The translations under genes and the position numbers were made by a program. Below, one piece after another: positions 1 through 64,000 of a stretch of DNA of 64,000 nt (its first letter is position 1; each line of letters begins with the position of its first letter). Source of the stretch: Ardenticatenaceae bacterium (GTDB lineage Bacteria; Chloroflexota; Anaerolineae; Promineifilales; Promineifilaceae). The stretch lies in contig JASJCR010000013.1 of NCBI GenBank assembly GCA_030065875.1, positions 17,645 through 81,644 of the forward strand, in the 5' to 3' direction. The notes below the pieces were generated by a model. That model did no database searches. It was not told the origin of the DNA and saw nothing but the letters and a program-made list of their open reading frames with translations.

Positions 1-3000
1 GCAATATCGATCCGGCCGCCGCGCCGGATGAGTTCGGTATCGTGATCAACGGCAGCAATCAGTGGGTGGGCGGAAGTGGCTCTTTGGTCTGGGCCCCGGC
101 CGCCGTCACGCAGACGTTTGCTGCGGCCGCCTTTTTGAACCCGCCACAGGACAGCTACCGGCTGACGGCCGGTTCGGTCGTCACGGCCGGCTATCACGCC
201 TACCGGCCGGACGCCACCGTCTCCACGACCGCCTGTGCAGGCTGCTTCTCTTCGGTTCAGGCGGCCGTCGACAGCGGGGCCAACGCCATTTTTGTCGAGC
301 CAGGTTTTTACACCGACTCGTTTTACCTGGTGCACGGCCTGAACCTGGTCGGCACGCGAGCTGACCTGACGATCATCGAAGGGAGCGGCTCGGCCACAGT
401 CACCGCTGAAGGGGTAAATGCTTCTCTCAGCCGCCTGACGCTCACTAGCTCGAGCGGTGGTAACGGGCTACAGGCCGAGCAGGGGGCGGACGTAACTGTT
501 TCGCGGACCATCATTCGCGACACGACCACGGCGGTGGCGCTTGACGGCAGCACCACCTCGGCCGAGCTGATCAACAGCAATCTGGTTAAAAACAACGCGG
601 GTGTAGTTTCCACCGCCCAGGCCGGTTTTAACATGCGCAACTCGATCATCGCCTACAATACCGGTATTGGTCTGAGCCACGCGGCCAACGCCAGCCAGAG
701 CGCTCACACCTATAATTTGTTCTGGCAAAACGGGGCCGATTTTGGCCAGGGGGCCGGTGCCGGTGCTGGGGAACTCTTCCTCGACCCGCTCTTTATCGAT
801 CTGGCGGCCGATGATTATCGCACCACCGACTTCTCACCGGTCATCGATGCCGGTGATCCGGGGGATCCGGCCCCGGCCAACAGCGGCACCGTGGATATCG
901 GCTTCCTCGAACAGGGGGTGGGCGGCATCTTTGTCGATGACGATTACTGCCCCACCTGCGCCAACGACGGCCTCGCCTGGGGTGTCGACGCCTTTGCCAC
1001 CATCCAGGAGGCCCTCGACGCGGCTGAAGCCCGGCTAATCGCCGTTGGCGACGCCCTTCTAGAGCGGCGATTGACCGTTGCGGTGGCCCCCGGCAGCTAC
1101 AGCGAAAACGTCACCGTGCCCAGCTATGTCAGCCTGAGTGGGAGCGGGCCGGATCAAACGGTTTTGACGGCCGCAGCGGCCGGTTCAACCGTCACTTTTG
1201 AAAACGTGACCCAGGCCACCCTCTCCGGTTTTCACGTGCAGGGGGCCAGCGGCGCGGGCTCAGCCAACGTCATGATCCGCACCGGCAGCCTGATCTCCGT
1301 GACGCGGAGCTTGCTCACCGGCTCGACCGGCGGGGCGGCGGCTATCCGTCTTGAGGCGGGCAGCACGGCGGACATCCAGTTTAATACGCTGGTCGTCAAC
1401 GAAGCCGGTATCCAGGTGGACGGTGCCCAAAGCTGGGCGGCCGTGCAAAACAACATCGTGGCCGACTCAGCCGGGGCTGGGCTGGCGTCCATTGGAGGAG
1501 GCCGCTTCTTTAACGATTACAACCTCTTCTACAACAACGCACCCGACTTCGGGAGCGGGTTGGTGGCTGGTGACGGGGACCTTACCGGTCAGAATCCGCA
1601 GTTCGCCCCGTCGTTTTACCGGCTGACGGCTACCTCTCCGGCCGTCGACCGGGCTGACCTGCTGGCTGAGGTGCCCGCAGGCGGCGGCGTGCGGGCCGAT
1701 ATCGGCTATCACGAGCTTCTGGCAGCGCCGGTGACGGTGCTGCTGGGGGATATCGACAACTCCAGGGCGCTAGCCAACTCCGGTGTGGCTCTGGTGGAAG
1801 TGGGGGTGGTGGCCGTGGCCGACGGCTCCCAGCCGGTGACGGCCACGCTGCCGTCAAGCTGGACCCCGGTCACGCTGCTCGGCAGCGCGGGGGATACGGT
1901 GCGCTTCTGGTCGGCCGATGTGCAGCCCGACAACGAAGGGATTTATCGCATTTACAGCCGGGCCACCGATGCTGAAGCCAACGGTGAAGCGGATGAAACG
2001 GTCTGGTTTGAAGGGACATTTTTGGCCGATGGGGTTGCCCCGGTTGTCACCAGCCCGACCGCTTCCAGCAGCTCGATCTCGCCCCTGGAACTGCGAGCCA
2101 CCACCTCCGATTTTGTGGCCGGTGAATTCACCATCGAGCAGGTTGGCTTTGTGGTCAACGGCCAGCCGGTGGCGGCGGAATGGGTTCCAGAGCCTTGGGA
2201 CGCTGCCGCGCAGCAGCCACGGGCCTTCCGGGCGCTGGTTGATCTGTCGGTGGGCAGCTACACGGTCACGGCCGTAGCCACCGATCGCTCGGGCCGGACC
2301 ACCACCTCGACCCCTCTGGCTCTGACAATTACCGGCCAGGCGTTCGACACGACCCCTCCCGGTCTGACTTTCACTGGGGCGTCGTCTCCTGGCGATAACA
2401 ACGTCATTGTCCTGGAAGGGACGGCCGGTGACGATACCGCTCTGCTGGGTGTCGAAGCCAGCTTTGATAACGGGCAGACGTGGCATCCGGCCGCCCTGTC
2501 CGGCAGCGATTGGACCCTGACCTACCAGGTGCAGGACGACCAGGAATATGTGACGTATGCTACCCTGCTCCGCTCGCGGGACGTGGCCGGCAACGTGGTC
2601 ACCCAAACGACGACGGTGACCTTTGACGACCAGCCGCCGCGCGGACTGGGCACCCTGCAGTTTGATCCGCCGCTGGGCAGTCATCTCGATTTTGCCCAGA
2701 CGCTGAGCGTGACCTGGGATGCACCGTTTGACGGTTCTGGTGTCGCTGAGGTCCAGGTGTTGATCGACCAGCTGCCGGAAAGTGAACCGACGACAACCGT
2801 GTTCGGTACGTCGACCGGGCAGTCGCTCAACGCCAACGGCCAGTGGTACGCTCACGTGGCCATGGAGGACAGCGGCGGCAACCGCATCTTGCGCCACTAC
2901 GGCCCTTGGTACGTCGGCGACATCAGCGGGGCGTGCCCCGACCGGCGGCAGTCTATCGTGCTCGATGGGGTCCTGAACTTTGAAGTTGACGAGTGGCTCC

Positions 3001-5885
3001 CGGCCGGGGAACTGCTCGATGATGACGAGCGGCCGCTTAACCGGGATACCCAGCTGCTGTTTGCCGCCTGGGATGCCGAGCACATTTACCTGGCCTGGCA
3101 AGGTGGGTGGTGGAATACCGACGGTTCCTTGTGGGCGTATCTCGATGTTACTGGCGACGGGAGTACAATCGCCCAGCAGGGTGGTCATGTTCTACCGTTT
3201 GCCGCTGATTACGCCGTTGAAATCGCCAGCGACAGCAGCGGCACCCTGTGGCAATACAGCGGCGGCAGCTGGGTCGACCAGGGAGCGGTTGACTTCATCC
3301 AGGGAGATTCCGGCGGCACCGAAATTGCCCTGCCGTTTGGCACCAACAGCTACAGCACCAACGTCAGGCTCTTCGCTTATGCCGAGGACGATCAGAGCGG
3401 CGTTTGGAGCACCTTCCCGACGACCAATCCGTTAAGCGGCAGCTGGACGAGCGCCTACAGCTGGGCCAATCTGTGCAGCAGTGTCCTGCCGAACGCCAAT
3501 CAGCCGCAGTCGAAGAATCTGGCCGTGAGCGTTTCCAGCCCGCAGTCAACCGGCACGCCGTGGGGCCCGGGGGAAACGCTGTCGTATGCAATCGAAGTGA
3601 CCAACAACGAAATTAGCGGCTTGCTTTCGGGGGTTGAACTTGCGGTTGAGGGCACGTCTGGTCTGGGCTATCAGAGCAGTCAGGGTGCGGTCTGTACTGA
3701 CTGTACTCCGGGTGCCGGCAGCTGGACGCTGGCGCTTGATCCGTTTGTGCCTGGAGAAACACAAACGGTCATCGTGACCGGCACGTTGGAGACCCAGCCT
3801 GTTCTGGCTGCCGTGGACCAGGTCACCACCACCGTCACGGTGGTGCGCAATGCGGTTGAGTTGGCGGTTGACAGTTTGGTTCACGCGGTAGACGGCAAGC
3901 CGCCGACGGTAACCCTGACGATCAACGACGATCTGTCGATTTTGCCCGGCGCGCAGACATTAAGCGGTGCGGCGGCCGATGCCGGTGGTTCCGGGATCGA
4001 TTATGTGCAGGTGCGTCCGGCCGGCGGGAGCTGGTCACCCGCCGCCGGCACGACGAGCTGGACATTTGACCTGACTGTTCCGCTTGTGACGACTTACACG
4101 GTTGAGCTGCGGGCGTTTGATCAAAACGGCAACGCCAGCCCGATTGTAAGCGTACCGCTGGTGGTCGATCAGACCGCCCCGCAGATCGATTTCTCACTGC
4201 CGGTTTACGTCACCGACACGCTGGCTGCTCTAAGCGGCACGGCGGCCGATCCTGCTCCTGTCGGTGGCTCAATCGCGGATGTGGCCCTGCAGTTTGAGGA
4301 CCCATCGGCCCCCTTCGCCTCAGCCATCGTTTATGATCCCGATCAGGCCGGGCAGCAGGGGTGGCTCTACGGCTGGACGACGCCGAGCCTCGATGGCCAG
4401 GTCGTGCAGGTGCGGGCTCAGGCCACCGACGCGGCCGGCAATCAAATGGTGACCGGCTGGCTGACGACGACGGTTGATACCCGCCTGCCGGTCATCACCG
4501 CCACGCAGATGATCACCACCGTGCTTTTTGACGAGTATTATTTAGCGGCCGTCGGTCCGGCGGTCCTGAGCGGTCAGGTGACCGACAACCTGCTGGACGA
4601 AGTCTGGATCGAGCTGCACACTCCAGCTAGCGAAGTGTACATTTTCCCTCAGACCATATCTGGGGATGAGTGGGCGTATGATTTTGCTCTGCCGACCAGC
4701 GAGGCCGGTCTTTATCTGGTTTGGATCCACGCTACCGATTTAGCCGGCAACCGGCAGATCGAAGGGCCGTTTGAAATCGTCGTTGAGCCCACGGCCGATC
4801 TGCTGCTGGACAAGCGGGTCTCCACCGGTGCGGCCGTGCCGGGTGATGAGATTCAGTACACGCTGACCTTCACCAACAGCGGCTTGCTAACCGTCGATGA
4901 CGCGGTCCTGAGTGATCCACTGCCGGGAGAGCTGGTCAACCCCAGCTTTGAATCCTCGGTGCCGGTTACGACTACCGGGTCAACCCCGTATCGCTGGCTG
5001 CTGCCGCCATTGACGCCCAGCATGTCTGGGATGATTACCGTTACGGCCGAGATCCAAAATCCGCTGACCGGCACGGTCACCATTACCAACAGCGCCACGC
5101 TAAGTTCCGCCGGGGTATTTGATCTCGACGGGGGAAATAACGGGGATTCGGCCGTCGTGGCTGCGGCCGATGTGGCCATTTCCGGTCTGGCGGCCAGCAA
5201 CAGTGGCCCGGTGGCGGTCAACCAGCCGGTTTTGGTGGCGGCAGCCGAAACGGTCGGGACCAACGTGCACTACAGCTGGGATCTGGGTGACGGCAGCAGC
5301 GGCAGCGGTTCTCAGGTGACCCATACGTTTGCCGCTCCGGGAATATACACGGCCACCGTGACGGCCACCAACGGCACGTCGCAGGTCACTGCAGAAACGG
5401 AGATCGAGGTCGTAGAAGCGTTTTACACCTATTTGCCGGGGGTGATGCATGAATATTTCCCACCTGCTCCGGATCTGGTGGTCTCTGGAATTAAGGCTAC
5501 AACCGGTGGTGTTGAGATCACAATTGAGAATATCGGCGGGGCCTCAGTGACCGATGGTTTCTGGGTCGAGCTGTATCTCAACCCGGATGTGGTGCCGTCG
5601 GAGGTGAACCAGATTTGGCCGGATCTGGGGGATCGCGGGGCGACCTGGGGCGTGACGGCCGAGGCTCTGCCGCTCGAGCCAGGTGAGACGCTGGTTTTGA
5701 CGCTGGAAGACGACTATTTTGTAGCGGAGTACAGTGTTTGGCGCGACGCCCTGCGTTCAGGGACGGTAGTGTATGCTCAGGTGGATTCGGCCGCGGCCAG
5801 CACGACCTATGGTGGGGTACAGGAGAGTCACGAAATCAGCGGCGGGGCGTATAACAACGTCAGCGGGCCGGTGGTGATTCCATAG
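1..5885 (+). CDS. Giant secreted beta-helix / Ig-like / DUF11 / PKD / CARDB surface protein (5' end outside window)
   Basis: The reading frame is open from base 3, upstream of the GTG listed at 42, so the true start lies outside the window. Two right-handed beta-helix (pectate-lyase-like) regions come first, each ending in a 'DPLF' or 'NPQF' turn before 'SPVID' or 'SPAVD'. Several bacterial Ig-like repeats follow ('DTTPPGLTFTG', 'DQTAPQID'), then a DUF11-type repeat ('LLLDKRVSTGAAVPGDEIQYTLTFTN'-like), a PKD domain ('YSWDLGDGSSGSGS') and a C-terminal CARDB-like domain after a 'TYLPGVM' motif. The role is probably extracellular, in adhesion or sheath structure. No sorting signal or membrane anchor is visible at the C-terminus. 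The domain calls are firm. The function is inferred. Confidence 0.85.
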   Translation, partial: NIDPAAAPDEFGIVINGSNQWVGGSGSLVWAPAAVTQTFAAAAFLNPPQDSYRLTAGSVVTAGYHAYRPDATVSTTACAGCFSSVQAAVDSGANAIFVEPGFYTDSFYLVHGLNLVGTRADLTIIEGSGSATVTAEGVNASLSRLTLTSSSGGNGLQAEQGADVTVSRTIIRDTTTAVALDGSTTSAELINSNLVKNNAGVVSTAQAGFNMRNSIIAYNTGIGLSHAANASQSAHTYNLFWQNGADFGQGAGAGAGELFLDPLFIDLAADDYRTTDFSPVIDAGDPGDPAPANSGTVDIGFLEQGVGGIFVDDDYCPTCANDGLAWGVDAFATIQEALDAAEARLIAVGDALLERRLTVAVAPGSYSENVTVPSYVSLSGSGPDQTVLTAAAAGSTVTFENVTQATLSGFHVQGASGAGSANVMIRTGSLISVTRSLLTGSTGGAAAIRLEAGSTADIQFNTLVVNEAGIQVDGAQSWAAVQNNIVADSAGAGLASIGGGRFFNDYNLFYNNAPDFGSGLVAGDGDLTGQNPQFAPSFYRLTATSPAVDRADLLAEVPAGGGVRADIGYHELLAAPVTVLLGDIDNSRALANSGVALVEVGVVAVADGSQPVTATLPSSWTPVTLLGSAGDTVRFWSADVQPDNEGIYRIYSRATDAEANGEADETVWFEGTFLADGVAPVVTSPTASSSSISPLELRATTSDFVAGEFTIEQVGFVVNGQPVAAEWVPEPWDAAAQQPRAFRALVDLSVGSYTVTAVATDRSGRTTTSTPLALTITGQAFDTTPPGLTFTGASSPGDNNVIVLEGTAGDDTALLGVEASFDNGQTWHPAALSGSDWTLTYQVQDDQEYVTYATLLRSRDVAGNVVTQTTTVTFDDQPPRGLGTLQFDPPLGSHLDFAQTLSVTWDAPFDGSGVAEVQVLIDQLPESEPTTTVFGTSTGQSLNANGQWYAHVAMEDSGGNRILRHYGPWYVGDISGACPDRRQSIVLDGVLNFEVDEWLPAGELLDDDERPLNRDTQLLFAAWDAEHIYLAWQGGWWNTDGSLWAYLDVTGDGSTIAQQGGHVLPFAADYAVEIASDSSGTLWQYSGGSWVDQGAVDFIQGDSGGTEIALPFGTNSYSTNVRLFAYAEDDQSGVWSTFPTTNPLSGSWTSAYSWANLCSSVLPNANQPQSKNLAVSVSSPQSTGTPWGPGETLSYAIEVTNNEISGLLSGVELAVEGTSGLGYQSSQGAVCTDCTPGAGSWTLALDPFVPGETQTVIVTGTLETQPVLAAVDQVTTTVTVVRNAVELAVDSLVHAVDGKPPTVTLTINDDLSILPGAQTLSGAAADAGGSGIDYVQVRPAGGSWSPAAGTTSWTFDLTVPLVTTYTVELRAFDQNGNASPIVSVPLVVDQTAPQIDFSLPVYVTDTLAALSGTAADPAPVGGSIADVALQFEDPSAPFASAIVYDPDQAGQQGWLYGWTTPSLDGQVVQVRAQATDAAGNQMVTGWLTTTVDTRLPVITATQMITTVLFDEYYLAAVGPAVLSGQVTDNLLDEVWIELHTPASEVYIFPQTISGDEWAYDFALPTSEAGLYLVWIHATDLAGNRQIEGPFEIVVEPTADLLLDKRVSTGAAVPGDEIQYTLTFTNSGLLTVDDAVLSDPLPGELVNPSFESSVPVTTTGSTPYRWLLPPLTPSMSGMITVTAEIQNPLTGTVTITNSATLSSAGVFDLDGGNNGDSAVVAAADVAISGLAASNSGPVAVNQPVLVAAAETVGTNVHYSWDLGDGSSGSGSQVTHTFAAPGIYTATVTATNGTSQVTAETEIEVVEAFYTYLPGVMHEYFPPAPDLVVSGIKATTGGVEITIENIGGASVTDGFWVELYLNPDVVPSEVNQIWPDLGDRGATWGVTAEALPLEPGETLVLTLEDDYFVAEYSVWRDALRSGTVVYAQVDSAAASTTYGGVQESHEISGGAYNNVSGPVVIP

Positions 5886-5993
5886 CAAATTAATGAACGA
5901 AGTCCCGCTACTAAAGCTTGAAATCGCCTGGGAATTTAGTTGATCGGCATAAATTCCCAATCTGCCAGTCGATTGGAGGTGCCGGTAGAAAAA

Positions 5994-7388
5994 TTAATTT
6001 CCTGAGCGCGGGCGTCCTTCTGGAAATAGCTGGTATCCTCCCTCCGGCTTCCCTCGCCAGTTGACTATAAATTGCGGGTGAGAAGGAGAAGGTTCGATTT
6101 TGCGGCGAAGGGAGGCGATGGTCTGATAAAGACTATCGTCGGTTACCCCTTTGATTTGAGCTGGCTCTGGCCAGGCTCCTTCAATGATTTCATTTTTTGT
6201 CAAACGAGCTCGGGGCTGGCCAACCATAAACGCGAGTACTTTTTGCTCTAGAGGTTGAAGTCCCGTCAAAGGATGAACGCCTTGAAAAATTTGTTTGGTT
6301 TCCTCATCAAACCAGATAGGGCCGCGAAGTCGGCCGCCTGCTTGCTCAAAATACGCCCCAACCAGGTTTGAGCAAATTGCTGGATCACCTGTAGGTGTGC
6401 AGATTCCCTTCCGTTTAAGAGATCGCCACAGCGACTTCCGGTTTAGGCTATTAACATTTTGAATCGCCGATGTGTTGTTTTTTGCTAACTCGCGCAAAAA
6501 ATTTATTTCGGCCACACTTAATCCAAATTCAATTTCACGCAACCGAGTCTTGAGCGGCGGATGCGCCAAAGCAGCGATCAGGGCCGGTTCCAAAGCTGGG
6601 TTTTGAGCCGCTACAGCTGGCCACCAATGGATCAAGGATTTAAGCAAAGATGGAAACCGGCCGGAAAGATTAAGCAGAAATTGGCGCTCACTATCATTTA
6701 AGGTCATATTTCCACGCAATTCCCGGTCGATCATTCCCTGGGCATCGGCTTCTGATAACATAGGTACCCAGCAGATATGGTTATCAATCACCTCATACAG
6801 CTCTCCTAAAATGGTGGGATCTGCTAAATAAGCTGCTTCCTGGCGCATGCCGACGATAAAGACCAGGATTCCTTTATAGCGATCGCGTAATCCCCGCAAC
6901 GCGTTAATCATATAGGGGGTAGCCATCTCACAAAATTCATCAAAGCGATCAAAAACCAATCCCAGACGCGTTTTATTCTGCTGAAAGTAACCGAGCAATT
7001 CTCTCAAAGCGCTCTGGGCCAGAAATGGGTCCTGGGTTGTCCGATACATTTCATATAAGGCGTTGGTTTTTTTCTGAAGTGGTTCCGGTAGGTTTGCTTG
7101 CCTTTCGTAAATGGCGCGCAGCAAAACGCGATAAAAAGTTGCTGGTGTTTCATCAGGAATATCATTAAGATCAACCGGAACAAGAATATAATGCAGCGAT
7201 TCCCCCTTAAATAATTTCTCCATCACATCCGGCCGATGGCAAATATATCGAAGTAGATTGGACTTTCCACTACCGGCCAGACCAATGACGCTGCCGCTGC
7301 GCCCCTCGCGCAGCCAGGTGACGATCTGCTCGATTTCTTTCTGCCGATAATTTGTCCCAAATGCCCGCCAATCAATCAAATCTGCCAT
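5994..7388 (-). CDS. AAA/STAND-type ATPase fused to OmpR/PhoB-like winged-helix domain
   Basis: This 464-residue protein has a Walker A motif 'GLAGSGKS' at residues 36-43 and a Walker B-like 'LVFDRFDE'. The last ~90 residues ('LTGLQPLEQKVLAFMV...LYQTIASLRRKI...GGYQLF') match the trans_reg_C winged helix of OmpR/PhoB proteins. This combination suggests a nucleotide-switched DNA-binding regulator, although no receiver or sensor domain is present. A ribosome-binding site 'aggaag' precedes the ATG. It ends close to the giant surface protein (convergent) and starts ~120 bp from a small divergent peptide gene, which it could control. The target and ligand are unknown. Confidence 0.75.
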   Translation of the reverse strand: MADLIDWRAFGTNYRQKEIEQIVTWLREGRSGSVIGLAGSGKSNLLRYICHRPDVMEKLFKGESLHYILVPVDLNDIPDETPATFYRVLLRAIYERQANLPEPLQKKTNALYEMYRTTQDPFLAQSALRELLGYFQQNKTRLGLVFDRFDEFCEMATPYMINALRGLRDRYKGILVFIVGMRQEAAYLADPTILGELYEVIDNHICWVPMLSEADAQGMIDRELRGNMTLNDSERQFLLNLSGRFPSLLKSLIHWWPAVAAQNPALEPALIAALAHPPLKTRLREIEFGLSVAEINFLRELAKNNTSAIQNVNSLNRKSLWRSLKRKGICTPTGDPAICSNLVGAYFEQAGGRLRGPIWFDEETKQIFQGVHPLTGLQPLEQKVLAFMVGQPRARLTKNEIIEGAWPEPAQIKGVTDDSLYQTIASLRRKIEPSPSHPQFIVNWRGKPEGGYQLFPEGRPRSGN

Positions 7389-7509
7389 ATTTCCTCTTCC
7401 TGATCATATCCTGAGCAATTTCTGATATTTATTTTCTCAAGATAATCTGCTCGAGATTTTTTATGCTGTAACCAGCTAGCCATTCAATAACGATACCGTT
7501 GAGCATCTC

Positions 7510-7581
7510 ATGAGCGAACCCGCCAGCGGGCTGGCCGGTTCGGGCGCCATTCTCAACGAGTTCATCCCGCGAAGGAGGTGA
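7510..7581 (+). CDS. Possible 23-residue leader peptide upstream of secreted micropeptide
   Basis: This short ORF begins at ATG 7510 and ends 'NEFIPRRR'. Its stop codon lies within the strong ribosome-binding site of the following ORF, 6 bases before that start, an arrangement typical of translational coupling. I see no signal peptide, family match or clear ribosome-binding site of its own. It could be a coupled leader peptide, a second small product, or chance. Confidence 0.3.
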   Translation: MSEPASGLAGSGAILNEFIPRRR

Positions 7582-7587
7582 CTCGAG

Positions 7588-7728
7588 ATGCTACGTGAAT
7601 GGTTTGGAAAACATTTGCGCACTGTAATGGTGGCCGGGTTGGCCCTGATGCTCATAGGGGCACCCATTGCCTCCCAGCCAGCATTTGCTGATTGCTCCGG
7701 TGCAGGTTCATCGACTTGCAGTGGCTAA
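7588..7728 (+). CDS. 46-residue secreted two-cysteine micropeptide precursor (too short for ORF track)
   Basis: The ORF has a near-perfect ribosome-binding site 'gaaggaggtga' ending 6 bases before ATG. The protein starts with a basic n-region (MLREWFGKHLR), has a hydrophobic core (VMVAGLALMLIGAPIA) and a signal peptidase I-type site 'PAFA|D'. Cleavage would release the 12-residue peptide DCSGAGSSTCSG, with two cysteines in repeated 'CSG' motifs that could form a disulphide ring. It sits between a STAND-winged-helix regulator and a TPR/NB-ARC pair that are both on the opposite strand. A signalling peptide or small toxin is plausible, but no homologue is recognised. Translation signals and secretion signal are seen. 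The role is inferred. Confidence 0.6.
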   Translation: MLREWFGKHLRTVMVAGLALMLIGAPIASQPAFADCSGAGSSTCSG

Positions 7729-7742
7729 ACCTCAGAGGGAGA

Positions 7743-7767
7743 GGCTGGTCATAATATGTGGCCAGCC
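7743..7767. terminator. Hairpin between micropeptide gene and TPR gene
   Basis: The arms 'ggctggtca' and 'tggccagcc' can form a 9-bp stem with one G-T pair around a 7-base loop, overlapping the stop codon of the TPR gene. The position between convergent genes suits a terminator or mRNA 3' end. No T-run follows, so intrinsic termination is uncertain. Confidence 0.35.
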
Positions 7768-8969
7768 AATTCCCTTTGCAGCTCACTATATTTATTGCCG
7801 TATTTGGCTGCCAGGTCATTAGCCCACTTATCATCAGGGTGCCTGGCAAAATAATCAAGCGCTTGTTGTAACAATGATGAGGCCCGATGAGCATTGCTTG
7901 TCGCCAGATTGACTTCCGCCAGACTGGCCAGAGCATTCCCCAGTTGCACTTCCTGGCCTACCCTTGGCCACACCTGGATCGCTTCTTCCAGGGCTTGCTC
8001 GGCGCGATCCAGCTGCCCCGCCTTAAATAGGGCGTACCCCAGGTTGGTGAGTACATGAGCAAGACGCCCCTCGTAACCCTGATTGGCTAAATACTCCCGG
8101 TTTATGTTTGAAAACAAACGCACCGCTTCCGGCCAATTTCCCTGAACAGCCTGTAAAAACCCTTGGTTAAGCTGAACGGTGGTTTTGTCAAACTCATAAC
8201 CTGAATTAGCCAATATCGACCAGGCAATAGACAGTTGTTGTTCCGCCTGCGGTATTTCCTCTGCGGCCTGGTAAGCAAGGGCCAGGTTGCTCCGAAAGCG
8301 AGCTTCATAAAGCGTTTGCTGGTTTTCATGGGCTAATTCAATGGCCTGGGAAAGATATTGTTTCGACTCCGCCAACTCACGCTGATAGCGCGCAGCCTCA
8401 CCCAGGGTGTTGAGAATCACAGCCAACCGTTTTTTCTGATTGGGAATTTTGGTAAAAAAATCCAGTGCCTGCCTGGCGTGTGCTTTGGCCTCAGGATAGC
8501 GACGAAGGGCGATATAAGCCTCCCCCAAATTGTAGTGGGTGATAGCGATTAATTGATCTTGTTGGATTTCGCGCGCCAGAGTCAAGGCATCCAGATGGAA
8601 GGATAATGCTTGTTGGGGCAAGTAGCGCATGCGGTGAATTTGACCGAGGCGGTTGAGCAATCGAATCTCGAGGCGCTTTTCGGAAAGCCCCATCTCACGA
8701 TAGGCAAATTCAAAATGCGGCAGCCAGTCAAGCCAATAATCTCGTCCTTCTACCAAATCACAGGCATCAAGAGCGGCTACAAGGGCATCTTGCTGTACAG
8801 CCGGTTCTTCCAACCCATAACGAATCACGTGAAAAAGATTGCTTTTTTCAGCATCAAGTTTCTGAAGCACCTGCTGATCAGGCCGGGCCAGCTGATTTTG
8901 CCAATACTGAACAGCAGCGGCCGTTTGGGCCGCAAAAATAGAATTGACGCGCGATTCCAAACTATTCAT
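7749..8969 (-). CDS. Tetratricopeptide-repeat protein, partner of NB-ARC ATPase
   Basis: This 406-residue soluble protein is helical throughout. From about residue 120 to the end it carries at least six TPR units with the usual small and aromatic positions ('AITHYNLGEAYIALRRYPEAKAHA', 'LAHVLTNLGYALFKAGQLDRAEQALEEA'). Its ATG overlaps the end of the NB-ARC gene by 8 bases, so the two are translationally coupled. Together they resemble one NB-ARC-TPR STAND protein (AfsR/GutR/MalT style) split into two polypeptides, with the TPR part as the likely sensor. It converges on the secreted micropeptide gene, which makes peptide binding in the manner of Rap/PlcR proteins an attractive but unproven idea. 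Confidence 0.8.
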   Translation of the reverse strand: MNSLESRVNSIFAAQTAAAVQYWQNQLARPDQQVLQKLDAEKSNLFHVIRYGLEEPAVQQDALVAALDACDLVEGRDYWLDWLPHFEFAYREMGLSEKRLEIRLLNRLGQIHRMRYLPQQALSFHLDALTLAREIQQDQLIAITHYNLGEAYIALRRYPEAKAHARQALDFFTKIPNQKKRLAVILNTLGEAARYQRELAESKQYLSQAIELAHENQQTLYEARFRSNLALAYQAAEEIPQAEQQLSIAWSILANSGYEFDKTTVQLNQGFLQAVQGNWPEAVRLFSNINREYLANQGYEGRLAHVLTNLGYALFKAGQLDRAEQALEEAIQVWPRVGQEVQLGNALASLAEVNLATSNAHRASSLLQQALDYFARHPDDKWANDLAAKYGNKYSELQRELAGHIL

Positions 8970-10371
8970 ACATTTCCCGTTTCAAAATTTCTTGATGAAT
9001 AAAGGTGGATGTCAAACGGTGAATACCGTAACGTTTTTCTTTTAGGTCTCCGCGAACTTCCAAAAGGGATCGGGTTCGCAATTCGCCAACAGCTGGCCAA
9101 AAATGGTCCGCATTCAGCTGTGATATCTCCCTTAAGTAGTCCAGGGTACCGCCGGATTCACCGATCAGGGGCATTGCAAGCAGCAGGGTTTTGGCTGGAT
9201 CACTCAAAGTTTCCCAAGCGTAGCGGTAAATATGGGAATACATATCTTCAATATGCCCTGACTGGCCTTCTTCCAATCCCTTCAGCAGATCCCCCAGGTT
9301 CATCCAATCGAGAAGGCTAACAATCAATTTGAGAGCCAGTGGGTTTCCCCCAACTAGCGCGTAAATTGCTTCAATTTCGGCCTCGCCTGCCCTTGCCCAC
9401 GCAGCAACATTTCTTTCCTTAGCATAATTATTTAGAAGAGCGGCCGCATCGGTCTGAGACAAGGCGTCCACTTCAAAATGAAAGGCGGCGATTGTGGGAT
9501 CCAGGTGGGTGCGTGTAGTCAAGAGAAATTTTGACGGGTGGGTAAGCTGCATCAATTGGGAAGCGATATATGAGGTTTCTGCTTCCACTTCGAGATTATC
9601 AATCACAACTAAGCATGGTCGGCTGTTTAAAATTTGGCGCAGATGGAAAAGCTTATCCTTTCTAGAAAACACATCAACATGCGGGGCCAGGATCCTCATC
9701 ATGGCATCAATAACCGGGTCAAAGGATGGCTCCAGAGAGTGGTGGCGATGACGGACGTCCCTCAAATTAACTCGGACCCAAACGATGTCATCAAAGTGTA
9801 AGGCCTCTATAGCATCTCGGGCGAGAATATCCGCCAGAGCGGTTTTGCCAATACCTCCGATCCCCGTTAAAGTCAATACCCACGGACCAGCGGGCTGCAA
9901 GAGTTTTTTCCCTAGAAAAAGGCGCGTTTCTTTTAAACCAAACAACTGGGAGTAGCTTTTGGGGGGCAGACGGAGCTTGAGGCGGCCAATTCGGTCTTGT
10001 CGCAGGGCCAGTTCTTCTTCAAGAATAAGTTCCGAAAGCCTTCTGATCGCTTTTCGCTGGCGACGACTGATGGTATGCTCGCTTAGGCTCAGTTTGTTGC
10101 CGACCGTATACAGCTTGTTCTCTTCCATAAAGCGCAGACGAATTATCTGGGCTGCAACCTCATCATGGACGGCAAGCTGATCTAGTTGCTCTTCAATGAT
10201 TTCTTTGATCACCTCATAGGGATTTGTTGAGGATGTTGTGTGGGAAGCGAGCTTCTGTTTGACGATCTGAAAATCAGCGAGAGGAGCGGGGTTAACCATT
10301 TTTTTCCCCGACCATGATTTTAAAACCTGGTGAATTTTTTCCACAATTTCATCGATGTTATATCTTGTCAT
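8962..10371 (-). CDS. NB-ARC (STAND) signalling ATPase with N-terminal HTH-like region
   Basis: The protein has the P-loop 'GIGGIGKT' near residue 170, Walker B 'LVVIDNLE', an RNBS-B-like 'FLLTTRTHLDP' and the 'GGNPLALKL' GLPL motif, which together define NB-ARC. Residues ~65-120 ('IIRLRFMEENKLYTVGNKLSLSEHTISRRQRKAI') resemble a sigma-70 region 4/LuxR-like helix-turn-helix, so DNA binding is possible. The track starts at TTG 10377. The ATG two codons later (10371) is more likely. It is followed by the overlapping TPR gene. STAND ATPases act as ligand-triggered oligomeric switches, but the trigger here is unknown. Confidence 0.82.
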   Translation of the reverse strand: MTRYNIDEIVEKIHQVLKSWSGKKMVNPAPLADFQIVKQKLASHTTSSTNPYEVIKEIIEEQLDQLAVHDEVAAQIIRLRFMEENKLYTVGNKLSLSEHTISRRQRKAIRRLSELILEEELALRQDRIGRLKLRLPPKSYSQLFGLKETRLFLGKKLLQPAGPWVLTLTGIGGIGKTALADILARDAIEALHFDDIVWVRVNLRDVRHRHHSLEPSFDPVIDAMMRILAPHVDVFSRKDKLFHLRQILNSRPCLVVIDNLEVEAETSYIASQLMQLTHPSKFLLTTRTHLDPTIAAFHFEVDALSQTDAAALLNNYAKERNVAAWARAGEAEIEAIYALVGGNPLALKLIVSLLDWMNLGDLLKGLEEGQSGHIEDMYSHIYRYAWETLSDPAKTLLLAMPLIGESGGTLDYLREISQLNADHFWPAVGELRTRSLLEVRGDLKEKRYGIHRLTSTFIHQEILKREMYE

Positions 10372-10808
10372 CACCAAATTTGATCTCTCTCCCGAAGCGA
10401 TCCATGCTGTTCAAATGAGATTGTTCCACAATTAACAGGCAAATTGTAGTCTAAATTATACTGTTTTTGTCCAATAATTGAAAAACAGCGCAGGAAATCG
10501 CAGAATGATGACAAACTAATATCCATAACCGTATGGTACTATGGTTTGACCACCAAGAGGAAAATACACAACTTTCATCATCGCCTCATTGGGTTTGGCA
10601 GAAGTAGTATCGCGCCCGCTTACATATCATTTGTTCCTTATGTGATGGAACAAAAAAGGCTCGTGGACAACCAACCACGAGCCATTTCTCTTTTTATATT
10701 AAGGGGGTTGGCTGATTTGAATCAAAATGAACATTCTGGACCGGTGATGGGCAATAAAATGCGGCCAATGTGGTAATTTTTATTTCGTAATGATCTACAG
10801 TGAAAAGC
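10372..10808. other. Spacer with promoter for NB-ARC operon and terminator for kinase-like gene
   Basis: On the minus strand a perfect TATAAT (plus 10455-10460) lies ~85 bases upstream of the NB-ARC start, with a loose TTTTCA at a suitable distance upstream. The right part holds an intrinsic terminator listed separately. The 76-aa plus-strand ORF at 10546 spans this terminator and is not believed. Confidence 0.5.
10652..10683 (-). terminator. Rho-independent terminator (minus strand)
   Basis: Reading the minus strand, 'ggctcgtgg' and 'ccacgagcc' form a 9-bp perfect stem over an 8-base loop, followed by TTTTTTG. It lies ~126 bases past the stop of the kinase-like gene. The plus strand also shows a weaker T-rich tail (tttctcttttt), so it may work both ways. 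Confidence 0.85.
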
Positions 10809-12509
10809 TTACCACCAGGCCACTTCCGGCCGTTGCTGTTTACACAGGTTAGCAAGTTCTCTCAACCTCCCTCGCATTTCAAGATAACGGATTAAATTGA
10901 TAGAGAATTCGAGTTTTTCATTACCTGCGATTAGATCAACATCGATGTCAAGCAAAAACGGCAATGATCGCATTTCTACAAATGAAAAATGTTTAACCAA
11001 TCCCCGTTGCAGAACGCGACGATCAATTTCAACATGCTCAGGTAATTCCGATATAGGGGAAGTTTGGGATAAGGGAGAAATGGGCCGAGTATCTTCCGAA
11101 CAATCCGGAAAATTCCCCTGGGCCAAAGCCGCAGCGGTTGCCGCTCCCCAAAAGACACATTGGCGGGCAACGACTGATAGATTGTTAAATTTAATTGCTC
11201 CCAAGAACGTGAGGAATAAACCATCATAATACTCTTGCCAATTTCCTATTTGGAAAAATTGGGCTTGAGCTGCGCGCCTCAACATCAAAGTTAAAGCAAA
11301 TGGTGTTTCGAGACCAACTGACGATTTTGGATCACGGCTGTTTACCCAGGAACAATGTAGCTGGTTCAAGTAGTCAAATATTACTTCGGGTTTGATTTCC
11401 TTGTCTTTTTGGGTATCGACAAATAAGGAAGTAAAGATACTCAGCTCAAGCATGAAAAAATCGCGCAAGATTTGATCCCGCCGGGATTTGCCAAAATCAA
11501 TCACGTGAACGTTCCCACGTTTCGTTTCGACCATGATGTTGTTGAGATGGAGATCCCCATGAATAGAAGCTGTAAGGCTGTCGTATGAATTTTTGACGAT
11601 CTTTTTGTAAAAGTGAATGGGATTGGGGAGTTCAGTTCCCGCTATGACAATTTGGTTTTCCTGAGCGAAATCAGCGGCTGTGCCAAAGATTTCAACTATT
11701 TTTTTTTGCAAGAACGTATCTCGGGTATCAGTGATCATCCCTAAAATGGGCATCTGTAAGGGAATGCCAATTTCATAACCATCAATATCAGGAGCATTGG
11801 TTAGATAAAACCGAAACCTTGGATTGCCTTTTGGGGAATTAAAAAGGACCCTTTGCGTAGCCAGGTCGATTTCTTCGGGCTCGAATCCAAATATCTGTAC
11901 AATTTGACCCGCTTGCCAGTCCTGGAGGCGAAATGAACCTGGGGAAAGAAAATGAACGTCCAAACCCTCTTCAGGTAGATATTGAATTGTGAGGTTGGCT
12001 GGTAAATATGAGTCAAAAAAATTTTTAAGATGAAGGTCGTTTTCGATTTGACTCTGGCCCCATAACGCTTGAAAGCTAGTTAACAGCCGCTCAAAGACAT
12101 CTAAACATTCCTGAACGGTATGATTTTGAGCGTAATCTGAGAAGCTGCTAATCTCATATACCCCATCACCCGCAAGGGAATACCACAAGCCAGCTAATTG
12201 GCTTCCTGGTGGATAAGTGGGCTCCTGGCGTATGCTGGCAACGTCAGGCATACGGTTTTTGATGTACTTCTCATAGCCCGCCATTTCCCGCTCTATTTCG
12301 TGTACGCTGGCAATCTTGACAACCGCCTCTAGCTCGGCTCCAGTGCTGTGTATGGGGCGTACTTTGTAGACAAAACTGCCACCTAGCCCTTCAGAAAATT
12401 CATGTAAAATGTTGACTCGCGTATATTTGGAAAACATTGCGCGCAGGACGCGTTTCACCTTGTTGTCAAGCGGTTTGGAAAGACGGCTATCATCGATGGG
12501 GATGGTCAT
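10809..12509 (-). CDS. Aminoglycoside-phosphotransferase/choline-kinase-fold protein
   Basis: This 566-residue protein carries a kinase-fold catalytic loop 'HGDLHLNNI' near residue 317, followed by a metal-binding 'VIDFGKS'. These match the Brenner motif and DFG equivalent of the APH/choline-kinase superfamily. The N-terminal half has a glycine-rich stretch ('FSEGLGGSFVYKV') and a candidate lysine ('VVKIA'). The protein is longer than small-molecule kinases, with ~170 extra C-terminal residues of unknown fold. A ribosome-binding site 'aaaggag' precedes ATG, and a strong terminator follows. It sits next to STAND genes. Kinase-like domains are known in bacterial STAND-associated conflict or signalling systems, so a signalling role is as likely as resistance. 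The substrate is unknown. Confidence 0.7.
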   Translation of the reverse strand: MTIPIDDSRLSKPLDNKVKRVLRAMFSKYTRVNILHEFSEGLGGSFVYKVRPIHSTGAELEAVVKIASVHEIEREMAGYEKYIKNRMPDVASIRQEPTYPPGSQLAGLWYSLAGDGVYEISSFSDYAQNHTVQECLDVFERLLTSFQALWGQSQIENDLHLKNFFDSYLPANLTIQYLPEEGLDVHFLSPGSFRLQDWQAGQIVQIFGFEPEEIDLATQRVLFNSPKGNPRFRFYLTNAPDIDGYEIGIPLQMPILGMITDTRDTFLQKKIVEIFGTAADFAQENQIVIAGTELPNPIHFYKKIVKNSYDSLTASIHGDLHLNNIMVETKRGNVHVIDFGKSRRDQILRDFFMLELSIFTSLFVDTQKDKEIKPEVIFDYLNQLHCSWVNSRDPKSSVGLETPFALTLMLRRAAQAQFFQIGNWQEYYDGLFLTFLGAIKFNNLSVVARQCVFWGAATAAALAQGNFPDCSEDTRPISPLSQTSPISELPEHVEIDRRVLQRGLVKHFSFVEMRSLPFLLDIDVDLIAGNEKLEFSINLIRYLEMRGRLRELANLCKQQRPEVAWW

Positions 12510-12744
12510 GCTAACTCCTTTGTGCTTGCCAAAAAAAACGAAAGCTTTGGTAATGGTGAAGGTTAACTGATATTTGCGCGGCCGTTATTAAAGCTAAAAT
12601 CAAGCTCTACTGTCAAATTTTCGTAATTTGCTACGTTAATTGTAAAACGATTTTATTAATGATGCACCCTGAAATCCAAGTAAATGTTGGCAATCAGCGA
12701 AAAAAGGGCTGATAATGCAGAAAGCCGCAAATTTTCTCCAAACA

Positions 12745-12862
12745 GTGTTGTCATTCCCGCGAAAGCGGGAATCCATTGCCCTGCCACCGATGGATCCCCG
12801 CCTTCGCAGGGATGACAGGCCTTTTTGAAGGATATCAGTATTTATTTGTAAATCCTCAATAA
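12745..12862. repeat. REP-like dispersed repeat, copy A
   Basis: The core 'tcattcccgcgaaagcggga' is a palindrome. After it come 'atccatt', 'ggatccccgcc' and 'gggatgac', then the flank 'atttatttgtaaatcctcaa'. A second copy with the same order of blocks lies at 55318-55462. Similar GCGGGAATCC repeats are common in bacterial spacers. Confidence 0.85.
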
Positions 12863-12882
12863 TGCGGGACAACCCCTTAGCA

Positions 12883-12917
12883 GTCGGTTTTAATCGACGG
12901 GTATCGGTTTTAATCGA
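12883..12917. repeat. Twin TTTA-loop hairpins
   Basis: Two tandem hairpins, 'gtcggt-ttta-atcgac' (12883-12898) and 'tcggt-ttta-atcga' (12904-12917), share the same four-base loop. The same sequence family appears inverted at 34681-34720. Confidence 0.7.
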
Positions 12918-12989
12918 CGGTAAGAGTAGTGGTTCGTGTGCTTTGCTTGTTGGGCTTATCGATTTCGCGGTACGCCCAGCGAATCTCTT

Positions 12990-13814
12990 TCAAGTATGAA
13001 AGTTCAGGATGACCCGTTTTTTTTCTTCAGCAACGCCCGTGACAAAGTAGCGGTATAGGTGCAGCCACTGCTCGAGGGAGAGGTGGCTGGGCAGGGCCTC
13101 GCTGGGAAAGCGGCCGTCTTTGGCCAACCGTTTCCACTGATTGTGGGTAAAAACGTTTTTGTACCCGATTTTAAGGTTTTTTCGCCAGCGGCGAAAGCCA
13201 TAGGTGACAAATTTGTAATACAGATCTTTATGATGAGGTTCGAGTTGGGGGCTGACCCGTTTTTGCATGTGCAGCAGGGTTGCATCGACTCTGGGCACCG
13301 GCCGAAATTCAAAGCGATTGATGTTGGCCAGGTTTTCAAACGTAAACCACGGCTGAAAGAGAATTGAAGATTCGGTTGAGGCATTCTGGCCGATAAACTT
13401 GTCGGCCGCTTCCCGCTGCATGATGAAGTAGGCGTCGTGTGGCGGATGATTGGACCGCCACAGCTTGAGCATGATGGGGGCGGTAATATTGAACGGGATA
13501 TTAGAGAAGATGTTGAACGGCTTGGTGGGCAAGCTCGTTTTCAGAAAATCCCCGTTTTTGATTTCCACGTTTGGTATTTTGGCGAGGGATTTGCGCAGGT
13601 TGGCGGCGAGCTGGTGATCTATTTCGATGGCCGTGACCCGGCCGGCCCTTTTGGCTACTTCTCGGGTAATGATCCCTTCACCCGGTCCGATTTCCAGAAC
13701 GAGATCTTCGGCCGAGAAACCAGCTTTGCCCACCAGCTGCCGCACCGTTTTGGCGTGGATCAGGAAGTTTTGGGCGAAATCTTTTTGCTGCCTGTTTTTT
13801 CTTGAATCGCTCAA
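12990..13814 (-). CDS. Erm-like rRNA adenine N6-methyltransferase
   Basis: The SAM-binding motif is 'VLEIGPGEG', with the acidic ribose ligand in 'AIEIDH'. The catalytic motif is 'NIPFNIT', as in the KsgA/Erm family (N-[IL]-P-[FY]). Erm enzymes dimethylate A2058 of 23S rRNA, and KsgA acts on 16S rRNA. The C-terminal half ('YGFRRWRKNLKIGYKN..QWKRLAKDGRFPSEALPSHLSLEQW') has the arrangement of actinobacterial Erm proteins rather than KsgA, so I favour Erm. The ORF is tracked from GTG 13820. TTG 13814 is better spaced from 'aggagg'. It stands alone among repeats, with no obvious attenuator leader. Macrolide-type resistance is inferred only. Confidence 0.75.
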   Translation of the reverse strand: MSDSRKNRQQKDFAQNFLIHAKTVRQLVGKAGFSAEDLVLEIGPGEGIITREVAKRAGRVTAIEIDHQLAANLRKSLAKIPNVEIKNGDFLKTSLPTKPFNIFSNIPFNITAPIMLKLWRSNHPPHDAYFIMQREAADKFIGQNASTESSILFQPWFTFENLANINRFEFRPVPRVDATLLHMQKRVSPQLEPHHKDLYYKFVTYGFRRWRKNLKIGYKNVFTHNQWKRLAKDGRFPSEALPSHLSLEQWLHLYRYFVTGVAEEKKRVILNFHT

Positions 13815-13995
13815 CCACACCTCCTGTTTTCAGACCAACAAAGCTCCCCTCCCGATTCGGGAGGGAGTTAGGGGGCGGGTATGTTGACCGTCAAAATACC
13901 CCTCCCCGACGCGGTTCAAGGGCTATCCATTCTAACTAAAAAACCCATTGTCTCATACCGGTTCAGGGACTGCTTTTACGCCACATCGCCATTTT

Positions 13996-14023
13996 GTAGG
14001 GCCGCAGCATGCTGCGGCCCTAC
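13996..14023. repeat. Perfect 28-bp palindrome
   Basis: 'gtagggccgcagca' is followed directly by its reverse complement 'tgctgcggccctac', with no loop. A relative with the same length and the same ends (gta.ggg/ccctac) lies at 36875-36902. Confidence 0.85.
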
Positions 14024-14180
14024 GGCGCAAGATGCATCCACCACGTCCTATCCGATTATAACCTTGAACCTACACGCCCCTGAGCCGAGCGAAGGATCCC
14101 GTCCACTCACATGCAGGTGAAGGTGGCTAAGAATGGGCTTGTAACACTCCAAATCGGGTCTTCTCTTACTGAAGCTTGGT

Positions 14181-14220
14181 GAGATTCTTTACTCCGCTGC
14201 GCTCCGTTCTGAATGACAGG
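14181..14220. repeat. Dispersed repeat 'gctccgttctgaatgacag', copy A
   Basis: The stretch starts 'gagattcttt' and ends 'ctccgttctgaatgacagg'. An inverted copy with a few changes is at 42440-42477. Confidence 0.75.
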
Positions 14221-14295
14221 CGATTTTCAGCTTACCTCCCCGCCCCTGAGCCGAGGAGGGGAGCATGTCAGTGTGTTTATATAAAGCTTACTTTA

Positions 14296-15138
14296 TCAAA
14301 CCCAGCGCAGTTTGTCAGGGTTGCGCATAAAGTAGATATTGTTGATTTTTTCCCCTTCAAGGTCGAGAACCATGGCTGTAATTGGCTTCTCGTTTTGCCA
14401 GACCACCATGCCCAGCCGGCCGTTGAGCCGCTTGAATTCCAGCCGGACATCGGCCGGAGCCAGGCGAACCAGACCCAGCATAAAGCGGGCCGCCTTGTCG
14501 ACCCCATAGACCGGATGACGAGCGGCTGGAACTTTGCCCCCGCTGTCAGACCACACGGTAATCTCATCAGAAAGAAGCCCCACGAGGTCGTTGAGATTGC
14601 CCGATTGGCAGGTGGCGATAAATTGATAAAACAGGCGGTCGTGGGTCTCTTCCGGGGTTGAAAAGCGATTCGATCCGCTTTTTAAATGCCCTTTGGCCCG
14701 GCTAAAGATTTGCCGGCAGTTTGTGGCGGTGCGTTCGACTACCTTACCAATCGTTTCATATTCAAAGCCAAACGCCTCGCGGAGCAAAAATACCGCTCGT
14801 TCTACCGGAGAGAGGGTTTCGAGCAGAACGAGCAGGGCATAAGAAAGGGTTTCGTGGCGCAGGTAAGGGGCATCGGCCGGCTCCATTACCACTGGTGTGG
14901 GCAGCCAGGGACCGGTATAGGTTTCGCGCTGTTTTTGCAGGACGCGCAGCCGGTCGATGCATAACCGGGTGACCACGGTAGTGAGCCAGCCGCGGGGGTT
15001 ATCGATGCGAGTTTGGTCCGCCTCATGCCAGCGGATAAACGCTTCCTGCACCATGTCCTCTGCCTCAGGGACTTCACCCAACATGCGATAGGCGATGGCC
15101 ATCAGGCGCGGCCGGAATTCTTCAAATAAATCATCCAT
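14296..15138 (-). CDS. ECF41-type RNA polymerase sigma factor with SnoaL-like C-terminal domain
   Basis: Residues 1-160 carry sigma regions 2 and 4 ('MAIAYRMLGEVPEAEDMVQEAFIRW', 'LSPVERAVFLLREAFGFEYETIG'). A 'GPWLPTPV' linker and a C-terminal SnoaL/NTF2-like domain follow, with 'DSGGK' (usually DGGGK) and a final 'NPDKL' motif. Both motifs are hallmarks of the ECF41 group, in which the extension replaces a separate anti-sigma factor. Its ATG overlaps the end of the FAD oxidoreductase by 8 bases, so the two are one operon. ECF41 genes typically neighbour an oxidoreductase, epimerase or carboxymuconolactone decarboxylase that they regulate. The inducing signal is unknown. Confidence 0.88.
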   Translation of the reverse strand: MDDLFEEFRPRLMAIAYRMLGEVPEAEDMVQEAFIRWHEADQTRIDNPRGWLTTVVTRLCIDRLRVLQKQRETYTGPWLPTPVVMEPADAPYLRHETLSYALLVLLETLSPVERAVFLLREAFGFEYETIGKVVERTATNCRQIFSRAKGHLKSGSNRFSTPEETHDRLFYQFIATCQSGNLNDLVGLLSDEITVWSDSGGKVPAARHPVYGVDKAARFMLGLVRLAPADVRLEFKRLNGRLGMVVWQNEKPITAMVLDLEGEKINNIYFMRNPDKLRWV

Positions 15139-16399
15139 GATGGCTTATGATCATAGCGACATCGCGGGCGCTGGCCAAGCTAGTATCGGCCAGCATCCCT
15201 TCTGCATCAACCCAGTCGCCAATGACGTACACGTTTGGTGAATCTTCAATGACGATAGACGGCCGCGGTCGGGCCGCTTCAACCAGGGCATGGGTGACGG
15301 TCATGCGCGGCAGAAAATCACACAGCACCGCCTCCTGGCGCCAGCCCGGCTGCAGCTGATCGAGCGCCTGTTCCATAAAGGCTCGGTGCTCTTCAGGAGA
15401 ACGGTGGTCGTCCGGAGCGATGTAAACGGCCGTGTGAACGAGGGTGTGGCCGGCCGGAGCCAGCCTGGCCGATTTAGAGTGCACCACGTGATAGTATGAC
15501 AAGCCAACCCCCAACCCGAGCTGGATGTCGGGGTTGGGCAGGCGGCGCAAACCAACCGTCAGGCAGGCCGCCTGGATGGGACGTAGCCGGTCGACCACCT
15601 GGGCCAGGGATTCACTTGCCGGGAGCAGATCAACGGCTGCGGCCGGTGGGATAGCCAGCACCACGTGGCGGGCAAAAACCGCTTTTTCCCGGGCAAACTC
15701 GATTTTGTAGCCATCGGTTGACTCTTTGAAAATCGCCGTAGCCCGAGCCTGGGTCATCATTGGGATACCTGCGGCCGCCGCTTTTTGACGCAGGTCTGAT
15801 ACCAGCTGCCCCCAGCCGCGGTCGAGATAAAGCACATTCGAAGTCAGAGCCAGCTTGACTTGAGCCAGGGTGGCCCCGGCGCTCATGCGGTCCGGGTCGT
15901 TGGCATAGGTGGTCAGGCGGCTGGTTGTTTCAAACAGGACGCGGAGGCGGTGATCGGAGATGTTTTGATCGAGCCACTGTCGCCAGGTCATCTGGTTTAG
16001 GCGCGCCGATGGTTCATGACGCACCATTTTTAGCAGCCCCTGCAGATACCCCAGCCGCCGGCCGCGCAGCATTTTACTTCTAAAAAATGCGCCGGGGGTC
16101 AGCGGCAGATGATCGAGGCCGGACCCGGTTAGGGCGGTTGGGGATTTGCCGAAGCCCGGTGTTTTCCCCTGGGGTTGAATGCCCAAGCCATTGAGTACCT
16201 TCATCCCTGCTCCGCCGCGGTAGAGGGCGTGTGGACCTAAGTTGAGGTAATACCCATCTTTTTGCCGAGTGTGGGCCCGGCCGCCGAGGTGCTGTGATTT
16301 TTCAAAAACTGCGACCTGCTGACCCTGTTTTTGCAGTAGCAGCGCGGCCGAAAGTCCGGCCAGCCCACCCCCGATGATAACGGTGTCGAAATTGTTCAT
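15131..16399 (-). CDS. FAD-dependent oxidoreductase (amine oxidase / phytoene desaturase-like)
   Basis: The N-terminus has an FAD dinucleotide-binding fold ('VIIGGGLAGLSAALLLQKQG') followed by 'EKSQHLGGRAHT', the second FAD motif of the NAD(P)-binding-8/amine oxidase clan. A C-terminal 'NVYVIGDWVDAEGMLADTSLASARDVA' contacts the flavin. The track starts at a TTG (16420). The ATG at 16399 has 'aaggagg' five bases upstream and is the real start. It is coupled to the ECF41 sigma gene and is its likely regulatory target. The substrate (isoprenoid, amine or other) cannot be told. Confidence 0.82.
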   Translation of the reverse strand: MNNFDTVIIGGGLAGLSAALLLQKQGQQVAVFEKSQHLGGRAHTRQKDGYYLNLGPHALYRGGAGMKVLNGLGIQPQGKTPGFGKSPTALTGSGLDHLPLTPGAFFRSKMLRGRRLGYLQGLLKMVRHEPSARLNQMTWRQWLDQNISDHRLRVLFETTSRLTTYANDPDRMSAGATLAQVKLALTSNVLYLDRGWGQLVSDLRQKAAAAGIPMMTQARATAIFKESTDGYKIEFAREKAVFARHVVLAIPPAAAVDLLPASESLAQVVDRLRPIQAACLTVGLRRLPNPDIQLGLGVGLSYYHVVHSKSARLAPAGHTLVHTAVYIAPDDHRSPEEHRAFMEQALDQLQPGWRQEAVLCDFLPRMTVTHALVEAARPRPSIVIEDSPNVYVIGDWVDAEGMLADTSLASARDVAMIISHHG

Positions 16400-16424
16400 G
16401 AGAACCTCCTTATGAGACAACAGA

Positions 16425-16605
16425 CTTCAGACCCCCGACTACAGCAGCGCTGGTTTTCTGATATCTGAAGTCCGAGGTCTGTAGTCTTTATATGGTTGAC
16501 GAACGAGGTTCCGATTTTGTGACATCAGAAGACAACAGACGACAGACCTCAGACCGCAGAGGGTTGGTTCTCTGAAGTCTGTGGTCTGTTGTCTGTCGTC
16601 TTTTC
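16425..16605. repeat. Word-like microrepeat array 'GTCTGAAGTCTG' in opposed orientations
   Basis: The run of 'agacaacagacttcagac' words is followed, after a short spacer, by the inverse 'gtctgaagtctgtggtctgttgtct' words, twice over. The array runs into the 3' end of the MerR gene and codes its last ~15 residues. Related arrays are at 25245-25275, 33655-33785 and 36578-36662. Confidence 0.8.
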
Positions 16606-16968
16606 ACACTTATTGAGCGCCTCACACCGACACATCTGCCATTCCTTCAGGGAATTTTTCATCCGTTCGATTTGGGCGATTTGCCGATTAAGCTCTGTGA
16701 TTTTGGCGTCGATCAAGGTTTTGGTGTGAGGAGAAGGAGGTTGGTCCAACCGCTGATTTTGAACGAGTTGCTGACATTCAGAGATTGTCAGCCCATTTTT
16801 GCGGCCGTTTTGAATCAAATTTAGGTGCAGTATAACCACTTCTGTGTATTGTCGACGGCCGTTGACGCGTTTTGGCTGGGGTAAGAGCCCCACCTGTTCA
16901 TAATAGCGAATGGCGGAGGTGCGCAGGCCGGTCATGCGACCGATTTCACCGATTGAGAAAAGCTGCAT
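16549..16968 (-). CDS. MerR-family transcriptional regulator with C-terminal cysteine cluster
   Basis: The N-terminal winged HTH ('FSIGEIGRMTGLRTSAIRYYEQVGLLPQPKRVNGRRQY') is the MerR signature, followed by a dimerisation helix and 'CRCEALNKC', a cysteine cluster fit for metal, redox or Fe-S sensing. The ATG at 16968 has a purine-rich ribosome-binding site. The track's GTG nine codons upstream lies in the operator region. The final residues ('TTDNRPQTSENQPSAV') are read from a dispersed repeat, so the original C-terminus probably ended soon after the cysteines. It is divergent from a small 'CCPFF' protein gene whose promoter has the 19-bp spacing MerR proteins act on. Confidence 0.88.
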   Translation of the reverse strand: MQLFSIGEIGRMTGLRTSAIRYYEQVGLLPQPKRVNGRRQYTEVVILHLNLIQNGRKNGLTISECQQLVQNQRLDQPPSPHTKTLIDAKITELNRQIAQIERMKNSLKEWQMCRCEALNKCEKTTDNRPQTSENQPSAV

Positions 16969-16979
16969 ATCTTCTTTCC

Positions 16980-17010
16980 TTGACTTCAAGTGCACTTTAA
17001 ATGGTACCGT
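16980..17010 (+). promoter_or_regulatory. MerR-type promoter/operator with 19-bp spacer
   Basis: A -35 TTGACT (16980-16985) and a weak -10 TACCGT (17005-17010) are separated by 19 bases. The spacer holds the palindrome 'aagtgcactt'. The overlong spacer with a central dyad is the classic arrangement untwisted by MerR-family activators. It faces the gene at 17048. Confidence 0.7.
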
Positions 17011-17047
17011 TTTGGTTATCGATTATGAAATAAAGGAGTAGGATTTC

Positions 17048-17386
17048 ATGAAACAACAATTGATCTGTGATGTCAATGCGATTCAACTGGCCGAACGGGC
17101 GTCCCATCAAGCCTTGACGGATCGTCTGTTTCAGGACGAAGTGCGAGAAGTAAGGGAAGTAGGAGATGGTTATGGTTTCCAATTTTCAGAATCGTTATTT
17201 GAAGACCTGTGTCTTTACGTTAAAAATGAACGCCTTTGCTGCCCATTTTTTCATTTTGAAATTGTGGTGAACGCTGCCCGAGGACCCATTTGGCTCAATT
17301 TGCGGGGACCGGATGGGATTAAAGCGTTCATCGCTCAGGAGCTAAATTTAGCCGAACAGCATGAGAGAGATGAAGATTGGCAATAA
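17048..17386 (+). CDS. Small uncharacterised protein with CCPFF motif, likely MerR target
   Basis: This 112-residue protein with no signal peptide carries 'NERLCCPFFHFEI' and 'GPIWLNLRGPDGIKAFI'. I recognise this pattern from uncharacterised small proteins found beside MerR-type or mercury/arsenic-type regulators, but no activity is established. The vicinal cysteines suggest metal or thiol chemistry. A good ribosome-binding site 'aaaggag' precedes ATG. It is transcribed divergently from the MerR gene, from a MerR-type promoter. Confidence 0.7.
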   Translation: MKQQLICDVNAIQLAERASHQALTDRLFQDEVREVREVGDGYGFQFSESLFEDLCLYVKNERLCCPFFHFEIVVNAARGPIWLNLRGPDGIKAFIAQELNLAEQHERDEDWQ

Positions 17387-17409
17387 TCCGGTCCTTCATT
17401 GACTTGGTT

Positions 17410-17455
17410 GCTACCTATCACCCAACACCTATCACCCATCACCCAATACCCACTC
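17410..17455. repeat. 'ATCACCC' microrepeat, left arm
   Basis: Tandem 'tatcacccaacacctatcac' words overlap the end of the serine hydrolase gene. The inverse words 'gggtgatgggtgatgggtg' lie just upstream of the same gene at 18460-18512, so the gene is bracketed by inverted arrays. Confidence 0.75.
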
Positions 17456-18445
17456 CGCCACCTGCATCGCGATATCGTGTGGCATATCAACGCTGCCCTG
17501 ATTGTAAAGCGTGATGATCGTGTATTTCTCATCCGGGTAATGGGCCAGGGAGGAAGTAAACCCAAGGATATTGCCGTTGTGGCCCAAAAATTGACGGTTG
17601 TTAAACGTGACCTTATACCAGCCCAGGCACATCACAAAGTTAAGCTGCTTCTCGTTGCCGGATTTTGAGGGGTGGGGGGTCCACATCAGCCGGCGATTTT
17701 TTTTACTGAGCAGCTGGTCGCTGTAAAAAGAGCGTTCCCAGCGGACCAGATCGGCAACAGAGGAGAGCAAGACGCCGGCCGAGAAGGTGCCGGAGGTGCT
17801 GTAATACGCTTTGTTCTTAAGTTCGCCATTTTCCAATGAGTAACCGGCCGCCCGGTTTTTGACGATGGCATACGGATCATTGACGCGGGTACTGTGCATG
17901 CGCAGCGGATTAAAAATCCGGTTTTTGAGCACTTCTCCATATGTTTGACCGGTTACATTTTCAAGAAGTAGTCCTAGCAGATAGTATCCGGTATTGTCAT
18001 AGCTGTGTTTTTCTCCCGGATCAAAGAGGAGAGGTAGGTCGGCCACGAGGTCGAGAATCGCCTGGCGGGAAATATCGAGGCGGGTGGTTTCCCAATATTC
18101 CGGCACTTCGGTATAGCTTTTGATACCGGACTGGTGGGCCAGGATGTGGCGGATGGTAATCGGCTGCCAATGGTTGGGTAAATCGGCCAGATAGCGGCCG
18201 ATGGGATCCTCAAGGGCGATTTTGCCGTCCTGAACGAGCTGCAGCACGGCCGTGGCCGTAAACATTTTGGTCAGCGAGGCGATTTCAAATACCGTGTCCT
18301 CGGTAACCGGGAGATCATGTTCTAAATTCGCATAGCCATAACCCTTGACGAGCCGTGATTCTCCCCAATGGATAACCGCCAGGGCCAGACCGGGAACGTG
18401 ATGTTTTTCCATTGCTTGGTTAATGAGTTGATCGATTGGAATCAT
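17432..18445 (-). CDS. Serine hydrolase, class C beta-lactamase / peptidase S12 family
   Basis: This 337-residue protein has the SxxK motif 'SLTK' (catalytic Ser and Lys) near residue 58, the Tyr motif 'YDNTGY' near residue 150 and 'HNGN', replacing the KTG box, near residue 305. No signal peptide is seen, so it may be cytoplasmic or non-classically located. Members hydrolyse D-amino peptides, esters or beta-lactams, and the substrate cannot be told from sequence. The last residues (QVAEWVLGDG) run into a 'cccatcaccc' microrepeat. It is monocistronic. Confidence 0.85.
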   Translation of the reverse strand: MIPIDQLINQAMEKHHVPGLALAVIHWGESRLVKGYGYANLEHDLPVTEDTVFEIASLTKMFTATAVLQLVQDGKIALEDPIGRYLADLPNHWQPITIRHILAHQSGIKSYTEVPEYWETTRLDISRQAILDLVADLPLLFDPGEKHSYDNTGYYLLGLLLENVTGQTYGEVLKNRIFNPLRMHSTRVNDPYAIVKNRAAGYSLENGELKNKAYYSTSGTFSAGVLLSSVADLVRWERSFYSDQLLSKKNRRLMWTPHPSKSGNEKQLNFVMCLGWYKVTFNNRQFLGHNGNILGFTSSLAHYPDEKYTIITLYNQGSVDMPHDIAMQVAEWVLGDG

Positions 18446-18459
18446 GGGTTTATTGTACC

Positions 18460-18512
18460 TCGGGATGGGTGATGGGTGATGGGTGATGGGTGTTGGGTGT
18501 TAGTTAGTGGGT
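18460..18512. repeat. 'GGGTGAT' microrepeat, right arm
   Basis: Imperfect tandem heptamers (gggtgat, gggtgtt) run between the serine hydrolase start and the ferritin gene. They are inverse to the array at 17410-17455. Confidence 0.8.
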
Positions 18513-18656
18513 GATCTATTCGTGGGGAAGGGAAGGCAGCAACATAGATTAAAATTACCCAACAGTCAACAGATAACCATCAAAGAATCACGATTATCGG
18601 GTAAAATCAGCAACCATCCGCGAGACCCGCGGCAAAAAAAAGAAAAAGAGGAAAAA

Positions 18657-19169
18657 ATGATCATAAATGAAAAAGTTGTCGAGGCGATGAACGCGCAAAT
18701 TCGCAGTGAATTTGGGGCATCAGCCCAGTATGTGGCGATTGCCGTCTATTTTGACGAAGAAGGGCTGCCGGATCTGGCCGCTTATTTTTATCGTCAATCG
18801 GAAGAAGAGCGGATGCACGCCATGAAATTCGTTCATTTTATGTTGGAAACCGGGGCCAAGCCGATCATACCCGGGCTGCCGGAGATGAGAAACGAATTTT
18901 CATCGGCCGCTGAGGCGGTGCAGTTTGCCCTCGATCAAGAGATGCGAGTGACCGACGAGATCAACAACCTCGTCTCGCTGGCGGTTCAGGAAGGGGACCA
19001 CGCCAGCAACCAGTTTTTGCAGTGGTTTGTGACCGAGCAGGTCGAAGAAGTGGATTCGATGTCGACGCTGCTGCAGACGATCAAGCACGCGGCCGGTAAC
19101 CTGCTCTTTGTCGAGGATTACGTGCGCCGCAACGCCCAGATAATGGATGTGTCGGCCGCTGAGGAATAA
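18657..19169 (+). CDS. ftn: Ferritin
   Basis: This 170-residue four-helix bundle has ferroxidase-type residues in 'RSEFGASAQY' (helix A Glu), 'SEEERMHAMKF' (helix B ExxH) and the matching helix C 'QEMRVTDEINN', as in non-haem bacterial ferritins. It stores iron as ferrihydrite after Fe(II) oxidation. The track ORF begins at 18507, but the ATG at 18657 has a purine-rich ribosome-binding region (aaaaagagg) and fits the family length. It stands alone between the serine hydrolase and the convergent purine cluster. Confidence 0.93.
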   Translation: MIINEKVVEAMNAQIRSEFGASAQYVAIAVYFDEEGLPDLAAYFYRQSEEERMHAMKFVHFMLETGAKPIIPGLPEMRNEFSSAAEAVQFALDQEMRVTDEINNLVSLAVQEGDHASNQFLQWFVTEQVEEVDSMSTLLQTIKHAAGNLLFVEDYVRRNAQIMDVSAAEE

Positions 19170-19172
19170 TCT

Positions 19173-19766
19173 CTATTCCCTTTCGCCCATCCCCCGTAAA
19201 GCTTTTCTTGTCGCCGAGACAATCAGCTCGTGTTCTGCGCCATGGAGGCGGGCTGCGAACGTGTCCAGGGTATCATGTGGCTCAAAACCGACCTCGCGGT
19301 ATTCGATGACCGGCCCGGCATCCACTTCCGGAATCGCGTAGTGAACCATACAGCCGGAAGCGGTAATTTCTCCGGCTTGAAAAGCGGCAAACGCCCTTTC
19401 AATGGCTCGGGTACCGGCAAACCGGCCAGGCAGGGCCGGGTGCAAATTAATGACCCGGCCGGGAAATTGATCGAGAAAGGCGGGGGATAAAATGCGCATA
19501 AAACCGGCCAGGACGATTAAGTCCGGCCGGTGCTCTCTCACCATCCGGGCCAGCGCCACATCATAACTTTCTCGATCAGGGAACCCTTTTGCCGACAAAA
19601 ATATAGACGGGATTCCCACTGCGGCCGCTCGCTCTAGCCCGTAAGCGCTTTTTTTATTGCTGATAACGGCCGCAATATCGGCCGGCAGATGGCCGGATTG
19701 AGCGGCGTCAATCAAAGCCTGCAAATTGCTGCCCCCACCGGAAATAAGCACGACAAGACGACTCAT
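19173..19766 (-). CDS. purN: Phosphoribosylglycinamide formyltransferase
   Basis: PurN transfers a formyl group from 10-formyl-THF to GAR (purine step 3). The 197-residue protein has 'LISGGGSNLQALID', 'NLHPALPG' (catalytic Asn and His), 'GCMVHY' and 'DAGPVI' (catalytic Asp). It overlaps purM by 4 bases (ATGA), a sign of translational coupling. It is the last gene of the minus-strand purine cluster and converges on ferritin. Confidence 0.97.
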   Translation of the reverse strand: MSRLVVLISGGGSNLQALIDAAQSGHLPADIAAVISNKKSAYGLERAAAVGIPSIFLSAKGFPDRESYDVALARMVREHRPDLIVLAGFMRILSPAFLDQFPGRVINLHPALPGRFAGTRAIERAFAAFQAGEITASGCMVHYAIPEVDAGPVIEYREVGFEPHDTLDTFAARLHGAEHELIVSATRKALRGMGERE

Positions 19767-20803
19767 TGACGATCCAGGCCCGTTATCTGCACAGTTTGCT
19801 CCCCGGCGATGATTTTTCCCACCACAAAGAGATCGTCACCCAACGCCCGCTGCGCCAGGGTGACGTGATTGGCCGGCACGACGATGAGCATCCCCAGCCC
19901 CATGTTGAACACTCGAAACATTTCCCGTTGAGAAACCTGGCCCAACTGACGCACAAGGTTAAAAATCGGCTGCTCCGGCCAGCTGCCCCGCTCGATGACG
20001 GCGGCCGTATCTGGTGGGAGGATACGCGGTAAATTTTCGATGATGCCCCCTCCCGTGATGTGGGCCAGACCATGTATTTCTACTTCATTGGCCCTCAGCT
20101 GATTGATGTGGGATAAATAAAGCTTGTGCGGGGTTAGCAAAATTTGCCCGATCTCGCGCCGATCAAGCTCCGCCACCGGCTCCAGCCAATTTTCATCAGC
20201 CAGAGCGGCGCGGGCCAGCGTGTACCCGTTGGTATGCAGCCCCGATGAAGCCAGACCCAGGATCACATCTCCTGTTTCGATTTGGGAGCCATCGATCAAT
20301 TTCGGCTCGTCAACAACGCCGACGATGGTGCCCACCACATCAATTTCTTCATCGGCATACACCCCCGGCATCTCGGCCGTTTCACCCCCCAAAATGGCGC
20401 ACCCGGCCGCCCGGCAGGCGTCGGCCATCCCTTTGACGATCAAGGCGGTTTGCTGAGGATCAAGTTTGGAGGAGGCGATGTAGTCGAGAAAAAAAAGGGG
20501 TTGGGCCCCCTGAACCAAGATGTCGTTGATACAGTGGTTAACTAGGTCGTGACCGATCGATTCCCATCGATTGAGGCGGGCGGCCACGCGCGTTTTGGTG
20601 CCTACGCCATCCGTCGAAGCGACGAGAATCGGATGGTTCATATTTTTGAAGGCGGCCGCTGAATACAACCCGCCAAACGATCCTAATCCCGCCAACACTT
20701 GAGGGGTATAAGTTGACTGAACCGCATCTTTCATCAATTTGGTGGCGGTCTGACCGGCATCAATGTCAACACCGGCGCGGGAGTATGCGCTGTTACTGCT
20801 CAT
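19763..20803 (-). CDS. purM: Phosphoribosylformylglycinamidine cyclo-ligase (AIR synthetase)
   Basis: PurM closes the imidazole ring of FGAM using ATP (step 5). The 346 residues include the N-terminal 'YSRAGVDIDAG', the nucleotide-binding 'STDGVGTKTRVA' and 'SSGLHTNGYTLAR', and the length is normal. It is coupled to purN by a 4-base overlap. No Shine-Dalgarno is seen upstream, where 'ggtttaatagtttattgat'-type microrepeats fill the 130-base gap to purD. Confidence 0.97.
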   Translation of the reverse strand: MSSNSAYSRAGVDIDAGQTATKLMKDAVQSTYTPQVLAGLGSFGGLYSAAAFKNMNHPILVASTDGVGTKTRVAARLNRWESIGHDLVNHCINDILVQGAQPLFFLDYIASSKLDPQQTALIVKGMADACRAAGCAILGGETAEMPGVYADEEIDVVGTIVGVVDEPKLIDGSQIETGDVILGLASSGLHTNGYTLARAALADENWLEPVAELDRREIGQILLTPHKLYLSHINQLRANEVEIHGLAHITGGGIIENLPRILPPDTAAVIERGSWPEQPIFNLVRQLGQVSQREMFRVFNMGLGMLIVVPANHVTLAQRALGDDLFVVGKIIAGEQTVQITGLDRQ

Positions 20804-20936
20804 ATTTTTAACGGATTTGTGTCTAATGGTTTAATAGTTTATTGATATATTGGTGTATTGATGGGTAAGAATGGCGCGATGATCATTCGACTATTAAACC
20901 AATAAACCTATACACAACATTTAAACCAATAAATAG

Positions 20937-22229
20937 TTACGCCCTATATTCCCCAATATCCTTCCGAAAGTGAACCCCATCAAAATGGATTTTGGATACG
21001 CCTTTGTAGGCATTTTGCAGGGCTGTGGTCAAATCATGTCCATGACCGCTGACGGCCAGCACCCGACCACCGCTGGTGATTAGCTGCTCGTTTTCCAAGG
21101 TTGTTCCAGCGTGAAAAACCGACACACCCGATAAACCGGCGGCTTCATCCACGCCGCTGATCGGCAGCCCCTTCGGATAGCCGGCTGGATACCCGGGTGA
21201 GGCCATCACAACAGTTGCACACACGCCTTCTTCAAAAGATAAATCAATCTGATCGAGCTGGCTTCTGGTACAGGCCAGGATAAGGTCTACCAAATCATTT
21301 TTTAACAGAGGCAAAATGACCTGGGTTTCTGGATCGCCAAAGCGGCAGTTAAATTCCAGAACCTTGGGTCCATCATCGGTTAACATGAGACCCGCATATA
21401 GAACGCCAATGTAAGGCATGCCCATAGAGGCCATGCCGTTAATTGTCGGCTGGAGGATCCGTTCCGTAATTTCCTGCACAAATTTCTCTTCAATTTCCGG
21501 AACCGGGGCAAATGCCCCCATCCCGCCGGTGTTGGCTCCTTCATCCCCATCAAAGGCGCGTTTGTGATCGCGGGCGCAAATGAGCGGCCGTACCGTTTTC
21601 CCGTCCGAAAGGGCCAGGAGCGAGATCTCGGGACCGGACAGCTTCTCCTCAATGATGATTTCAGCCCCGGCCGCGCCAAAAGCGTTATCTTGCAGCATAA
21701 GCGTGACGGCCGTTTGCGCCTGACCCAGTCCGGAACAAACCACCACCCCTTTTCCGGCCGCCAGGCCGCTGGCTTTGACTACGACCTGCCCATTAGGGGC
21801 GGTCGCTGCCAGGTAAGCCATCGCTTCGTTGTAATCGGTGAAGGGTTCAAATGAGGCGGTAGGAATCCCCATATCGCGCATAAACGTTTTGGAAAACAGC
21901 TTTGATGATTCCAGTTGGGCTGCCGCGGCGGTTGGCCCGAAAATGCGCAGGCCGTCCCGATGGAAAAGATCGACGATCCCATCGGCCAGCGGTGCTTCCG
22001 GACCTACAATGGTCAAATCAATATGATGATCACGGGCAAATTTGCAAAGCTGTGTTAAATGGCTGACCGGGATGGCCACGTTTTCTGCAGAAGCGCGACC
22101 GTTAGCTGCCGGCCAGCTGGTTCCACCGTTGCCTGGAGCAACGTAAATGTAGGAGACGCGGGGAGATTGAGCCACTTTCCAGGCCAGGGCGTGCTCTCGG
22201 CCGCCAGATCCTATGATAAGTACTTTCAT
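20937..22229 (-). CDS. purD: Phosphoribosylamine-glycine ligase (GAR synthetase)
   Basis: PurD joins glycine to phosphoribosylamine (step 2). It is an ATP-grasp enzyme of 430 residues with 'MKVLIIGSGGREHALAWK', 'VKASGLAAGKGVVV' and 'VLEFNCRFGDPETQ'. A ribosome-binding site 'agga' lies seven bases before ATG. It is flanked by microrepeat spacers and lies between purF and purM on the same strand. Confidence 0.97.
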   Translation of the reverse strand: MKVLIIGSGGREHALAWKVAQSPRVSYIYVAPGNGGTSWPAANGRASAENVAIPVSHLTQLCKFARDHHIDLTIVGPEAPLADGIVDLFHRDGLRIFGPTAAAAQLESSKLFSKTFMRDMGIPTASFEPFTDYNEAMAYLAATAPNGQVVVKASGLAAGKGVVVCSGLGQAQTAVTLMLQDNAFGAAGAEIIIEEKLSGPEISLLALSDGKTVRPLICARDHKRAFDGDEGANTGGMGAFAPVPEIEEKFVQEITERILQPTINGMASMGMPYIGVLYAGLMLTDDGPKVLEFNCRFGDPETQVILPLLKNDLVDLILACTRSQLDQIDLSFEEGVCATVVMASPGYPAGYPKGLPISGVDEAAGLSGVSVFHAGTTLENEQLITSGGRVLAVSGHGHDLTTALQNAYKGVSKIHFDGVHFRKDIGEYRA

Positions 22230-22332
22230 AAAAAGTCCTGAGTGAGTGAAAAGTAAAGGTGTTTAAACGATGAGAGATTGAGAGACGACCCCAATCGTAA
22301 ATCGTAAATCCTAAATCGTCAATCGCATCTCT

Positions 22333-23922
22333 CTAACCCCACATATCTTCAAATTCAAATTTCCCTCGCTCCTCTGAAAAAAGCCAATCGGGTACATCGA
22401 GAGGATAATTTCCTGAAAAACAGGCGGTACAGTGACCGGATTTTTCACTTTTAACCCCTTGTTTAACCGCCTTTTCCATACCGGGCAAGCTTAAATAAGC
22501 AAGTGAATCCGCCCCGATTTTGCGCCGAATCCCGTTGATGTCCATCCGGTGACCGATGAGCTGATTATAGGTCGCCATGTCAATGCCCATAAAGCACGGG
22601 TGGCGAACCGGTGGGGAGGAAACGCGCACGTGCACTTCAATTGCCCCCGCCTCTCGTAAAAGAGAGATAATCGGACCGATGGTGTTCCCACGAACGATCG
22701 AATCATCAATTAAAATGACCCGTTTTCCGGCCAGGTTGCTGGGCAGGGGATTGTATTTGAGACGAACGCGCTCTTCGCGCATTTCGTTGGTAGGTTGAAT
22801 AAAGGTCCGGCCGATGTAGCGATTTTTGGTCAAGCCTTCATTAAATGGAATCCCGGTCGTGCGACTGTAGCCGATCGCTGCCGGGATGGCTGAGTCGGGC
22901 ACACCCATCACAAAATCGGCCTCTGCCGGTGCTTCGGCCGCCAATTGTTCACCTAAACGCTGCCGCACTTCGTGGATGATTTGCCCCTCGAACATCGAAT
23001 CCGGCCGAGCGAAATAGACGTATTCAAAGATGCAGAGCGCCTGTTTAGGCGCTTCCGCCCGGGCGATGGTGGTGATCCCGTTTTTGTCCAGGCGAATGAT
23101 CTCGCCGGGCTCAACGTCGCGCACAATTTTGGCACCCATCGTCAGGATGGCGCACGTTTCTGAAGCCACCACATACCCGTCATCGAGTTCCCCAATCGAC
23201 AGCGGCCGCAATCCAAGTGGATCCCGCATGGCGTATATCCCCTCAGCGGTGAGCAGCACCAGAGAAAAAGCCCCCTGGGCCACTCGCATAAAGGTAGTGA
23301 GGCGCTTTTCCCATACCGAATTTGATTTTTGGCTAAAGCCGTTCATCAATTCAGGGGATGGATTGACTTTTCCGGTAAAATGGCCGCCGCCGTTAAAAAC
23401 GGTGAGGGGTATGCTCGTTTCTTCTTCAATTTCACTGGCCCAGGCGGAGGACGGGCTGGCCAAGACCTGAGTGATGACCTCGCTGTCGGTCGTTGACGAC
23501 AACCCCACCCCGCGCTGGAGAAGCTTATGTCGCAAATCCAGAGCGTTGGTTAAATTCCCGTTGTGTCCCAGAGCGAGCGGACCATAAATTGTTTCGATCA
23601 GGTGCGGTTGGGCATTGCGCAGATGGGAGGATCCGGTAGTAGAGTAGCGTACGTGGCCTATGGCCATATGGCCGGTCAGTCGCTTGATGTGTTCCTCAGT
23701 AAAAATTTGGGGCACCAACCCCATTTCTTTGTGCTGATGGGTTGTCCGGCCGTCGTAGGTGCAAATTCCGGCGCTTTCCTGACCGCGATGCTGCAGGGCA
23801 TGGAGACCAAAATAGGTCAGGCGCGCCACGTCTTGACCTGGGGCATAGATGCCAAAGATGCCACATTCATCATGAAATTTATCGTCACCCCACCATTCGT
23901 TATCATGTTGCTCCTGCTTCAT
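22333..23922 (-). CDS. purF: Amidophosphoribosyltransferase, Fe-S type
   Basis: PurF makes phosphoribosylamine from PRPP and glutamine (step 1). The N-terminal Cys nucleophile sits in 'DECGIFGI' after a ~19-residue propeptide, as in Bacillus-type enzymes. The PRPP loop is 'VILIDDSIVRG'. Cysteines in 'CIFEYVYFARPDS', 'HPCFMGID' and 'HCTACFSGNYP' match the four [4Fe-4S] ligands of the B. subtilis enzyme, so an oxygen-sensitive cluster is expected. The 529-residue length is typical. It lies downstream of purK, separated by a strongly folded spacer. Confidence 0.97.
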   Translation of the reverse strand: MKQEQHDNEWWGDDKFHDECGIFGIYAPGQDVARLTYFGLHALQHRGQESAGICTYDGRTTHQHKEMGLVPQIFTEEHIKRLTGHMAIGHVRYSTTGSSHLRNAQPHLIETIYGPLALGHNGNLTNALDLRHKLLQRGVGLSSTTDSEVITQVLASPSSAWASEIEEETSIPLTVFNGGGHFTGKVNPSPELMNGFSQKSNSVWEKRLTTFMRVAQGAFSLVLLTAEGIYAMRDPLGLRPLSIGELDDGYVVASETCAILTMGAKIVRDVEPGEIIRLDKNGITTIARAEAPKQALCIFEYVYFARPDSMFEGQIIHEVRQRLGEQLAAEAPAEADFVMGVPDSAIPAAIGYSRTTGIPFNEGLTKNRYIGRTFIQPTNEMREERVRLKYNPLPSNLAGKRVILIDDSIVRGNTIGPIISLLREAGAIEVHVRVSSPPVRHPCFMGIDMATYNQLIGHRMDINGIRRKIGADSLAYLSLPGMEKAVKQGVKSEKSGHCTACFSGNYPLDVPDWLFSEERGKFEFEDMWG

Positions 23923-23947
23923 TGATGTTTCTCCTTGGTTAGCCTTT

Positions 23948-24052
23948 TAGCACGGTGCTCTGCACCTGTCAGCACGCCGCTTTGCGGCTTTCAGCTATCA
24001 GCTGCTAAGAGGCGCGGATGCGCCGAGCTGACAGGGCCAACAGCCCGTGCTA
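23948..24052 (-). other. Multi-branched structured element between purK and purF
   Basis: Nested complementary arms are visible. The outer arms are 'tagcacgg/ccgtgcta' (23948-23955 with 24045-24052) and the inner arms 'cctgtcag/ctgacagg' (23965-23972 with 24028-24035). Inside are small hairpins 'ccgc-ttt-gcgg', 'cagct-atc-agctg' and 'ggcgc-ggat-gcgcc'. The outer arm includes the purK stop. On the minus strand it would lie in the purK-purF intercistronic RNA, just before purF's ribosome-binding site. It may be a processed or regulatory RNA, or another dispersed hairpin repeat. Confidence 0.6.
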
Positions 24053-25180
24053 TCGCGCTAGCTTCAATCTCTCTCTCGCGGCCAAAACGATCTCTCTTGC
24101 CGCTCTCACTTCTTCTGTACATACGGTTAAATGCCCCATTTTACGGCCGGGGCGAGCCTCTTTTTTGCCGTACAGGTGAACTTTGACCATCCCGTTCGGT
24201 GTGGCTCGATGCCACTTGGGTTCACCCTCAAGCCATAAGTCACCAAGCAAATTTGCCATGGCGGCCGGCCGCTGTTGAGAAGCGTCACCAACAGGCAGCC
24301 CGCAAATGGTGCGCAGCTGCTGTTCAAATTGGCTGGTCACGTGCCCTTCGATAGTTAAATGACCGGAATTGTGGGGGCGAGGGGCGATTTCGTTGACCAA
24401 AAGTTGACCATTTGACGCTATAAAAAATTCTACACAAATAACCCCAATCAGGTCTAGCGATGTGGCGATGGTATGGGCATTTATTAACGCCATTTTTGTG
24501 ATGTTTGGATCCACCTCGGCCGGACACAGCGACAGGTCAAGAATATGGTTGACGTGGTTGTTTTCGATAGGGCCATAGGTCACCATATTTCCCTGCACAT
24601 CCCGTCCAATAATGACCGAGATCTCTTTTTCGAGATCGATAAACGATTCCAAAACAGCCGATTGCCGGCCGATCGCCTCCCAGGCTGAGGCGGCCGCGCC
24701 ATGCTCTCTAATTACAACCTGTCCCTTGCCGTCATAACCGGATTCGGCGGTTTTGAGGACGGCCGGTAAAGGCCAATCAAACGGGGCAAAATCAGATTCG
24801 CTGTTAATGATGCGGAACGGGGAAACCGGCAGCCCATTTTCCTGCAAAAAAGATTTTTCTCGCTGACGATTTTGGGCTACTTGCAGGGCGGTTATCCCCG
24901 GCCGGAGGGGGCAAATTTCGCTGACCGCTTCGGCCGTGAGCAGCGGAATATTTTCAAATTCATAGGTAACGACGTCAACCGCTTGGGCAAACGCCCGTAC
25001 CTGTTCCAGATCTTCGTAGGGGGAGGTCCAGGAAACATCGGCCAGCTGACCGGCAGGGGAATCCGGTCCGGGGCCATAAACGTGAACCCGATATCCCATC
25101 CGACGGGCAACGCTGGCCAACATCCGACCCAGCTGACCGCTGCCCAGAATACCGATTGTGGAGGGAGGAAGAATGGACAT
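24050..25180 (-). CDS. purK: N5-carboxyaminoimidazole ribonucleotide synthase
   Basis: PurK makes N5-CAIR from AIR, bicarbonate and ATP (step 6a). This 376-residue ATP-grasp protein has 'TIGILGSGQLGRMLA', 'VLKTAESGYDGKGQ' and 'NEIAPRPHNSGHLT'. It is next to purE, as usual for the two-enzyme bacterial route. No Shine-Dalgarno is visible, because the 90-base gap to purE is filled with 'gaaatacgaaatatgaaata' and 'gtctgaagtctg' microrepeats. Confidence 0.97.
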   Translation of the reverse strand: MSILPPSTIGILGSGQLGRMLASVARRMGYRVHVYGPGPDSPAGQLADVSWTSPYEDLEQVRAFAQAVDVVTYEFENIPLLTAEAVSEICPLRPGITALQVAQNRQREKSFLQENGLPVSPFRIINSESDFAPFDWPLPAVLKTAESGYDGKGQVVIREHGAAASAWEAIGRQSAVLESFIDLEKEISVIIGRDVQGNMVTYGPIENNHVNHILDLSLCPAEVDPNITKMALINAHTIATSLDLIGVICVEFFIASNGQLLVNEIAPRPHNSGHLTIEGHVTSQFEQQLRTICGLPVGDASQQRPAAMANLLGDLWLEGEPKWHRATPNGMVKVHLYGKKEARPGRKMGHLTVCTEEVRAAREIVLAARERLKLAR

Positions 25181-25270
25181 GTGAAGTACGAAATACGAAA
25201 TATGAAATACGATTTACGATTTTAGATTGAAGTGTCTCTTGTTTGATGTCTGTGGTCTGAAGTCTGAAGT

Positions 25271-25759
25271 CTATTCCAATATGCTTTTTTCAACTTCCTG
25301 CGCCCGACTAGCCCGAAAATCAGCCAGCTTTTGCCGCAGGTCATCGTCGTTGAGAGCCAGGATGCCAACAGCGGTCAGGGCCGCGTTAATCGCTCCGGCC
25401 CGGCCGATGGCCATCGTTGCTACCGGCACGCCGGCCGGCATCTGCACAATCGATAACAGGGAATCCAGGCCGTTGAGCGCCCGACTTTGAATCGGGACCC
25501 CGATGACCGGTAGGAGAGTATGACCGGCCGTCATGCCCGGCAAATGGGCAGCGCCCCCTGCCCCGGCAATGATCACTTTTAAACCCCGACCGGCCGCTTT
25601 TTCCGCATAGTCAACCATCAAGGTTGGGGTACGATGGGCCGAGACCACCTTCTTCTCAAAAGGAACCCCAAATTTGATTAACGTTTCGCACGCGTGCCGC
25701 ATCGTTTCCCAGTCTGAGGTGCTGCCCATGATGACTCCGACGTGAGGTTGATCCGCCAT
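25271..25759 (-). CDS. purE: N5-CAIR mutase (class I PurE)
   Basis: PurE converts N5-CAIR to CAIR (step 6b). The small 162-residue protein has '[16 protein letters not shown]' and 'SAHRTP' with the catalytic His. The track start is 21 bases upstream. The ATG at 25759 follows 'gaaggag' and is preferred. The presence of purK supports the class I mutase role. It is separated from the glycosyltransferase stop by about 20 bases, in one transcription unit. Confidence 0.96.
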
Positions 25760-25782
25760 TTTGTCTCCTTCAACATTCATGG

Positions 25783-27741
25783 TTATTTCGCCACCATTTT
25801 GATTTGCTTTAATATCAGCCAGTTTTCATTCCCTTCATGGGTCAGGGGGGAACCCGTTTGGGGATCGATTACGCGCACAACCAGCTTGTAAACCCCGGCC
25901 GGGATCTCCGGATTGACCACAATATCAAAATCCCACCGCACAATTTCACCCGGCTGCCATGATTGAGGTGGATAAAAACGACGGAGGTCATTTTCCCGCT
26001 CGATGATGCCGCCCCAAACGTTGCCCTGCTCATCTTCGAGCATCACGGTGGGCATGAATCCGGCCGGCAAAGGGGAGTCTACCGACCAATAAAGGGTGAC
26101 CGGAATCCAGGTGCTAGGCGGATGAAGAAAGTGATCGGCGGTCATAAAAGAATCCTGAGCCAGGCGATATCCTTCCAGGTTAACGCTGTTTGGATAAGAG
26201 ACGCGAAGTGGGGTGGCCGAGAGGGGGAGATCGGAAAATTGATATTGCAGCGCGTACGCTTTGACGTCAACCCCGGCCGGAAAAACCTCGGTGACCAGCG
26301 GAAACCGTTCTCCCAACCAGTTTTGCACGATTCTTCTTTGATCACCCAGGTAATTTGGCAAGCCGTTTCCGGGTGCGTCGGTACCCGCCTGAACGAGCCA
26401 CAATACGTCAGAGTCAAAATAGGGAGTCAACCCTTCTGCAATCTCCTCCTCAGTTTCAACGTTATTTGACAGCGGGGTTTCAAACGGCTGCTTAAAATAG
26501 TGGCCAAAAATCATTTGATACCAGTTGAGGTGAATGACCACCGTATCGCTATCTGTTTTTTGCCGTTCCACAAACTCGGCCGCCGCCCGAAAATTTTCCT
26601 GCTGTTTAATCGGCTGTCGCATCTCCTGCTGACCCGCGAACATAAATAGAAAAATCGCGCCGATAAAAACACCCTGAAACCAGTTAATCTTCCCGTTTTT
26701 GCCCAGTATGGCCGTCGAAAGGATAAAAGAGAGGGGAATGATGGCAAACGAAAAGGGTTTAGTGGTGAAAAACTGGACGGAAACAATGACGTATACGATC
26801 AGGCCAAAGGAGGTCAGCAGCCACAGCGTCCAGGCGTAGGACGAGGCCCAGTCGCGAAAATTGGCTATCGCCACCGCCAAAACCAGAAGAAGCAGGAGCA
26901 GGCCCTCGTTCCCTGAAAAATTTAAAAGCGATTGAAAATCGAGAAGGGTTTTGGCTGCCCCCAAAAAAGTGGGATAAAGATTTCCAATACCGAGATCGCC
27001 CCCGCCCTGGGTCCCGGTGGTAAAAATGTTGTAGAAGTATGGCAGAATGGCCAGCCCGACCAGCGAAAGGGGGACTAATCCAAACAGAGCCTCGGCCGGC
27101 CGGCGCGGTGCCCGCCAAAGAAGCAGCAAAGCGATGACGGGGATAGCGGTGACGGCCAAGACGTGCATGTAAACCGCTGCGGTGAGGGTCACAAAGATAA
27201 TCGCCAGGCGAACCCACAGCGGCCGCGTTTTTTGATAATCGATGGTCAGGGCCGCCCATACGGCCGTGGCGGTCAAAAATAAGACCGGGGAGTACATGCG
27301 CACATCCTGATGTTGATAAACGATCAGGGGATTTAGGGCGAACAACAGGGTTGCTACGGCCGCGCGCGGGTGCCCCATCTCTTTTTTGCCGATCTGGTAG
27401 ACGATCGCTACCGTTAACATGCCGAGTAAGGCGGGGAGGGTTCTGAGCGCTAAATCGGTATCGCCCGTCAGCTGACGCCACGGTTTGATAAAGGCGAAGA
27501 AAAATAGCGGATGGCGATTCAGGGTTAAATCCGCCATATGTGTAAACAAGGTGCTGTACGGCAGGTCAGAAAAATGCAGGCTGGCCCCTTCATCGCCACC
27601 TAGACTTCGCCAGGTGAGTTGGGGCAGACGCGTCAGGGCGGAAATTAGCAAAATGCCAAGATAGGTGAGCGTGCGAGAAGCCTGGCTAGATAATTTTAGC
27701 GAGGTCATTTTTCTCTCGACTATGAAATCTGACAGCGTCAT
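25783..27741 (-). CDS. GT39/PMT-like membrane glycosyltransferase inside the purine cluster
   Basis: This 652-residue protein has about a dozen hydrophobic segments in residues 20-370. An early loop contains '[13 protein letters not shown]', the acidic motif of GT-C enzymes that use polyprenyl-phosphate sugars, followed by '[14 protein letters not shown]'. The C-terminal ~250 residues are soluble and beta-rich ('[19 protein letters not shown]'), presumably outside the membrane. It starts 11 bases after purC and ends ~20 bases before purE, so it is co-transcribed with purine genes. ATG 27708 is an alternative start. A second protein of the same architecture is at 42838. The acceptor is unknown. 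Confidence 0.8.
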
Positions 27742-27752
27742 AAAAAAGAAAA

Positions 27753-28706
27753 TTATCCTTCAAGAAGGGCGATCTGACGTCGGATGCGCGGTTCGGCCGG
27801 AATCTCGGCCGGCTCAAATGTCCGGCCGGTCAATTTTTCATAGGCGGCGATATACCTTTCGGCCACCGCGACCCGGAAATCATCCGGCATCTGGGGTGGC
27901 TCGCCATCACCACGATAACCCTGTTTGGCATACCATTTGCGCAAAAATTCCTTGTCGAAGTTTTCCGGTTCACGGCCGTGTCCCCAGCTGTCAGCGATCC
28001 AAAAGCGGCTTGAGTCCGGCGTGTGAATCTCATCGATCAGGGCTAGACGGCCGTTGATTATCCCCATTTCGTATTTGGTATCCACCAAAATCAAGCCCGC
28101 CGCGGCCGCCAGCTTCTGACCGCGTTTGAAAACCGCGATCGCCGCTGCCTTAATTTCTTGCCACATCTCCGGTGAGACAATCTGCCGGGCTAATATTTCT
28201 TCTTCAGTAATGCGCTCGTCGTGTTCCCCCTGAGCGGCCTTTGTGGTCGGGGTGATGATCGGCTCCGGCAGCCGGTCGTATTTTTGCAGCCCATCCGGCA
28301 GTTCAATTCCGTAGGGGTGCCGGTCACCCTGCTCGTATAAATACCACAGGGAGGTTTTGGTGACGCCGGTGATATAGCCGCGGACCACCACTTCTATGGG
28401 GATCGGTTCCGCCTCGTGAGCCACGGTCACGTTAGGATCAGGCGAGCTGATGACGTGATTATCGACCAGATCGGCCGTCTGTTCAAACCACCACAGGGCC
28501 AGCTGATTGAGAACCTGCCCTTTATACGGGATCAATCCCAAAATTCGGTCAAAGGCGCTTACTCGATCGGTGGTGACCAGTACTCGCCGGCCGTTTTGCA
28601 AATAAACGTCGCGCACTTTCCCCGCATATTTTGGCCCCAATTCATCCAAATGGGTTTCGGATAAGCAGTGGGGGAGCGAGTTGTGAAGTTGGGCTGTCGG
28701 AATCAT
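27753..28706 (-). CDS. purC: Phosphoribosylaminoimidazole-succinocarboxamide synthase
   Basis: PurC adds aspartate to CAIR using ATP (step 7). The 317 residues include 'YAGKVRDVYL', 'VVRGYITGVTKTSLWYLY', 'IITPTTKAAQGEHDERI' and 'DTKYEMGI...ALIDEIHTPDSSRFW', matching the longer SAICAR synthetase type. It lies downstream of purL and the HAD gene and upstream of the glycosyltransferase. A 'gagtcctgagtcctaag' microrepeat array fills the gap to the HAD gene. Confidence 0.97.
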   Translation of the reverse strand: MIPTAQLHNSLPHCLSETHLDELGPKYAGKVRDVYLQNGRRVLVTTDRVSAFDRILGLIPYKGQVLNQLALWWFEQTADLVDNHVISSPDPNVTVAHEAEPIPIEVVVRGYITGVTKTSLWYLYEQGDRHPYGIELPDGLQKYDRLPEPIITPTTKAAQGEHDERITEEEILARQIVSPEMWQEIKAAAIAVFKRGQKLAAAAGLILVDTKYEMGIINGRLALIDEIHTPDSSRFWIADSWGHGREPENFDKEFLRKWYAKQGYRGDGEPPQMPDDFRVAVAERYIAAYEKLTGRTFEPAEIPAEPRIRRQIALLEG

Positions 28707-28798
28707 GAGGGCTGAGTCCTGAGTCCTAAGTTCTGAGTCCTGAGTGCGAATTGAGCGTACTATCTTAGCACTTTCAACTCAGGACTTTGCACTTCTTT

Positions 28799-29464
28799 TT
28801 AGGACTTCTCACTTAATTTTTCTAAAATATCGGCAATCGTCATCTCTTCTAATGAATTCAATATCAAATCCGCCTGACTAAAATCAAGCTGTTTGGTGAC
28901 GGCATTGGGCACGGCAACCGCTTTCATCCCGGCTTCTTGGGCGGCGATCACCCCGTGGAGCGAATCTTCCAGCGCCACCGCCCGCGAGGGATCAACCTTT
29001 ACGGCCGCGCAGGCGGCCAGATATACGGCCGGATCCGGCTTGGTGCGATTATCAACATCTGTTGAGGTGCGAACCGCGTCAAACTCAAACATCAGACCCA
29101 ACCGAGGCAAATGATAATTGAGCCAGCGAGCCGGTGAGCTGGAGGCGATGGCCATCTTTAAGCCGAGCGTTTTGGCCTCTGCCAGCCGATCAAGTACGCC
29201 GGCCATTGGCCCTCGTTGGGCGATGATTTCCTGATCCCGCTGTCGAACCGATTGATATACTTCTTCTCGGTTAACCGGCCGGTCAAGGTGTGATTCTAAA
29301 TATGCCAGCGCGTCAAACGTGTCCATCGAACCGACATTTTCAAGCCAGCGATCCACCGGGAATTCCAGATCAAACTCGCGGTATATTTCCGACCACGCTT
29401 CAACCGAAGAAGACTCGGTGTCTAGAATGAGGCCATCGAAGTCGAAAATTACTGCATCAAACAT
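28799..29464 (-). CDS. HAD-superfamily phosphatase, beta-phosphoglucomutase-like
   Basis: The 221-residue protein has the HAD nucleophile motif 'FDFDGLILDTE' (Asp8 and Asp10), motif II 'IASSSPARW', a motif III lysine in 'RTKPDPAVYL' and motif IV 'VALEDSLHG'. The cap resembles the PGMB/YcjU type. Substrates are small phosphorylated metabolites. Its place between purL and purC suggests nucleotide or pentose-phosphate housekeeping, but this is only context. It has inverted 'ggtttattggt' microrepeats on the purL side. Confidence 0.88.
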   Translation of the reverse strand: MFDAVIFDFDGLILDTESSSVEAWSEIYREFDLEFPVDRWLENVGSMDTFDALAYLESHLDRPVNREEVYQSVRQRDQEIIAQRGPMAGVLDRLAEAKTLGLKMAIASSSPARWLNYHLPRLGLMFEFDAVRTSTDVDNRTKPDPAVYLAACAAVKVDPSRAVALEDSLHGVIAAQEAGMKAVAVPNAVTKQLDFSQADLILNSLEEMTIADILEKLSEKS

Positions 29465-29469
29465 AAATA

Positions 29470-29600
29470 ATGGTTGGTTGTTGGTTTATTGGTTATTAGT
29501 TTATTGGTTTAATTGTTTATTGGTCTACTATTTCACAGCTACATAAATACACCAATAACCAATACACTATTACACCATTAGACTGATACACCAATAACCC
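29470..29600. repeat. 'GGTTTATTGG' microrepeat array with inverted half
   Basis: Words such as 'ggtttattggttattag' on the left are answered by 'caccaataaccaataca' on the right, which would give a long imperfect hairpin between purL and the HAD gene. The same words fill 20820-20935 between purM and purD. Confidence 0.75.
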
Positions 29601-29601
29601 G

Positions 29602-32600
29602 CTACCTAATTGCTTTGATTCCATTAACAAACAGCGCCAGCCCCAAATTGCCGGCCTGGCCGTGATGATAACCGGGATGCTGCCAGGGGAATACGTGATC
29701 TTCCGGATGGGGCATCAACCCCATCACGTTGCCGGCCTCGTTACAGATCGCGGCCACCTGACCAACCGAGCCGTTGGGGTTGTATGGATAAACTGCCTGA
29801 CCGTAGGTTAGGGTAATCCGATTTTCTCGCTCCAGCTGGGCCAGAATCGACTCATTGGCCACGGCAAATCGCCCTTCTCCATGGGCGACCGGGCAGTAGA
29901 TCGGTTCTGTTAACCGTTCGGTAAAGAGGCAGTGGCTGTGTAAATTGGGTTCTAAAACCACCCAGCGACATTCAAAGCGGCTGTCCTGATTGTAAGTTAA
30001 GGTAAACGGCCGCTCATGCGCAGATTTTAATCCACCCGACAGCAGACCGGATTTTACGAGAGCCTGAAAGCCGTTGCAGATGCCCAAAACCGGCCGGCCG
30101 CTGGCGACAAAATCCGCCAGGTGCTCGCTCAAAAAATGGCGCAAATCCGCCGACCAAACAACGCCTGCCCCCAAATCATCACCATAAGAAAAACCACCCG
30201 GAACCACCAGCATATGATAATCGGCCAGAGATTTATCACCGGCAAGGAGCTGATTCATGTGGATGATTTCTGGCGCGCCACCGGCCAGCTGACACGCCAG
30301 AGCGGCATCGCGATCGCGATTGGTGCCGTTGGCGTGCAAAATTAACACTTTTGGCGCAGATTTTAACGCCGGGGTTGTGGGTTGCGGGCTGCCGTTTGTT
30401 GAAGGAGAAATATCGATGGCGGACGGGGCGCTGCTGATCGTGTGACCGCGAAATGCCTGGTCTAATTCGGCCGCTGTAGAGCGAATCACCCCTCGACCAT
30501 CAACGGTGACCGTCAACATATCCGAAGCGGTGACGTCACCGATTTTCGCCAGGGTTAACCCTTCAAAAAGCGCCTCAAATTTTTCCTGTTTGGCTTTCGG
30601 CACTGTAACCACCAGCCGGCCTAATGACTCAGAAAAAAGAACCTGAGCTTCAGTCAATGGTTGATCGGTTGGCACCTGATAGAGATTGATTTGAGCGCCC
30701 AATCCACTGGCCAGAACCATTTCAGCCAGGGTGACGGCCAGGCCCCCTTCTGAACAGTCGTGTGCGGCTGAAACCAGTCCGGCTTGAATTGCCTGATAGA
30801 GGGTCCGATAAACCGCTAAGCTCTCTTCACTCGGTTGAGGGCAAGTCGAGAGAGACGGATCGATATTCATGATCTCGGCATAGTGGCTGCCCCCGATTTC
30901 ATCTCGGGTGAGGCCCAGGAGATAAATCCCTTCACCGGCCGCTTTAAACGGCATGGTGATCGATTTGGCGACATCCGGCACGATACCCATCGCTGAAATC
31001 AGAAGGGTGCCGGGAATGGCGTGTTTCTGCCCATCTGCTCCAGTGTACTCGTTATTAAGGCTGTCTTTGCCGGAAATATACGGGGTGCCGTAAGCAACGG
31101 CCGCATCGTAGCACCCCTGGGCGCAGCGCACCAGGGCCCCTAATCGGTCGGGTAAATTGGGATTGCCCCAGCAAAAGTTATCTAAAATAGCGATTTGATC
31201 CGGGTCAGCGCCAACAGCTACTGCGTTGCGGATCGCCTCGTCGATAGCCGCCCAGGCCATCGCATAGGGGTCGATTGCTGAAAATTGAGGACACAGACCA
31301 TTTGCCAGGGCGACCGCTTTGACCGGGCCTCCATTTTGGCTGAACTGCGTATCCAGCGGCACGAGCACGGCCGCATCACTTGGACCATGCTGGGCGCGGC
31401 CGACCAGCGGCTTGACGGCGGTGCTGCCCTGCACTTCATGATCGTATTGGCGAATCGTATCTTCTTTGCTGCGAATGTTGGGATGAGCCAGAAGTTTGAG
31501 CAGCGCCCACTGCGGCGGCTTGGGTGGAGCCGGGGGAATTAAATCCAGCGGTGCGGCCGGTGACCATTTGGCGGTCATCCGTCGCTGAGGCAGCCCATCG
31601 TGTAAAAATGCTTCGCTTAAATCACCGACCAGTCGATCCCCGTAAAAAATCTGGAGGCGGGCATCCCCGGAAAATGAACCCAGCACGGTTGCTTCGACAT
31701 CCTGCCGGGCACAAATCTCTTCCAAACGGGCCAAATTTTCGGCCGGGACCGCCAGAACCATCCGCTCCTGAGCTTCACTAAGCCACAATTCCCACGGCTG
31801 CAGACCGGGGTATTTGACCGGAATATTTTTAAGTTGAACGGTGGCCCCCAATTCTTCGCTCATTTCGCCAACGGCCGAGGAGAACCCCCCGGCGCCACAG
31901 TCGGTAATGGCGGTATATAAATTTTCATCGCGAGCGCGCAGAATCACCTCTAGGGTTTGTTTTTCCATGATCGGGTGGCCGATTTGCACGGCCGTACCGG
32001 CAATCTCGGTGGTCGAGGTGTCCATCTCCATGCTGGAGAAGGTCGCTCCCCGCAGGCCGTCGCGGCCGGTTCGGCCGCCAACCGCCACGATCAGGTCGCC
32101 CACGTTGGGCGTGGTGGGGTGCGAGCCAACCGGTAAGATGCCCAGCGAGCCGCAGTAGACGAGCGGGTTGGCCGTATAGCCCACGTCGTAGATGATCGCC
32201 CCGTTGACGGTGGGAATGCCCATTTTGTTGCCGTAATCTTCGATCCCGGCAATGACGCCGGTTTGCACCCGCTGTGGATGGAGAACGCCTTCAGGCAGGC
32301 GGTCGGCCGGGAAATTTTGCGGTCCAAAACAGAGCACGTCGGTGTTGGCGATCGGCCGGGCGCTCACGCCGATGATGTCGCGGATGACGCCTCCGATACC
32401 GGTGTTCGCCCCACCAAACGGTTCGAGGGCTGAGGGATGATTGTGGGTTTCAACTTTAAACGCCAGATCAAATTGATCGGTAAACGCCACAATACCGGCA
32501 TTATCCACAAAGGCGGATTTAACCCACGGTTTGGCTACTTCTTCAGTGGCGGCCCGCAAATAGGTGTTGAGAATTCCGGGAACGGTTTCGCGCTCTCCAT

Positions 32601-33333
32601 CAGGGCCTTCATAATCGATTAAGGCGCGAAAGGTTTTGTGCACGCAATGTTCCGACCACGTTTGGGCCAGCATTTCCAGCTCGATATCGGTTGGTTCTCG
32701 TCCTTCCTGCTGAAAGTAGGTGCGGATCGCCTGCATTTCGGCCAGATTCATCGACAGACGGCGCTCTTTGCTGATCGCTTCCAAAGCGGCGTCATCGACC
32801 TCGGTCACCGGAACCGTTTCCACCAGCCCGGATGCTTCGTGATATTCGATAAACGGCGGGGCAATCGGGGCAACGGCCGTTTGCTGTATGACCGGATTGG
32901 ACAGGAGTTGGGTAGCCAGTTGATCCGCATGCGCGGCGGAGAGCTTACCCCGCAGCAAATACGTTTGGCCGGTGGCGGCGGCCGCGATGTCATAACCCAA
33001 TGACCGGACAGTGCGCACCAAATTTTCGGCGGCCGGGTCAGTTACTCCGGGTAAATAGGTGACGTCGATCTGAATATCGCCATCCTGAACAAGGTCTGAA
33101 AATCCATTTTCGGCGATGGCAAATCGTTCGGTGACCGGGTCAGCTAAAAGAGTCTGGGCAATTTCTTCGACAGCTGATGGCTCAAATGTGCCCTCTAGAA
33201 AATACAGGCGGGCGGGATAACAGCCCTTTAACTTCTCAAAACCCATTCCCTGGGCGGTCTGAACCAAAGAGTGACCGGAAGCGTTGCTCTCCCCCGGCCG
33301 CGGATACACAACAATGCGGACCGTATTAGACAT
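29602..33333 (-). CDS. purL: PurS-PurL-PurQ fusion, phosphoribosylformylglycinamidine synthase
   Basis: This 1243-residue FGAM synthase carries out step 4. Residues 1-~160 contain two PurS-like repeats ('VRIVVYPRPGE', 'IQIDVTYLPGVTDP'). The synthetase core resembles small-type PurL ('TWSEHCVHKTF', 'KVETHNHPSALEPFGGANTGIGG'). The last ~260 residues are a PurQ-type class I amidase with nucleophile 'GICNGFQ' and 'PHPEDH'. Separate purS and purQ are therefore not needed. The start is at 33333, behind 'aagggg'. The track's upstream extension is leader sequence. It is the first gene of the purine cluster and is preceded by a structured leader. Confidence 0.95.
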   Translation of the reverse strand: MSNTVRIVVYPRPGESNASGHSLVQTAQGMGFEKLKGCYPARLYFLEGTFEPSAVEEIAQTLLADPVTERFAIAENGFSDLVQDGDIQIDVTYLPGVTDPAAENLVRTVRSLGYDIAAAATGQTYLLRGKLSAAHADQLATQLLSNPVIQQTAVAPIAPPFIEYHEASGLVETVPVTEVDDAALEAISKERRLSMNLAEMQAIRTYFQQEGREPTDIELEMLAQTWSEHCVHKTFRALIDYEGPDGERETVPGILNTYLRAATEEVAKPWVKSAFVDNAGIVAFTDQFDLAFKVETHNHPSALEPFGGANTGIGGVIRDIIGVSARPIANTDVLCFGPQNFPADRLPEGVLHPQRVQTGVIAGIEDYGNKMGIPTVNGAIIYDVGYTANPLVYCGSLGILPVGSHPTTPNVGDLIVAVGGRTGRDGLRGATFSSMEMDTSTTEIAGTAVQIGHPIMEKQTLEVILRARDENLYTAITDCGAGGFSSAVGEMSEELGATVQLKNIPVKYPGLQPWELWLSEAQERMVLAVPAENLARLEEICARQDVEATVLGSFSGDARLQIFYGDRLVGDLSEAFLHDGLPQRRMTAKWSPAAPLDLIPPAPPKPPQWALLKLLAHPNIRSKEDTIRQYDHEVQGSTAVKPLVGRAQHGPSDAAVLVPLDTQFSQNGGPVKAVALANGLCPQFSAIDPYAMAWAAIDEAIRNAVAVGADPDQIAILDNFCWGNPNLPDRLGALVRCAQGCYDAAVAYGTPYISGKDSLNNEYTGADGQKHAIPGTLLISAMGIVPDVAKSITMPFKAAGEGIYLLGLTRDEIGGSHYAEIMNIDPSLSTCPQPSEESLAVYRTLYQAIQAGLVSAAHDCSEGGLAVTLAEMVLASGLGAQINLYQVPTDQPLTEAQVLFSESLGRLVVTVPKAKQEKFEALFEGLTLAKIGDVTASDMLTVTVDGRGVIRSTAAELDQAFRGHTISSAPSAIDISPSTNGSPQPTTPALKSAPKVLILHANGTNRDRDAALACQLAGGAPEIIHMNQLLAGDKSLADYHMLVVPGGFSYGDDLGAGVVWSADLRHFLSEHLADFVASGRPVLGICNGFQALVKSGLLSGGLKSAHERPFTLTYNQDSRFECRWVVLEPNLHSHCLFTERLTEPIYCPVAHGEGRFAVANESILAQLERENRITLTYGQAVYPYNPNGSVGQVAAICNEAGNVMGLMPHPEDHVFPWQHPGYHHGQAGNLGLALFVNGIKAIR

Positions 33334-33602
33334 ATATCCCCTTCTCTTCCTTAACCATAACCATAAACAAAAGTTGGGAGACAATCTCAAGAAGATTGTC
33401 TCCCATTTTTGTCGCTTCTGGCAAAAATTTTTGACGCTGTAACAGAGAATCGGCGCATTTTTTGGGATGCGCTTAAAAATTAAAGATCTGTACAGGTTTC
33501 AAAATAAAAGCCCTCGCAACAGTTAAATTTACGAGAGCCTGACTGTTAAATTTGGGGTTGTGGGGCGAGGTTTACCATCGTAAACCTGGCTCCCATATTA
33601 TA
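33334..33602 (-). promoter_or_regulatory. purL leader: promoter plus switch-like structured RNA (candidate riboswitch or attenuator)
   Basis: A perfect TATAAT (minus strand, plus 33597-33602) starts a ~260-base leader. Three pairings compete. The first is 'gggagcc' (33588-33594) with 'ggctctc' (33533-33539). The second is hairpin 'aggtttac-gatg-gtaaacct' (33568-33587). The third is a terminator-like pair of stems, 'cctcgc/gcgagg' (33565-33570 with 33512-33517) and 'aacagt/actgtt' (33542-33547 with 33518-33523), followed by 'gcttttatttt'. The third shares bases with the second, and its loop contains one arm of the first. No known purine or PRPP riboswitch consensus is recognised. Confidence 0.55.
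33376..33404. terminator. 12-bp hairpin before purL (terminator or dispersed repeat)
   Basis: Arms 'gggagacaatct' and 'agattgtctccc' form a perfect 12-bp stem over 'caaga'. The plus side is followed by 'attttt', the minus side by 'aacttttg'. On the minus strand it sits 43 bases before the purL start, so it could be a second attenuation point. Its 'caatct.caag.agattg' core resembles the hairpin at 53092. Confidence 0.6.
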
Positions 33603-33654
33603 ACCTGTGTTTTGGGTTTGGCGACTGTACTTTTTTTCACAAACAGAGTAAAGA

Positions 33655-33785
33655 CATCAGACTTCAGATCACAGACTACAGCAGATTAGAGACAAGAGAC
33701 CAAAGATGAGAGATGGGTTTGGTGTAAGGATGAAGAGATTGATTACGAATGAAGTCTGAAGTCTGTCGTCTGAGGTCTGTGGTCT
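33655..33785. repeat. 'GTCTGAAGTCTG' microrepeat array with inverted half
   Basis: 'catcagacttcagatcacag' words on the left face 'gaagtctgaagtctgtcgtc' on the right, ending at the stop of the membrane protein gene. Same family as 16425-16605. Confidence 0.75.
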
Positions 33786-33789
33786 CTTC

Positions 33790-34569
33790 CTAACTCAGAG
33801 TCATCCCCACCATGATCGCTGCGGTTGTGATAAGCAAAAGAAAAGTCAGAATTGGCAGCCACAGCGGCTGCTTGAGTGCGTGACGCAGGCGGGGTGGATC
33901 AAAGGCAATTTCTAGCAGCACAAGGGCCAGCAAACCGGCCAGGAAGGGCTGTCCCGTCAAACCCCACACCCGGCCAAAATAGGCGGCCAGGTAAGCGGCG
34001 GCAAAGACCATCATCAGATTGATGAGAGACAGCGAAACAAATTCGGTTACCGCATAGCGATTTAACCCGGCCGAAATGCGGCGCTGCGTAGGCAGCAGCA
34101 TGGCCGCCAAATACAGCACCCCGACCATCAGCCATAAGAAAAGAGGGCCAAAAGAGTAGTAAAGGGTAATTTCACCCTCATGCCCGTATGATTCCGGCCG
34201 AGACATCAAGGCCAGCATGCTTTCCGTTGCCTGATTGAGATCGATTTGCACGATTAAAAATCCGGCGATCACCAGGAGCGCCAGAACACCAGTGATCCAG
34301 CTGCTGCGAGTAAAATCAACCGTTTTTAAATATTTAAAAGCCGGTCCAGGCTGGGCATCCAGTCGTTTTAGGGCGTTCACGGAAAACGCAAAGGCGACGT
34401 AAACGATTAAAAAGATCATGCCGCCGCGAATGGTTTGGGCTGTGAAAAGCCTGTTAAGGGGAGAAAAAAGGGTGAAGAGCAAAATTAAACCGAGGATATC
34501 GGCCGCCACGGCCGGCAAATAATTAGGTAGAGAAGTGGTTTGGGAAGTGCTCACGTGTGAATTGTTCAT
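33790..34569 (-). CDS. Polytopic membrane protein of unknown function
   Basis: This ~259-residue protein has about seven hydrophobic segments ('ADILGLILLFTLFSPL', 'GGMIFLIVYVAFAFSV', 'WITGVLALLVIAGFLIVQI', and one at the end 'LPILTFLLLITTAAIMVGMTL'). I do not recognise the family. ATG 34569 is chosen over the track's TTG. No Shine-Dalgarno is seen, and the upstream DNA is microrepeat sequence. It lies upstream of the purL leader on the same strand, with a TATAAT between, so probably a separate unit. Confidence 0.7.
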   Translation of the reverse strand: MNNSHVSTSQTTSLPNYLPAVAADILGLILLFTLFSPLNRLFTAQTIRGGMIFLIVYVAFAFSVNALKRLDAQPGPAFKYLKTVDFTRSSWITGVLALLVIAGFLIVQIDLNQATESMLALMSRPESYGHEGEITLYYSFGPLFLWLMVGVLYLAAMLLPTQRRISAGLNRYAVTEFVSLSLINLMMVFAAAYLAAYFGRVWGLTGQPFLAGLLALVLLEIAFDPPRLRHALKQPLWLPILTFLLLITTAAIMVGMTLS

Positions 34570-34999
34570 GGGGTTAATTATCAATAATCAATGGTCAATA
34601 GGCAATAGCCAATGCTTGGTTCTGTTGACGTTTGATTCAATTATGATGTTTTATTTTCAATTTTGCGATTTTTTTTACGACCGTCGATTAAAATCGATAC
34701 CCGTCGACTAAAGCCGACGGCTAATGGGCTGGTTATCTATCAGGTTAGGCCCTTTAGCCCCGCATCCTTTAGCCCCGCATTTTAATGCGGGGGTGAAGAG
34801 ATATCCCGAAGGCCAACCCAACGTTGATCGATCTATTAAGCGTTTCTTACGCCACGGCCAGGTCGTAACACTTCTCGTTATTCTTACCCTATGTTGCAGC
34901 TTTAACGCGATCAATAGCGTTTTGGTCTCAATGACTGATGAATTGATTCATCGGGATGATAGTGCATCATTTTGCGACGAAAATTTGAAAAGGAACAGA
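34570..34999. other. Spacer with TAAA/TTTA-loop hairpins
   Basis: The left part is 'aataatcaatggtcaatagg' microrepeat. The middle has hairpins listed separately. The right part is A/T-rich and leads into the DUF3179 gene. The upstream extension of the track ORF (from 34724) is not coding by appearance. Confidence 0.65.
34681..34795. repeat. Array of TAAA/TTTA-loop hairpins
   Basis: 'cgat-taaa-atcg' (34685-34696), 'ccgtcgac-taaa-gccgacgg' (34701-34720, one mismatch) and 'ccccgcat-ttta-atgcgggg' in the block 'agccccgcattttaatgcgg' (about 34773-34792) follow each other. The first two are the inverse of the 12883-12917 pair. Confidence 0.75.
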
Positions 35000-36580
35000 A
35001 TGATAAAAAAAACGATATATAAAGTAACACTTCTCCTCTTGCTATTCCTGGCGGCCTGTGGACCGGTTCCGGTGGGCACACCGACACCCCCACCGGAGGC
35101 CACCGAAGCAGAAGAGGAAGAAAATTTTGAGGAAACAGGGGACGAGGGTGATGCCCAGGATATGGACGAAGAAATGTCCGATGTCACTGAAGAAGATGAG
35201 CCGCCGGCTGAGGAATCGAGTGCCCCAGGTCCGGCCGCTGCATTTGATCCGGCAATTTATGATGATTTGCGATCTACCGATCCGGACCTGGCTCGGGAAG
35301 CGGTTGAGCGGTTGGCCAACTCTGGCGATCTCAACAACACCGCCATCCTGCTGGAAATGTTCCGGGCCGCTCAAATCGGCCTGGTTGAGGTCGCGCCACC
35401 TGTCGCCGCCGAAGCATTGATGACCCTGACCGGTCAACCATTTGGCGGGGATTGGCCGGCCTGGGTTGAATGGTATGGCACGACCGACCTGGTCCCTCCG
35501 GAGGGATTTACCACCTGGAAAGGTGAACTGCTGATCCCGATTGATCCCCGCTTTACTGATTTTCTTCAGGATGAACACCCGGTTAACGTCCGCGTTGAAG
35601 AAATTGTTTGGGGTGGGGTGCGGGTCGATGGGATACCTGCCCTCGATAACTCACCGATGATTCCGGCCGCTGAAGCGGTTTACATGATGGCGGATGATGT
35701 GGTATTTGGATTGTCGATCAATGGGGACAATCGGGCTTATCCCCTCAAAATTCTCGACTGGCACGAAATGGCCAACGATGTGGTCGGTGGGGTTCCTGTC
35801 TCGCTGGCCTACTGCACCCTTTGCGGGGCTGCTGTGGCTTATGACGGCCGGGCCTCAGATGGAGAAACTTACACGTTTGGCTCGTCCGGTTTTCTCTTTC
35901 GCAGCAACAAGCTCATGTACGATCGGGAAACCCGTACCTTGTGGAATCAACTTACCGGCGAACCGGTCCTGGGTGAGCTGGTTGACACCGGCGTGACGCT
36001 CGATATTTTGCCGGTGGTGCTGACCACCTGGCAGGAGTGGCAAAATCAACATCCCGATACGCTGGTTTTAGACGACAACACCGGTTTCCAGCGGCCGTAT
36101 GTTGCCGGGGCCGCTTACGGGGATTATTTCTCGGCCAGCGACACTATGTTTCCTGTCTGGCAGCGCAGCGAACTGCTTGAAGACAAGTCACAGGTCTATG
36201 CGCTGCGCCTTAACGGGATTCCAACCGCCTACCCGCTGGACCTCTTGGCGCAAGAGCGGGTTGTCAATCACGCCGTTGGTGAAACCAATGTCGTGGTCCT
36301 TGGCGGCGACTTGCTAGAGGTTGACGGGTTGAGCCGCCGTGCAGGAGAGGTGACGTACACGGCCGGCAGCGAGGTGCGCGCTTATGATCGTGGTGAGTTG
36401 ACGTTTGCGCCCGGGGAGGCGGCCGATCAGATAATGGATCAGGACGGCAGCGTGTGGCAGGTCACGGAAGATGCCCTGATCGGTCCCGATGAGCAAACCT
36501 TGCCCCGCCTCGGCGGCCATCTGGCTTACTGGTTTGGCTGGTTTGCGTTTTTTCCAAATACGGTTGTCTACGGAAACTAG
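35000..36580 (+). CDS. DUF3179-domain lipoprotein
   Basis: The protein starts with a lipoprotein signal (MIKKTIYKVTLLLLLFLAAC, lipobox LAAC), then an acidic Pro/Glu-rich linker (~70 residues). The DUF3179 region includes 'NRAYPLKILDWHEMANDVVGG', 'AYCTLCGAAVAYD', 'TFGSSGFLFRSNKLMYDR' and 'WNQLTGEPV'. DUF3179 proteins are exported and uncharacterised. The conserved Cys pair in 'YCTLCG' hints at redox or metal binding. Start 35000 has 'aaagga' upstream, and the track's earlier start (34724) lies in repeats. It is probably anchored on the outer face of the membrane. Confidence 0.88.
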   Translation: MIKKTIYKVTLLLLLFLAACGPVPVGTPTPPPEATEAEEEENFEETGDEGDAQDMDEEMSDVTEEDEPPAEESSAPGPAAAFDPAIYDDLRSTDPDLAREAVERLANSGDLNNTAILLEMFRAAQIGLVEVAPPVAAEALMTLTGQPFGGDWPAWVEWYGTTDLVPPEGFTTWKGELLIPIDPRFTDFLQDEHPVNVRVEEIVWGGVRVDGIPALDNSPMIPAAEAVYMMADDVVFGLSINGDNRAYPLKILDWHEMANDVVGGVPVSLAYCTLCGAAVAYDGRASDGETYTFGSSGFLFRSNKLMYDRETRTLWNQLTGEPVLGELVDTGVTLDILPVVLTTWQEWQNQHPDTLVLDDNTGFQRPYVAGAAYGDYFSASDTMFPVWQRSELLEDKSQVYALRLNGIPTAYPLDLLAQERVVNHAVGETNVVVLGGDLLEVDGLSRRAGEVTYTAGSEVRAYDRGELTFAPGEAADQIMDQDGSVWQVTEDALIGPDEQTLPRLGGHLAYWFGWFAFFPNTVVYGN

Positions 36581-36662
36581 AGACAACAGACGACAGACCT
36601 CAGACTACAGAAGTTCCTCCAAGCGAATCATCTGTTGTTTGAGGTCTGAAGTCTGTTGTCTT
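36578..36662. repeat. 'GTCTGTTGTCT' microrepeat, inverted pair
   Basis: 'acaacagacgacagacctca' words are answered by 'tgaggtctgaagtctgttgt' about 30 bases later, right after the DUF3179 stop. The hairpin could act as a 3' mRNA structure and ends in 'cttttaattctt'. Confidence 0.75.
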
Positions 36663-36718
36663 TTAATTCTTATTGATTGATAATTGGACCAACAACTCGT
36701 ATCAATTTGGAGAATTAC

Positions 36719-36829
36719 ATGGAAGGTAATTTGTTTATGATCGCCTTTCTGATTTTGATTGTCCTGTCCATTTTGATCCCGCAGGTTCAACAGTGGAGAG
36801 AACGCCGTCAATCAAGTCAGGAAGAATGA
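36719..36829 (+). CDS. 36-residue single-pass membrane micropeptide (too short for ORF track)
   Basis: The ORF starts with ATG behind 'tttggagaa'. It encodes a short N-terminus, a ~17-residue hydrophobic helix (MIAFLILIVLSILIPQV) and a basic then polar tail (QQWRERRQSSQEE). The composition fits a small inner-membrane protein with a cytoplasmic charged tail. The family is not recognised. It follows the DUF3179 lipoprotein on the same strand. Confidence 0.55.
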   Translation: MEGNLFMIAFLILIVLSILIPQVQQWRERRQSSQEE

Positions 36830-36874
36830 GCGGATTAATTTTGGCAATTGAGAAATGAATGGGTTTCTACATTT

Positions 36875-36902
36875 GTAAGGGCTTGGCTAGCCAAGCCCCT
36901 AC
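36875..36902. repeat. 28-bp near-perfect palindrome
   Basis: 'gtaagggcttggct' is followed by 'agccaagcccctac', with one mismatch in 14 pairs. It has the same length and similar ends as the palindrome at 13996-14023. Confidence 0.8.
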
Positions 36903-36955
36903 ACCGGTTTCATCCTGACCCCTGTCCACAGCTTGAGCGCGGCCCGAAGTTTGTT

Positions 36956-37807
36956 TTACTGTTTTGGCGCGGAAGCGGCCGGAACGTTGGGCAGCTCAAT
37001 CGAGATCGGATAGGGGATGACAATCCCTTCACGCCGATACGCCTCGTTGATCGCCTGCAGCACCCCGTCAAACGCCTGGATTTCCGATGTTTCGAGAATG
37101 TTGATCCAGAAATATGCCACCAGGTTGATGGCCGAGTCGGCAAACCCCTGATAGAGAATTTCGGGAGCGGGATTTTTCATGACGAAGGCCACGCTTTCAA
37201 CCGCTTTGAAGGTGACGTCCTTGATGTGATTTAAATCGTCATCATAAGAGATGCTGATGGGTAGGCCGAGGCGAATGTCGGGGTCTTTGGTGAAATTGGT
37301 GATGGGGTGGGTGAGCACGTTGTAGTTGGGAATGAGCACGTCCCGGCCGTCGAGGGTGCGTAGAGTCGTCGTGCGAATGTCGATGGCGGTCACATACCCC
37401 TGAAATTCTTCAATTTTGACCAGATCGCCAATTTCAAACGGCCGCTGCACCAGCAGCAGCAAACCGGAAATGATATTTTGAGTGATGTCCTGCAGAGCGA
37501 AACCGATTGTAAACCCCAATATCCCCAACCCGGCCACGAAGGCGGTTAAATCAAAATCAACCTGCTGCAGGGAGACGATGACAATCAGGATGATGAGGGT
37601 CCAGCGACCGTAATTGCTGATAAACTGGGTGACTTCGGCCGGCACACGCCGTTTTTCAAGGGCGCGCACCAGCAGCTTGATCAGCAAATTTACCAGATAA
37701 AGCCCCACGACAAATATAGTCAGGGCCGCGATCAATTTTGGTAAAAACAGGAGAATTTCCTGATAAATTGCGTTTAGGGTCAGCGACAATTCTTCGATAT
37801 CGGTCAT
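36956..37807 (-). CDS. Small-conductance mechanosensitive channel, MscS family
   Basis: This 283-residue protein has three N-terminal membrane helices ending with the pore-lining 'LTAFVAGLGILGFTIGFALQDITQNIISGLLLL', then the beta domain 'RPFEIGDLVKIEEFQGYVTAIDIRTTTLRTLDGRDVLIPN', both diagnostic of MscS. It opens under membrane tension to release solutes in osmotic downshock. It appears monocistronic, with the next gene in the same direction but ~70 bases away. Confidence 0.94.
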   Translation of the reverse strand: MTDIEELSLTLNAIYQEILLFLPKLIAALTIFVVGLYLVNLLIKLLVRALEKRRVPAEVTQFISNYGRWTLIILIVIVSLQQVDFDLTAFVAGLGILGFTIGFALQDITQNIISGLLLLVQRPFEIGDLVKIEEFQGYVTAIDIRTTTLRTLDGRDVLIPNYNVLTHPITNFTKDPDIRLGLPISISYDDDLNHIKDVTFKAVESVAFVMKNPAPEILYQGFADSAINLVAYFWINILETSEIQAFDGVLQAINEAYRREGIVIPYPISIELPNVPAASAPKQ

Positions 37808-37878
37808 AAAATTAATTCTCTTTCCACCAGTAGATAGATCATTATAAATTTTATAGCCTGAAATTTAGAGCGGCCAAT

Positions 37879-38325
37879 TTAATCCAAAAGATGGCCGCAT
37901 TCAGCACATTTTTCAATCGTTTTCACGTAAGTTCTGGAGCAGCGAGGACAGCTGCGGCGTGAAGAACCGGCCGCTTTTTCAATCACCTCTTCCACAAATT
38001 CGGAGGCAAAGCCCTGGTTTAGCAGCTTTTGACGAGCCATTTCGATCGGAGTACCAGACTGCAAATCAATTTTTATTGGAAACGCATGGCGTTCCACGGC
38101 GGTGAGGGGTTTACGCTGCAATATTTCTACCGCGTATTGACGAAAACAATGTTGGCACTCAATGAACTCCCCCTGGTCCTTCAGGGGAATTAAGGGAATA
38201 AAGAAAAAAGAGAAATAAAGTTTTGACCGTTTATGGTCATATAAGCGAGTTTTGCCGCAGTGAGGGCAATCAAAAGAACCGCTTTTTACTTTTTTTGCGC
38301 GACTATTTAACCCAACAATGATCAT
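37879..38325 (-). CDS. Zinc-ribbon protein
   Basis: The 148-residue protein has 'CPHC' near residue 20, 'CQHC' near residue 56 and a C-terminal 'CPRC...CAEC' rubredoxin-like ribbon, so two zinc sites are likely. The middle ('KLYFSFFFIPLIPL') is hydrophobic and typical of zinc-ribbon YgzB-like proteins. The function is unknown. It is divergent from tRNA-Ala(CGC). Confidence 0.75.
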   Translation of the reverse strand: MIIVGLNSRAKKVKSGSFDCPHCGKTRLYDHKRSKLYFSFFFIPLIPLKDQGEFIECQHCFRQYAVEILQRKPLTAVERHAFPIKIDLQSGTPIEMARQKLLNQGFASEFVEEVIEKAAGSSRRSCPRCSRTYVKTIEKCAECGHLLD

Positions 38326-38429
38326 AGCTTTTTTGTGCTTTTTGAGCGGCGACGGCCGGTATTTTGCGGCCGTTAGCGCAAGAGTAGCATAGAAACATTA
38401 ATTTTTTACTTGCCTTTTCGCGCTCGTTC

Positions 38430-38435
38430 TATAAT
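38430..38435 (+). promoter_or_regulatory. -10 box for tRNA-Ala / T-box region
   Basis: A perfect TATAAT lies 23 bases before the tRNA. TTGCCT upstream is a possible but short-spaced -35. Confidence 0.5.
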
Positions 38436-38458
38436 AATTAGATGTCCTTTTCTGGCCT

Positions 38459-38531
<73 letters not shown>

Positions 38532-38582
38532 CAGGAACAATGATCAATTACCAATAGCTAATTGTTAATTGCTAAATACTAA

Positions 38583-38760
38583 ATCGGCTGTGATCAGGAG
38601 TAGTAAGCGCGCCGCAAAAAAGAGAATCATGCCCAGGCTGAAAGCATGATACGCAAAGCGCTGAACTCGCCTGGAAGCTGCAGTGGTGAACCTAAATTAG
38701 CCGCTGCCGATTAGCACTCGTTACGTGTGTGAGAGGATGATGCCGGCTCTTTTTCGAAAT
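38583..38760 (+). promoter_or_regulatory. T-box leader, stem I/II/III region (leucine specifier CUC)
   Basis: Stem I is recognisable. 'tcagg' (38594-38598) pairs with 'cctgg'. The specifier loop has 'agtagta' on the 5' side, then 'agcgc' pairs with 'gcgct' (38658-38662), followed by 'gaa' and the specifier CTC (38666-38668, Leu). Distally there are 'aagaga' and the hairpin 'atcatgc...gcatgat'. Next comes stem 'gcagtgg/ccgctgc' with the loop 'tgaacctaaattag'. The specifier matches leuS downstream. The T-box antiterminator itself lies beyond a tRNA gene. Confidence 0.8.
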
Positions 38761-38848
38761 AATAGGCCTAGTCAAATCAACAAATTTGCATTTTAGGTCT
38801 TGTTCATTGATAATTGGCAATTATCAATTGACAATTGAATGTTTTCCC

Positions 38849-38921
<73 letters not shown>

Positions 38922-38954
38922 CAAGTAAGAAATAGAGACCACGCATCATCAATC

Positions 38955-39011
38955 AGAGTGGTACCGCGGAGTCCCCTTCGTCTCTGAACGAAAGGGGACT
39001 TTTGTGTTTTT
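38955..39011 (+). promoter_or_regulatory. T-box antiterminator motif and terminator
   Basis: 'agagtggtaccgcgg' (38955-38969) matches the T-box consensus (AGGGUGGNACCGCG), with U opposite discriminator A73. It overlaps the 5' flank of a terminator with arms 'gtccccttcg' and 'cgaaaggggac' (one bulge), followed by 'ttttgtgttttt'. Uncharged tRNA-Leu would favour the antiterminator and read-through to the genes downstream. Confidence 0.88.
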
Positions 39012-39147
39012 AGGAGTAAAACAAAGTGCAGAGTCCTTAGTTAAAAGTCCTGAGTAATAAATTTGAGTGGGGACTTGACAGGGTGATAACAGACCTCATC
39101 CTAACTCAGCACTCAGCACTCAGCACTCAGGACATTTCTGTTTTTGC

Positions 39148-39732
39148 ATGAAAGAAATTTGGATCAACACCCCCCGCGGCCGCATTTTTGGAATGACGGC
39201 CGGAAAAGAATACGATCCGCTGATCATCGGCCTCCACGGGTGGAGCCAGCGCAACGGCTGGCACACCTGGGAACCGGTCATCGAGCCGCTGGCTGCGGCC
39301 GGTTATCGGGTGATCTCCGTTGATATGCCCGGCTGGGGCCAGAGCCCGGCCTGGGAAAAAACGGCCGGCAAATCGGCGGTAGTCGCCATGCTGGATGCCC
39401 TGGAAATCAAACAGGCGGCCGCCCTGATGGGCAAAAGCTGGGGTGGTGGCGTGGCCCTCGATCTGGCGCTGAGTTTTCCGGAGCGGGTTGAAAAGCTGAT
39501 CTTGACCGCCCCGGCCTTTCGCGGCAGCCCGGCCGATCTCCAGCGACTTACCCAGGCGGTGCTGATGGCCTGGGCCGAGGATGACCCGGTGATCCCAATA
39601 GCGGTCGGCCGGCAGCTCATCCGGTCAATCCCCAATGGGAAATTGATCACGTACGCCACAGGTGGACACAGCGCCGCCCCCGAAAATGCGGACGATTTTG
39701 CGCCAAAAGCAATCAATTTTTTGAAGTCCTAA
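39148..39732 (+). CDS. Alpha/beta hydrolase between T-box and leuS
   Basis: This 194-residue alpha/beta hydrolase has the oxyanion motif 'LHGWSQ', nucleophile elbow 'GKSWGGG' (G-x-S-x-G), an acid in 'AEDDPV' and a catalytic His in 'GGHSA'. It is short, lacking a cap domain. The substrate is unknown. No Shine-Dalgarno is visible, because the 5' flank is 'cagcactcagcactcag' microrepeat. It is downstream of the leucine T-box and upstream of leuS on the same strand, so it may share T-box control. Confidence 0.82.
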   Translation: MKEIWINTPRGRIFGMTAGKEYDPLIIGLHGWSQRNGWHTWEPVIEPLAAAGYRVISVDMPGWGQSPAWEKTAGKSAVVAMLDALEIKQAAALMGKSWGGGVALDLALSFPERVEKLILTAPAFRGSPADLQRLTQAVLMAWAEDDPVIPIAVGRQLIRSIPNGKLITYATGGHSAAPENADDFAPKAINFLKS

Positions 39733-39815
39733 GTGCTGAGTGCTGAGTCAAAAGTTGACTCCCAAATCAAGATTCTACTCAGGACTCAGGACTTAGAACT
39801 CAGTACTTACTTTTA
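39733..39815. repeat. 'GAGTGCTGAGTC' microrepeat, inverted pair
   Basis: 'gtgctgagtgctgagtc' on the left faces 'actcaggactcaggactta' on the right, between the hydrolase and leuS. The same words are at 28710-28800 and 39030-39140. Confidence 0.75.
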
Positions 39816-39825
39816 AGGTAGAAAG

Positions 39826-42294
39826 ATGACTAAAAGCTATAATCATCAAGAAATCGAGGCCAAATGGCAGAGCAAATGGGAAAAAACCGGTTTGTACCGC
39901 CAGGTGGTTGACAAATCAAAACCAAAACATTACGCCCTGACGATGCTGCCCTACCCGTCGGGCGATCTGCATATCGGGCACTGGTACGCGATGGTCCCCA
40001 GCGACTCCCGGGCGCGCTACATGCGCATGAACGGCTACAACGTCCTGTTCCCGATGGGATTTGATGCGTTTGGGCTGCCGGCGGAAAATGCAGCCATTAA
40101 AAACAATATGCATCCCAACATCTGGACGTACAGCAACATCGAGCGGATGCGCAAGCAAATGCGCTTGATGGGGGCGATGTTTGACTGGGAAAGGGAAGCG
40201 ATTAGCGCCGACCCTCTGTTTACCCGATGGGACCAGTGGTTTTTTAAGAAGCTGTATGAGCTGGATCTGGCGTACCGTAAAAAAGCGGCCGTTGACTTCT
40301 GCCCTTCATGCAATACGACCCTGGCCCGCGAACAGGTGTGGGGTGAAGATCGCCACTGCGAACGGTGCGGCACGCCGGTAATTAAAAAAGAGCTGGAGCA
40401 ATGGTTCTTTAGAACGACCAAGTACACCGAAGAACTGCTGGACTTTTCGCAGATTGACTGGCCGGAGCGGGTCAAGGTGATGCAAACCAACTGGATCGGC
40501 CGTTCAGAAGGAGCGGAAGTGGTCTTCAAAACTGAACAGGGCGACCCGATGCCGATCTTTACGACCCGGCCGGATACGCTGTGGGGTGCGACCTTTATGG
40601 TGATGGCTCCGGAGCATCCGCTGGTCGATAAAATTGTTAGTGACGAACAGCGGTCGGCCGTTGATCGCTACAAAGAAGGGGTCGCTCGTCTGACAGACAT
40701 CGAGCGCGAGTCGACCACCCGCGAAAAAACCGGCGTTTTCTCGGGTGGATACGCCATCAATCCGGTCAACCAGGCTCGCATTCCGATCTGGATCGCTGAT
40801 TATGTGCTGATGGGATATGGGACGGGAGCGATTATGGCGGTTCCGGCCCACGACCAGCGTGACTTCGAGTTTGCCCGTCAATTTGGGCTGGAAATCGTGC
40901 CGGTGATTCAGCCGAAAGGGATGAATGAGCCGCTGACGGCCGCCGCCATGGAAGAATCCTACGTCGGGCCAGGCGTTATGATCAACAGCGATCCAATTAA
41001 TGGGGTGGCCACCAACGTCGAGAAAGGGCGTAAAAACCCCTCGATCGCGGCCACCATCGACTGGCTGGAGGCCAATGGGACCGGCAAAGAGGACGTCAAC
41101 TACCGGCTGCGCGACTGGCTGATCAGCCGGCAGCGCTTCTGGGGCGCCCCGATCCCCATAATCTACTGTGAGACCGACGGGATTGTGCCTGTGCCGGACG
41201 ATCAGCTGCCGGTGCTGCTGCCGGAAAATGTCGACTTCGATCCCAACGGCAAAAGTCCGCTAAAGACCCATGCTGAATGGTATGAAACGACATGTCCGAT
41301 CTGCGGTGAAAAAGCGATTCGCGAAACCGACACCATGGACACCTTTTTTGGGTCGTCCTGGTATCAGTATCGCTATCTGAGCCCGCATAACGAAGAAGCG
41401 CCTTTTGATCCTGATGAGGGGGCGTACTGGCTGCCGGTTGACCAGTATACCGGCGGCATCGAGCACGCCACGATGCATCTGATCTACACCCGCTTCTTCA
41501 CCAAGGCGATGCGGGAAATGGGGCTGGTTGATTTTGATGAACCAATGCTCAGCCTGAACAACCAGGGGATGGTGCTGGGTGAAGACAACGAGAAAATGTC
41601 GAAATCACGCGGCAACGTTGTTGCCCCCGACGCCCTGGTCGAGCAGTACGGGGCGGATACGGTGCGTACCTACCTGATGTTCTTCTCCCGCTGGGAGCAG
41701 GGTGGTCCCTGGAATTACGACGGCATCAAGGGGCCGCAGCGTCTGCTGAGCGACGTGTGGCAGGCCGCTCTGGCCACCTATGAACCGAACTCGGTTTCAG
41801 AAAAGGCTACAAAAGTGATGCGCCGCAAGACCCATCAGACGATACAAAAAGTCACGGATGACATGGAAACATTTTCTTTCAACACGGCCGTGGCGGCCAC
41901 GATGGATCTGCGCAACCACATCCTGCGGGCGCTGGATTCGGCTGATGTGACGCGGGAGGCAATCGATGAAGCGATTGAGTCGATCTTGCTGCTGCTGGCT
42001 CCCATCGCGCCGCACATGACCGAGGAGCTGTGGGAGATGCGGGGCAAACCGTACAGCATTCACACCGCTTCCTGGCCGAAGTGGGATGAGGAAGTGGCCA
42101 AAGAAGAGTCGATCACCCTGATCGTGCAAATCAACGGCCGGGTACGCGACCGCATTGAGGTCCCGGCCGACGTCAGTGAAGAAGAAGCAAAGGCCAAGGC
42201 GCTGGCTTCACCAATTATTCAGGAGCGTCTGGACGGCGGTGAACCCCGGAAAATTATCGTGGTTCCCGGCCGATTGGTCAACATCGTTGCCTGA
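39826..42294 (+). CDS. leuS: Leucyl-tRNA synthetase
   Basis: This class I synthetase charges tRNA-Leu. The 822 residues carry the signature 'HIGH' (in 'DLHIGHWYAM'), a zinc-like 'CPSCNTTLAREQVWGEDRHCERC', the CP1 editing region ('TTRPDTLWGATFMVMAPEHPL', 'HDQRDFEFA') and 'KMSKS' in 'NEKMSKSRGNVV'. A ribosome-binding site 'aaggta' precedes ATG. A T-box with a Leu specifier ~860 bases upstream is the likely control, although the hydrolase gene lies between. Confidence 0.98.
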   Translation: MTKSYNHQEIEAKWQSKWEKTGLYRQVVDKSKPKHYALTMLPYPSGDLHIGHWYAMVPSDSRARYMRMNGYNVLFPMGFDAFGLPAENAAIKNNMHPNIWTYSNIERMRKQMRLMGAMFDWEREAISADPLFTRWDQWFFKKLYELDLAYRKKAAVDFCPSCNTTLAREQVWGEDRHCERCGTPVIKKELEQWFFRTTKYTEELLDFSQIDWPERVKVMQTNWIGRSEGAEVVFKTEQGDPMPIFTTRPDTLWGATFMVMAPEHPLVDKIVSDEQRSAVDRYKEGVARLTDIERESTTREKTGVFSGGYAINPVNQARIPIWIADYVLMGYGTGAIMAVPAHDQRDFEFARQFGLEIVPVIQPKGMNEPLTAAAMEESYVGPGVMINSDPINGVATNVEKGRKNPSIAATIDWLEANGTGKEDVNYRLRDWLISRQRFWGAPIPIIYCETDGIVPVPDDQLPVLLPENVDFDPNGKSPLKTHAEWYETTCPICGEKAIRETDTMDTFFGSSWYQYRYLSPHNEEAPFDPDEGAYWLPVDQYTGGIEHATMHLIYTRFFTKAMREMGLVDFDEPMLSLNNQGMVLGEDNEKMSKSRGNVVAPDALVEQYGADTVRTYLMFFSRWEQGGPWNYDGIKGPQRLLSDVWQAALATYEPNSVSEKATKVMRRKTHQTIQKVTDDMETFSFNTAVAATMDLRNHILRALDSADVTREAIDEAIESILLLLAPIAPHMTEELWEMRGKPYSIHTASWPKWDEEVAKEESITLIVQINGRVRDRIEVPADVSEEEAKAKALASPIIQERLDGGEPRKIIVVPGRLVNIVA

Positions 42295-42837
42295 TCTCAC
42301 ACGGTTAAAATAAGCCGCGGATTTTACGGTTTACCTAGCTAAACTGCGAACTCCGCGGCTTTTTTGTTAATCCTCCCCCACGGGAGGCGGTCATCCGCCT
42401 CCCACTGTTCAAGGGCGGACAGGTAGGTTGCAAACCACCTGTCATTCAGAACGGAGCGTAGCGAAGTGATGAATCTCCTCAACCTTACAGCCAGGATGGC
42501 TGATTTGAAGAGATGATAGCGCCTGGATGGCAAGCAACACCTTTATGTCAGTTGGCGGGATCCTTCGCGAAGCCTGTCCTGAGCGAAGTCGAAGGGCTCA
42601 GGATGGCAGGGTGTCTGCGAACGCTGAGAAAATGTTTTTACGTGGTTTACAAAATGTTTTATGAAATAAATGTCCGCAGATTAATTTATAAAAGTATCTG
42701 TGATTCACTTAAACACACTCTAATTTTCTAACAAGTTTTCAGAACCTAATAACATTCTGTTTCGCTGGTAATTGAGAGATGATCGAGATATAAGCCGGTG
42801 CAAGAGGAAAAAACAGGTGTGAGGAGGAGTGGTTCCC
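42295..42837. other. Gene-free repeat-rich spacer after leuS
   Basis: This spacer contains the leuS terminator (listed), an inverted copy of the 'ctccgttctgaatgacag' repeat (42440-42477), 'gaagcctgtcctgagcgaag' (about 42570-42603) and a partial copy of the 'ttacaaaat...gtccgcagatt' block (42647-42680). The 72-aa ORF at 42513 translates repeats and is rejected. Confidence 0.75.
42313..42365 (+). terminator. Intrinsic terminator of leuS
   Basis: Arms 'agccgcgga' and 'tccgcggct' pair perfectly (9 bp), enclosing a small inner hairpin 'gttta..ctagc.taaac', and are followed by TTTTTT. Confidence 0.88.
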
Positions 42838-44871
42838 TTGGAGAAGAAATATTTAACGAAGTGGCAGATTGCCGCGGCGGCCGTCGTGATTGTGGTGACT
42901 CTGGTGACCCGTTTTTGGCTGCTAGAGGAGCGTGTCCACACGCTGTGGGTAGATGAAGCGTGGTTTAGCCTCCGCGGTCTCGATGTTTTAAGTCGCGCTG
43001 ATCTGATCCCGCTGGAAAAACCGGATTTGGGGGTTGGCGATTCCCTTTTTCAGATTTATGCTGCGGCAGCCATGTCTTTGATTGGTGCCCCCGAACCTTT
43101 TTCGTCCCGCTACGCCTCGGCCGTGGCCGGCAGCGTGCTGGTGGGGATCTTCGCCTTTTTTTGGATACGGCTGTGGCGGCCGCAGCTGGGGCGCGAACCG
43201 GCCGTGTGGGCGGGGATCATCGGCTCGTTTATTTTGGCAACCACATTTACCACGATTCTGCACAGTCGTCATGGTTTGCAAATGTCGGCCAGCGTGGCCC
43301 TGTCCCTTCTCGTTTTCTGGTTTTTGTGGCGGTCGTTTTTTTACTTCAAAACCCGAGATGCGGTTCTTGTCGGGCTGGCTTTGGCGATTTCATTTACCAC
43401 CTATGAGGCGGCGTTGGCCCTGCCAATCGTGGTCACAGCCTTCGGGGCGGTGCGTTGGTGGTCAGCCAGAGAAGAAAGGAGTCAGAAGCGGCGCATTTTG
43501 CGTCAGATGGGGATCATGATCGGCAGCACGGTTTTGTTTTTTACCCCTCTAATCATTTTTTATGCCAATAATCCGGGCATTTTCCTCGGTCATGTTGTGC
43601 AAACGCAGGCGATGGTTAGTGAACAATCGGTGACGTTTACCGACCGCCTGACCGATTTGATTTTTTCGGCCGCCAACGGCATATGGGTGGTTTTCAACAG
43701 CTTCTTTTTTGTTGGTGATGGGGCCCTGGGACGCAATATTCCCGGTCGACACCTGTTTGATTGGTTTGTGGCCATTTGGATTGTGATCGGTGCGGGTTGG
43801 GTCGTACGCACGCAGTGGCGTCGGGCGGAAGGACAGCTGGTGGGGATATGGTTCGGCGTGATGATTTTACCGGCCGCTTTATCAAATACCCTGCCGGCCT
43901 TCTCGCGGATGCTGCCGGTTGTTCCCCTGTTGGCCGGGTTAGGGGGGATCGGTGTCGTGAAGACCTACCGATGGGTTCGTCAGCGTCAGCCCGGTCTGCT
44001 TAAGGCCGGCATCCCGCTTTTGCTGGCCGGTTTCATCTTCAGCGCGGCTTCTTCATGGCGTGATTATCATAGCTGGACCCAGGATCCGGCACTGTTTGAT
44101 AAATTTTATCAGGGAGCGCGCTATACTGCCGACCAGGCGATTGCCCTGGCCGCCGAATCTGAAAATCTGGTTTTGGTAACCAATCAATCCGGTGCTTTTA
44201 CCCGCTATCCCTTTGAACTGCTGCTTGATCCGGTTGGCATTACGACATTTGACGTCAACCCGACTTGTTTCCCCCACCCGGCCAAGGGAGAGAAAACAGT
44301 CTGGTATGGGGTCATTCACAACCTGGATTCGGTGACCCCACAAATATTGCGGCAAGAATATGGCGAATCGATTTTGGACAACAGCCAGGTAATTCTCCAC
44401 CCGCTTTATGGAGACGAATTTGCATCGTTTTATCCGCTCTCGGCGGCTGATCATTTTGTTCTTCCCCAAAATGAGTTTCAGGCCACCTTTGAGGATCAAA
44501 TTTTGCTGGCAGGGTATGATTTATCGGTAAAAAATAATCAATTGAATTTAAAAACGTACTGGCAGGGGAGTGGCGCTCTGCCATTTGAGGCGCTTCTGTT
44601 TATCCATATCGGTGAGGGTGACAACAGTGACCCTTTATTTGCCCAGGCAAACAGCGTGCTTTGCCCCGGATTTACAACGCCAGTTTGGCAGCCGGGATTG
44701 ATGATGGTTCACGAGATGGAAATTCCCTTACCGGCCGATCACGATTTAAGCGCTGCTGATATTCGGCTGGGCTTGATCCATCCTCAAACCGGTGATCGGC
44801 TGACGGTGACCTCATCAATGGGCCGAATTGAAAATAACCGCCTAATTTTGGCACCCTTTCCTGATTCATAA
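42838..44871 (+). CDS. GT39/PMT-like membrane glycosyltransferase
   Basis: This ~677-residue protein has an N-terminal membrane helix, 'TLWVDEAWFSLRGLDVL' (the acidic GT-C loop motif) and then about ten hydrophobic segments to residue ~410. A soluble beta-rich C-terminal part follows (residues ~440-680), as in the homologue in the purine cluster at 25783. 'aggagg' lies ten bases before TTG 42838, while the track's GTG 42829 is too close, so TTG is preferred. It probably moves sugars from polyprenyl phosphate to a surface polymer or protein. Confidence 0.78.
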   Translation: MEKKYLTKWQIAAAAVVIVVTLVTRFWLLEERVHTLWVDEAWFSLRGLDVLSRADLIPLEKPDLGVGDSLFQIYAAAAMSLIGAPEPFSSRYASAVAGSVLVGIFAFFWIRLWRPQLGREPAVWAGIIGSFILATTFTTILHSRHGLQMSASVALSLLVFWFLWRSFFYFKTRDAVLVGLALAISFTTYEAALALPIVVTAFGAVRWWSAREERSQKRRILRQMGIMIGSTVLFFTPLIIFYANNPGIFLGHVVQTQAMVSEQSVTFTDRLTDLIFSAANGIWVVFNSFFFVGDGALGRNIPGRHLFDWFVAIWIVIGAGWVVRTQWRRAEGQLVGIWFGVMILPAALSNTLPAFSRMLPVVPLLAGLGGIGVVKTYRWVRQRQPGLLKAGIPLLLAGFIFSAASSWRDYHSWTQDPALFDKFYQGARYTADQAIALAAESENLVLVTNQSGAFTRYPFELLLDPVGITTFDVNPTCFPHPAKGEKTVWYGVIHNLDSVTPQILRQEYGESILDNSQVILHPLYGDEFASFYPLSAADHFVLPQNEFQATFEDQILLAGYDLSVKNNQLNLKTYWQGSGALPFEALLFIHIGEGDNSDPLFAQANSVLCPGFTTPVWQPGLMMVHEMEIPLPADHDLSAADIRLGLIHPQTGDRLTVTSSMGRIENNRLILAPFPDS

Positions 44872-45197
44872 GCGCCGTGTTTTTTAACGCTTCATTCAAG
44901 TTGTTACCTCAAGTGGGTCAGAGGACAAAATTTAAAAACAAGATTTCACGAATGACACGAATTTTCCAGCTTAAACCAGAAAATCCTATTAATTCGTGTC
45001 ATCCTGGTTTTAAAAATGAATTGTGACTTACTTCATTGATTTGTCTCACAAATAATTTAAGTGATTTACAAGATCTTTTCTAAAAAAATTGTCCGCAGAT
45101 TACGCAGATTAGAGAGAGAAATCTGTGAAAATCCGTGTTAATCCGTGGCTTTTTTTAACAATTCTTTTTGTAAATTACCGAATCCGTAGCTAAAAAT
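44872..45197. other. Spacer with 'RTCCGCAGATT' repeats
   Basis: It holds 'attcgtgtcatcctggtttt' (about 44993-45012) and copy 1 of a ~110-base block (45065-45177) listed separately. I see no gene. Confidence 0.75.
45065..45177. repeat. ~110-bp duplicated intergenic block, copy 1
   Basis: 'ttacaagatcttttct', 'gtccgcagatt.cgcagatt', 'gagaaatctgtgaaaat' and 'gtggctttttttaacaattc' occur in the same order at 46911-47033. Each copy lies just upstream of a gene for an exported protein. Confidence 0.85.
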
Positions 45198-46700
45198 ATG
45201 AGATCGCTATTAACCCCTCCCCGTCGTATCGCCTTGGCGATTGTGGTTGTATTCATGGTCATCGGGCACGCCATGCTTCGCTACTCCCGCCCTCTGCATC
45301 TCAATCTCGATGATTTGCATACCGTACATCGCTTTTATCTCACCCGGTCAGAGGTCAGTATTCGCCTCGATTATGCAGAATTTGACGACAATGGGCCGGT
45401 TCTTTTGACGGTCTACCGGGAAAGCGAAAATTTGGGCGAAATTGAAGCGAATTATAACTACGACTTTTTTAGCCGAGAGCCGGCCGGGTGGGTGCATTAC
45501 TGGTGGATGGATGGGGATCTGTGGCCGGATGTCGTTATTTTGCCCAACGATGTCACCCAAAGCTGCTACGTGGTTTTGAGCCAAACCAACGAGCTGCAAA
45601 CGTGTGACGGCCGCAGCTCCACGGCCGAAGTGTCGCTCGATCAGCAAATTCCGACCCCGCCCGCCACCGCCCAGGCAACTTCAACGCCAGTGCTGAATCC
45701 CTCACCATCTTCCACGCCGGAATCAAATCCGACGGCCACCCCCACAAACGTATCCGAGCCGGTGCCCACCGCCACCCCAGACCCGCTTCTTCCGTTTACG
45801 CTGGCCGGTCTGCAGGCCGATACCTACCCGGCCGGTCAAATTCTTGTGACGGAAATTGTGGAGCAAACGGCCGCCTACACCCACAGTGCCATCACCTATC
45901 AGAGCGATGGCCTGACGATCACCGGTCGCCTGCATTTGCCGGCCGGAGAAGGGCCGTTCCCGGTCATTATTCTCATCCACGGCTACATGCCGCGCGAAGA
46001 GTACCGGTCGGGTTGGGGAACGTGGCAGTCGGCCGCCTACTTTGCTGAACACGGGTACATCGCCATCGCCCCCGATTTGCGCAGCTGGGGCGGCTCTGAG
46101 AGTGGACCCAGCCTCTTTCAAACCGGCCTGGTTCGCGACGTGCTGTATTTGATCAGCGCGATCGAGTCACTTCCGCAGGCCGACCCCTCCCGCGTGGGGC
46201 TGTGGGGTCACAGCATGGGTGGGGGGATCGCCACCAAGGCGGTGATTGTCGATTCACGTATTTCTGCGGCGGTTCTGTACGCACCGAACAGCGCAAACGA
46301 TGCCGATTTGTTGGGCCGCTGGGGGGCCGCCTGCCGACCGGGGCAGGTGGAAACGGCCGAGGATATTTGCAACCCGTCAGAGATTCTACCGGCCTCTCCA
46401 GAATTGATCGATGCTTACTATTCGGCCGCGGCTGATCCCCAAAAGCTGCAGGGGATCGCCCCGATCTATCATCTGGATAAAATTCAGGTGCCGCTGCACA
46501 TTCATATCGGCAGTGAGGATGGGCAAACCATCAACGGCACACCTCCTGAGTGGTCAGCCGCGCTGGCGGAGGGGTTAGAGGCGGCCGGGAGGGATTTTGA
46601 GCGGTTTGTCTACGAGGGGCAGGGGCATTTTTTGACCGGGGAGAGCTGGTTGTTGATGATGGAGCGTTCACTCGCTCTTTTTGATCAGACGCTCAAATAA
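45198..46700 (+). CDS. Membrane-anchored alpha/beta hydrolase (dienelactone-hydrolase / prolyl-oligopeptidase-like)
   Basis: The protein begins with a basic segment and one membrane helix (IALAIVVVFMVIGHAML), then a ~100-residue beta region and a Pro/Thr-rich linker (~residues 150-195). The hydrolase domain follows with 'ILIHGYMPREEY', nucleophile 'GHSMGGG', an acid in 'GSEDGQTI' and a His in 'EGQGHF'. It therefore faces the outside. The likely activity is ester or peptide hydrolysis. Repeats fill both flanks, and no Shine-Dalgarno is visible. Confidence 0.85.
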   Translation: MRSLLTPPRRIALAIVVVFMVIGHAMLRYSRPLHLNLDDLHTVHRFYLTRSEVSIRLDYAEFDDNGPVLLTVYRESENLGEIEANYNYDFFSREPAGWVHYWWMDGDLWPDVVILPNDVTQSCYVVLSQTNELQTCDGRSSTAEVSLDQQIPTPPATAQATSTPVLNPSPSSTPESNPTATPTNVSEPVPTATPDPLLPFTLAGLQADTYPAGQILVTEIVEQTAAYTHSAITYQSDGLTITGRLHLPAGEGPFPVIILIHGYMPREEYRSGWGTWQSAAYFAEHGYIAIAPDLRSWGGSESGPSLFQTGLVRDVLYLISAIESLPQADPSRVGLWGHSMGGGIATKAVIVDSRISAAVLYAPNSANDADLLGRWGAACRPGQVETAEDICNPSEILPASPELIDAYYSAAADPQKLQGIAPIYHLDKIQVPLHIHIGSEDGQTINGTPPEWSAALAEGLEAAGRDFERFVYEGQGHFLTGESWLLMMERSLALFDQTLK

Positions 46701-47134
46701 AGATAGAAACCGCCCTCTAATTTAGCGTATAATAATCGTAGAGCCACCATCTAAGAGAGATCGAGCAGCAGAAACCCGCCTTTGCTATCATATTTTTATC
46801 AATAATTAATCCACCTTTCCCTTGGTTGCGACATGGTGCGATTTACAAAGGAATTGCAAAAAAAGCCACCGAATTTCGCGAATTTCACGAATTTTTCCAC
46901 CTTAGGTAAGTTACAAAATATTTTCTGAAATAAGGTGTCCGCAGATTGCGCAGATTTTCACAGATTAGAGGGAGAAATCTGTGAAAATTCGTGTTAATCC
47001 GTGGCTTTTTTTAACAATTCTTTTTGTAAACTACGTAAAGAGATAATCCTTTAAATTCGTGTCATCCTGATTTTAAAAATTCAAGTGAGATGCACTTATT
47101 TTGGTGCATTGATAGGTTTGAGAAGGTGTATACA
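46701..47134. other. Spacer before the A2M gene
   Basis: It carries 'gaatttcgcgaatttcacga' words, copy 2 of the duplicated block (46911-47033) and a second 'attcgtgtcatcctgatttt' (about 47055-47074). I see no gene. Confidence 0.7.
46911..47033. repeat. ~110-bp duplicated intergenic block, copy 2
   Basis: Nearly the same as 45065-45177 but with an extra 'cacagatt' insertion. Shared parts include 'gtggctttttttaacaattc'. Confidence 0.85.
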
Positions 47135-50100
47135 ATGTACGGCGTTGACAAACAAATTAAAAAGTTACGCGGCCGGTTATTGACAGCGGCCTTGTTTTGG
47201 TTTCTGCTTTTATCGATTGGGGTGGCCTGTCAGGGAGATCAACCCCCAGACCCAACCGAAACGATCAGCGAAGAGGCAATTGACCTGGTTGAAGAGATTC
47301 CGGAAGAAGGGATCGATGACGGTAGTGAAGCTGCTCCGGAGGAAAATGAGGTCGATTTTGAACCCCAGGTGCCGTTAACGGCCGAATTGGCCGGCTCAGA
47401 GCAGCTCGACGCCTTCCCCGCCTATGGCCGCCTGGTGGTCGAGTTTAACGAGACGATGGATGTGGGTAGTCCCCTACAACCGCTCATAATTGTGCCTTCC
47501 GTGGCCGGAACTTTTTCCTGGCAAGAAGATGGCCACACGGTTGAATTTTCTCCAGAAAGAAATTTAGGCTTTGAAAAAGAGTATGAGGTCCGCGTAAACC
47601 CCATGCTCAAAACCGTTGCCGGCGAAACCGTTGGGGAACTACCCGGGTGGACTTTAACGACCACAACCGGGCCAAAACTGCTGCGAGTGAGCCCCACCAG
47701 CACCCTCATCAAAGAAAATCAGCCGCAGATTCAGCTGATTTTTTCCCAACCGGTTGATTATCAAAGCGTCATCGATGCGGTTTTCACCGATCCCCCCCTT
47801 GACTTTGAAGTGATTAGCGTGGATGACGAAGACACAGTGTTTCAACTCGCTTTGCAAGAGGGGATGGAGAGCGATCAAAATTACATCTTTTTTGTCGAAC
47901 CGCAAATCAAAACGACGGCCGGAATCCCCCTGAATATTTCACGGTCCTGGGAATACACCCTGGCGCCGCTGATCCAGCGGGTGAGCGTACCCGATGAGGC
48001 GCATGCGGACCGGCCGCTGACCGTGTACTTTAACTATGCCATCGATGAGGCTGAGTTGGAGGATGCTTTTGTGGTGGAGCCGGCCGTGGCGGGAGAAATC
48101 ACGATGTCCGGCACCCAGACCGCCGTATTTACCCCGATCAGCGGGTGGGCATCGCGGACGGAATACTCCTTCAGGCTGGAGGACTCGCTGGAAACGAAAA
48201 ACGGCATTCTCTTTGAGCCGCCTCCGCCTTTGTCCTTTGGAGATTTGCCGGTCATTGTGGATGCCGCACCTAGAGGGGAACGTGCAAACCCAACCGGCCT
48301 GATTGTTATCACATTTGACCGGCCGATGGATAAAAGCGCAACCGAATCCCAATTCAATATATCCCCCGAGCTTTCCGGCCAGATTACCTGGGAAGGGGAA
48401 GCCAAAATGGTTTTTGAGCCGGAAGAGCGGTTTATGGCCCACTACACTGAATATACGGTCTCATTGCGCGAAGCATTTTCAGCAGAGGGAGAACAGCTCC
48501 TAGACCAGCCGTATACCTGGAATTTTCGCACCCAATCTTTTGAGGTTCAGGGAGGATTTGGTTGGGGACCCAATATTCAGCAGCTTCAGGCGGATGGGCC
48601 TCGATCGGTGCAATTTTTTGTCGACCTTCCCCTGGGATCGGAGACCGAATTTGAATTATTGGGCCTCAACCAGGCCCAATTTATCGAGCGTTACTCATCC
48701 GGCTTTCGCGGTGTAGCTGGGTATGACAAAAAACTCATTTCTTTGCAGGGAACCACGCCGGTAACCACCTGGTCTCATACCGTAGTCGAATCACCTGTTG
48801 AATATGGCAATGTACAGGAAACAAATATCCCAGGCGATATCCCAACCGGTCTCTATATTCTCAATTTGCGCATCAATGATCTCCTCACAGATCAACTTCT
48901 GGTGACGATTGGTGAGCAGACGATGACCGTCAAACGAGGTGACGCCCAGCTCACGACCTGGGTGTCAGACTTCTCGGGCAACAACCTGCCGGATACGCCG
49001 GTTTTCATCGTTGACCGCAGCGGGCAGGAAATCGCCAGCGGCCGCACGGATAGCAATGGCGTCTATATCGTAGATTTGGAAGGGGTCAACGTTGAGCCCT
49101 TAATGGTTATTGCCGGCGAAGAAGAGAATCAACTTGTTACCGGACTGACATACGAATGGCGATCGAGCCAGGGGTCACGCCGGTGGTGGGAACCTGAGAC
49201 CGTTATCAATGATTTTGCCGCTCATGTTTACACCAACCGGCCGATTTATAAGCCCGGGGAGACGGTATTTTACAAGGCGATCATCCGCCTTGATGATGAT
49301 GCGGTTCTCGATATGGTTCCGGCCGATACGCCGGTTACCGTGCGTCTGCGTGATGCGCGCAACAACGTCGTTTTGACCCAGGAGCGAACGACCAATTCTT
49401 TTGGTTCAATTAACGGCGATTTTCAGCTGGCGGATGGCGCGATGAGCGGCGAATACGTCGTAGAAATTGATATTGATGGTGAGCGTCACAGCGGCCGTTT
49501 TTCCGTACAGGATTACCGCAAACCGGAGTACAGCGTCGAGGTCACAGCGTCCGCCGAGCGCCTGGTGAGCGGGCAGGAAGTAGAATTGACCATCGACAGC
49601 CAATACTTTTTTGGCGAGCCGGTGGCTGAGGCTCAGGTGAGCATCCAGCAGCTTGAAACTTATCGTTATTACGATTGGGAGACGGGACGGAGCCTGGAAA
49701 ATTGGGCTTCATTTGACGGCAGCCCCATAGAAGGCCGCACAGATGAAAACGGCCTTCTTACCATCTCGGTCCCGGTGCGAACCGTATCGGAACAAAATAA
49801 CGGTTCTTACTACACTTCCGGTTTCCGCTGGATCGATCGGGTTTTTCAAGCCACGGTAGAAGACGGCAGCGGTCAATCAACGGCCGGCAGCGTGCGGGTA
49901 CGCGTGTATGAGAATGCGGAAGGGGTTTCGTTAAGCACAAATGGCTATTTGCACCAGCCGGACAACCCGGTTCCGATGACTGCTGTGGTCACCGATTATC
50001 AGGATAAACCGGTCGTCGGCCGTGAACTGCGGTTTACTCTTTCTCGCTGGGATCGATCCTCTCGCGAGTACAGCGATGTGCGCCAAACGTGGACGGCAAC

Positions 50101-52999
50101 GACCGACAGCCAGGGCTCCGCTAGAATTGATGGTGTGGTGCAAGAAGAAGGGTCTTACCGGCTGAGGGTTTCTGGTATCGATGCGGCCGGCCACAGCTTC
50201 TCCTATTCGCGCTGGATTTATGTTTACAGCGGCCGCAGCCGGTGGTTCGGGCGGCAAAATCAGGATGGGTTTAACCTTCAAGCCGATCAGGAAACCTATG
50301 CGCCTGGAGACACTGCTCAATTAATTATCGAATCTCCGGTTAGCGGTCCGGCCCTGCTGATGGTTGAGCGCGGGTCTGTCCGCCGCGTGCAGTCGATCGT
50401 GTTGGAAAGCCCGGTGACGACAATAGAACTGCCGATCATAGAAAGTGATGGCCCCAATATTTACGTGTCGATCAACACCTGGGAGCCACAAGAGATCGTT
50501 TTGGAGGCAGATACCTATTACAGTCTTTCTGACAGCCGGCTGTTGTCGAATAAAATTGAGCTCAAAGTGCCGGTGACCGACAAACAGCTAGAGGTTGTCG
50601 TGCAGGCTGATCGTGAAACATACGCTCCGGGTGACGAAGCCGAGATTACGGTGCGCGTCACCAATCAAAAAGGTGAGCCGGTGTCGGCCGAGCTGTCGCT
50701 GGCGATGGTTGATGAAGCGCTATTTGCCCTGGCGGATGATCTCAACGGACCGATGTTTGACAGCTTTTACTTCGATCGCAAGCACCTTATCGATACTTTT
50801 AACGCTCTTCACCCGTCCCGCTATCTGGGGTTTGGCGGCCGTGGGGGTGGTGGTAATGGCGGCATTTCCGGTCAGGCGCTGCGCATCGATTTTCCCGACG
50901 CGGTGATTTGGGAACCGGTTTTGCAAACTGATGCCAACGGGGAAGCGGTGGTCAAGGTTACCATTCCCGACAGCTTAACTACCTGGCGCCTAACCGCCAA
51001 AGCGTTTACCGCCGATACCCAGGTGGGTGAGGGGATTGCCAAAGTGATCGTGCGGCGCGATATTGTGGTGCGGCCGTTCCTGCCGGATGGGTTAACGGCC
51101 GGAGACCGGGTGGTGCTTTCCGCCATGATCCAGAATTTTAGCGATCAGCCTCAGACGCTGGACGTCACCATCAATTCTGAAAATGGTCGTCTGGTGGTGG
51201 TTGATGATTCGCTGCAAACCATCACCCTCGATCCGAATCAATCGCAAATCGTGGGCTGGCAGCTAACGGCTGAAGTGGCCGGTCGAGGTGAAATTACGAT
51301 TGAGGCCGGCCTTGATGGTGTCCGGCAAGACGGGGTCCGCCTGCCGCTTGACGTCCGGCCGCTGGCGGTGCTCGATCAGCAAAGTGAAACCGGCACGTTT
51401 ATTGGGGAAAAAGAAGTCGCCTTTGAATGGTCGGGCGAATCTCTGGAGCAAAGTTCGGTTCAAATCGACCTCAGCCGTTCCGTTGCCGGAACGCTGCTCG
51501 AAGGGCTCGAATATTTAACCGGCTTCCCCTATGGGTGTGTCGAACAGACGATGAGCCGGGCTCTGCCCAACGCCGTCGTCGGCCGCGTTTTTAACCAGCT
51601 GGGGGTGAGTAATCCCACCATGAGTGCGGATCTCCCGGCCCAAATCAACGCCGGCATTCAGCGCCTCTATGGGTATCAACACCAGGATGGCGGCTGGGGA
51701 TGGTGGTATGATGATGCCTCAGATGATTATCAAACCGCCTGGGTTATTTTTGGCCTGGTCAACACCCGTGAAGCCGGTTATGAGGTTGATGAACAGGTCA
51801 TCGGCCGCGGTGTAGCGTGGTTGGGTGATAATCTCGATACGTTTGATTCGCGGACCAGGGCATTTGCTCTTTACAGCATGGCGATATCCGGAGTTGAGTC
51901 GGTAGACCGGTATTCTCAAGACAATTATCAGGAAGTAGCCCGTGAGGCGGCCTTGGCTCTTTTGGAAGACCGCAGTTTAACCGATGCGTTTAGTCAGACC
52001 GCCCTGATTTTGACCCTGTGGGAGTTGGGAGAAGAAGAGCTGGCTGGTCAGCGGTTGGCCAATCTGGCTGATGAGGCCCGCACCAATGCGGATGGGCAGG
52101 TGTTCTGGCTGGCTTCCGATCAGGACGGGGCTTACTATCGCAAAACGATGGCCTCGACGGTGCGGTCAACCGCATTCGCCCTAAGCGCTTTTAGCAAAAT
52201 TGATCCTCAAAATGAGCTGATCCCGGGCATGGTTGAATATCTCATGGATAAACGGACCCCAAGAGGTTGGGGGACAACCAATGAAACCGCATTTACCATT
52301 ATCGGTTTGACCGATCATCTGCTGGCCACCAGCTTCCGCGATGCGGATACGGCCACCGGATATGAGCTGCTTTTAAACGGCGTAATCGTCGCAGAAGGGC
52401 TTCTAGGTCGCGGTGAACCGGCCGTCACCATAGAGATCCCGGCCGAAGAGCTGGAAAGTGGGCTGAATACGCTGGTCATGCGTCAGACAAGCGACAACCC
52501 CCTGTTCTTTGCCGTCAACCGGAGACAGTTTGTAGCTGAAAGTGAAATTGAAGCGGCCGGGGCGATTACGATTGATCGGCAATATCTCGATCTTGATGGC
52601 CAACCAATCGGTGAAGATGAGCTTTTGATCAATGACTATGTCGTGGTAGAGCTGGAGGTTAGATACGGTGAGACGCTCTCTTACGTCATCATCGAAGACA
52701 AGCTGCCGGCCGGTCTGGAGGCGCTAAATGAAGGGCTCAATACAACCAGCTACGTCCCTTACTTTGGATATGAGGAAAACCCGAATTATCAGGTAATCGG
52801 TTATAACCATAAGGATATCCAGGACGGGCGAGTGAGTTTCTTTATTACCGAGATGGCGGCCGGCAAAAAAGTGATTCGCTATACGGCGCGGGTGACTCAT
52901 GCGGGGACATTTGTAGCTCTGCCGGCCGAAGTTTATCCGATGTATGATGAGGCCACGTGGGGTCGATCAGCCAGCAATGTCCTGGTGGTCAAGGAGTAG
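47135..52999 (+). CDS. Bacterial alpha-2-macroglobulin with thioester
   Basis: This ~1954-residue protein has an N-terminal signal with a weak lipobox (SIGVAC) and an acidic linker. It then has Ig-like Big_5 domains, MG domains ('VYTNRPIYKPGETVFYKAIIR', 'YAPGDEAEITVRVTNQKGEPV'), a glycine-rich loop 'GGRGGGGNGGISG' near residue 1245 and the A2M thioester region 'PYGCVEQTMSRALPN' at ~1467 (CxEQ). An alpha-alpha toroid TED and a receptor-like C-terminal domain follow. The ATG at 47135 has 'aaggtg' upstream. A2Ms trap proteases and protect the cell surface. The usual partner PbpC is not adjacent. Confidence 0.93.
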   Translation: MYGVDKQIKKLRGRLLTAALFWFLLLSIGVACQGDQPPDPTETISEEAIDLVEEIPEEGIDDGSEAAPEENEVDFEPQVPLTAELAGSEQLDAFPAYGRLVVEFNETMDVGSPLQPLIIVPSVAGTFSWQEDGHTVEFSPERNLGFEKEYEVRVNPMLKTVAGETVGELPGWTLTTTTGPKLLRVSPTSTLIKENQPQIQLIFSQPVDYQSVIDAVFTDPPLDFEVISVDDEDTVFQLALQEGMESDQNYIFFVEPQIKTTAGIPLNISRSWEYTLAPLIQRVSVPDEAHADRPLTVYFNYAIDEAELEDAFVVEPAVAGEITMSGTQTAVFTPISGWASRTEYSFRLEDSLETKNGILFEPPPPLSFGDLPVIVDAAPRGERANPTGLIVITFDRPMDKSATESQFNISPELSGQITWEGEAKMVFEPEERFMAHYTEYTVSLREAFSAEGEQLLDQPYTWNFRTQSFEVQGGFGWGPNIQQLQADGPRSVQFFVDLPLGSETEFELLGLNQAQFIERYSSGFRGVAGYDKKLISLQGTTPVTTWSHTVVESPVEYGNVQETNIPGDIPTGLYILNLRINDLLTDQLLVTIGEQTMTVKRGDAQLTTWVSDFSGNNLPDTPVFIVDRSGQEIASGRTDSNGVYIVDLEGVNVEPLMVIAGEEENQLVTGLTYEWRSSQGSRRWWEPETVINDFAAHVYTNRPIYKPGETVFYKAIIRLDDDAVLDMVPADTPVTVRLRDARNNVVLTQERTTNSFGSINGDFQLADGAMSGEYVVEIDIDGERHSGRFSVQDYRKPEYSVEVTASAERLVSGQEVELTIDSQYFFGEPVAEAQVSIQQLETYRYYDWETGRSLENWASFDGSPIEGRTDENGLLTISVPVRTVSEQNNGSYYTSGFRWIDRVFQATVEDGSGQSTAGSVRVRVYENAEGVSLSTNGYLHQPDNPVPMTAVVTDYQDKPVVGRELRFTLSRWDRSSREYSDVRQTWTATTDSQGSARIDGVVQEEGSYRLRVSGIDAAGHSFSYSRWIYVYSGRSRWFGRQNQDGFNLQADQETYAPGDTAQLIIESPVSGPALLMVERGSVRRVQSIVLESPVTTIELPIIESDGPNIYVSINTWEPQEIVLEADTYYSLSDSRLLSNKIELKVPVTDKQLEVVVQADRETYAPGDEAEITVRVTNQKGEPVSAELSLAMVDEALFALADDLNGPMFDSFYFDRKHLIDTFNALHPSRYLGFGGRGGGGNGGISGQALRIDFPDAVIWEPVLQTDANGEAVVKVTIPDSLTTWRLTAKAFTADTQVGEGIAKVIVRRDIVVRPFLPDGLTAGDRVVLSAMIQNFSDQPQTLDVTINSENGRLVVVDDSLQTITLDPNQSQIVGWQLTAEVAGRGEITIEAGLDGVRQDGVRLPLDVRPLAVLDQQSETGTFIGEKEVAFEWSGESLEQSSVQIDLSRSVAGTLLEGLEYLTGFPYGCVEQTMSRALPNAVVGRVFNQLGVSNPTMSADLPAQINAGIQRLYGYQHQDGGWGWWYDDASDDYQTAWVIFGLVNTREAGYEVDEQVIGRGVAWLGDNLDTFDSRTRAFALYSMAISGVESVDRYSQDNYQEVAREAALALLEDRSLTDAFSQTALILTLWELGEEELAGQRLANLADEARTNADGQVFWLASDQDGAYYRKTMASTVRSTAFALSAFSKIDPQNELIPGMVEYLMDKRTPRGWGTTNETAFTIIGLTDHLLATSFRDADTATGYELLLNGVIVAEGLLGRGEPAVTIEIPAEELESGLNTLVMRQTSDNPLFFAVNRRQFVAESEIEAAGAITIDRQYLDLDGQPIGEDELLINDYVVVELEVRYGETLSYVIIEDKLPAGLEALNEGLNTTSYVPYFGYEENPNYQVIGYNHKDIQDGRVSFFITEMAAGKKVIRYTARVTHAGTFVALPAEVYPMYDEATWGRSASNVLVVKE

Positions 53000-53285
53000 T
53001 GATTTAATTCCCCCTCATACCAGGAGGGGGTTGACAGGGAAAAATTCCGTTCTCAAACGTCTGAAAACCCCCTGCCCGACACGGGGAGGTAGATTGGACC
53101 AATCTCCAAGATTGGTCCAATCTGAGAACCAACATGGGAGGGGAATTTTGTAGAGCCTAATAGAGTTTCCCCCTTTTATTAAGCGACCTTTCCGAGAAAG
53201 TGTTTAAATCACAAGGTGCAGATGACCCAATCTCTCATTATTGGTAACATATCATCATTCCACAATTCCAGAGCGGGTGAAAGAT
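53000..53285. other. Spacer after A2M gene with microrepeats
   Basis: Contains 'ccccctcataccaggagggg', 'accccctgcccgacacgggg' and the 33-base hairpin at 53092. No gene is seen. Confidence 0.65.
53092..53124. repeat. 33-bp hairpin, 15-bp perfect arms
   Basis: Arms 'agattggaccaatct' and 'agattggtccaatct' are exact reverse complements over a 3-base loop (cca). It lies downstream of the A2M gene and could end its mRNA, although no T-run follows. The core resembles the hairpin before purL. Confidence 0.8.
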
Positions 53286-55274
53286 ATGAGTGAACCAATT
53301 CGTGAAGGCCAACTGCTGTGGGAGCCATCGGCCGAAATCATTAAAAATGCCAATTTAACTACCTTTATGCGCTGGCTGTCGGCCGTTGAAGGGCGACATT
53401 TTGAGAATTACGAGCAGCTTTGGTGGTGGTCGGTCACCGAAATTGAAGATTTCTGGTTTGCGATCTGGAATTATTTCGAGGTGGTGGCTTCCAGACAGGC
53501 CACTCATATCTTGCCCAATAGGCAAATGCCGGGGGCGGTTTGGTTTCCGGGAGCACGCCTCAATTACGCGGAAAATGTGATTGCCAAAATGCCGCTTGAC
53601 CGGCCGGTTATTTACTATCGAGATGAAGAGGGACCGGTCGTCGAAATAGGTAAAGATGATCTTGTCCAACAGGTGGCCGCCCTGGCGGCAGCGCTCAAAG
53701 AGATGGGGGTCAAATCGGGTGATCGCGTTGTCGCTTATTTGCCGAATATTCCCGAAACGATCATTTCTCTCCTGGCGGCCGCCAGTCTCGGAGCGATCTG
53801 GTCGAGCTGCTCCCCTGATTTTGGCTCCCGAAGCGTGCTCGATCGCTTTACCCAAATCGAACCGACCGTTTTAATTGCGGTTGACGGCTACCGGTACGGC
53901 GGCAAACCTTTTAATCGCCTCGGTGTAGTGGCTGAACTGCAGGCCAATCTACCAACGTTAAAAAAGACGATTTTAATTCCGCTTCTTTCTGATGGCCGCG
54001 CGGCCGACGCCCTGGCCCAAACGGTGCGCTGGTCAGACATTCAGGCGAAGCAGCCGCGGCTAGATCAGTTACAGTTAACCTTTGCCCAACTGCCTTTTGA
54101 GCATCCGCTGTGGGTGCTTTATTCATCCGGCACAACCGGACTGCCCAAGCCGATTGTGCAGGGGCACGGGGGAATTCTGCTCGAGCACGTCAAAGCCACC
54201 GCCCTGCATCTCGATCTCAAGAAGAACGATCGTTTTTTCTGGTACACCAGCACCGGCTGGATGATGTGGAATTTTATTGTGGGCGGGCTGCTCTCCGGGG
54301 CATCGATTGTGCTGTATAACGGCAGCCCCGGATATCCGAACATGAATGCGCTTTGGCGGTTAGCGGAGGATATCGGGATCACCTATTTTGGCACCTCGGC
54401 CGCATTTGTCAGCGCCTGCATCAAAGCAAAAATCAAACCCAACGAAAAATTTGATTTAAACGGGATTCGCGGTGTGGGATCAACCGGATCGCCGCTATCA
54501 TTGGCCGGTTTTCAGTGGATTTACGACTACGTTAACCGCCATCTGGCTCTTGAGTCTTTGAGTGGCGGCACCGATTTGTGTACTGCGTTTGTGGGAGGAG
54601 CACGCATCAATCCGATTTTTGCCGGTGAGCTGCAAGGGCCGTCGTTGGGGGCGAAGGTGTTGGCTTTTGATGAGCAGGGGAAGGTGGTTCTTGATGAAGT
54701 AGGGGAACTGGTGATTGCCGAACCGATGCCCTCGATGCCGCTTTATTTTTGGAACGATCCGGAAATGACCCGTTATAAAGAAAGCTATTTTGCCATGTAT
54801 CCGGGAATTTGGCGGCACGGGGATTGGATCAAACTTAACAAAAGGCGGGGGGCGGTGATTTATGGTCGCTCTGACTCCACCATAAATCGGGGGGGGATCC
54901 GCATGGGCACCAGCGAAATTTACCAGGTAGTTGAATCATTTGACGAAATTCTCGACAGTTTGGTGATCGATTTATCCATGCTGGAGCGCGAGCCGTTTAT
55001 GCCGATGTTTGTGGTTCTGCGGGAAGGAGCGGTATTGGATGACGAGCTGATAAGCCGCATTCATGAACGAATTCGCAGCGAAATTTCTCCGCGTCATATT
55101 CCCAACGAAATCATCGCCATCGAGGAGATTCCCTATACGTTGAGCGGGAAGAAAATGGAAGTGCCCATTCGCAAAATTTTGCTCGGCCGGGATGTGAAAG
55201 GGGCCGCCAATCCGGGGGCGATGCGCAATCCGCAAGCTCTGGAGTTTTTTATTAAATATGCCGGCGCTTTATAG
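53286..55274 (+). CDS. aacS: Acetoacetate-CoA ligase (acetoacetyl-CoA synthetase)
   Basis: This ~662-residue ANL enzyme joins acetoacetate to CoA via an AMP intermediate. The P-loop 'LYSSGTTGLPKP', 'WYTSTGWMMWNFIVGGLLSGASIVLYNGSPGYP' (typical for AacS rather than Acs), 'GDWIKLNK' and the C-terminal catalytic lysine region 'SGKKMEVPIRK' are clear. The ATG at 53286 has a purine-rich site 'gggtgaaag', and the track's earlier ATG-like start is repeat-flanked. It stands alone. Ketone-body or PHB-type acetoacetate use is inferred. Confidence 0.94.
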   Translation: MSEPIREGQLLWEPSAEIIKNANLTTFMRWLSAVEGRHFENYEQLWWWSVTEIEDFWFAIWNYFEVVASRQATHILPNRQMPGAVWFPGARLNYAENVIAKMPLDRPVIYYRDEEGPVVEIGKDDLVQQVAALAAALKEMGVKSGDRVVAYLPNIPETIISLLAAASLGAIWSSCSPDFGSRSVLDRFTQIEPTVLIAVDGYRYGGKPFNRLGVVAELQANLPTLKKTILIPLLSDGRAADALAQTVRWSDIQAKQPRLDQLQLTFAQLPFEHPLWVLYSSGTTGLPKPIVQGHGGILLEHVKATALHLDLKKNDRFFWYTSTGWMMWNFIVGGLLSGASIVLYNGSPGYPNMNALWRLAEDIGITYFGTSAAFVSACIKAKIKPNEKFDLNGIRGVGSTGSPLSLAGFQWIYDYVNRHLALESLSGGTDLCTAFVGGARINPIFAGELQGPSLGAKVLAFDEQGKVVLDEVGELVIAEPMPSMPLYFWNDPEMTRYKESYFAMYPGIWRHGDWIKLNKRRGAVIYGRSDSTINRGGIRMGTSEIYQVVESFDEILDSLVIDLSMLEREPFMPMFVVLREGAVLDDELISRIHERIRSEISPRHIPNEIIAIEEIPYTLSGKKMEVPIRKILLGRDVKGAANPGAMRNPQALEFFIKYAGAL

Positions 55275-55317
55275 AATCCGGGATATTATTTGAATGTTAA
55301 TAAATAAATACCGATAT

Positions 55318-55462
55318 TGTGTCGTCATTCCCGCGAAAGCGGGAATCCATTGGGTTGCCACCGGTGGATCCCCGCCGTCGTTTACCCCCGTGAAGACGGG
55401 GGCCAGGATGACGGGCTTGTATTGGAAGATGGTTCATATCCGCATTTATTTGTAAATCTTCA
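55318..55462. repeat. REP-like dispersed repeat, copy B
   Basis: It has the same block order as copy A at 12745-12862: 'cattcccgcgaaagcgggaa', 'ggatccccgcc', 'ggatgac', and 'catttatttgtaaatcttca'. Copy B has an extra palindrome 'acccccgtgaagacgggggc'. The 117-aa ORF at 55317 translates the repeat. Confidence 0.85.
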
Positions 55463-55482
55463 AAAAATATCCCGGATTCTGG

Positions 55483-56295
55483 TTAAGGCGGTGGCGGAAA
55501 CTGCCCATCGCCGGTCCAATCCACCGTGTTGGGATCAAATTGATCTAAATTCACTTTGCTGGTTTCGATCAGCTGGTTGCCAAACACATCGGTTACCCGG
55601 AAGGTGTGAAACCCCTGGCCAAACCCCGAACTATCTAAAAAGTAATTCCAATCCTGGCGCTCGAGATTGACCCAATTCCCACCTTTTTGTACTTCGACCG
55701 TGGCAATCGGATTGCGGTGGTTTTGAATTTGCACCGCCGTCCACCATTGGCTGCTGCCGTCTTTGTAGCGGAATTTGATCGGTCCATCCATCGGCGGGCT
55801 GACAAATTGCCAGGTAATCGGCACAAAACCGAGGGGGATGTCGTCGATTTCCGCAAACGCTTCGGGGCTGAGGTCGAGATGACCGCGCACGCAGCCGGCG
55901 TCCGGGCACTGGTCAACGATTTGGACGATAATGGTCCCTTTGCGGCCGGTGACTTCAGCAAAAGCCCCACACATCGTGGCTGTGGGGAAATTTTGACCGT
56001 TAATTTGCGGGCTGTTGTAATCTTGCCGATTCATAGCGGCCACATATTGCGGTTCGGGGAGTGAATCAAAGAGACAGTTTCCGCTTCCATCCGCTTCCCA
56101 GTAGTAGGTGGCATTGCCGCTGCGCTCAACATCAAAGGGGATGGTTTCTGTAGCCGGGTTCCCGGGTCCTTTGACAAACGGGAGATAGCCTATCGGTACT
56201 GGGGCCGCGGCGACCGGATCGTGGTTTGTAAAAGTAATCGCCGTTAACACGGCCGAGATTCCTATAAAAAGTAGGGTGATAGCACTGTGTTTCAT
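55483..56295 (-). CDS. Bacterial expansin (EXLX/YoaJ-like)
   Basis: The 270-residue protein has a signal peptide (ITLLFIGISAVLTAITF) and a spacer containing 'YLPFV'. Next is the D1 domain with 'ATYYWEADGSGNC', 'TMCGAFAEVTG', 'VDQCPDAGC' and 'GHLDLSPEAF', where HLDLS holds the key Asp. The D2 domain (CBM63-like) has 'IKFRYKDGSSQWWTAVQIQNHRNPIATVEVQ'. Expansins loosen cellulose or peptidoglycan without hydrolysis. ATG has 'gggagg' upstream. It probably acts outside the cell, on plant polysaccharide or its own wall. Confidence 0.9.
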   Translation of the reverse strand: MKHSAITLLFIGISAVLTAITFTNHDPVAAAPVPIGYLPFVKGPGNPATETIPFDVERSGNATYYWEADGSGNCLFDSLPEPQYVAAMNRQDYNSPQINGQNFPTATMCGAFAEVTGRKGTIIVQIVDQCPDAGCVRGHLDLSPEAFAEIDDIPLGFVPITWQFVSPPMDGPIKFRYKDGSSQWWTAVQIQNHRNPIATVEVQKGGNWVNLERQDWNYFLDSSGFGQGFHTFRVTDVFGNQLIETSKVNLDQFDPNTVDWTGDGQFPPPP

Positions 56296-56651
56296 GGTTT
56301 TCCTCCCAATTGGTGCGCCGTCATCCTACCCGACCTGATGAACGGGAGTGGTATACCGGTTTACATTTTTCGAATATTCACCACAAACACACAAAATACT
56401 CTGTAACAAATGTTTTCCTAACTTTTAACCTAGTTGCCCCTTTCTTGGCCGATGAATAAATCCATCGGCCATGGAGACCGAAACCGGATAAATCCGGTTT
56501 TTAACGCGATTTATCGCGTTTCGGTTTCCGTAGCGGCCGAATTTATTCGGCTGCGGCAAAGAGGAGTATCTACAATTAAGAAGTTAAGAATATTTTTGTA
56601 ACAATGTACGAAATGCATTAAGAAAAAGATTTTGTGTTTTGCGGCTGGAAA
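56296..56651. other. Spacer with TTTA-loop hairpin array
   Basis: Apart from the hairpins at 56447-56551 this stretch is A/T-rich ('taagaagttaagaatatttt') and I see no gene. Confidence 0.65.
56447..56551. repeat. Array of four hairpins, mostly TTTA/TAAA loops
   Basis: In order these are 'ggccgatg/catcggcc' around aataaatc (56447-56470), 'aaaccgga-taaa-tccggttt' (56481-56500), 'aacgcga-ttta-tcgcgtt' (56503-56520) and 'gccgaa-ttta-ttcggc' (56536-56551). The stems differ but the loops are alike, as in the arrays at 12883 and 34681. Confidence 0.8.
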
Positions 56652-57785
56652 TCAAATACGATGGGCTTCAGTTTCGCGGATATGTTTTTTGAGATAAACG
56701 GTAAACGGCGTTCCGCCCGTACCCACAGCGGTCTGCTGCCGGGCCGGTTTGAGGATATAGAGGGCGGCAAACTCGATATGCAGCTGGCGAAAGGCGGCCA
56801 GGGCGTCGATGGCGGCGTTATAAGCTTCGCGCAAGGTGGGGAAGCGGCCGCGATTGGCTTCGACAAACGGCCGGATCGTCATCGACCGTTCGAGGTGGGT
56901 GATAAAATCGCGATCTTGTCTGGGCATGTACTCGCGCATTTCGTTTAGATAGGCGCGCATGGCGTCATGTTCGTGGGATATGCCGAGGGCGGCATCGATG
57001 GCCGGGATGATGCTGCTTTGGGCGCCGGTTTCCCCACGAAATTCGACCGGCCGGCCACCAAAAGCGTCAACACCTTCGTAAATAAGGCCATCGGGAAGGA
57101 GGGGATTGTCTTTCCAGCCAAACATATACGGCCGCACGCGGTGGTAGTAAATGTCGGGATCACACCGTTCGGGCATTCGTTGAAGCAGGTGGTGGATGGT
57201 TTGGAGAACTGTCGAGATTTCGTGTAGCAAATCTGTGCAGCTGTTCGCATCCTGACGGGCGGCCGCTTTCTGAAGGGGGTCCAGTGCCTGGAGGGCCGGG
57301 GCCGACGCGGCTTCGATGGTCGTATGTATCGTGACAAACCACTCTTCATCCTGCCCGCCAAGAAAATTTTGCACAAGCGTTAAGTTGCCAACCTCGATTG
57401 GTTCATCCGTCTTGATGCGCCGCCAGTTGTAAATTGTTTGCGAGGCATAGGTCAAAACCGGTGGACGATGGACCCGCCTGGCCACTGCCACCCATCCGCG
57501 AGCAAGATTGGCCGGTAGGCGATTGACAATAGGATGATCTGGCGCCCAGAGATAGAGATTGGCCATATAGGAGAGAAGCGACATGGCGCGCTCGAGTTCG
57601 GCCGGGGTGTGCAGCAGCTCCGATGGCAGAGGAGGGAGGTCGTTGATTATCGGCCGGATGTGCCGGGTTAAGGCCAGCTTGGATAAGTCGCGCCCTACCG
57701 CTTCCCAGGCGTCAAATGGGGCAGGCAGGGAGATAAGGGGATCGGTGGTGGGGAGAAAGCCGTTGGTTAAAGAACGAGTCATCAA
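56652..57785 (-). CDS. Indoleamine 2,3-dioxygenase-like haem protein
   Basis: This 377-residue protein carries the IDO signature 'FRGETGAQSSIIPAIDAALGI', 'HDAMRAYLNEMREYMPRQDRDFI' and a C-terminal 'GTGGTPFTVYLKKHIRETEAH' (compare GTGGTD..). IDO opens the indole ring of tryptophan using haem and O2, giving N-formylkynurenine. The family is mainly eukaryotic, with scattered bacterial members, some of unknown substrate. There are no other kynurenine pathway genes in the window. The upstream region is 'caattgtcaataattaatgt' microrepeat. Confidence 0.88.
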   Translation of the reverse strand: MMTRSLTNGFLPTTDPLISLPAPFDAWEAVGRDLSKLALTRHIRPIINDLPPLPSELLHTPAELERAMSLLSYMANLYLWAPDHPIVNRLPANLARGWVAVARRVHRPPVLTYASQTIYNWRRIKTDEPIEVGNLTLVQNFLGGQDEEWFVTIHTTIEAASAPALQALDPLQKAAARQDANSCTDLLHEISTVLQTIHHLLQRMPERCDPDIYYHRVRPYMFGWKDNPLLPDGLIYEGVDAFGGRPVEFRGETGAQSSIIPAIDAALGISHEHDAMRAYLNEMREYMPRQDRDFITHLERSMTIRPFVEANRGRFPTLREAYNAAIDALAAFRQLHIEFAALYILKPARQQTAVGTGGTPFTVYLKKHIRETEAHRI

Positions 57786-57866
57786 TCGTCAATTGTCAAT
57801 AATTAATGTTCAATTGTCAATTGGGGTGGTATTGATAATTGATTGTTGCCAATTGACTATTGATTA
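57780..57866. repeat. 'CAATTGTCAAT' microrepeat array
   Basis: Words 'caattgtcaataattaatgt' and 'caattgactattgattattg' alternate between the two genes. Relatives occur at 38535-38590, 38800-38845 and 60090-60125. Confidence 0.7.
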
Positions 57867-58381
57867 TTGTCTCTCGCTTTTTCTTTTTGCTGGGCCAGGT
57901 CAGCCTCCATCCGCGCCCGCTTGTGCTCGCTGGTTGCTCCCAGGGCGTTGCGTACTTTGTCGAGAACGGCCGCTTCCTTTTCGCTAACCTTTTCGCCGAT
58001 GCCAAGCACCTTTTCGCTGGCTGCCTCTGCAGTTGTTTGGCCAATCGCTACCAAAAAGTCGCGCACATCCTCACCTTCTGCCCGGCCAACTTTTTTCTTG
58101 AGGAGGTCATTTATTTTGGCCAAATTGCGAATTGCGTCATCTAGCCTGGTTTTCTTAATGTTGGTGGGAATATCCACGGTGTTGGCGATGATCGCCTGGA
58201 CCAACTCGCAGCGGCTTTCATACGTTTGCACGGCCGCCTGATATCCTTTTAGCTCTTTGACGTTGCGCAGGGTGGCTTTTTCCTGACGGGTGTCCGCCGC
58301 GCTAACGGCCGCGTAAACCCACGACGGGGCATTTTTGATTAATTCCCACTCTCTTTTTGAAAATGTTGATGCATTTGCCAT
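57857..58381 (-). CDS. Uncharacterised helical protein
   Basis: This ~174-residue cytoplasmic, lysine/glutamate-rich protein has no signal peptide ('STFSKREWELIKNAPSWVYAAVSAADTRQ'), a central helix bundle and a charged C-terminal helix ('KRARMEADLAQQKEKARDN'). I do not recognise a family. ATG 58381 is better spaced from 'aggag' than the track's ATG. It lies between the IDO-like gene and the TspO-like gene, all on the minus strand but with large gaps. Confidence 0.75.
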   Translation of the reverse strand: MANASTFSKREWELIKNAPSWVYAAVSAADTRQEKATLRNVKELKGYQAAVQTYESRCELVQAIIANTVDIPTNIKKTRLDDAIRNLAKINDLLKKKVGRAEGEDVRDFLVAIGQTTAEAASEKVLGIGEKVSEKEAAVLDKVRNALGATSEHKRARMEADLAQQKEKARDNNQ

Positions 58382-58535
58382 GTAACTCATTCTCCTGATT
58401 GTGCATCAGCCAGCTGATAATTTTTTCTAAACCATCATACCAAGAAATACGCCAGGAGGACACGTAAAAACATGAGAAAAAACGGCCAGAGTTAATACTC
58501 TCGCCGTTCTTGATGATTGGTAGCCCACTGTTGCC

Positions 58536-59306
58536 TTATTGATTTGTACCAACCGTTGGCGAGGGTGCAAAAAATGGCTGGGCAAGACCCCAGAGCAGCG
58601 CACCGCTGGCCAGCAGCGTGGCGATCAGGATCGGAACCGCGCCCGGATCGACGGCTACAATTCCCCAAAACGCCCAGATTAGAACGAGGCCAAAGATGTT
58701 TGCCCGGTATTGACGAATCAAGAACCAGCCAATGGTGGCGGCGGTCAGAATCAGGGCCCCACCCCATACGGAGGCCGGTAAGCCAAACCCGACCCAGCCA
58801 ATGCTGACCAACCACTGGCTGATATTGACGATGGTAGCCACCGTGGTCCAGCCAAAAAAGAGAATGATTGGGGCACGAACGATCCAGTTAAATCCGCGAT
58901 CAGCTGTTGGTTCAAAGCTAACCAATGTCTTGAAGGCAAAAAAGAGGGAAACCAAGAGAGCTAAAATGGCCAAAACACTGCTTCCAATCGGGGTAAAAGC
59001 GGTAGCGGTGTTGCTGAGAAAAGCGGCCGTGATGGGCAGCCCCAGGGCATCCAAACGCTTGTCGGCGCGTTTGCTGGGTAGGGCCTGATAAACGATGAAA
59101 ATGATGACGCCCAGGAAAATTGGCAGCCAGACGGTAAATGTATAGGGAGCCGGTGAGACTGCGGTAGGGTACATGTCGTACATGGTTGCCCCACCGGCTT
59201 CAGGGCCGCTGCCGTCAAATCCGCGATTGCCGCTCAGAAAGAAATTGGCGTATACCATGATGATGCCGCTCAGGGCAACTAAAATTTGTCTCACTAAACC
59301 TTTCAT
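58536..59306 (-). CDS. TspO/MBR-like (tryptophan-rich sensory protein-like) membrane protein
   Basis: The 256-residue protein has about seven hydrophobic segments. 'PAPYTFTVWLPIFLGVIIFIVYQAL' resembles the TspO 'PxxxxxxVWxxlY' loop and helix, and 'RAPIILFFGWTTVATIVNIS' fits the later Trp/Asn-rich helix. It is longer than classic TspO (~160), so it is a distant relative and the call is moderate. ATG has 'aggag' upstream. Just upstream sits an operator shared with the TetR gene promoter. Confidence 0.6.
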   Translation of the reverse strand: MKGLVRQILVALSGIIMVYANFFLSGNRGFDGSGPEAGGATMYDMYPTAVSPAPYTFTVWLPIFLGVIIFIVYQALPSKRADKRLDALGLPITAAFLSNTATAFTPIGSSVLAILALLVSLFFAFKTLVSFEPTADRGFNWIVRAPIILFFGWTTVATIVNISQWLVSIGWVGFGLPASVWGGALILTAATIGWFLIRQYRANIFGLVLIWAFWGIVAVDPGAVPILIATLLASGALLWGLAQPFFAPSPTVGTNQ

Positions 59307-59324
59307 GTTGAATCTCCTATTTTA

Positions 59325-59353
59325 AAAACTACCTTCTGGACGGTAGGTTTTTG
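59325..59353. promoter_or_regulatory. TetR operator upstream of TspO-like gene
   Basis: The inverted repeat 'ctaccttctggacggtagg' (59329-59347), flanked by 'aaaa' and 'tttt', is the reverse complement of the motif at 59954-59972, with three internal differences only. Confidence 0.8.
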
Positions 59354-59371
59354 ATTTAAAAAAATATCTCT

Positions 59372-59947
59372 CTACATCAACCCTTCAAGAAAAAGGGTGA
59401 CGAGTTTGTTCGGGAAATCAGATTGGGAGACATATTGTTCAACAACCCCCATTTCACCCATCAAACTCAAAAACATCCACGTACTCAATTCGCTGTCATG
59501 CGGTTTTAATTCTCCTGATTCAATCCCTCCTTCAATTACCTGTTTGACTTTCATAAACTGTCCCTGCACAAATAGGTTTCCCAGGTGAGCCTGCTGCCCT
59601 TCAGACAAAAAGCGAAGCGAATCACTCATGACGTGTGATACCTCGCTGCTTTCAGCCAGGTTAAATTTGAGCAGGGCCTGAAGCTTTTCACGAACGTTTG
59701 CTCCAGCCAAAATCGCCTGTTGATACCCGGCCGCATGATGATTAATCATCCCTTCGAGCATCTCACCAACCAGCTGTTCTTTGCCGTTGGGGAAGTGATG
59801 ATACAGGCTGGCCTTGCGGATACCAACGCGGTCAGCCAGTTGATTCATGCTAACGCCGTTGTATCCAAACTCCTGAATGAGCCGGGCCATCATGTCAAGC
59901 GCGTTTTGGCGCGTATTTCGAGCATTTTCTGCCAGTGGTCTAGCCAT
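59372..59947 (-). CDS. TetR/AcrR-family repressor
   Basis: The 191-residue protein has an N-terminal TetR helix-turn-helix ('FGYNGVSMNQLADRVGIRKASLYHHFPNGKEQLVGEML') and a ligand-binding C-terminal domain ('SHVMSDSLRFLSEGQQAHLGNLFVQGQF') like AcrR/YxaF types. Operators directly before its own start and before the downstream TspO-like gene match each other, so it probably represses itself and that gene. The ligand is unknown. Confidence 0.9.
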   Translation of the reverse strand: MARPLAENARNTRQNALDMMARLIQEFGYNGVSMNQLADRVGIRKASLYHHFPNGKEQLVGEMLEGMINHHAAGYQQAILAGANVREKLQALLKFNLAESSEVSHVMSDSLRFLSEGQQAHLGNLFVQGQFMKVKQVIEGGIESGELKPHDSELSTWMFLSLMGEMGVVEQYVSQSDFPNKLVTLFLEGLM

Positions 59948-59948
59948 A

Positions 59949-59974
59949 AAAAACCTACCGTATGGAAGGTAGAT
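59949..59974. promoter_or_regulatory. TetR operator upstream of its own gene
   Basis: 'cctaccgtatggaaggtag' (59954-59972) sits 6 bases before the ATG of the TetR gene, with 'aaaaaa' on the left and 'att' on the right. It matches the reverse complement of the copy at 59329-59347. Confidence 0.8.
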
Positions 59975-60131
59975 TAATCGATTTGTTGATTCCTGTCAAC
60001 CCCGCTAATAAAAAGTAAATAGATAGGACAGTTTGCTTATCTCGCTCACACCCGAGTGCTTGATCTGTATCGCTGAAGGCTTTATGCTTACGGCTAATTG
60101 CTAATTGCTAATTGCTAATTGCCAACTCATT

Positions 60132-60878
60132 ATGATTAATCTGCTCATCGTTGAAGATAACCCCCGCTTACGGCCGGCTATTGTGGCCGGATTTCAAAAT
60201 TTACCCTCGGTAAAGGTCTTGGAGGCATTTGACACCGGAGAAAAGGCGCTGGCCTACTGTTTTGATGGCGAATCGCCACCCGATGTCATTTTGATGGACG
60301 TTCAGCTGGCGGGAAAAATGAACGGAATTGAGGCCGCGGTCGCCATACGTCGAGAGTACCCTCGCCTGCCGGTCGTTTTTTATTCGATTCAGGATGATGA
60401 TGATTACTACCGCTCATTTTTGCGAGCGGGTATCCTGAGCCATTACGCATACGTCAAAAAATCAAACTATTTGCTGCCCGAGATGATCGTGCCGCTGCTG
60501 CAAGACGCCATCGCCGGCCGCAGCTTTATCGATCCGGAAATAGAATCTCGCGTGCAGGAGGTGCGCGTCAAGGATGCCAATGATCCCATGAGCCTGCTCG
60601 AACCAAATGAACAGGAAGTGGCCCAGATGGTTGCTCAGGGCATGAGCAATCTACAAATTGCCGGCCGGATGGGGTTTCGCGATAAGCGCACCATCAGCCG
60701 CATCAACGGCCAAATCTACACCGCCTGGGGATTAAATGAAACGACGACAGATGAAAAAGTAGCCCGAACCCGAGCCACGATCATTGTCAACTGCGGCCGT
60801 TTGCTCACCTGGGATGAACAGGGACGGCCATATGCTCTTGACGATCGGGGCACCTGGGTTTCGTGGGACGGCCGGTAA
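60132..60878 (+). CDS. Response regulator of two-component system
   Basis: This ~248-residue protein has an N-terminal receiver with phospho-acceptor Asp56 ('VILMDVQLAG'), the acidic pocket 'VEDN' and a lysine in 'YVKKSN'. The C-terminal region 'LEPNEQEVAQMVAQGMSNLQIAGRMGFRDKRTISRINGQIYTAWGL' is a LuxR/GerE-like HTH, though divergent. The ATG at 60132 is used, and the track start is in microrepeat sequence 'ttgctaattgctaattgcta'. It is paired with the kinase 16 bases downstream. Confidence 0.88.
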   Translation: MINLLIVEDNPRLRPAIVAGFQNLPSVKVLEAFDTGEKALAYCFDGESPPDVILMDVQLAGKMNGIEAAVAIRREYPRLPVVFYSIQDDDDYYRSFLRAGILSHYAYVKKSNYLLPEMIVPLLQDAIAGRSFIDPEIESRVQEVRVKDANDPMSLLEPNEQEVAQMVAQGMSNLQIAGRMGFRDKRTISRINGQIYTAWGLNETTTDEKVARTRATIIVNCGRLLTWDEQGRPYALDDRGTWVSWDGR

Positions 60879-60894
60879 AGCGTGAGGCAAATCG

Positions 60895-63051
60895 ATGAGC
60901 CATAGCGTCTTTCTCAATTGGGCAGCCATCACATTGTCAATTTTTAACACCATTCTGCTGTTGTGGCTGGGCTTAACCGTGCTGCTCAATGCTGAACGAC
61001 GGGTCGTTGGGGTGTGGATCACCGGATCTGGATTAATTGTAGCGGCCGCATTTTTTATCAGTCACACGATTATTCTGCAGCGCGGTTTGTCTTATCCCGA
61101 TTGGCAATTTGCCTTTTGGTGGAAGGGAGCCGTACTGCCGGCCAATTTTTTGCCCTTTGCCTGGTACGTCGTCATGTTGTGGTATGCCGGTTACTGGCAG
61201 GAAGCTCAATCTCAGCTGGTTCGCCGGCACCGCTGGTGGTTTCGCCTGATCTCCCTGACGATGTTATTTGGCATGCTGATGCTCATTGTCATCCCCTCTC
61301 AACCAGCCAGCCCTTATGGTGATCGCTTCCTGGATATAATTGCACCGGGCAGCGCCTGGGCCCGGCCGTTTTTGATTTTCCTGGTGGTGGGGTTTTCCGG
61401 CTACATTACCCTGACCATGTTTCTGTCACTTGATGTCCTGCGCCATCCAGGTCCGGCTTCCCGCTTGATGGGAGACGTGGCTCGCCAGCGGGCTAAACCG
61501 TGGTTGATGGCCACCACCTTCGCCCTGCTGCTGGTAACGCTTCTGGTTACCTGGACCCTTTTATGGATATCACGCAATTTGCTTGAGGGGAATGTTTTTC
61601 TGTGGCAGCCGCAAACGTACGATACCCTAGCCCGCTTTGATTTGTGGATCGTAATCGTGCTGACGGCCGCGATTGTTTTATTGGGCCAGGCGACGGTGGC
61701 TTATGAGATTTTCACCGGGAAGAGCCTGCCCCGTTTTGGTCTGCGTCGTCAATGGTGGCGCGTGCTGAGTCTGGGGGTTATGTACAGCCTGGTGGCCAGC
61801 GGATTAATTGTGTTTGAATTCCCGCGGGTGCACGGCATTTTACTGCTGACGATTTTGACCACTGTTTTTGTGGCGCTCCTCGGCTGGCGTTCTTATGAGG
61901 AGAGACAGGGCACCATTGCAAGTTTGAGGCATTTTGTCAACAGCGAGCGGCTCTACGACCGGCTTCTTTCAGACAGCAGCGGCCGATCCGCCGATATTCG
62001 CCCTTCTTTTGTGGCTTTGTGCCGCGATGTTCTGGAAACCTCAGTGGCCTTTTTGATCCCGGTTGGACCCCTGGCCACCCTGGTCAATGAGCGGTACAGC
62101 TGGCCTACTCAAAAAAACCCTCCGGCCGTTGACTCTTTAATCGCCCGCAACCCTAAACCTGATGAAATTAGCATTCCCCTTGAGCCTGATGTGTGGGAGA
62201 GAGCTCGCTGGGGAATTCCTTTGTGGAATCAGCGTGGATTAATCGGGTTTTTGCTGTTGGGGGATAAGCTGGGTGGCGGATTGTATACGGAAGAGGAAAT
62301 TGAGGTGGCTCGCTCGAGTGGAGAACAGCTGATCGATCATCTGGCGACCAGCGAAATTGCGGCTCGCTTAATGACCCTGCAGCGCGAGCGCATGGTTGAA
62401 AGCCAGCTTCTCGATCAACAAACTCGTCGCATCCTCCATGATGACGTCCTGCCTCAGCTGCACACCGCCATGTTGACTTTGAGTGGTCCAAACGGCAAGC
62501 AGGAAGCGGTTTCTCTTTTGTCCGGCGCGCACAAACAGATATCAGATTTGCTGCACGCCATGCCGCGCACAGCCGCTCAGCCGGTGCAAAAATACGGGTT
62601 GGTAGAGGCGTTGGAAAGATTACTCCAAGAAGAGTTTACTCATGCCTTTGAGCGGGTAGATTGGCTGGTCGATGCGGCCGCACACAGGGCTTTTGATCAC
62701 CTAAACCCGTTGACGGCTGAAGTGACGTACTACGCCGCTCGGGAAGCGATTCGCAACGCGGCCAAATACGGCCGGGGTGTGGATGGGGAACGGCCGCTGG
62801 CGCTGACTTTGACGATGAAGGCCGGTCAGGAATTGATCTTTCAAATTCAAGATGACGGGGTTGGCGCGCAAAATCATCTGTTTGCCGGCCGTCAGGATCG
62901 CCATTCAGGCGGACACGGCTTAAATTTGCACTCCACCATGATGGCCGTGGTGGGGGGAGAGCTGGTGATTGATTCCCTTCCGGAAAAATATACTCGGGTG
63001 GAGCTCCGTTTGCCGCTTAAGGGACAGATAAATCAAGTGCCTGGATCTTAG
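60895..63051 (+). CDS. Membrane sensor histidine kinase (NarX/LytS-like HisKA_3)
   Basis: The 718-residue protein has about eight N-terminal membrane helices in residues 10-330, a GAF-like region and a HisKA_3-type box 'RRILHDDVLPQLHTAML' (phospho-His). The ATPase domain follows with 'EAIRNAAKYG' (N box) and 'QIQDDGVGA' (G1). It pairs with the LuxR-type regulator at 60132. The input signal is unknown, but a many-helix sensor suggests membrane-associated input. Confidence 0.9.
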   Translation: MSHSVFLNWAAITLSIFNTILLLWLGLTVLLNAERRVVGVWITGSGLIVAAAFFISHTIILQRGLSYPDWQFAFWWKGAVLPANFLPFAWYVVMLWYAGYWQEAQSQLVRRHRWWFRLISLTMLFGMLMLIVIPSQPASPYGDRFLDIIAPGSAWARPFLIFLVVGFSGYITLTMFLSLDVLRHPGPASRLMGDVARQRAKPWLMATTFALLLVTLLVTWTLLWISRNLLEGNVFLWQPQTYDTLARFDLWIVIVLTAAIVLLGQATVAYEIFTGKSLPRFGLRRQWWRVLSLGVMYSLVASGLIVFEFPRVHGILLLTILTTVFVALLGWRSYEERQGTIASLRHFVNSERLYDRLLSDSSGRSADIRPSFVALCRDVLETSVAFLIPVGPLATLVNERYSWPTQKNPPAVDSLIARNPKPDEISIPLEPDVWERARWGIPLWNQRGLIGFLLLGDKLGGGLYTEEEIEVARSSGEQLIDHLATSEIAARLMTLQRERMVESQLLDQQTRRILHDDVLPQLHTAMLTLSGPNGKQEAVSLLSGAHKQISDLLHAMPRTAAQPVQKYGLVEALERLLQEEFTHAFERVDWLVDAAAHRAFDHLNPLTAEVTYYAAREAIRNAAKYGRGVDGERPLALTLTMKAGQELIFQIQDDGVGAQNHLFAGRQDRHSGGHGLNLHSTMMAVVGGELVIDSLPEKYTRVELRLPLKGQINQVPGS

Positions 63052-63068
63052 AAAAGATCCAGGCACTT
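63035..63068. terminator. Bidirectional hairpin between convergent genes
   Basis: A perfect 15-bp stem 'aagtgcctggatctt' / 'aagatccaggcactt' over an AGAA loop includes the kinase stop codon and lies at the end of the MBL gene. No long T-run follows on either side. Confidence 0.75.
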
Positions 63069-63972
63069 AAATTATAGATACACCTCGCACCTTTCGCCAG
63101 TAGCGAATGATCCCGTCAACCGACATAAACGGTGGATTGCCGGTGATGTACTGGTGAATAACCTCTTCGCTGAGGCCAGCCGCCCGAAACCGCGCCTGCT
63201 CCCAGGCCACGAACTCTTCAAAAATCGTATCCCGATCTTTCCCCGCCTTTATGCCGTCACCAATAAAATCTGTGACCTGTGTCAGCAGCCTGGCCACGGT
63301 AGCAAAATGCTTTTTGGGATCGTCAATCCGACCAAAATGGGTTGGATAAATCGCCTCAAACTGGGACGGCCGGATCTTGCCAATTGACTGCAGCCACACT
63401 TCCATGTTGAATTCGGGAGGCGGTGCCGGAATATCGACCATAGGCCAACCGGGCACAATGTTGCCCCCCAGATCACCCACAAACCCGATATCGCCCAATT
63501 TGTAAACCATGTGATGGGTGGCGTGTCCGGGGGTATCAATTGCCTGAATTTCCAAATCGCCTACGGTGACGATATCCCCGTCATACAGTCGGGTAAGCCG
63601 TTCTTCCGGAATGGGGATCAATTCGCCCCACAGAGTATCCATTTGATCCCCATAAATGCGCGTGGCGCTGGCGACGAGGCGTGAGGGGTCGATCAGGTGG
63701 CGCGCCCCCACGTAGTGGACGTAGACGTGGGCTCCCTGCTGCGCCCACCACCCGGCCGCGCCGGCGTGATCAAAGTGAATATGGGTCACTAAAACGTGTT
63801 TGATATCTTGCGGAGAGTAGCCCAGGTCATTTAGACCGGCTAACATCGCCTCCAGACCGCTGGTGGGGCCGGTTTCGATTAGGGCCAATCCGCTTTCTCC
63901 CGCGATTAAATAAGAGGCGATCGTTTGGGGGACGCCTTGGTGAAAACAGTCGATGGTGTGAATGGAAAACAT
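63067..63972 (-). CDS. Metallo-beta-lactamase-fold hydrolase
   Basis: The ~301-residue protein has the MBL metal motif 'THIHFDHAG' (HxHxDH), a downstream His in 'DTPGHATHHM', an Asp in 'FVGDLGG' and a final His in 'YPTHFG', so all zinc or iron ligands appear present. It resembles the glyoxalase II/lactonase/flavodiiron branch. The function is uncertain. The ATG at 63972 is chosen over the track's upstream TTG. It converges on the histidine kinase gene. Confidence 0.86.
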   Translation of the reverse strand: MFSIHTIDCFHQGVPQTIASYLIAGESGLALIETGPTSGLEAMLAGLNDLGYSPQDIKHVLVTHIHFDHAGAAGWWAQQGAHVYVHYVGARHLIDPSRLVASATRIYGDQMDTLWGELIPIPEERLTRLYDGDIVTVGDLEIQAIDTPGHATHHMVYKLGDIGFVGDLGGNIVPGWPMVDIPAPPPEFNMEVWLQSIGKIRPSQFEAIYPTHFGRIDDPKKHFATVARLLTQVTDFIGDGIKAGKDRDTIFEEFVAWEQARFRAAGLSEEVIHQYITGNPPFMSVDGIIRYWRKVRGVSII

Positions 63973-64000
63973 ATAAATGGTCAATAATTAATGGTTAATA

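Follow-up and report, generated by a model that had tools for sequence, protein, structure and literature searches.

Matching predicted operators before a TetR-family regulator gene and its TspO-like neighbour in an Ardenticatenaceae bacterium

The stretch of DNA analysed here (the window, 64,000 nucleotides) carries on its minus strand a gene for a TetR-family regulator of 191 amino acids (59372..59947) and, starting 65 bp behind its stop codon and in the same direction, a gene for a multi-helix membrane protein of 256 amino acids (58536..59306), which is called TspO-like and is the likely target of the regulator. The regulator contains the TetR_N helix-turn-helix domain (PF00440, E = 1.5e-12), with 47.5 bits against a cut-off of 24. 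Downstream of the TspO-like gene lies a gene for a 177-aa protein with no significant Pfam or NCBIfam match (57857-58390, −). On the other side of the regulator, and divergent from it, is a response regulator gene with a receiver domain and a weak GerE match (60132-60878, +), whose upstream region adjoins the first of the two sites described below; it is followed by a membrane histidine kinase-like gene (60895-63051, +).

The 19-mer CCTACCGTnnnGAAGGTAG occurs at two sites of the window, 59954-59972 (+) and 59329-59347 (−). The first, predicted operator 1, reads CCTACCGTATGGAAGGTAG on the plus strand and is located directly before the TetR start, at a distance of about 7 bp. The second, predicted operator 2, reads CTACCTTCTGGACGGTAGG on the plus strand, and its reverse complement, CCTACCGTCCAGAAGGTAG, lies about 23 bp before the start of the TspO-like gene, the Shine-Dalgarno AGGAG of which can be read directly from the sequence (59314..59318, −). 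The two sites are identical at 16 of 19 positions, the three mismatches (CCA/ATG) being all central. The first-pass annotation had described a 19-bp inverted repeat before both genes, present as reverse complements with three central differences, and this description holds to the base. As dyads both sites are imperfect: the outer 5-bp arms CTACC/GGTAG, which span 18 bp, are perfect while the centre is not, and the symmetric positions number 7/9 in one site and 6/9 in the other.

Operator 1 reaches into the promoter of the regulator. This promoter, TTGACA-17-TAATCT, was read directly from the minus strand (59971..59999, with the −35 at 59994-59999 and the −10 at 59971-59976), and the site overlaps its −10 by two bases. 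It was not listed by the automatic promoter scan because the −10 matches the consensus at only three of six positions. A palindromic operator at the own promoter is typical of the TetR family, if not strictly defining, and the dyad over the −10 corresponds to it. The window TetR has no close relative at E ≤ 1e-25 in 400 genomes of the phylum, nor in the sampled class, so paralogues were compared instead of an orthologous footprint. The same order, with a TTGAC-type −35 and a −10 separated by about 17 bp and followed by the dyad, is found in related TetRs of the genome and of the family, and most related TetRs have similar dyads at the equivalent promoter position: CTACCAAATTGTAGGTAG on contig C1, ACCAACCAAACTATTGGTTGGT on C63, ACCTAACGAACGTTAGGT on C159, CTACTAAGCGTTAGGTAG in genome G323 and CTACCGAACGAACGGTAG in genome G308. 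Recurrence of this layout is good evidence, at the level of sequence comparison, that the operator 1 dyad is an autoregulatory operator of TetR.

The earlier reading had placed the repeats at two promoters. Both sites do precede a gene, but a sigma-70 promoter is recognisable at the TetR gene only; the promoter scan found none before the TspO-like gene in the 65-bp gap. Between the TetR stop and operator 2 this gap contains a T-tract/A-tract, ATTTTTTTAAATCAAAAA (59348..59365, −). In five similar modules of the genome (the window gap and the equivalent gaps in L044, L148, L149 and L137) this place is occupied by a T7-T8 tract, in most cases with an A-tract behind it, which is absent behind the other TetR genes examined. 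The tract may serve as an upstream promoter element or have another role altogether.

The sites are rare. Within the window, a loose pattern allowing up to three mismatches finds these two places only, and the genome-wide motif search that the first-pass annotation had proposed returned the pattern without mismatch, in the whole 7.42-Mb genome, at the same two places only. The outer frame CTACC-N8-GGTAG is present at five places genome-wide, against 22 for the reversed control pattern. Three of the five are intergenic, namely both window sites and one that precedes the TetR gene on contig C1, and all three are at TetR/TspO-like pairs; the other two copies (C181 and C56) lie within coding sequence, as do all the weaker genome matches examined as further regulon members (C181, C3 and C56). 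When both gaps were dinucleotide-shuffled, a shared 18-mer at least as good arose in 8 of 500 shuffles, which makes the identity of the sites by itself only modestly unlikely by chance; one that was also palindromic arose in 0 of 500. With the upstream region trimmed, an equally good shared site was obtained in 2 of 400 shuffles.

At 6 of the 19 TetR loci of the genome, a dyad before the TetR gene has a matching partner in the gap that separates TetR from the next co-directional gene. The genes placed behind the regulator encode a TspO-like protein in the window and on C1, an ABC transporter ATPase on C63, a 194-aa protein with no Pfam match on C134, a DUF418 membrane protein on C194 and a Rce1-like CAAX protease on C78; operator 2 occupies the position of the second operators of the five other loci. 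In the comparison of all upstream regions with all downstream gaps, the best match fell on the diagonal in six of six cases. Operators that differ between loci and match within a locus would be expected of TetRs that each recognise the pair at their own locus. At L152, L153 and L041 the next gene overlaps the TetR stop, and there is neither a gap nor a second operator, as would be expected where a single promoter serves both genes. The repressor wiring is ordinary, yet this genome, to judge from its dyads, appears to have arrived at it six times or more, with another site on every occasion. Cross-talk is conceivable, since related TetRs have operators of a similar CTACC/GGTAG type, and one of the paralogues among the 19 TetR matches, rather than the local TetR, might then bind the window sites. 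This is extremely unlikely, as the operators are locus-specific, each upstream site being best matched by its own downstream site, and each TetR sits between its own pair. The proposal that TetR uses the repeats as operators and is linked through them to its neighbour finds support in the same-type operators at the same promoter position in related TetRs, in the locus-specific pairs that five other TetR loci have in the equivalent two places and in the lack of other intergenic copies genome-wide.

Inverted repeats can also be read as RNA hairpins, either a terminator or a leader element, rather than as protein-binding DNA sites. Both repeats are terminator-like by score, with T-runs, and the sequence ahead of the TetR start folds more stably than its shuffles (z = −3.75; for the gap, z = −1.79). 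With the promoter described above, however, the TetR transcript would begin inside the repeat and miss one of its arms. In C1 and C134 the DNA repeats are conserved, yet the equivalent gaps show no folding beyond that of shuffles (z = −0.09 and −0.29, respectively). Near-identity of the two repeats of a locus would be expected of sites read by a single DNA-binding protein but not of a pair of hairpins. The RNA-hairpin reading, with a folding signal that is inconsistent across gaps, was rejected as very improbable.

Since the same rare site stands before both start codons, TetR very probably controls both its own gene and the TspO-like gene. We propose that TetR represses itself and the TspO-like gene through both predicted operators and is released by an inducing small molecule, a model to which we assign a probability of about 0.88. 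In the model, a TetR dimer would bind both 18-19 bp operators. Operator 1 overlaps both the −10 and the position at which the TetR transcript is predicted to begin, and a dimer bound there would shut off the regulator's own promoter. At operator 2, in the 65-bp gap, the dimer would keep transcription out of the TspO-like gene, whether by acting on a local promoter that escaped recognition or by forming a roadblock to polymerase that reads through from the TetR promoter. Binding of a small-molecule ligand would then release the repressor. The comparisons support the interpretation of the locus as a probable autoregulated TetR with a dedicated neighbouring target, an arrangement of known kind.

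Gene orientation would direct attention elsewhere. In a survey of 372 streptomycete TetR regulators, 250 were divergent to a neighbour, 55 were likely co-transcribed, a class defined by a gap of at most 35 bp, and 67 were neither; short gaps favour regulation (PMC3511530). The response regulator gene, starting near 60132 (+), is divergent from TetR across an intergenic gap of about 184 bp, and by the divergent-neighbour rule it is the first guess, but the positions of the operators point to the TspO-like gene instead. That the operators are real but operator 1 mainly targets the response regulator gene seems improbable: operator 1 adjoins the TetR start and is about 160 bp from that of the response regulator, the second copy is in the other gap, and the five other TetR loci of the genome put their second operator before the co-directional downstream gene. 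The context rule, which takes in divergent genes and co-directional genes within 35 bp (PMC3511530), is silent on co-directional genes 65 bp apart. Matching operators flanking the regulator gene, as proposed for TetR and the TspO-like gene, fill this gap in the rule and make automatic scanning possible.

The TspO-like protein of the window has no match in Pfam, even at E = 10, and so falls below the gathering score of TspO_MBR (PF03073). It aligns with a family of proteins of about 260 aa that is common in the class: 91 of 298 genomes contain a match. Of the 28 relatives aligned, 17 match PF03073 at E up to 1, and one of these, L047, was shown to exceed the curated cut-off (26.1 versus 24). 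These matches cover the core of the profile, at residues ~43-165, and a Thermus relative is annotated as tryptophan-rich sensory protein. TspO has five helices, whereas the AF2 model of the window protein (pLDDT 88.8) predicts eight long ones. In a Foldseek comparison of this confident model with the PDB no match was obtained at E ≤ 0.001, and no TspO was among the 50 matches listed. Of the earlier label TspO-like, the distant homology stands, while a Pfam match of the protein itself and a structural match to solved TspO do not accompany it. The window protein may fairly be regarded, as a distant homologue, as a TspO relative with extra helices, and TspO function should not be transferred to it.

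In the trees, the window TetR falls outside a well-supported clade (100/99) of the other similar TetRs, the C1 TetR included, and the TspO-like protein of the window clusters with a protein from a planctomycete (100/99). The C1 TspO-like protein groups with two proteins of another family (100/98) that have no TetR in their neighbourhoods, and the C1 TetR has its closest relative in G272, where the gene that follows encodes an ABC ATPase. Given these separate placements and the G272 neighbour, the two pairs were probably assembled separately, although the trees from which we infer independent origins have long branches. Among about 120 TspO-like loci, several of which overlap and which were compared over flanks of ~1.5-2 kb, a directly adjacent TetR is present only in the two modules of this genome. 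A wider view, which we offer tentatively, is that the genome repeatedly sets membrane-protein genes, including two not closely related TspO-like ones, behind a TetR of their own, each time with a private pair of operators and with a T-tract in the gap that the modules have in common. On this view the TspO-like proteins would belong to small-molecule response circuits as inducible components, and the regulator cassette would have been assembled independently and swapped between targets. In L105 and L106, relatives of the C1 TspO-like protein (65% identity) adjoin, by eye, a molybdopterin-dependent-dehydrogenase-like gene, with no TetR.

The predicted circuit resembles TetR/tetA of Tn10, in which a dimeric TetR-family repressor acts through two palindromic operators on its own gene and on a single dedicated membrane-protein gene (PMC3511530). 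The Tn10 genes are divergent and have a common intergenic region, whereas the window genes are co-directional, with operators that flank the regulator gene at a distance of ~626 bp from each other, and the target is TspO-like and not a known efflux pump. Among solved structures, the nearest relatives of the window TetR are KstR2-like TetRs (PDB 2ibd and 4w1u), the top sequence matches, mainly in the DNA-binding half and at E of only ~1e-11. KstR2 targets cholesterol catabolism, genes of which were not seen adjacent to the window TetR. In the literature searched no TetR-TspO circuit was described. A dedicated ligand-responsive repressor, if true, would be a route to the ligand of TspO-like proteins, and the locus gains interest from the existence of six parallel modules, each with its private operator pair, and of two TspO-like pairings that appear to be independent. 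At L155, in genome G308, the gene immediately behind the related TetR gene (1495-2079, −), whose operator is CTACCGAACGAACGGTAG, encodes a squalene/phytoene synthase (PF00494), a neighbour that hints at isoprenoid-related targets in this TetR clade.
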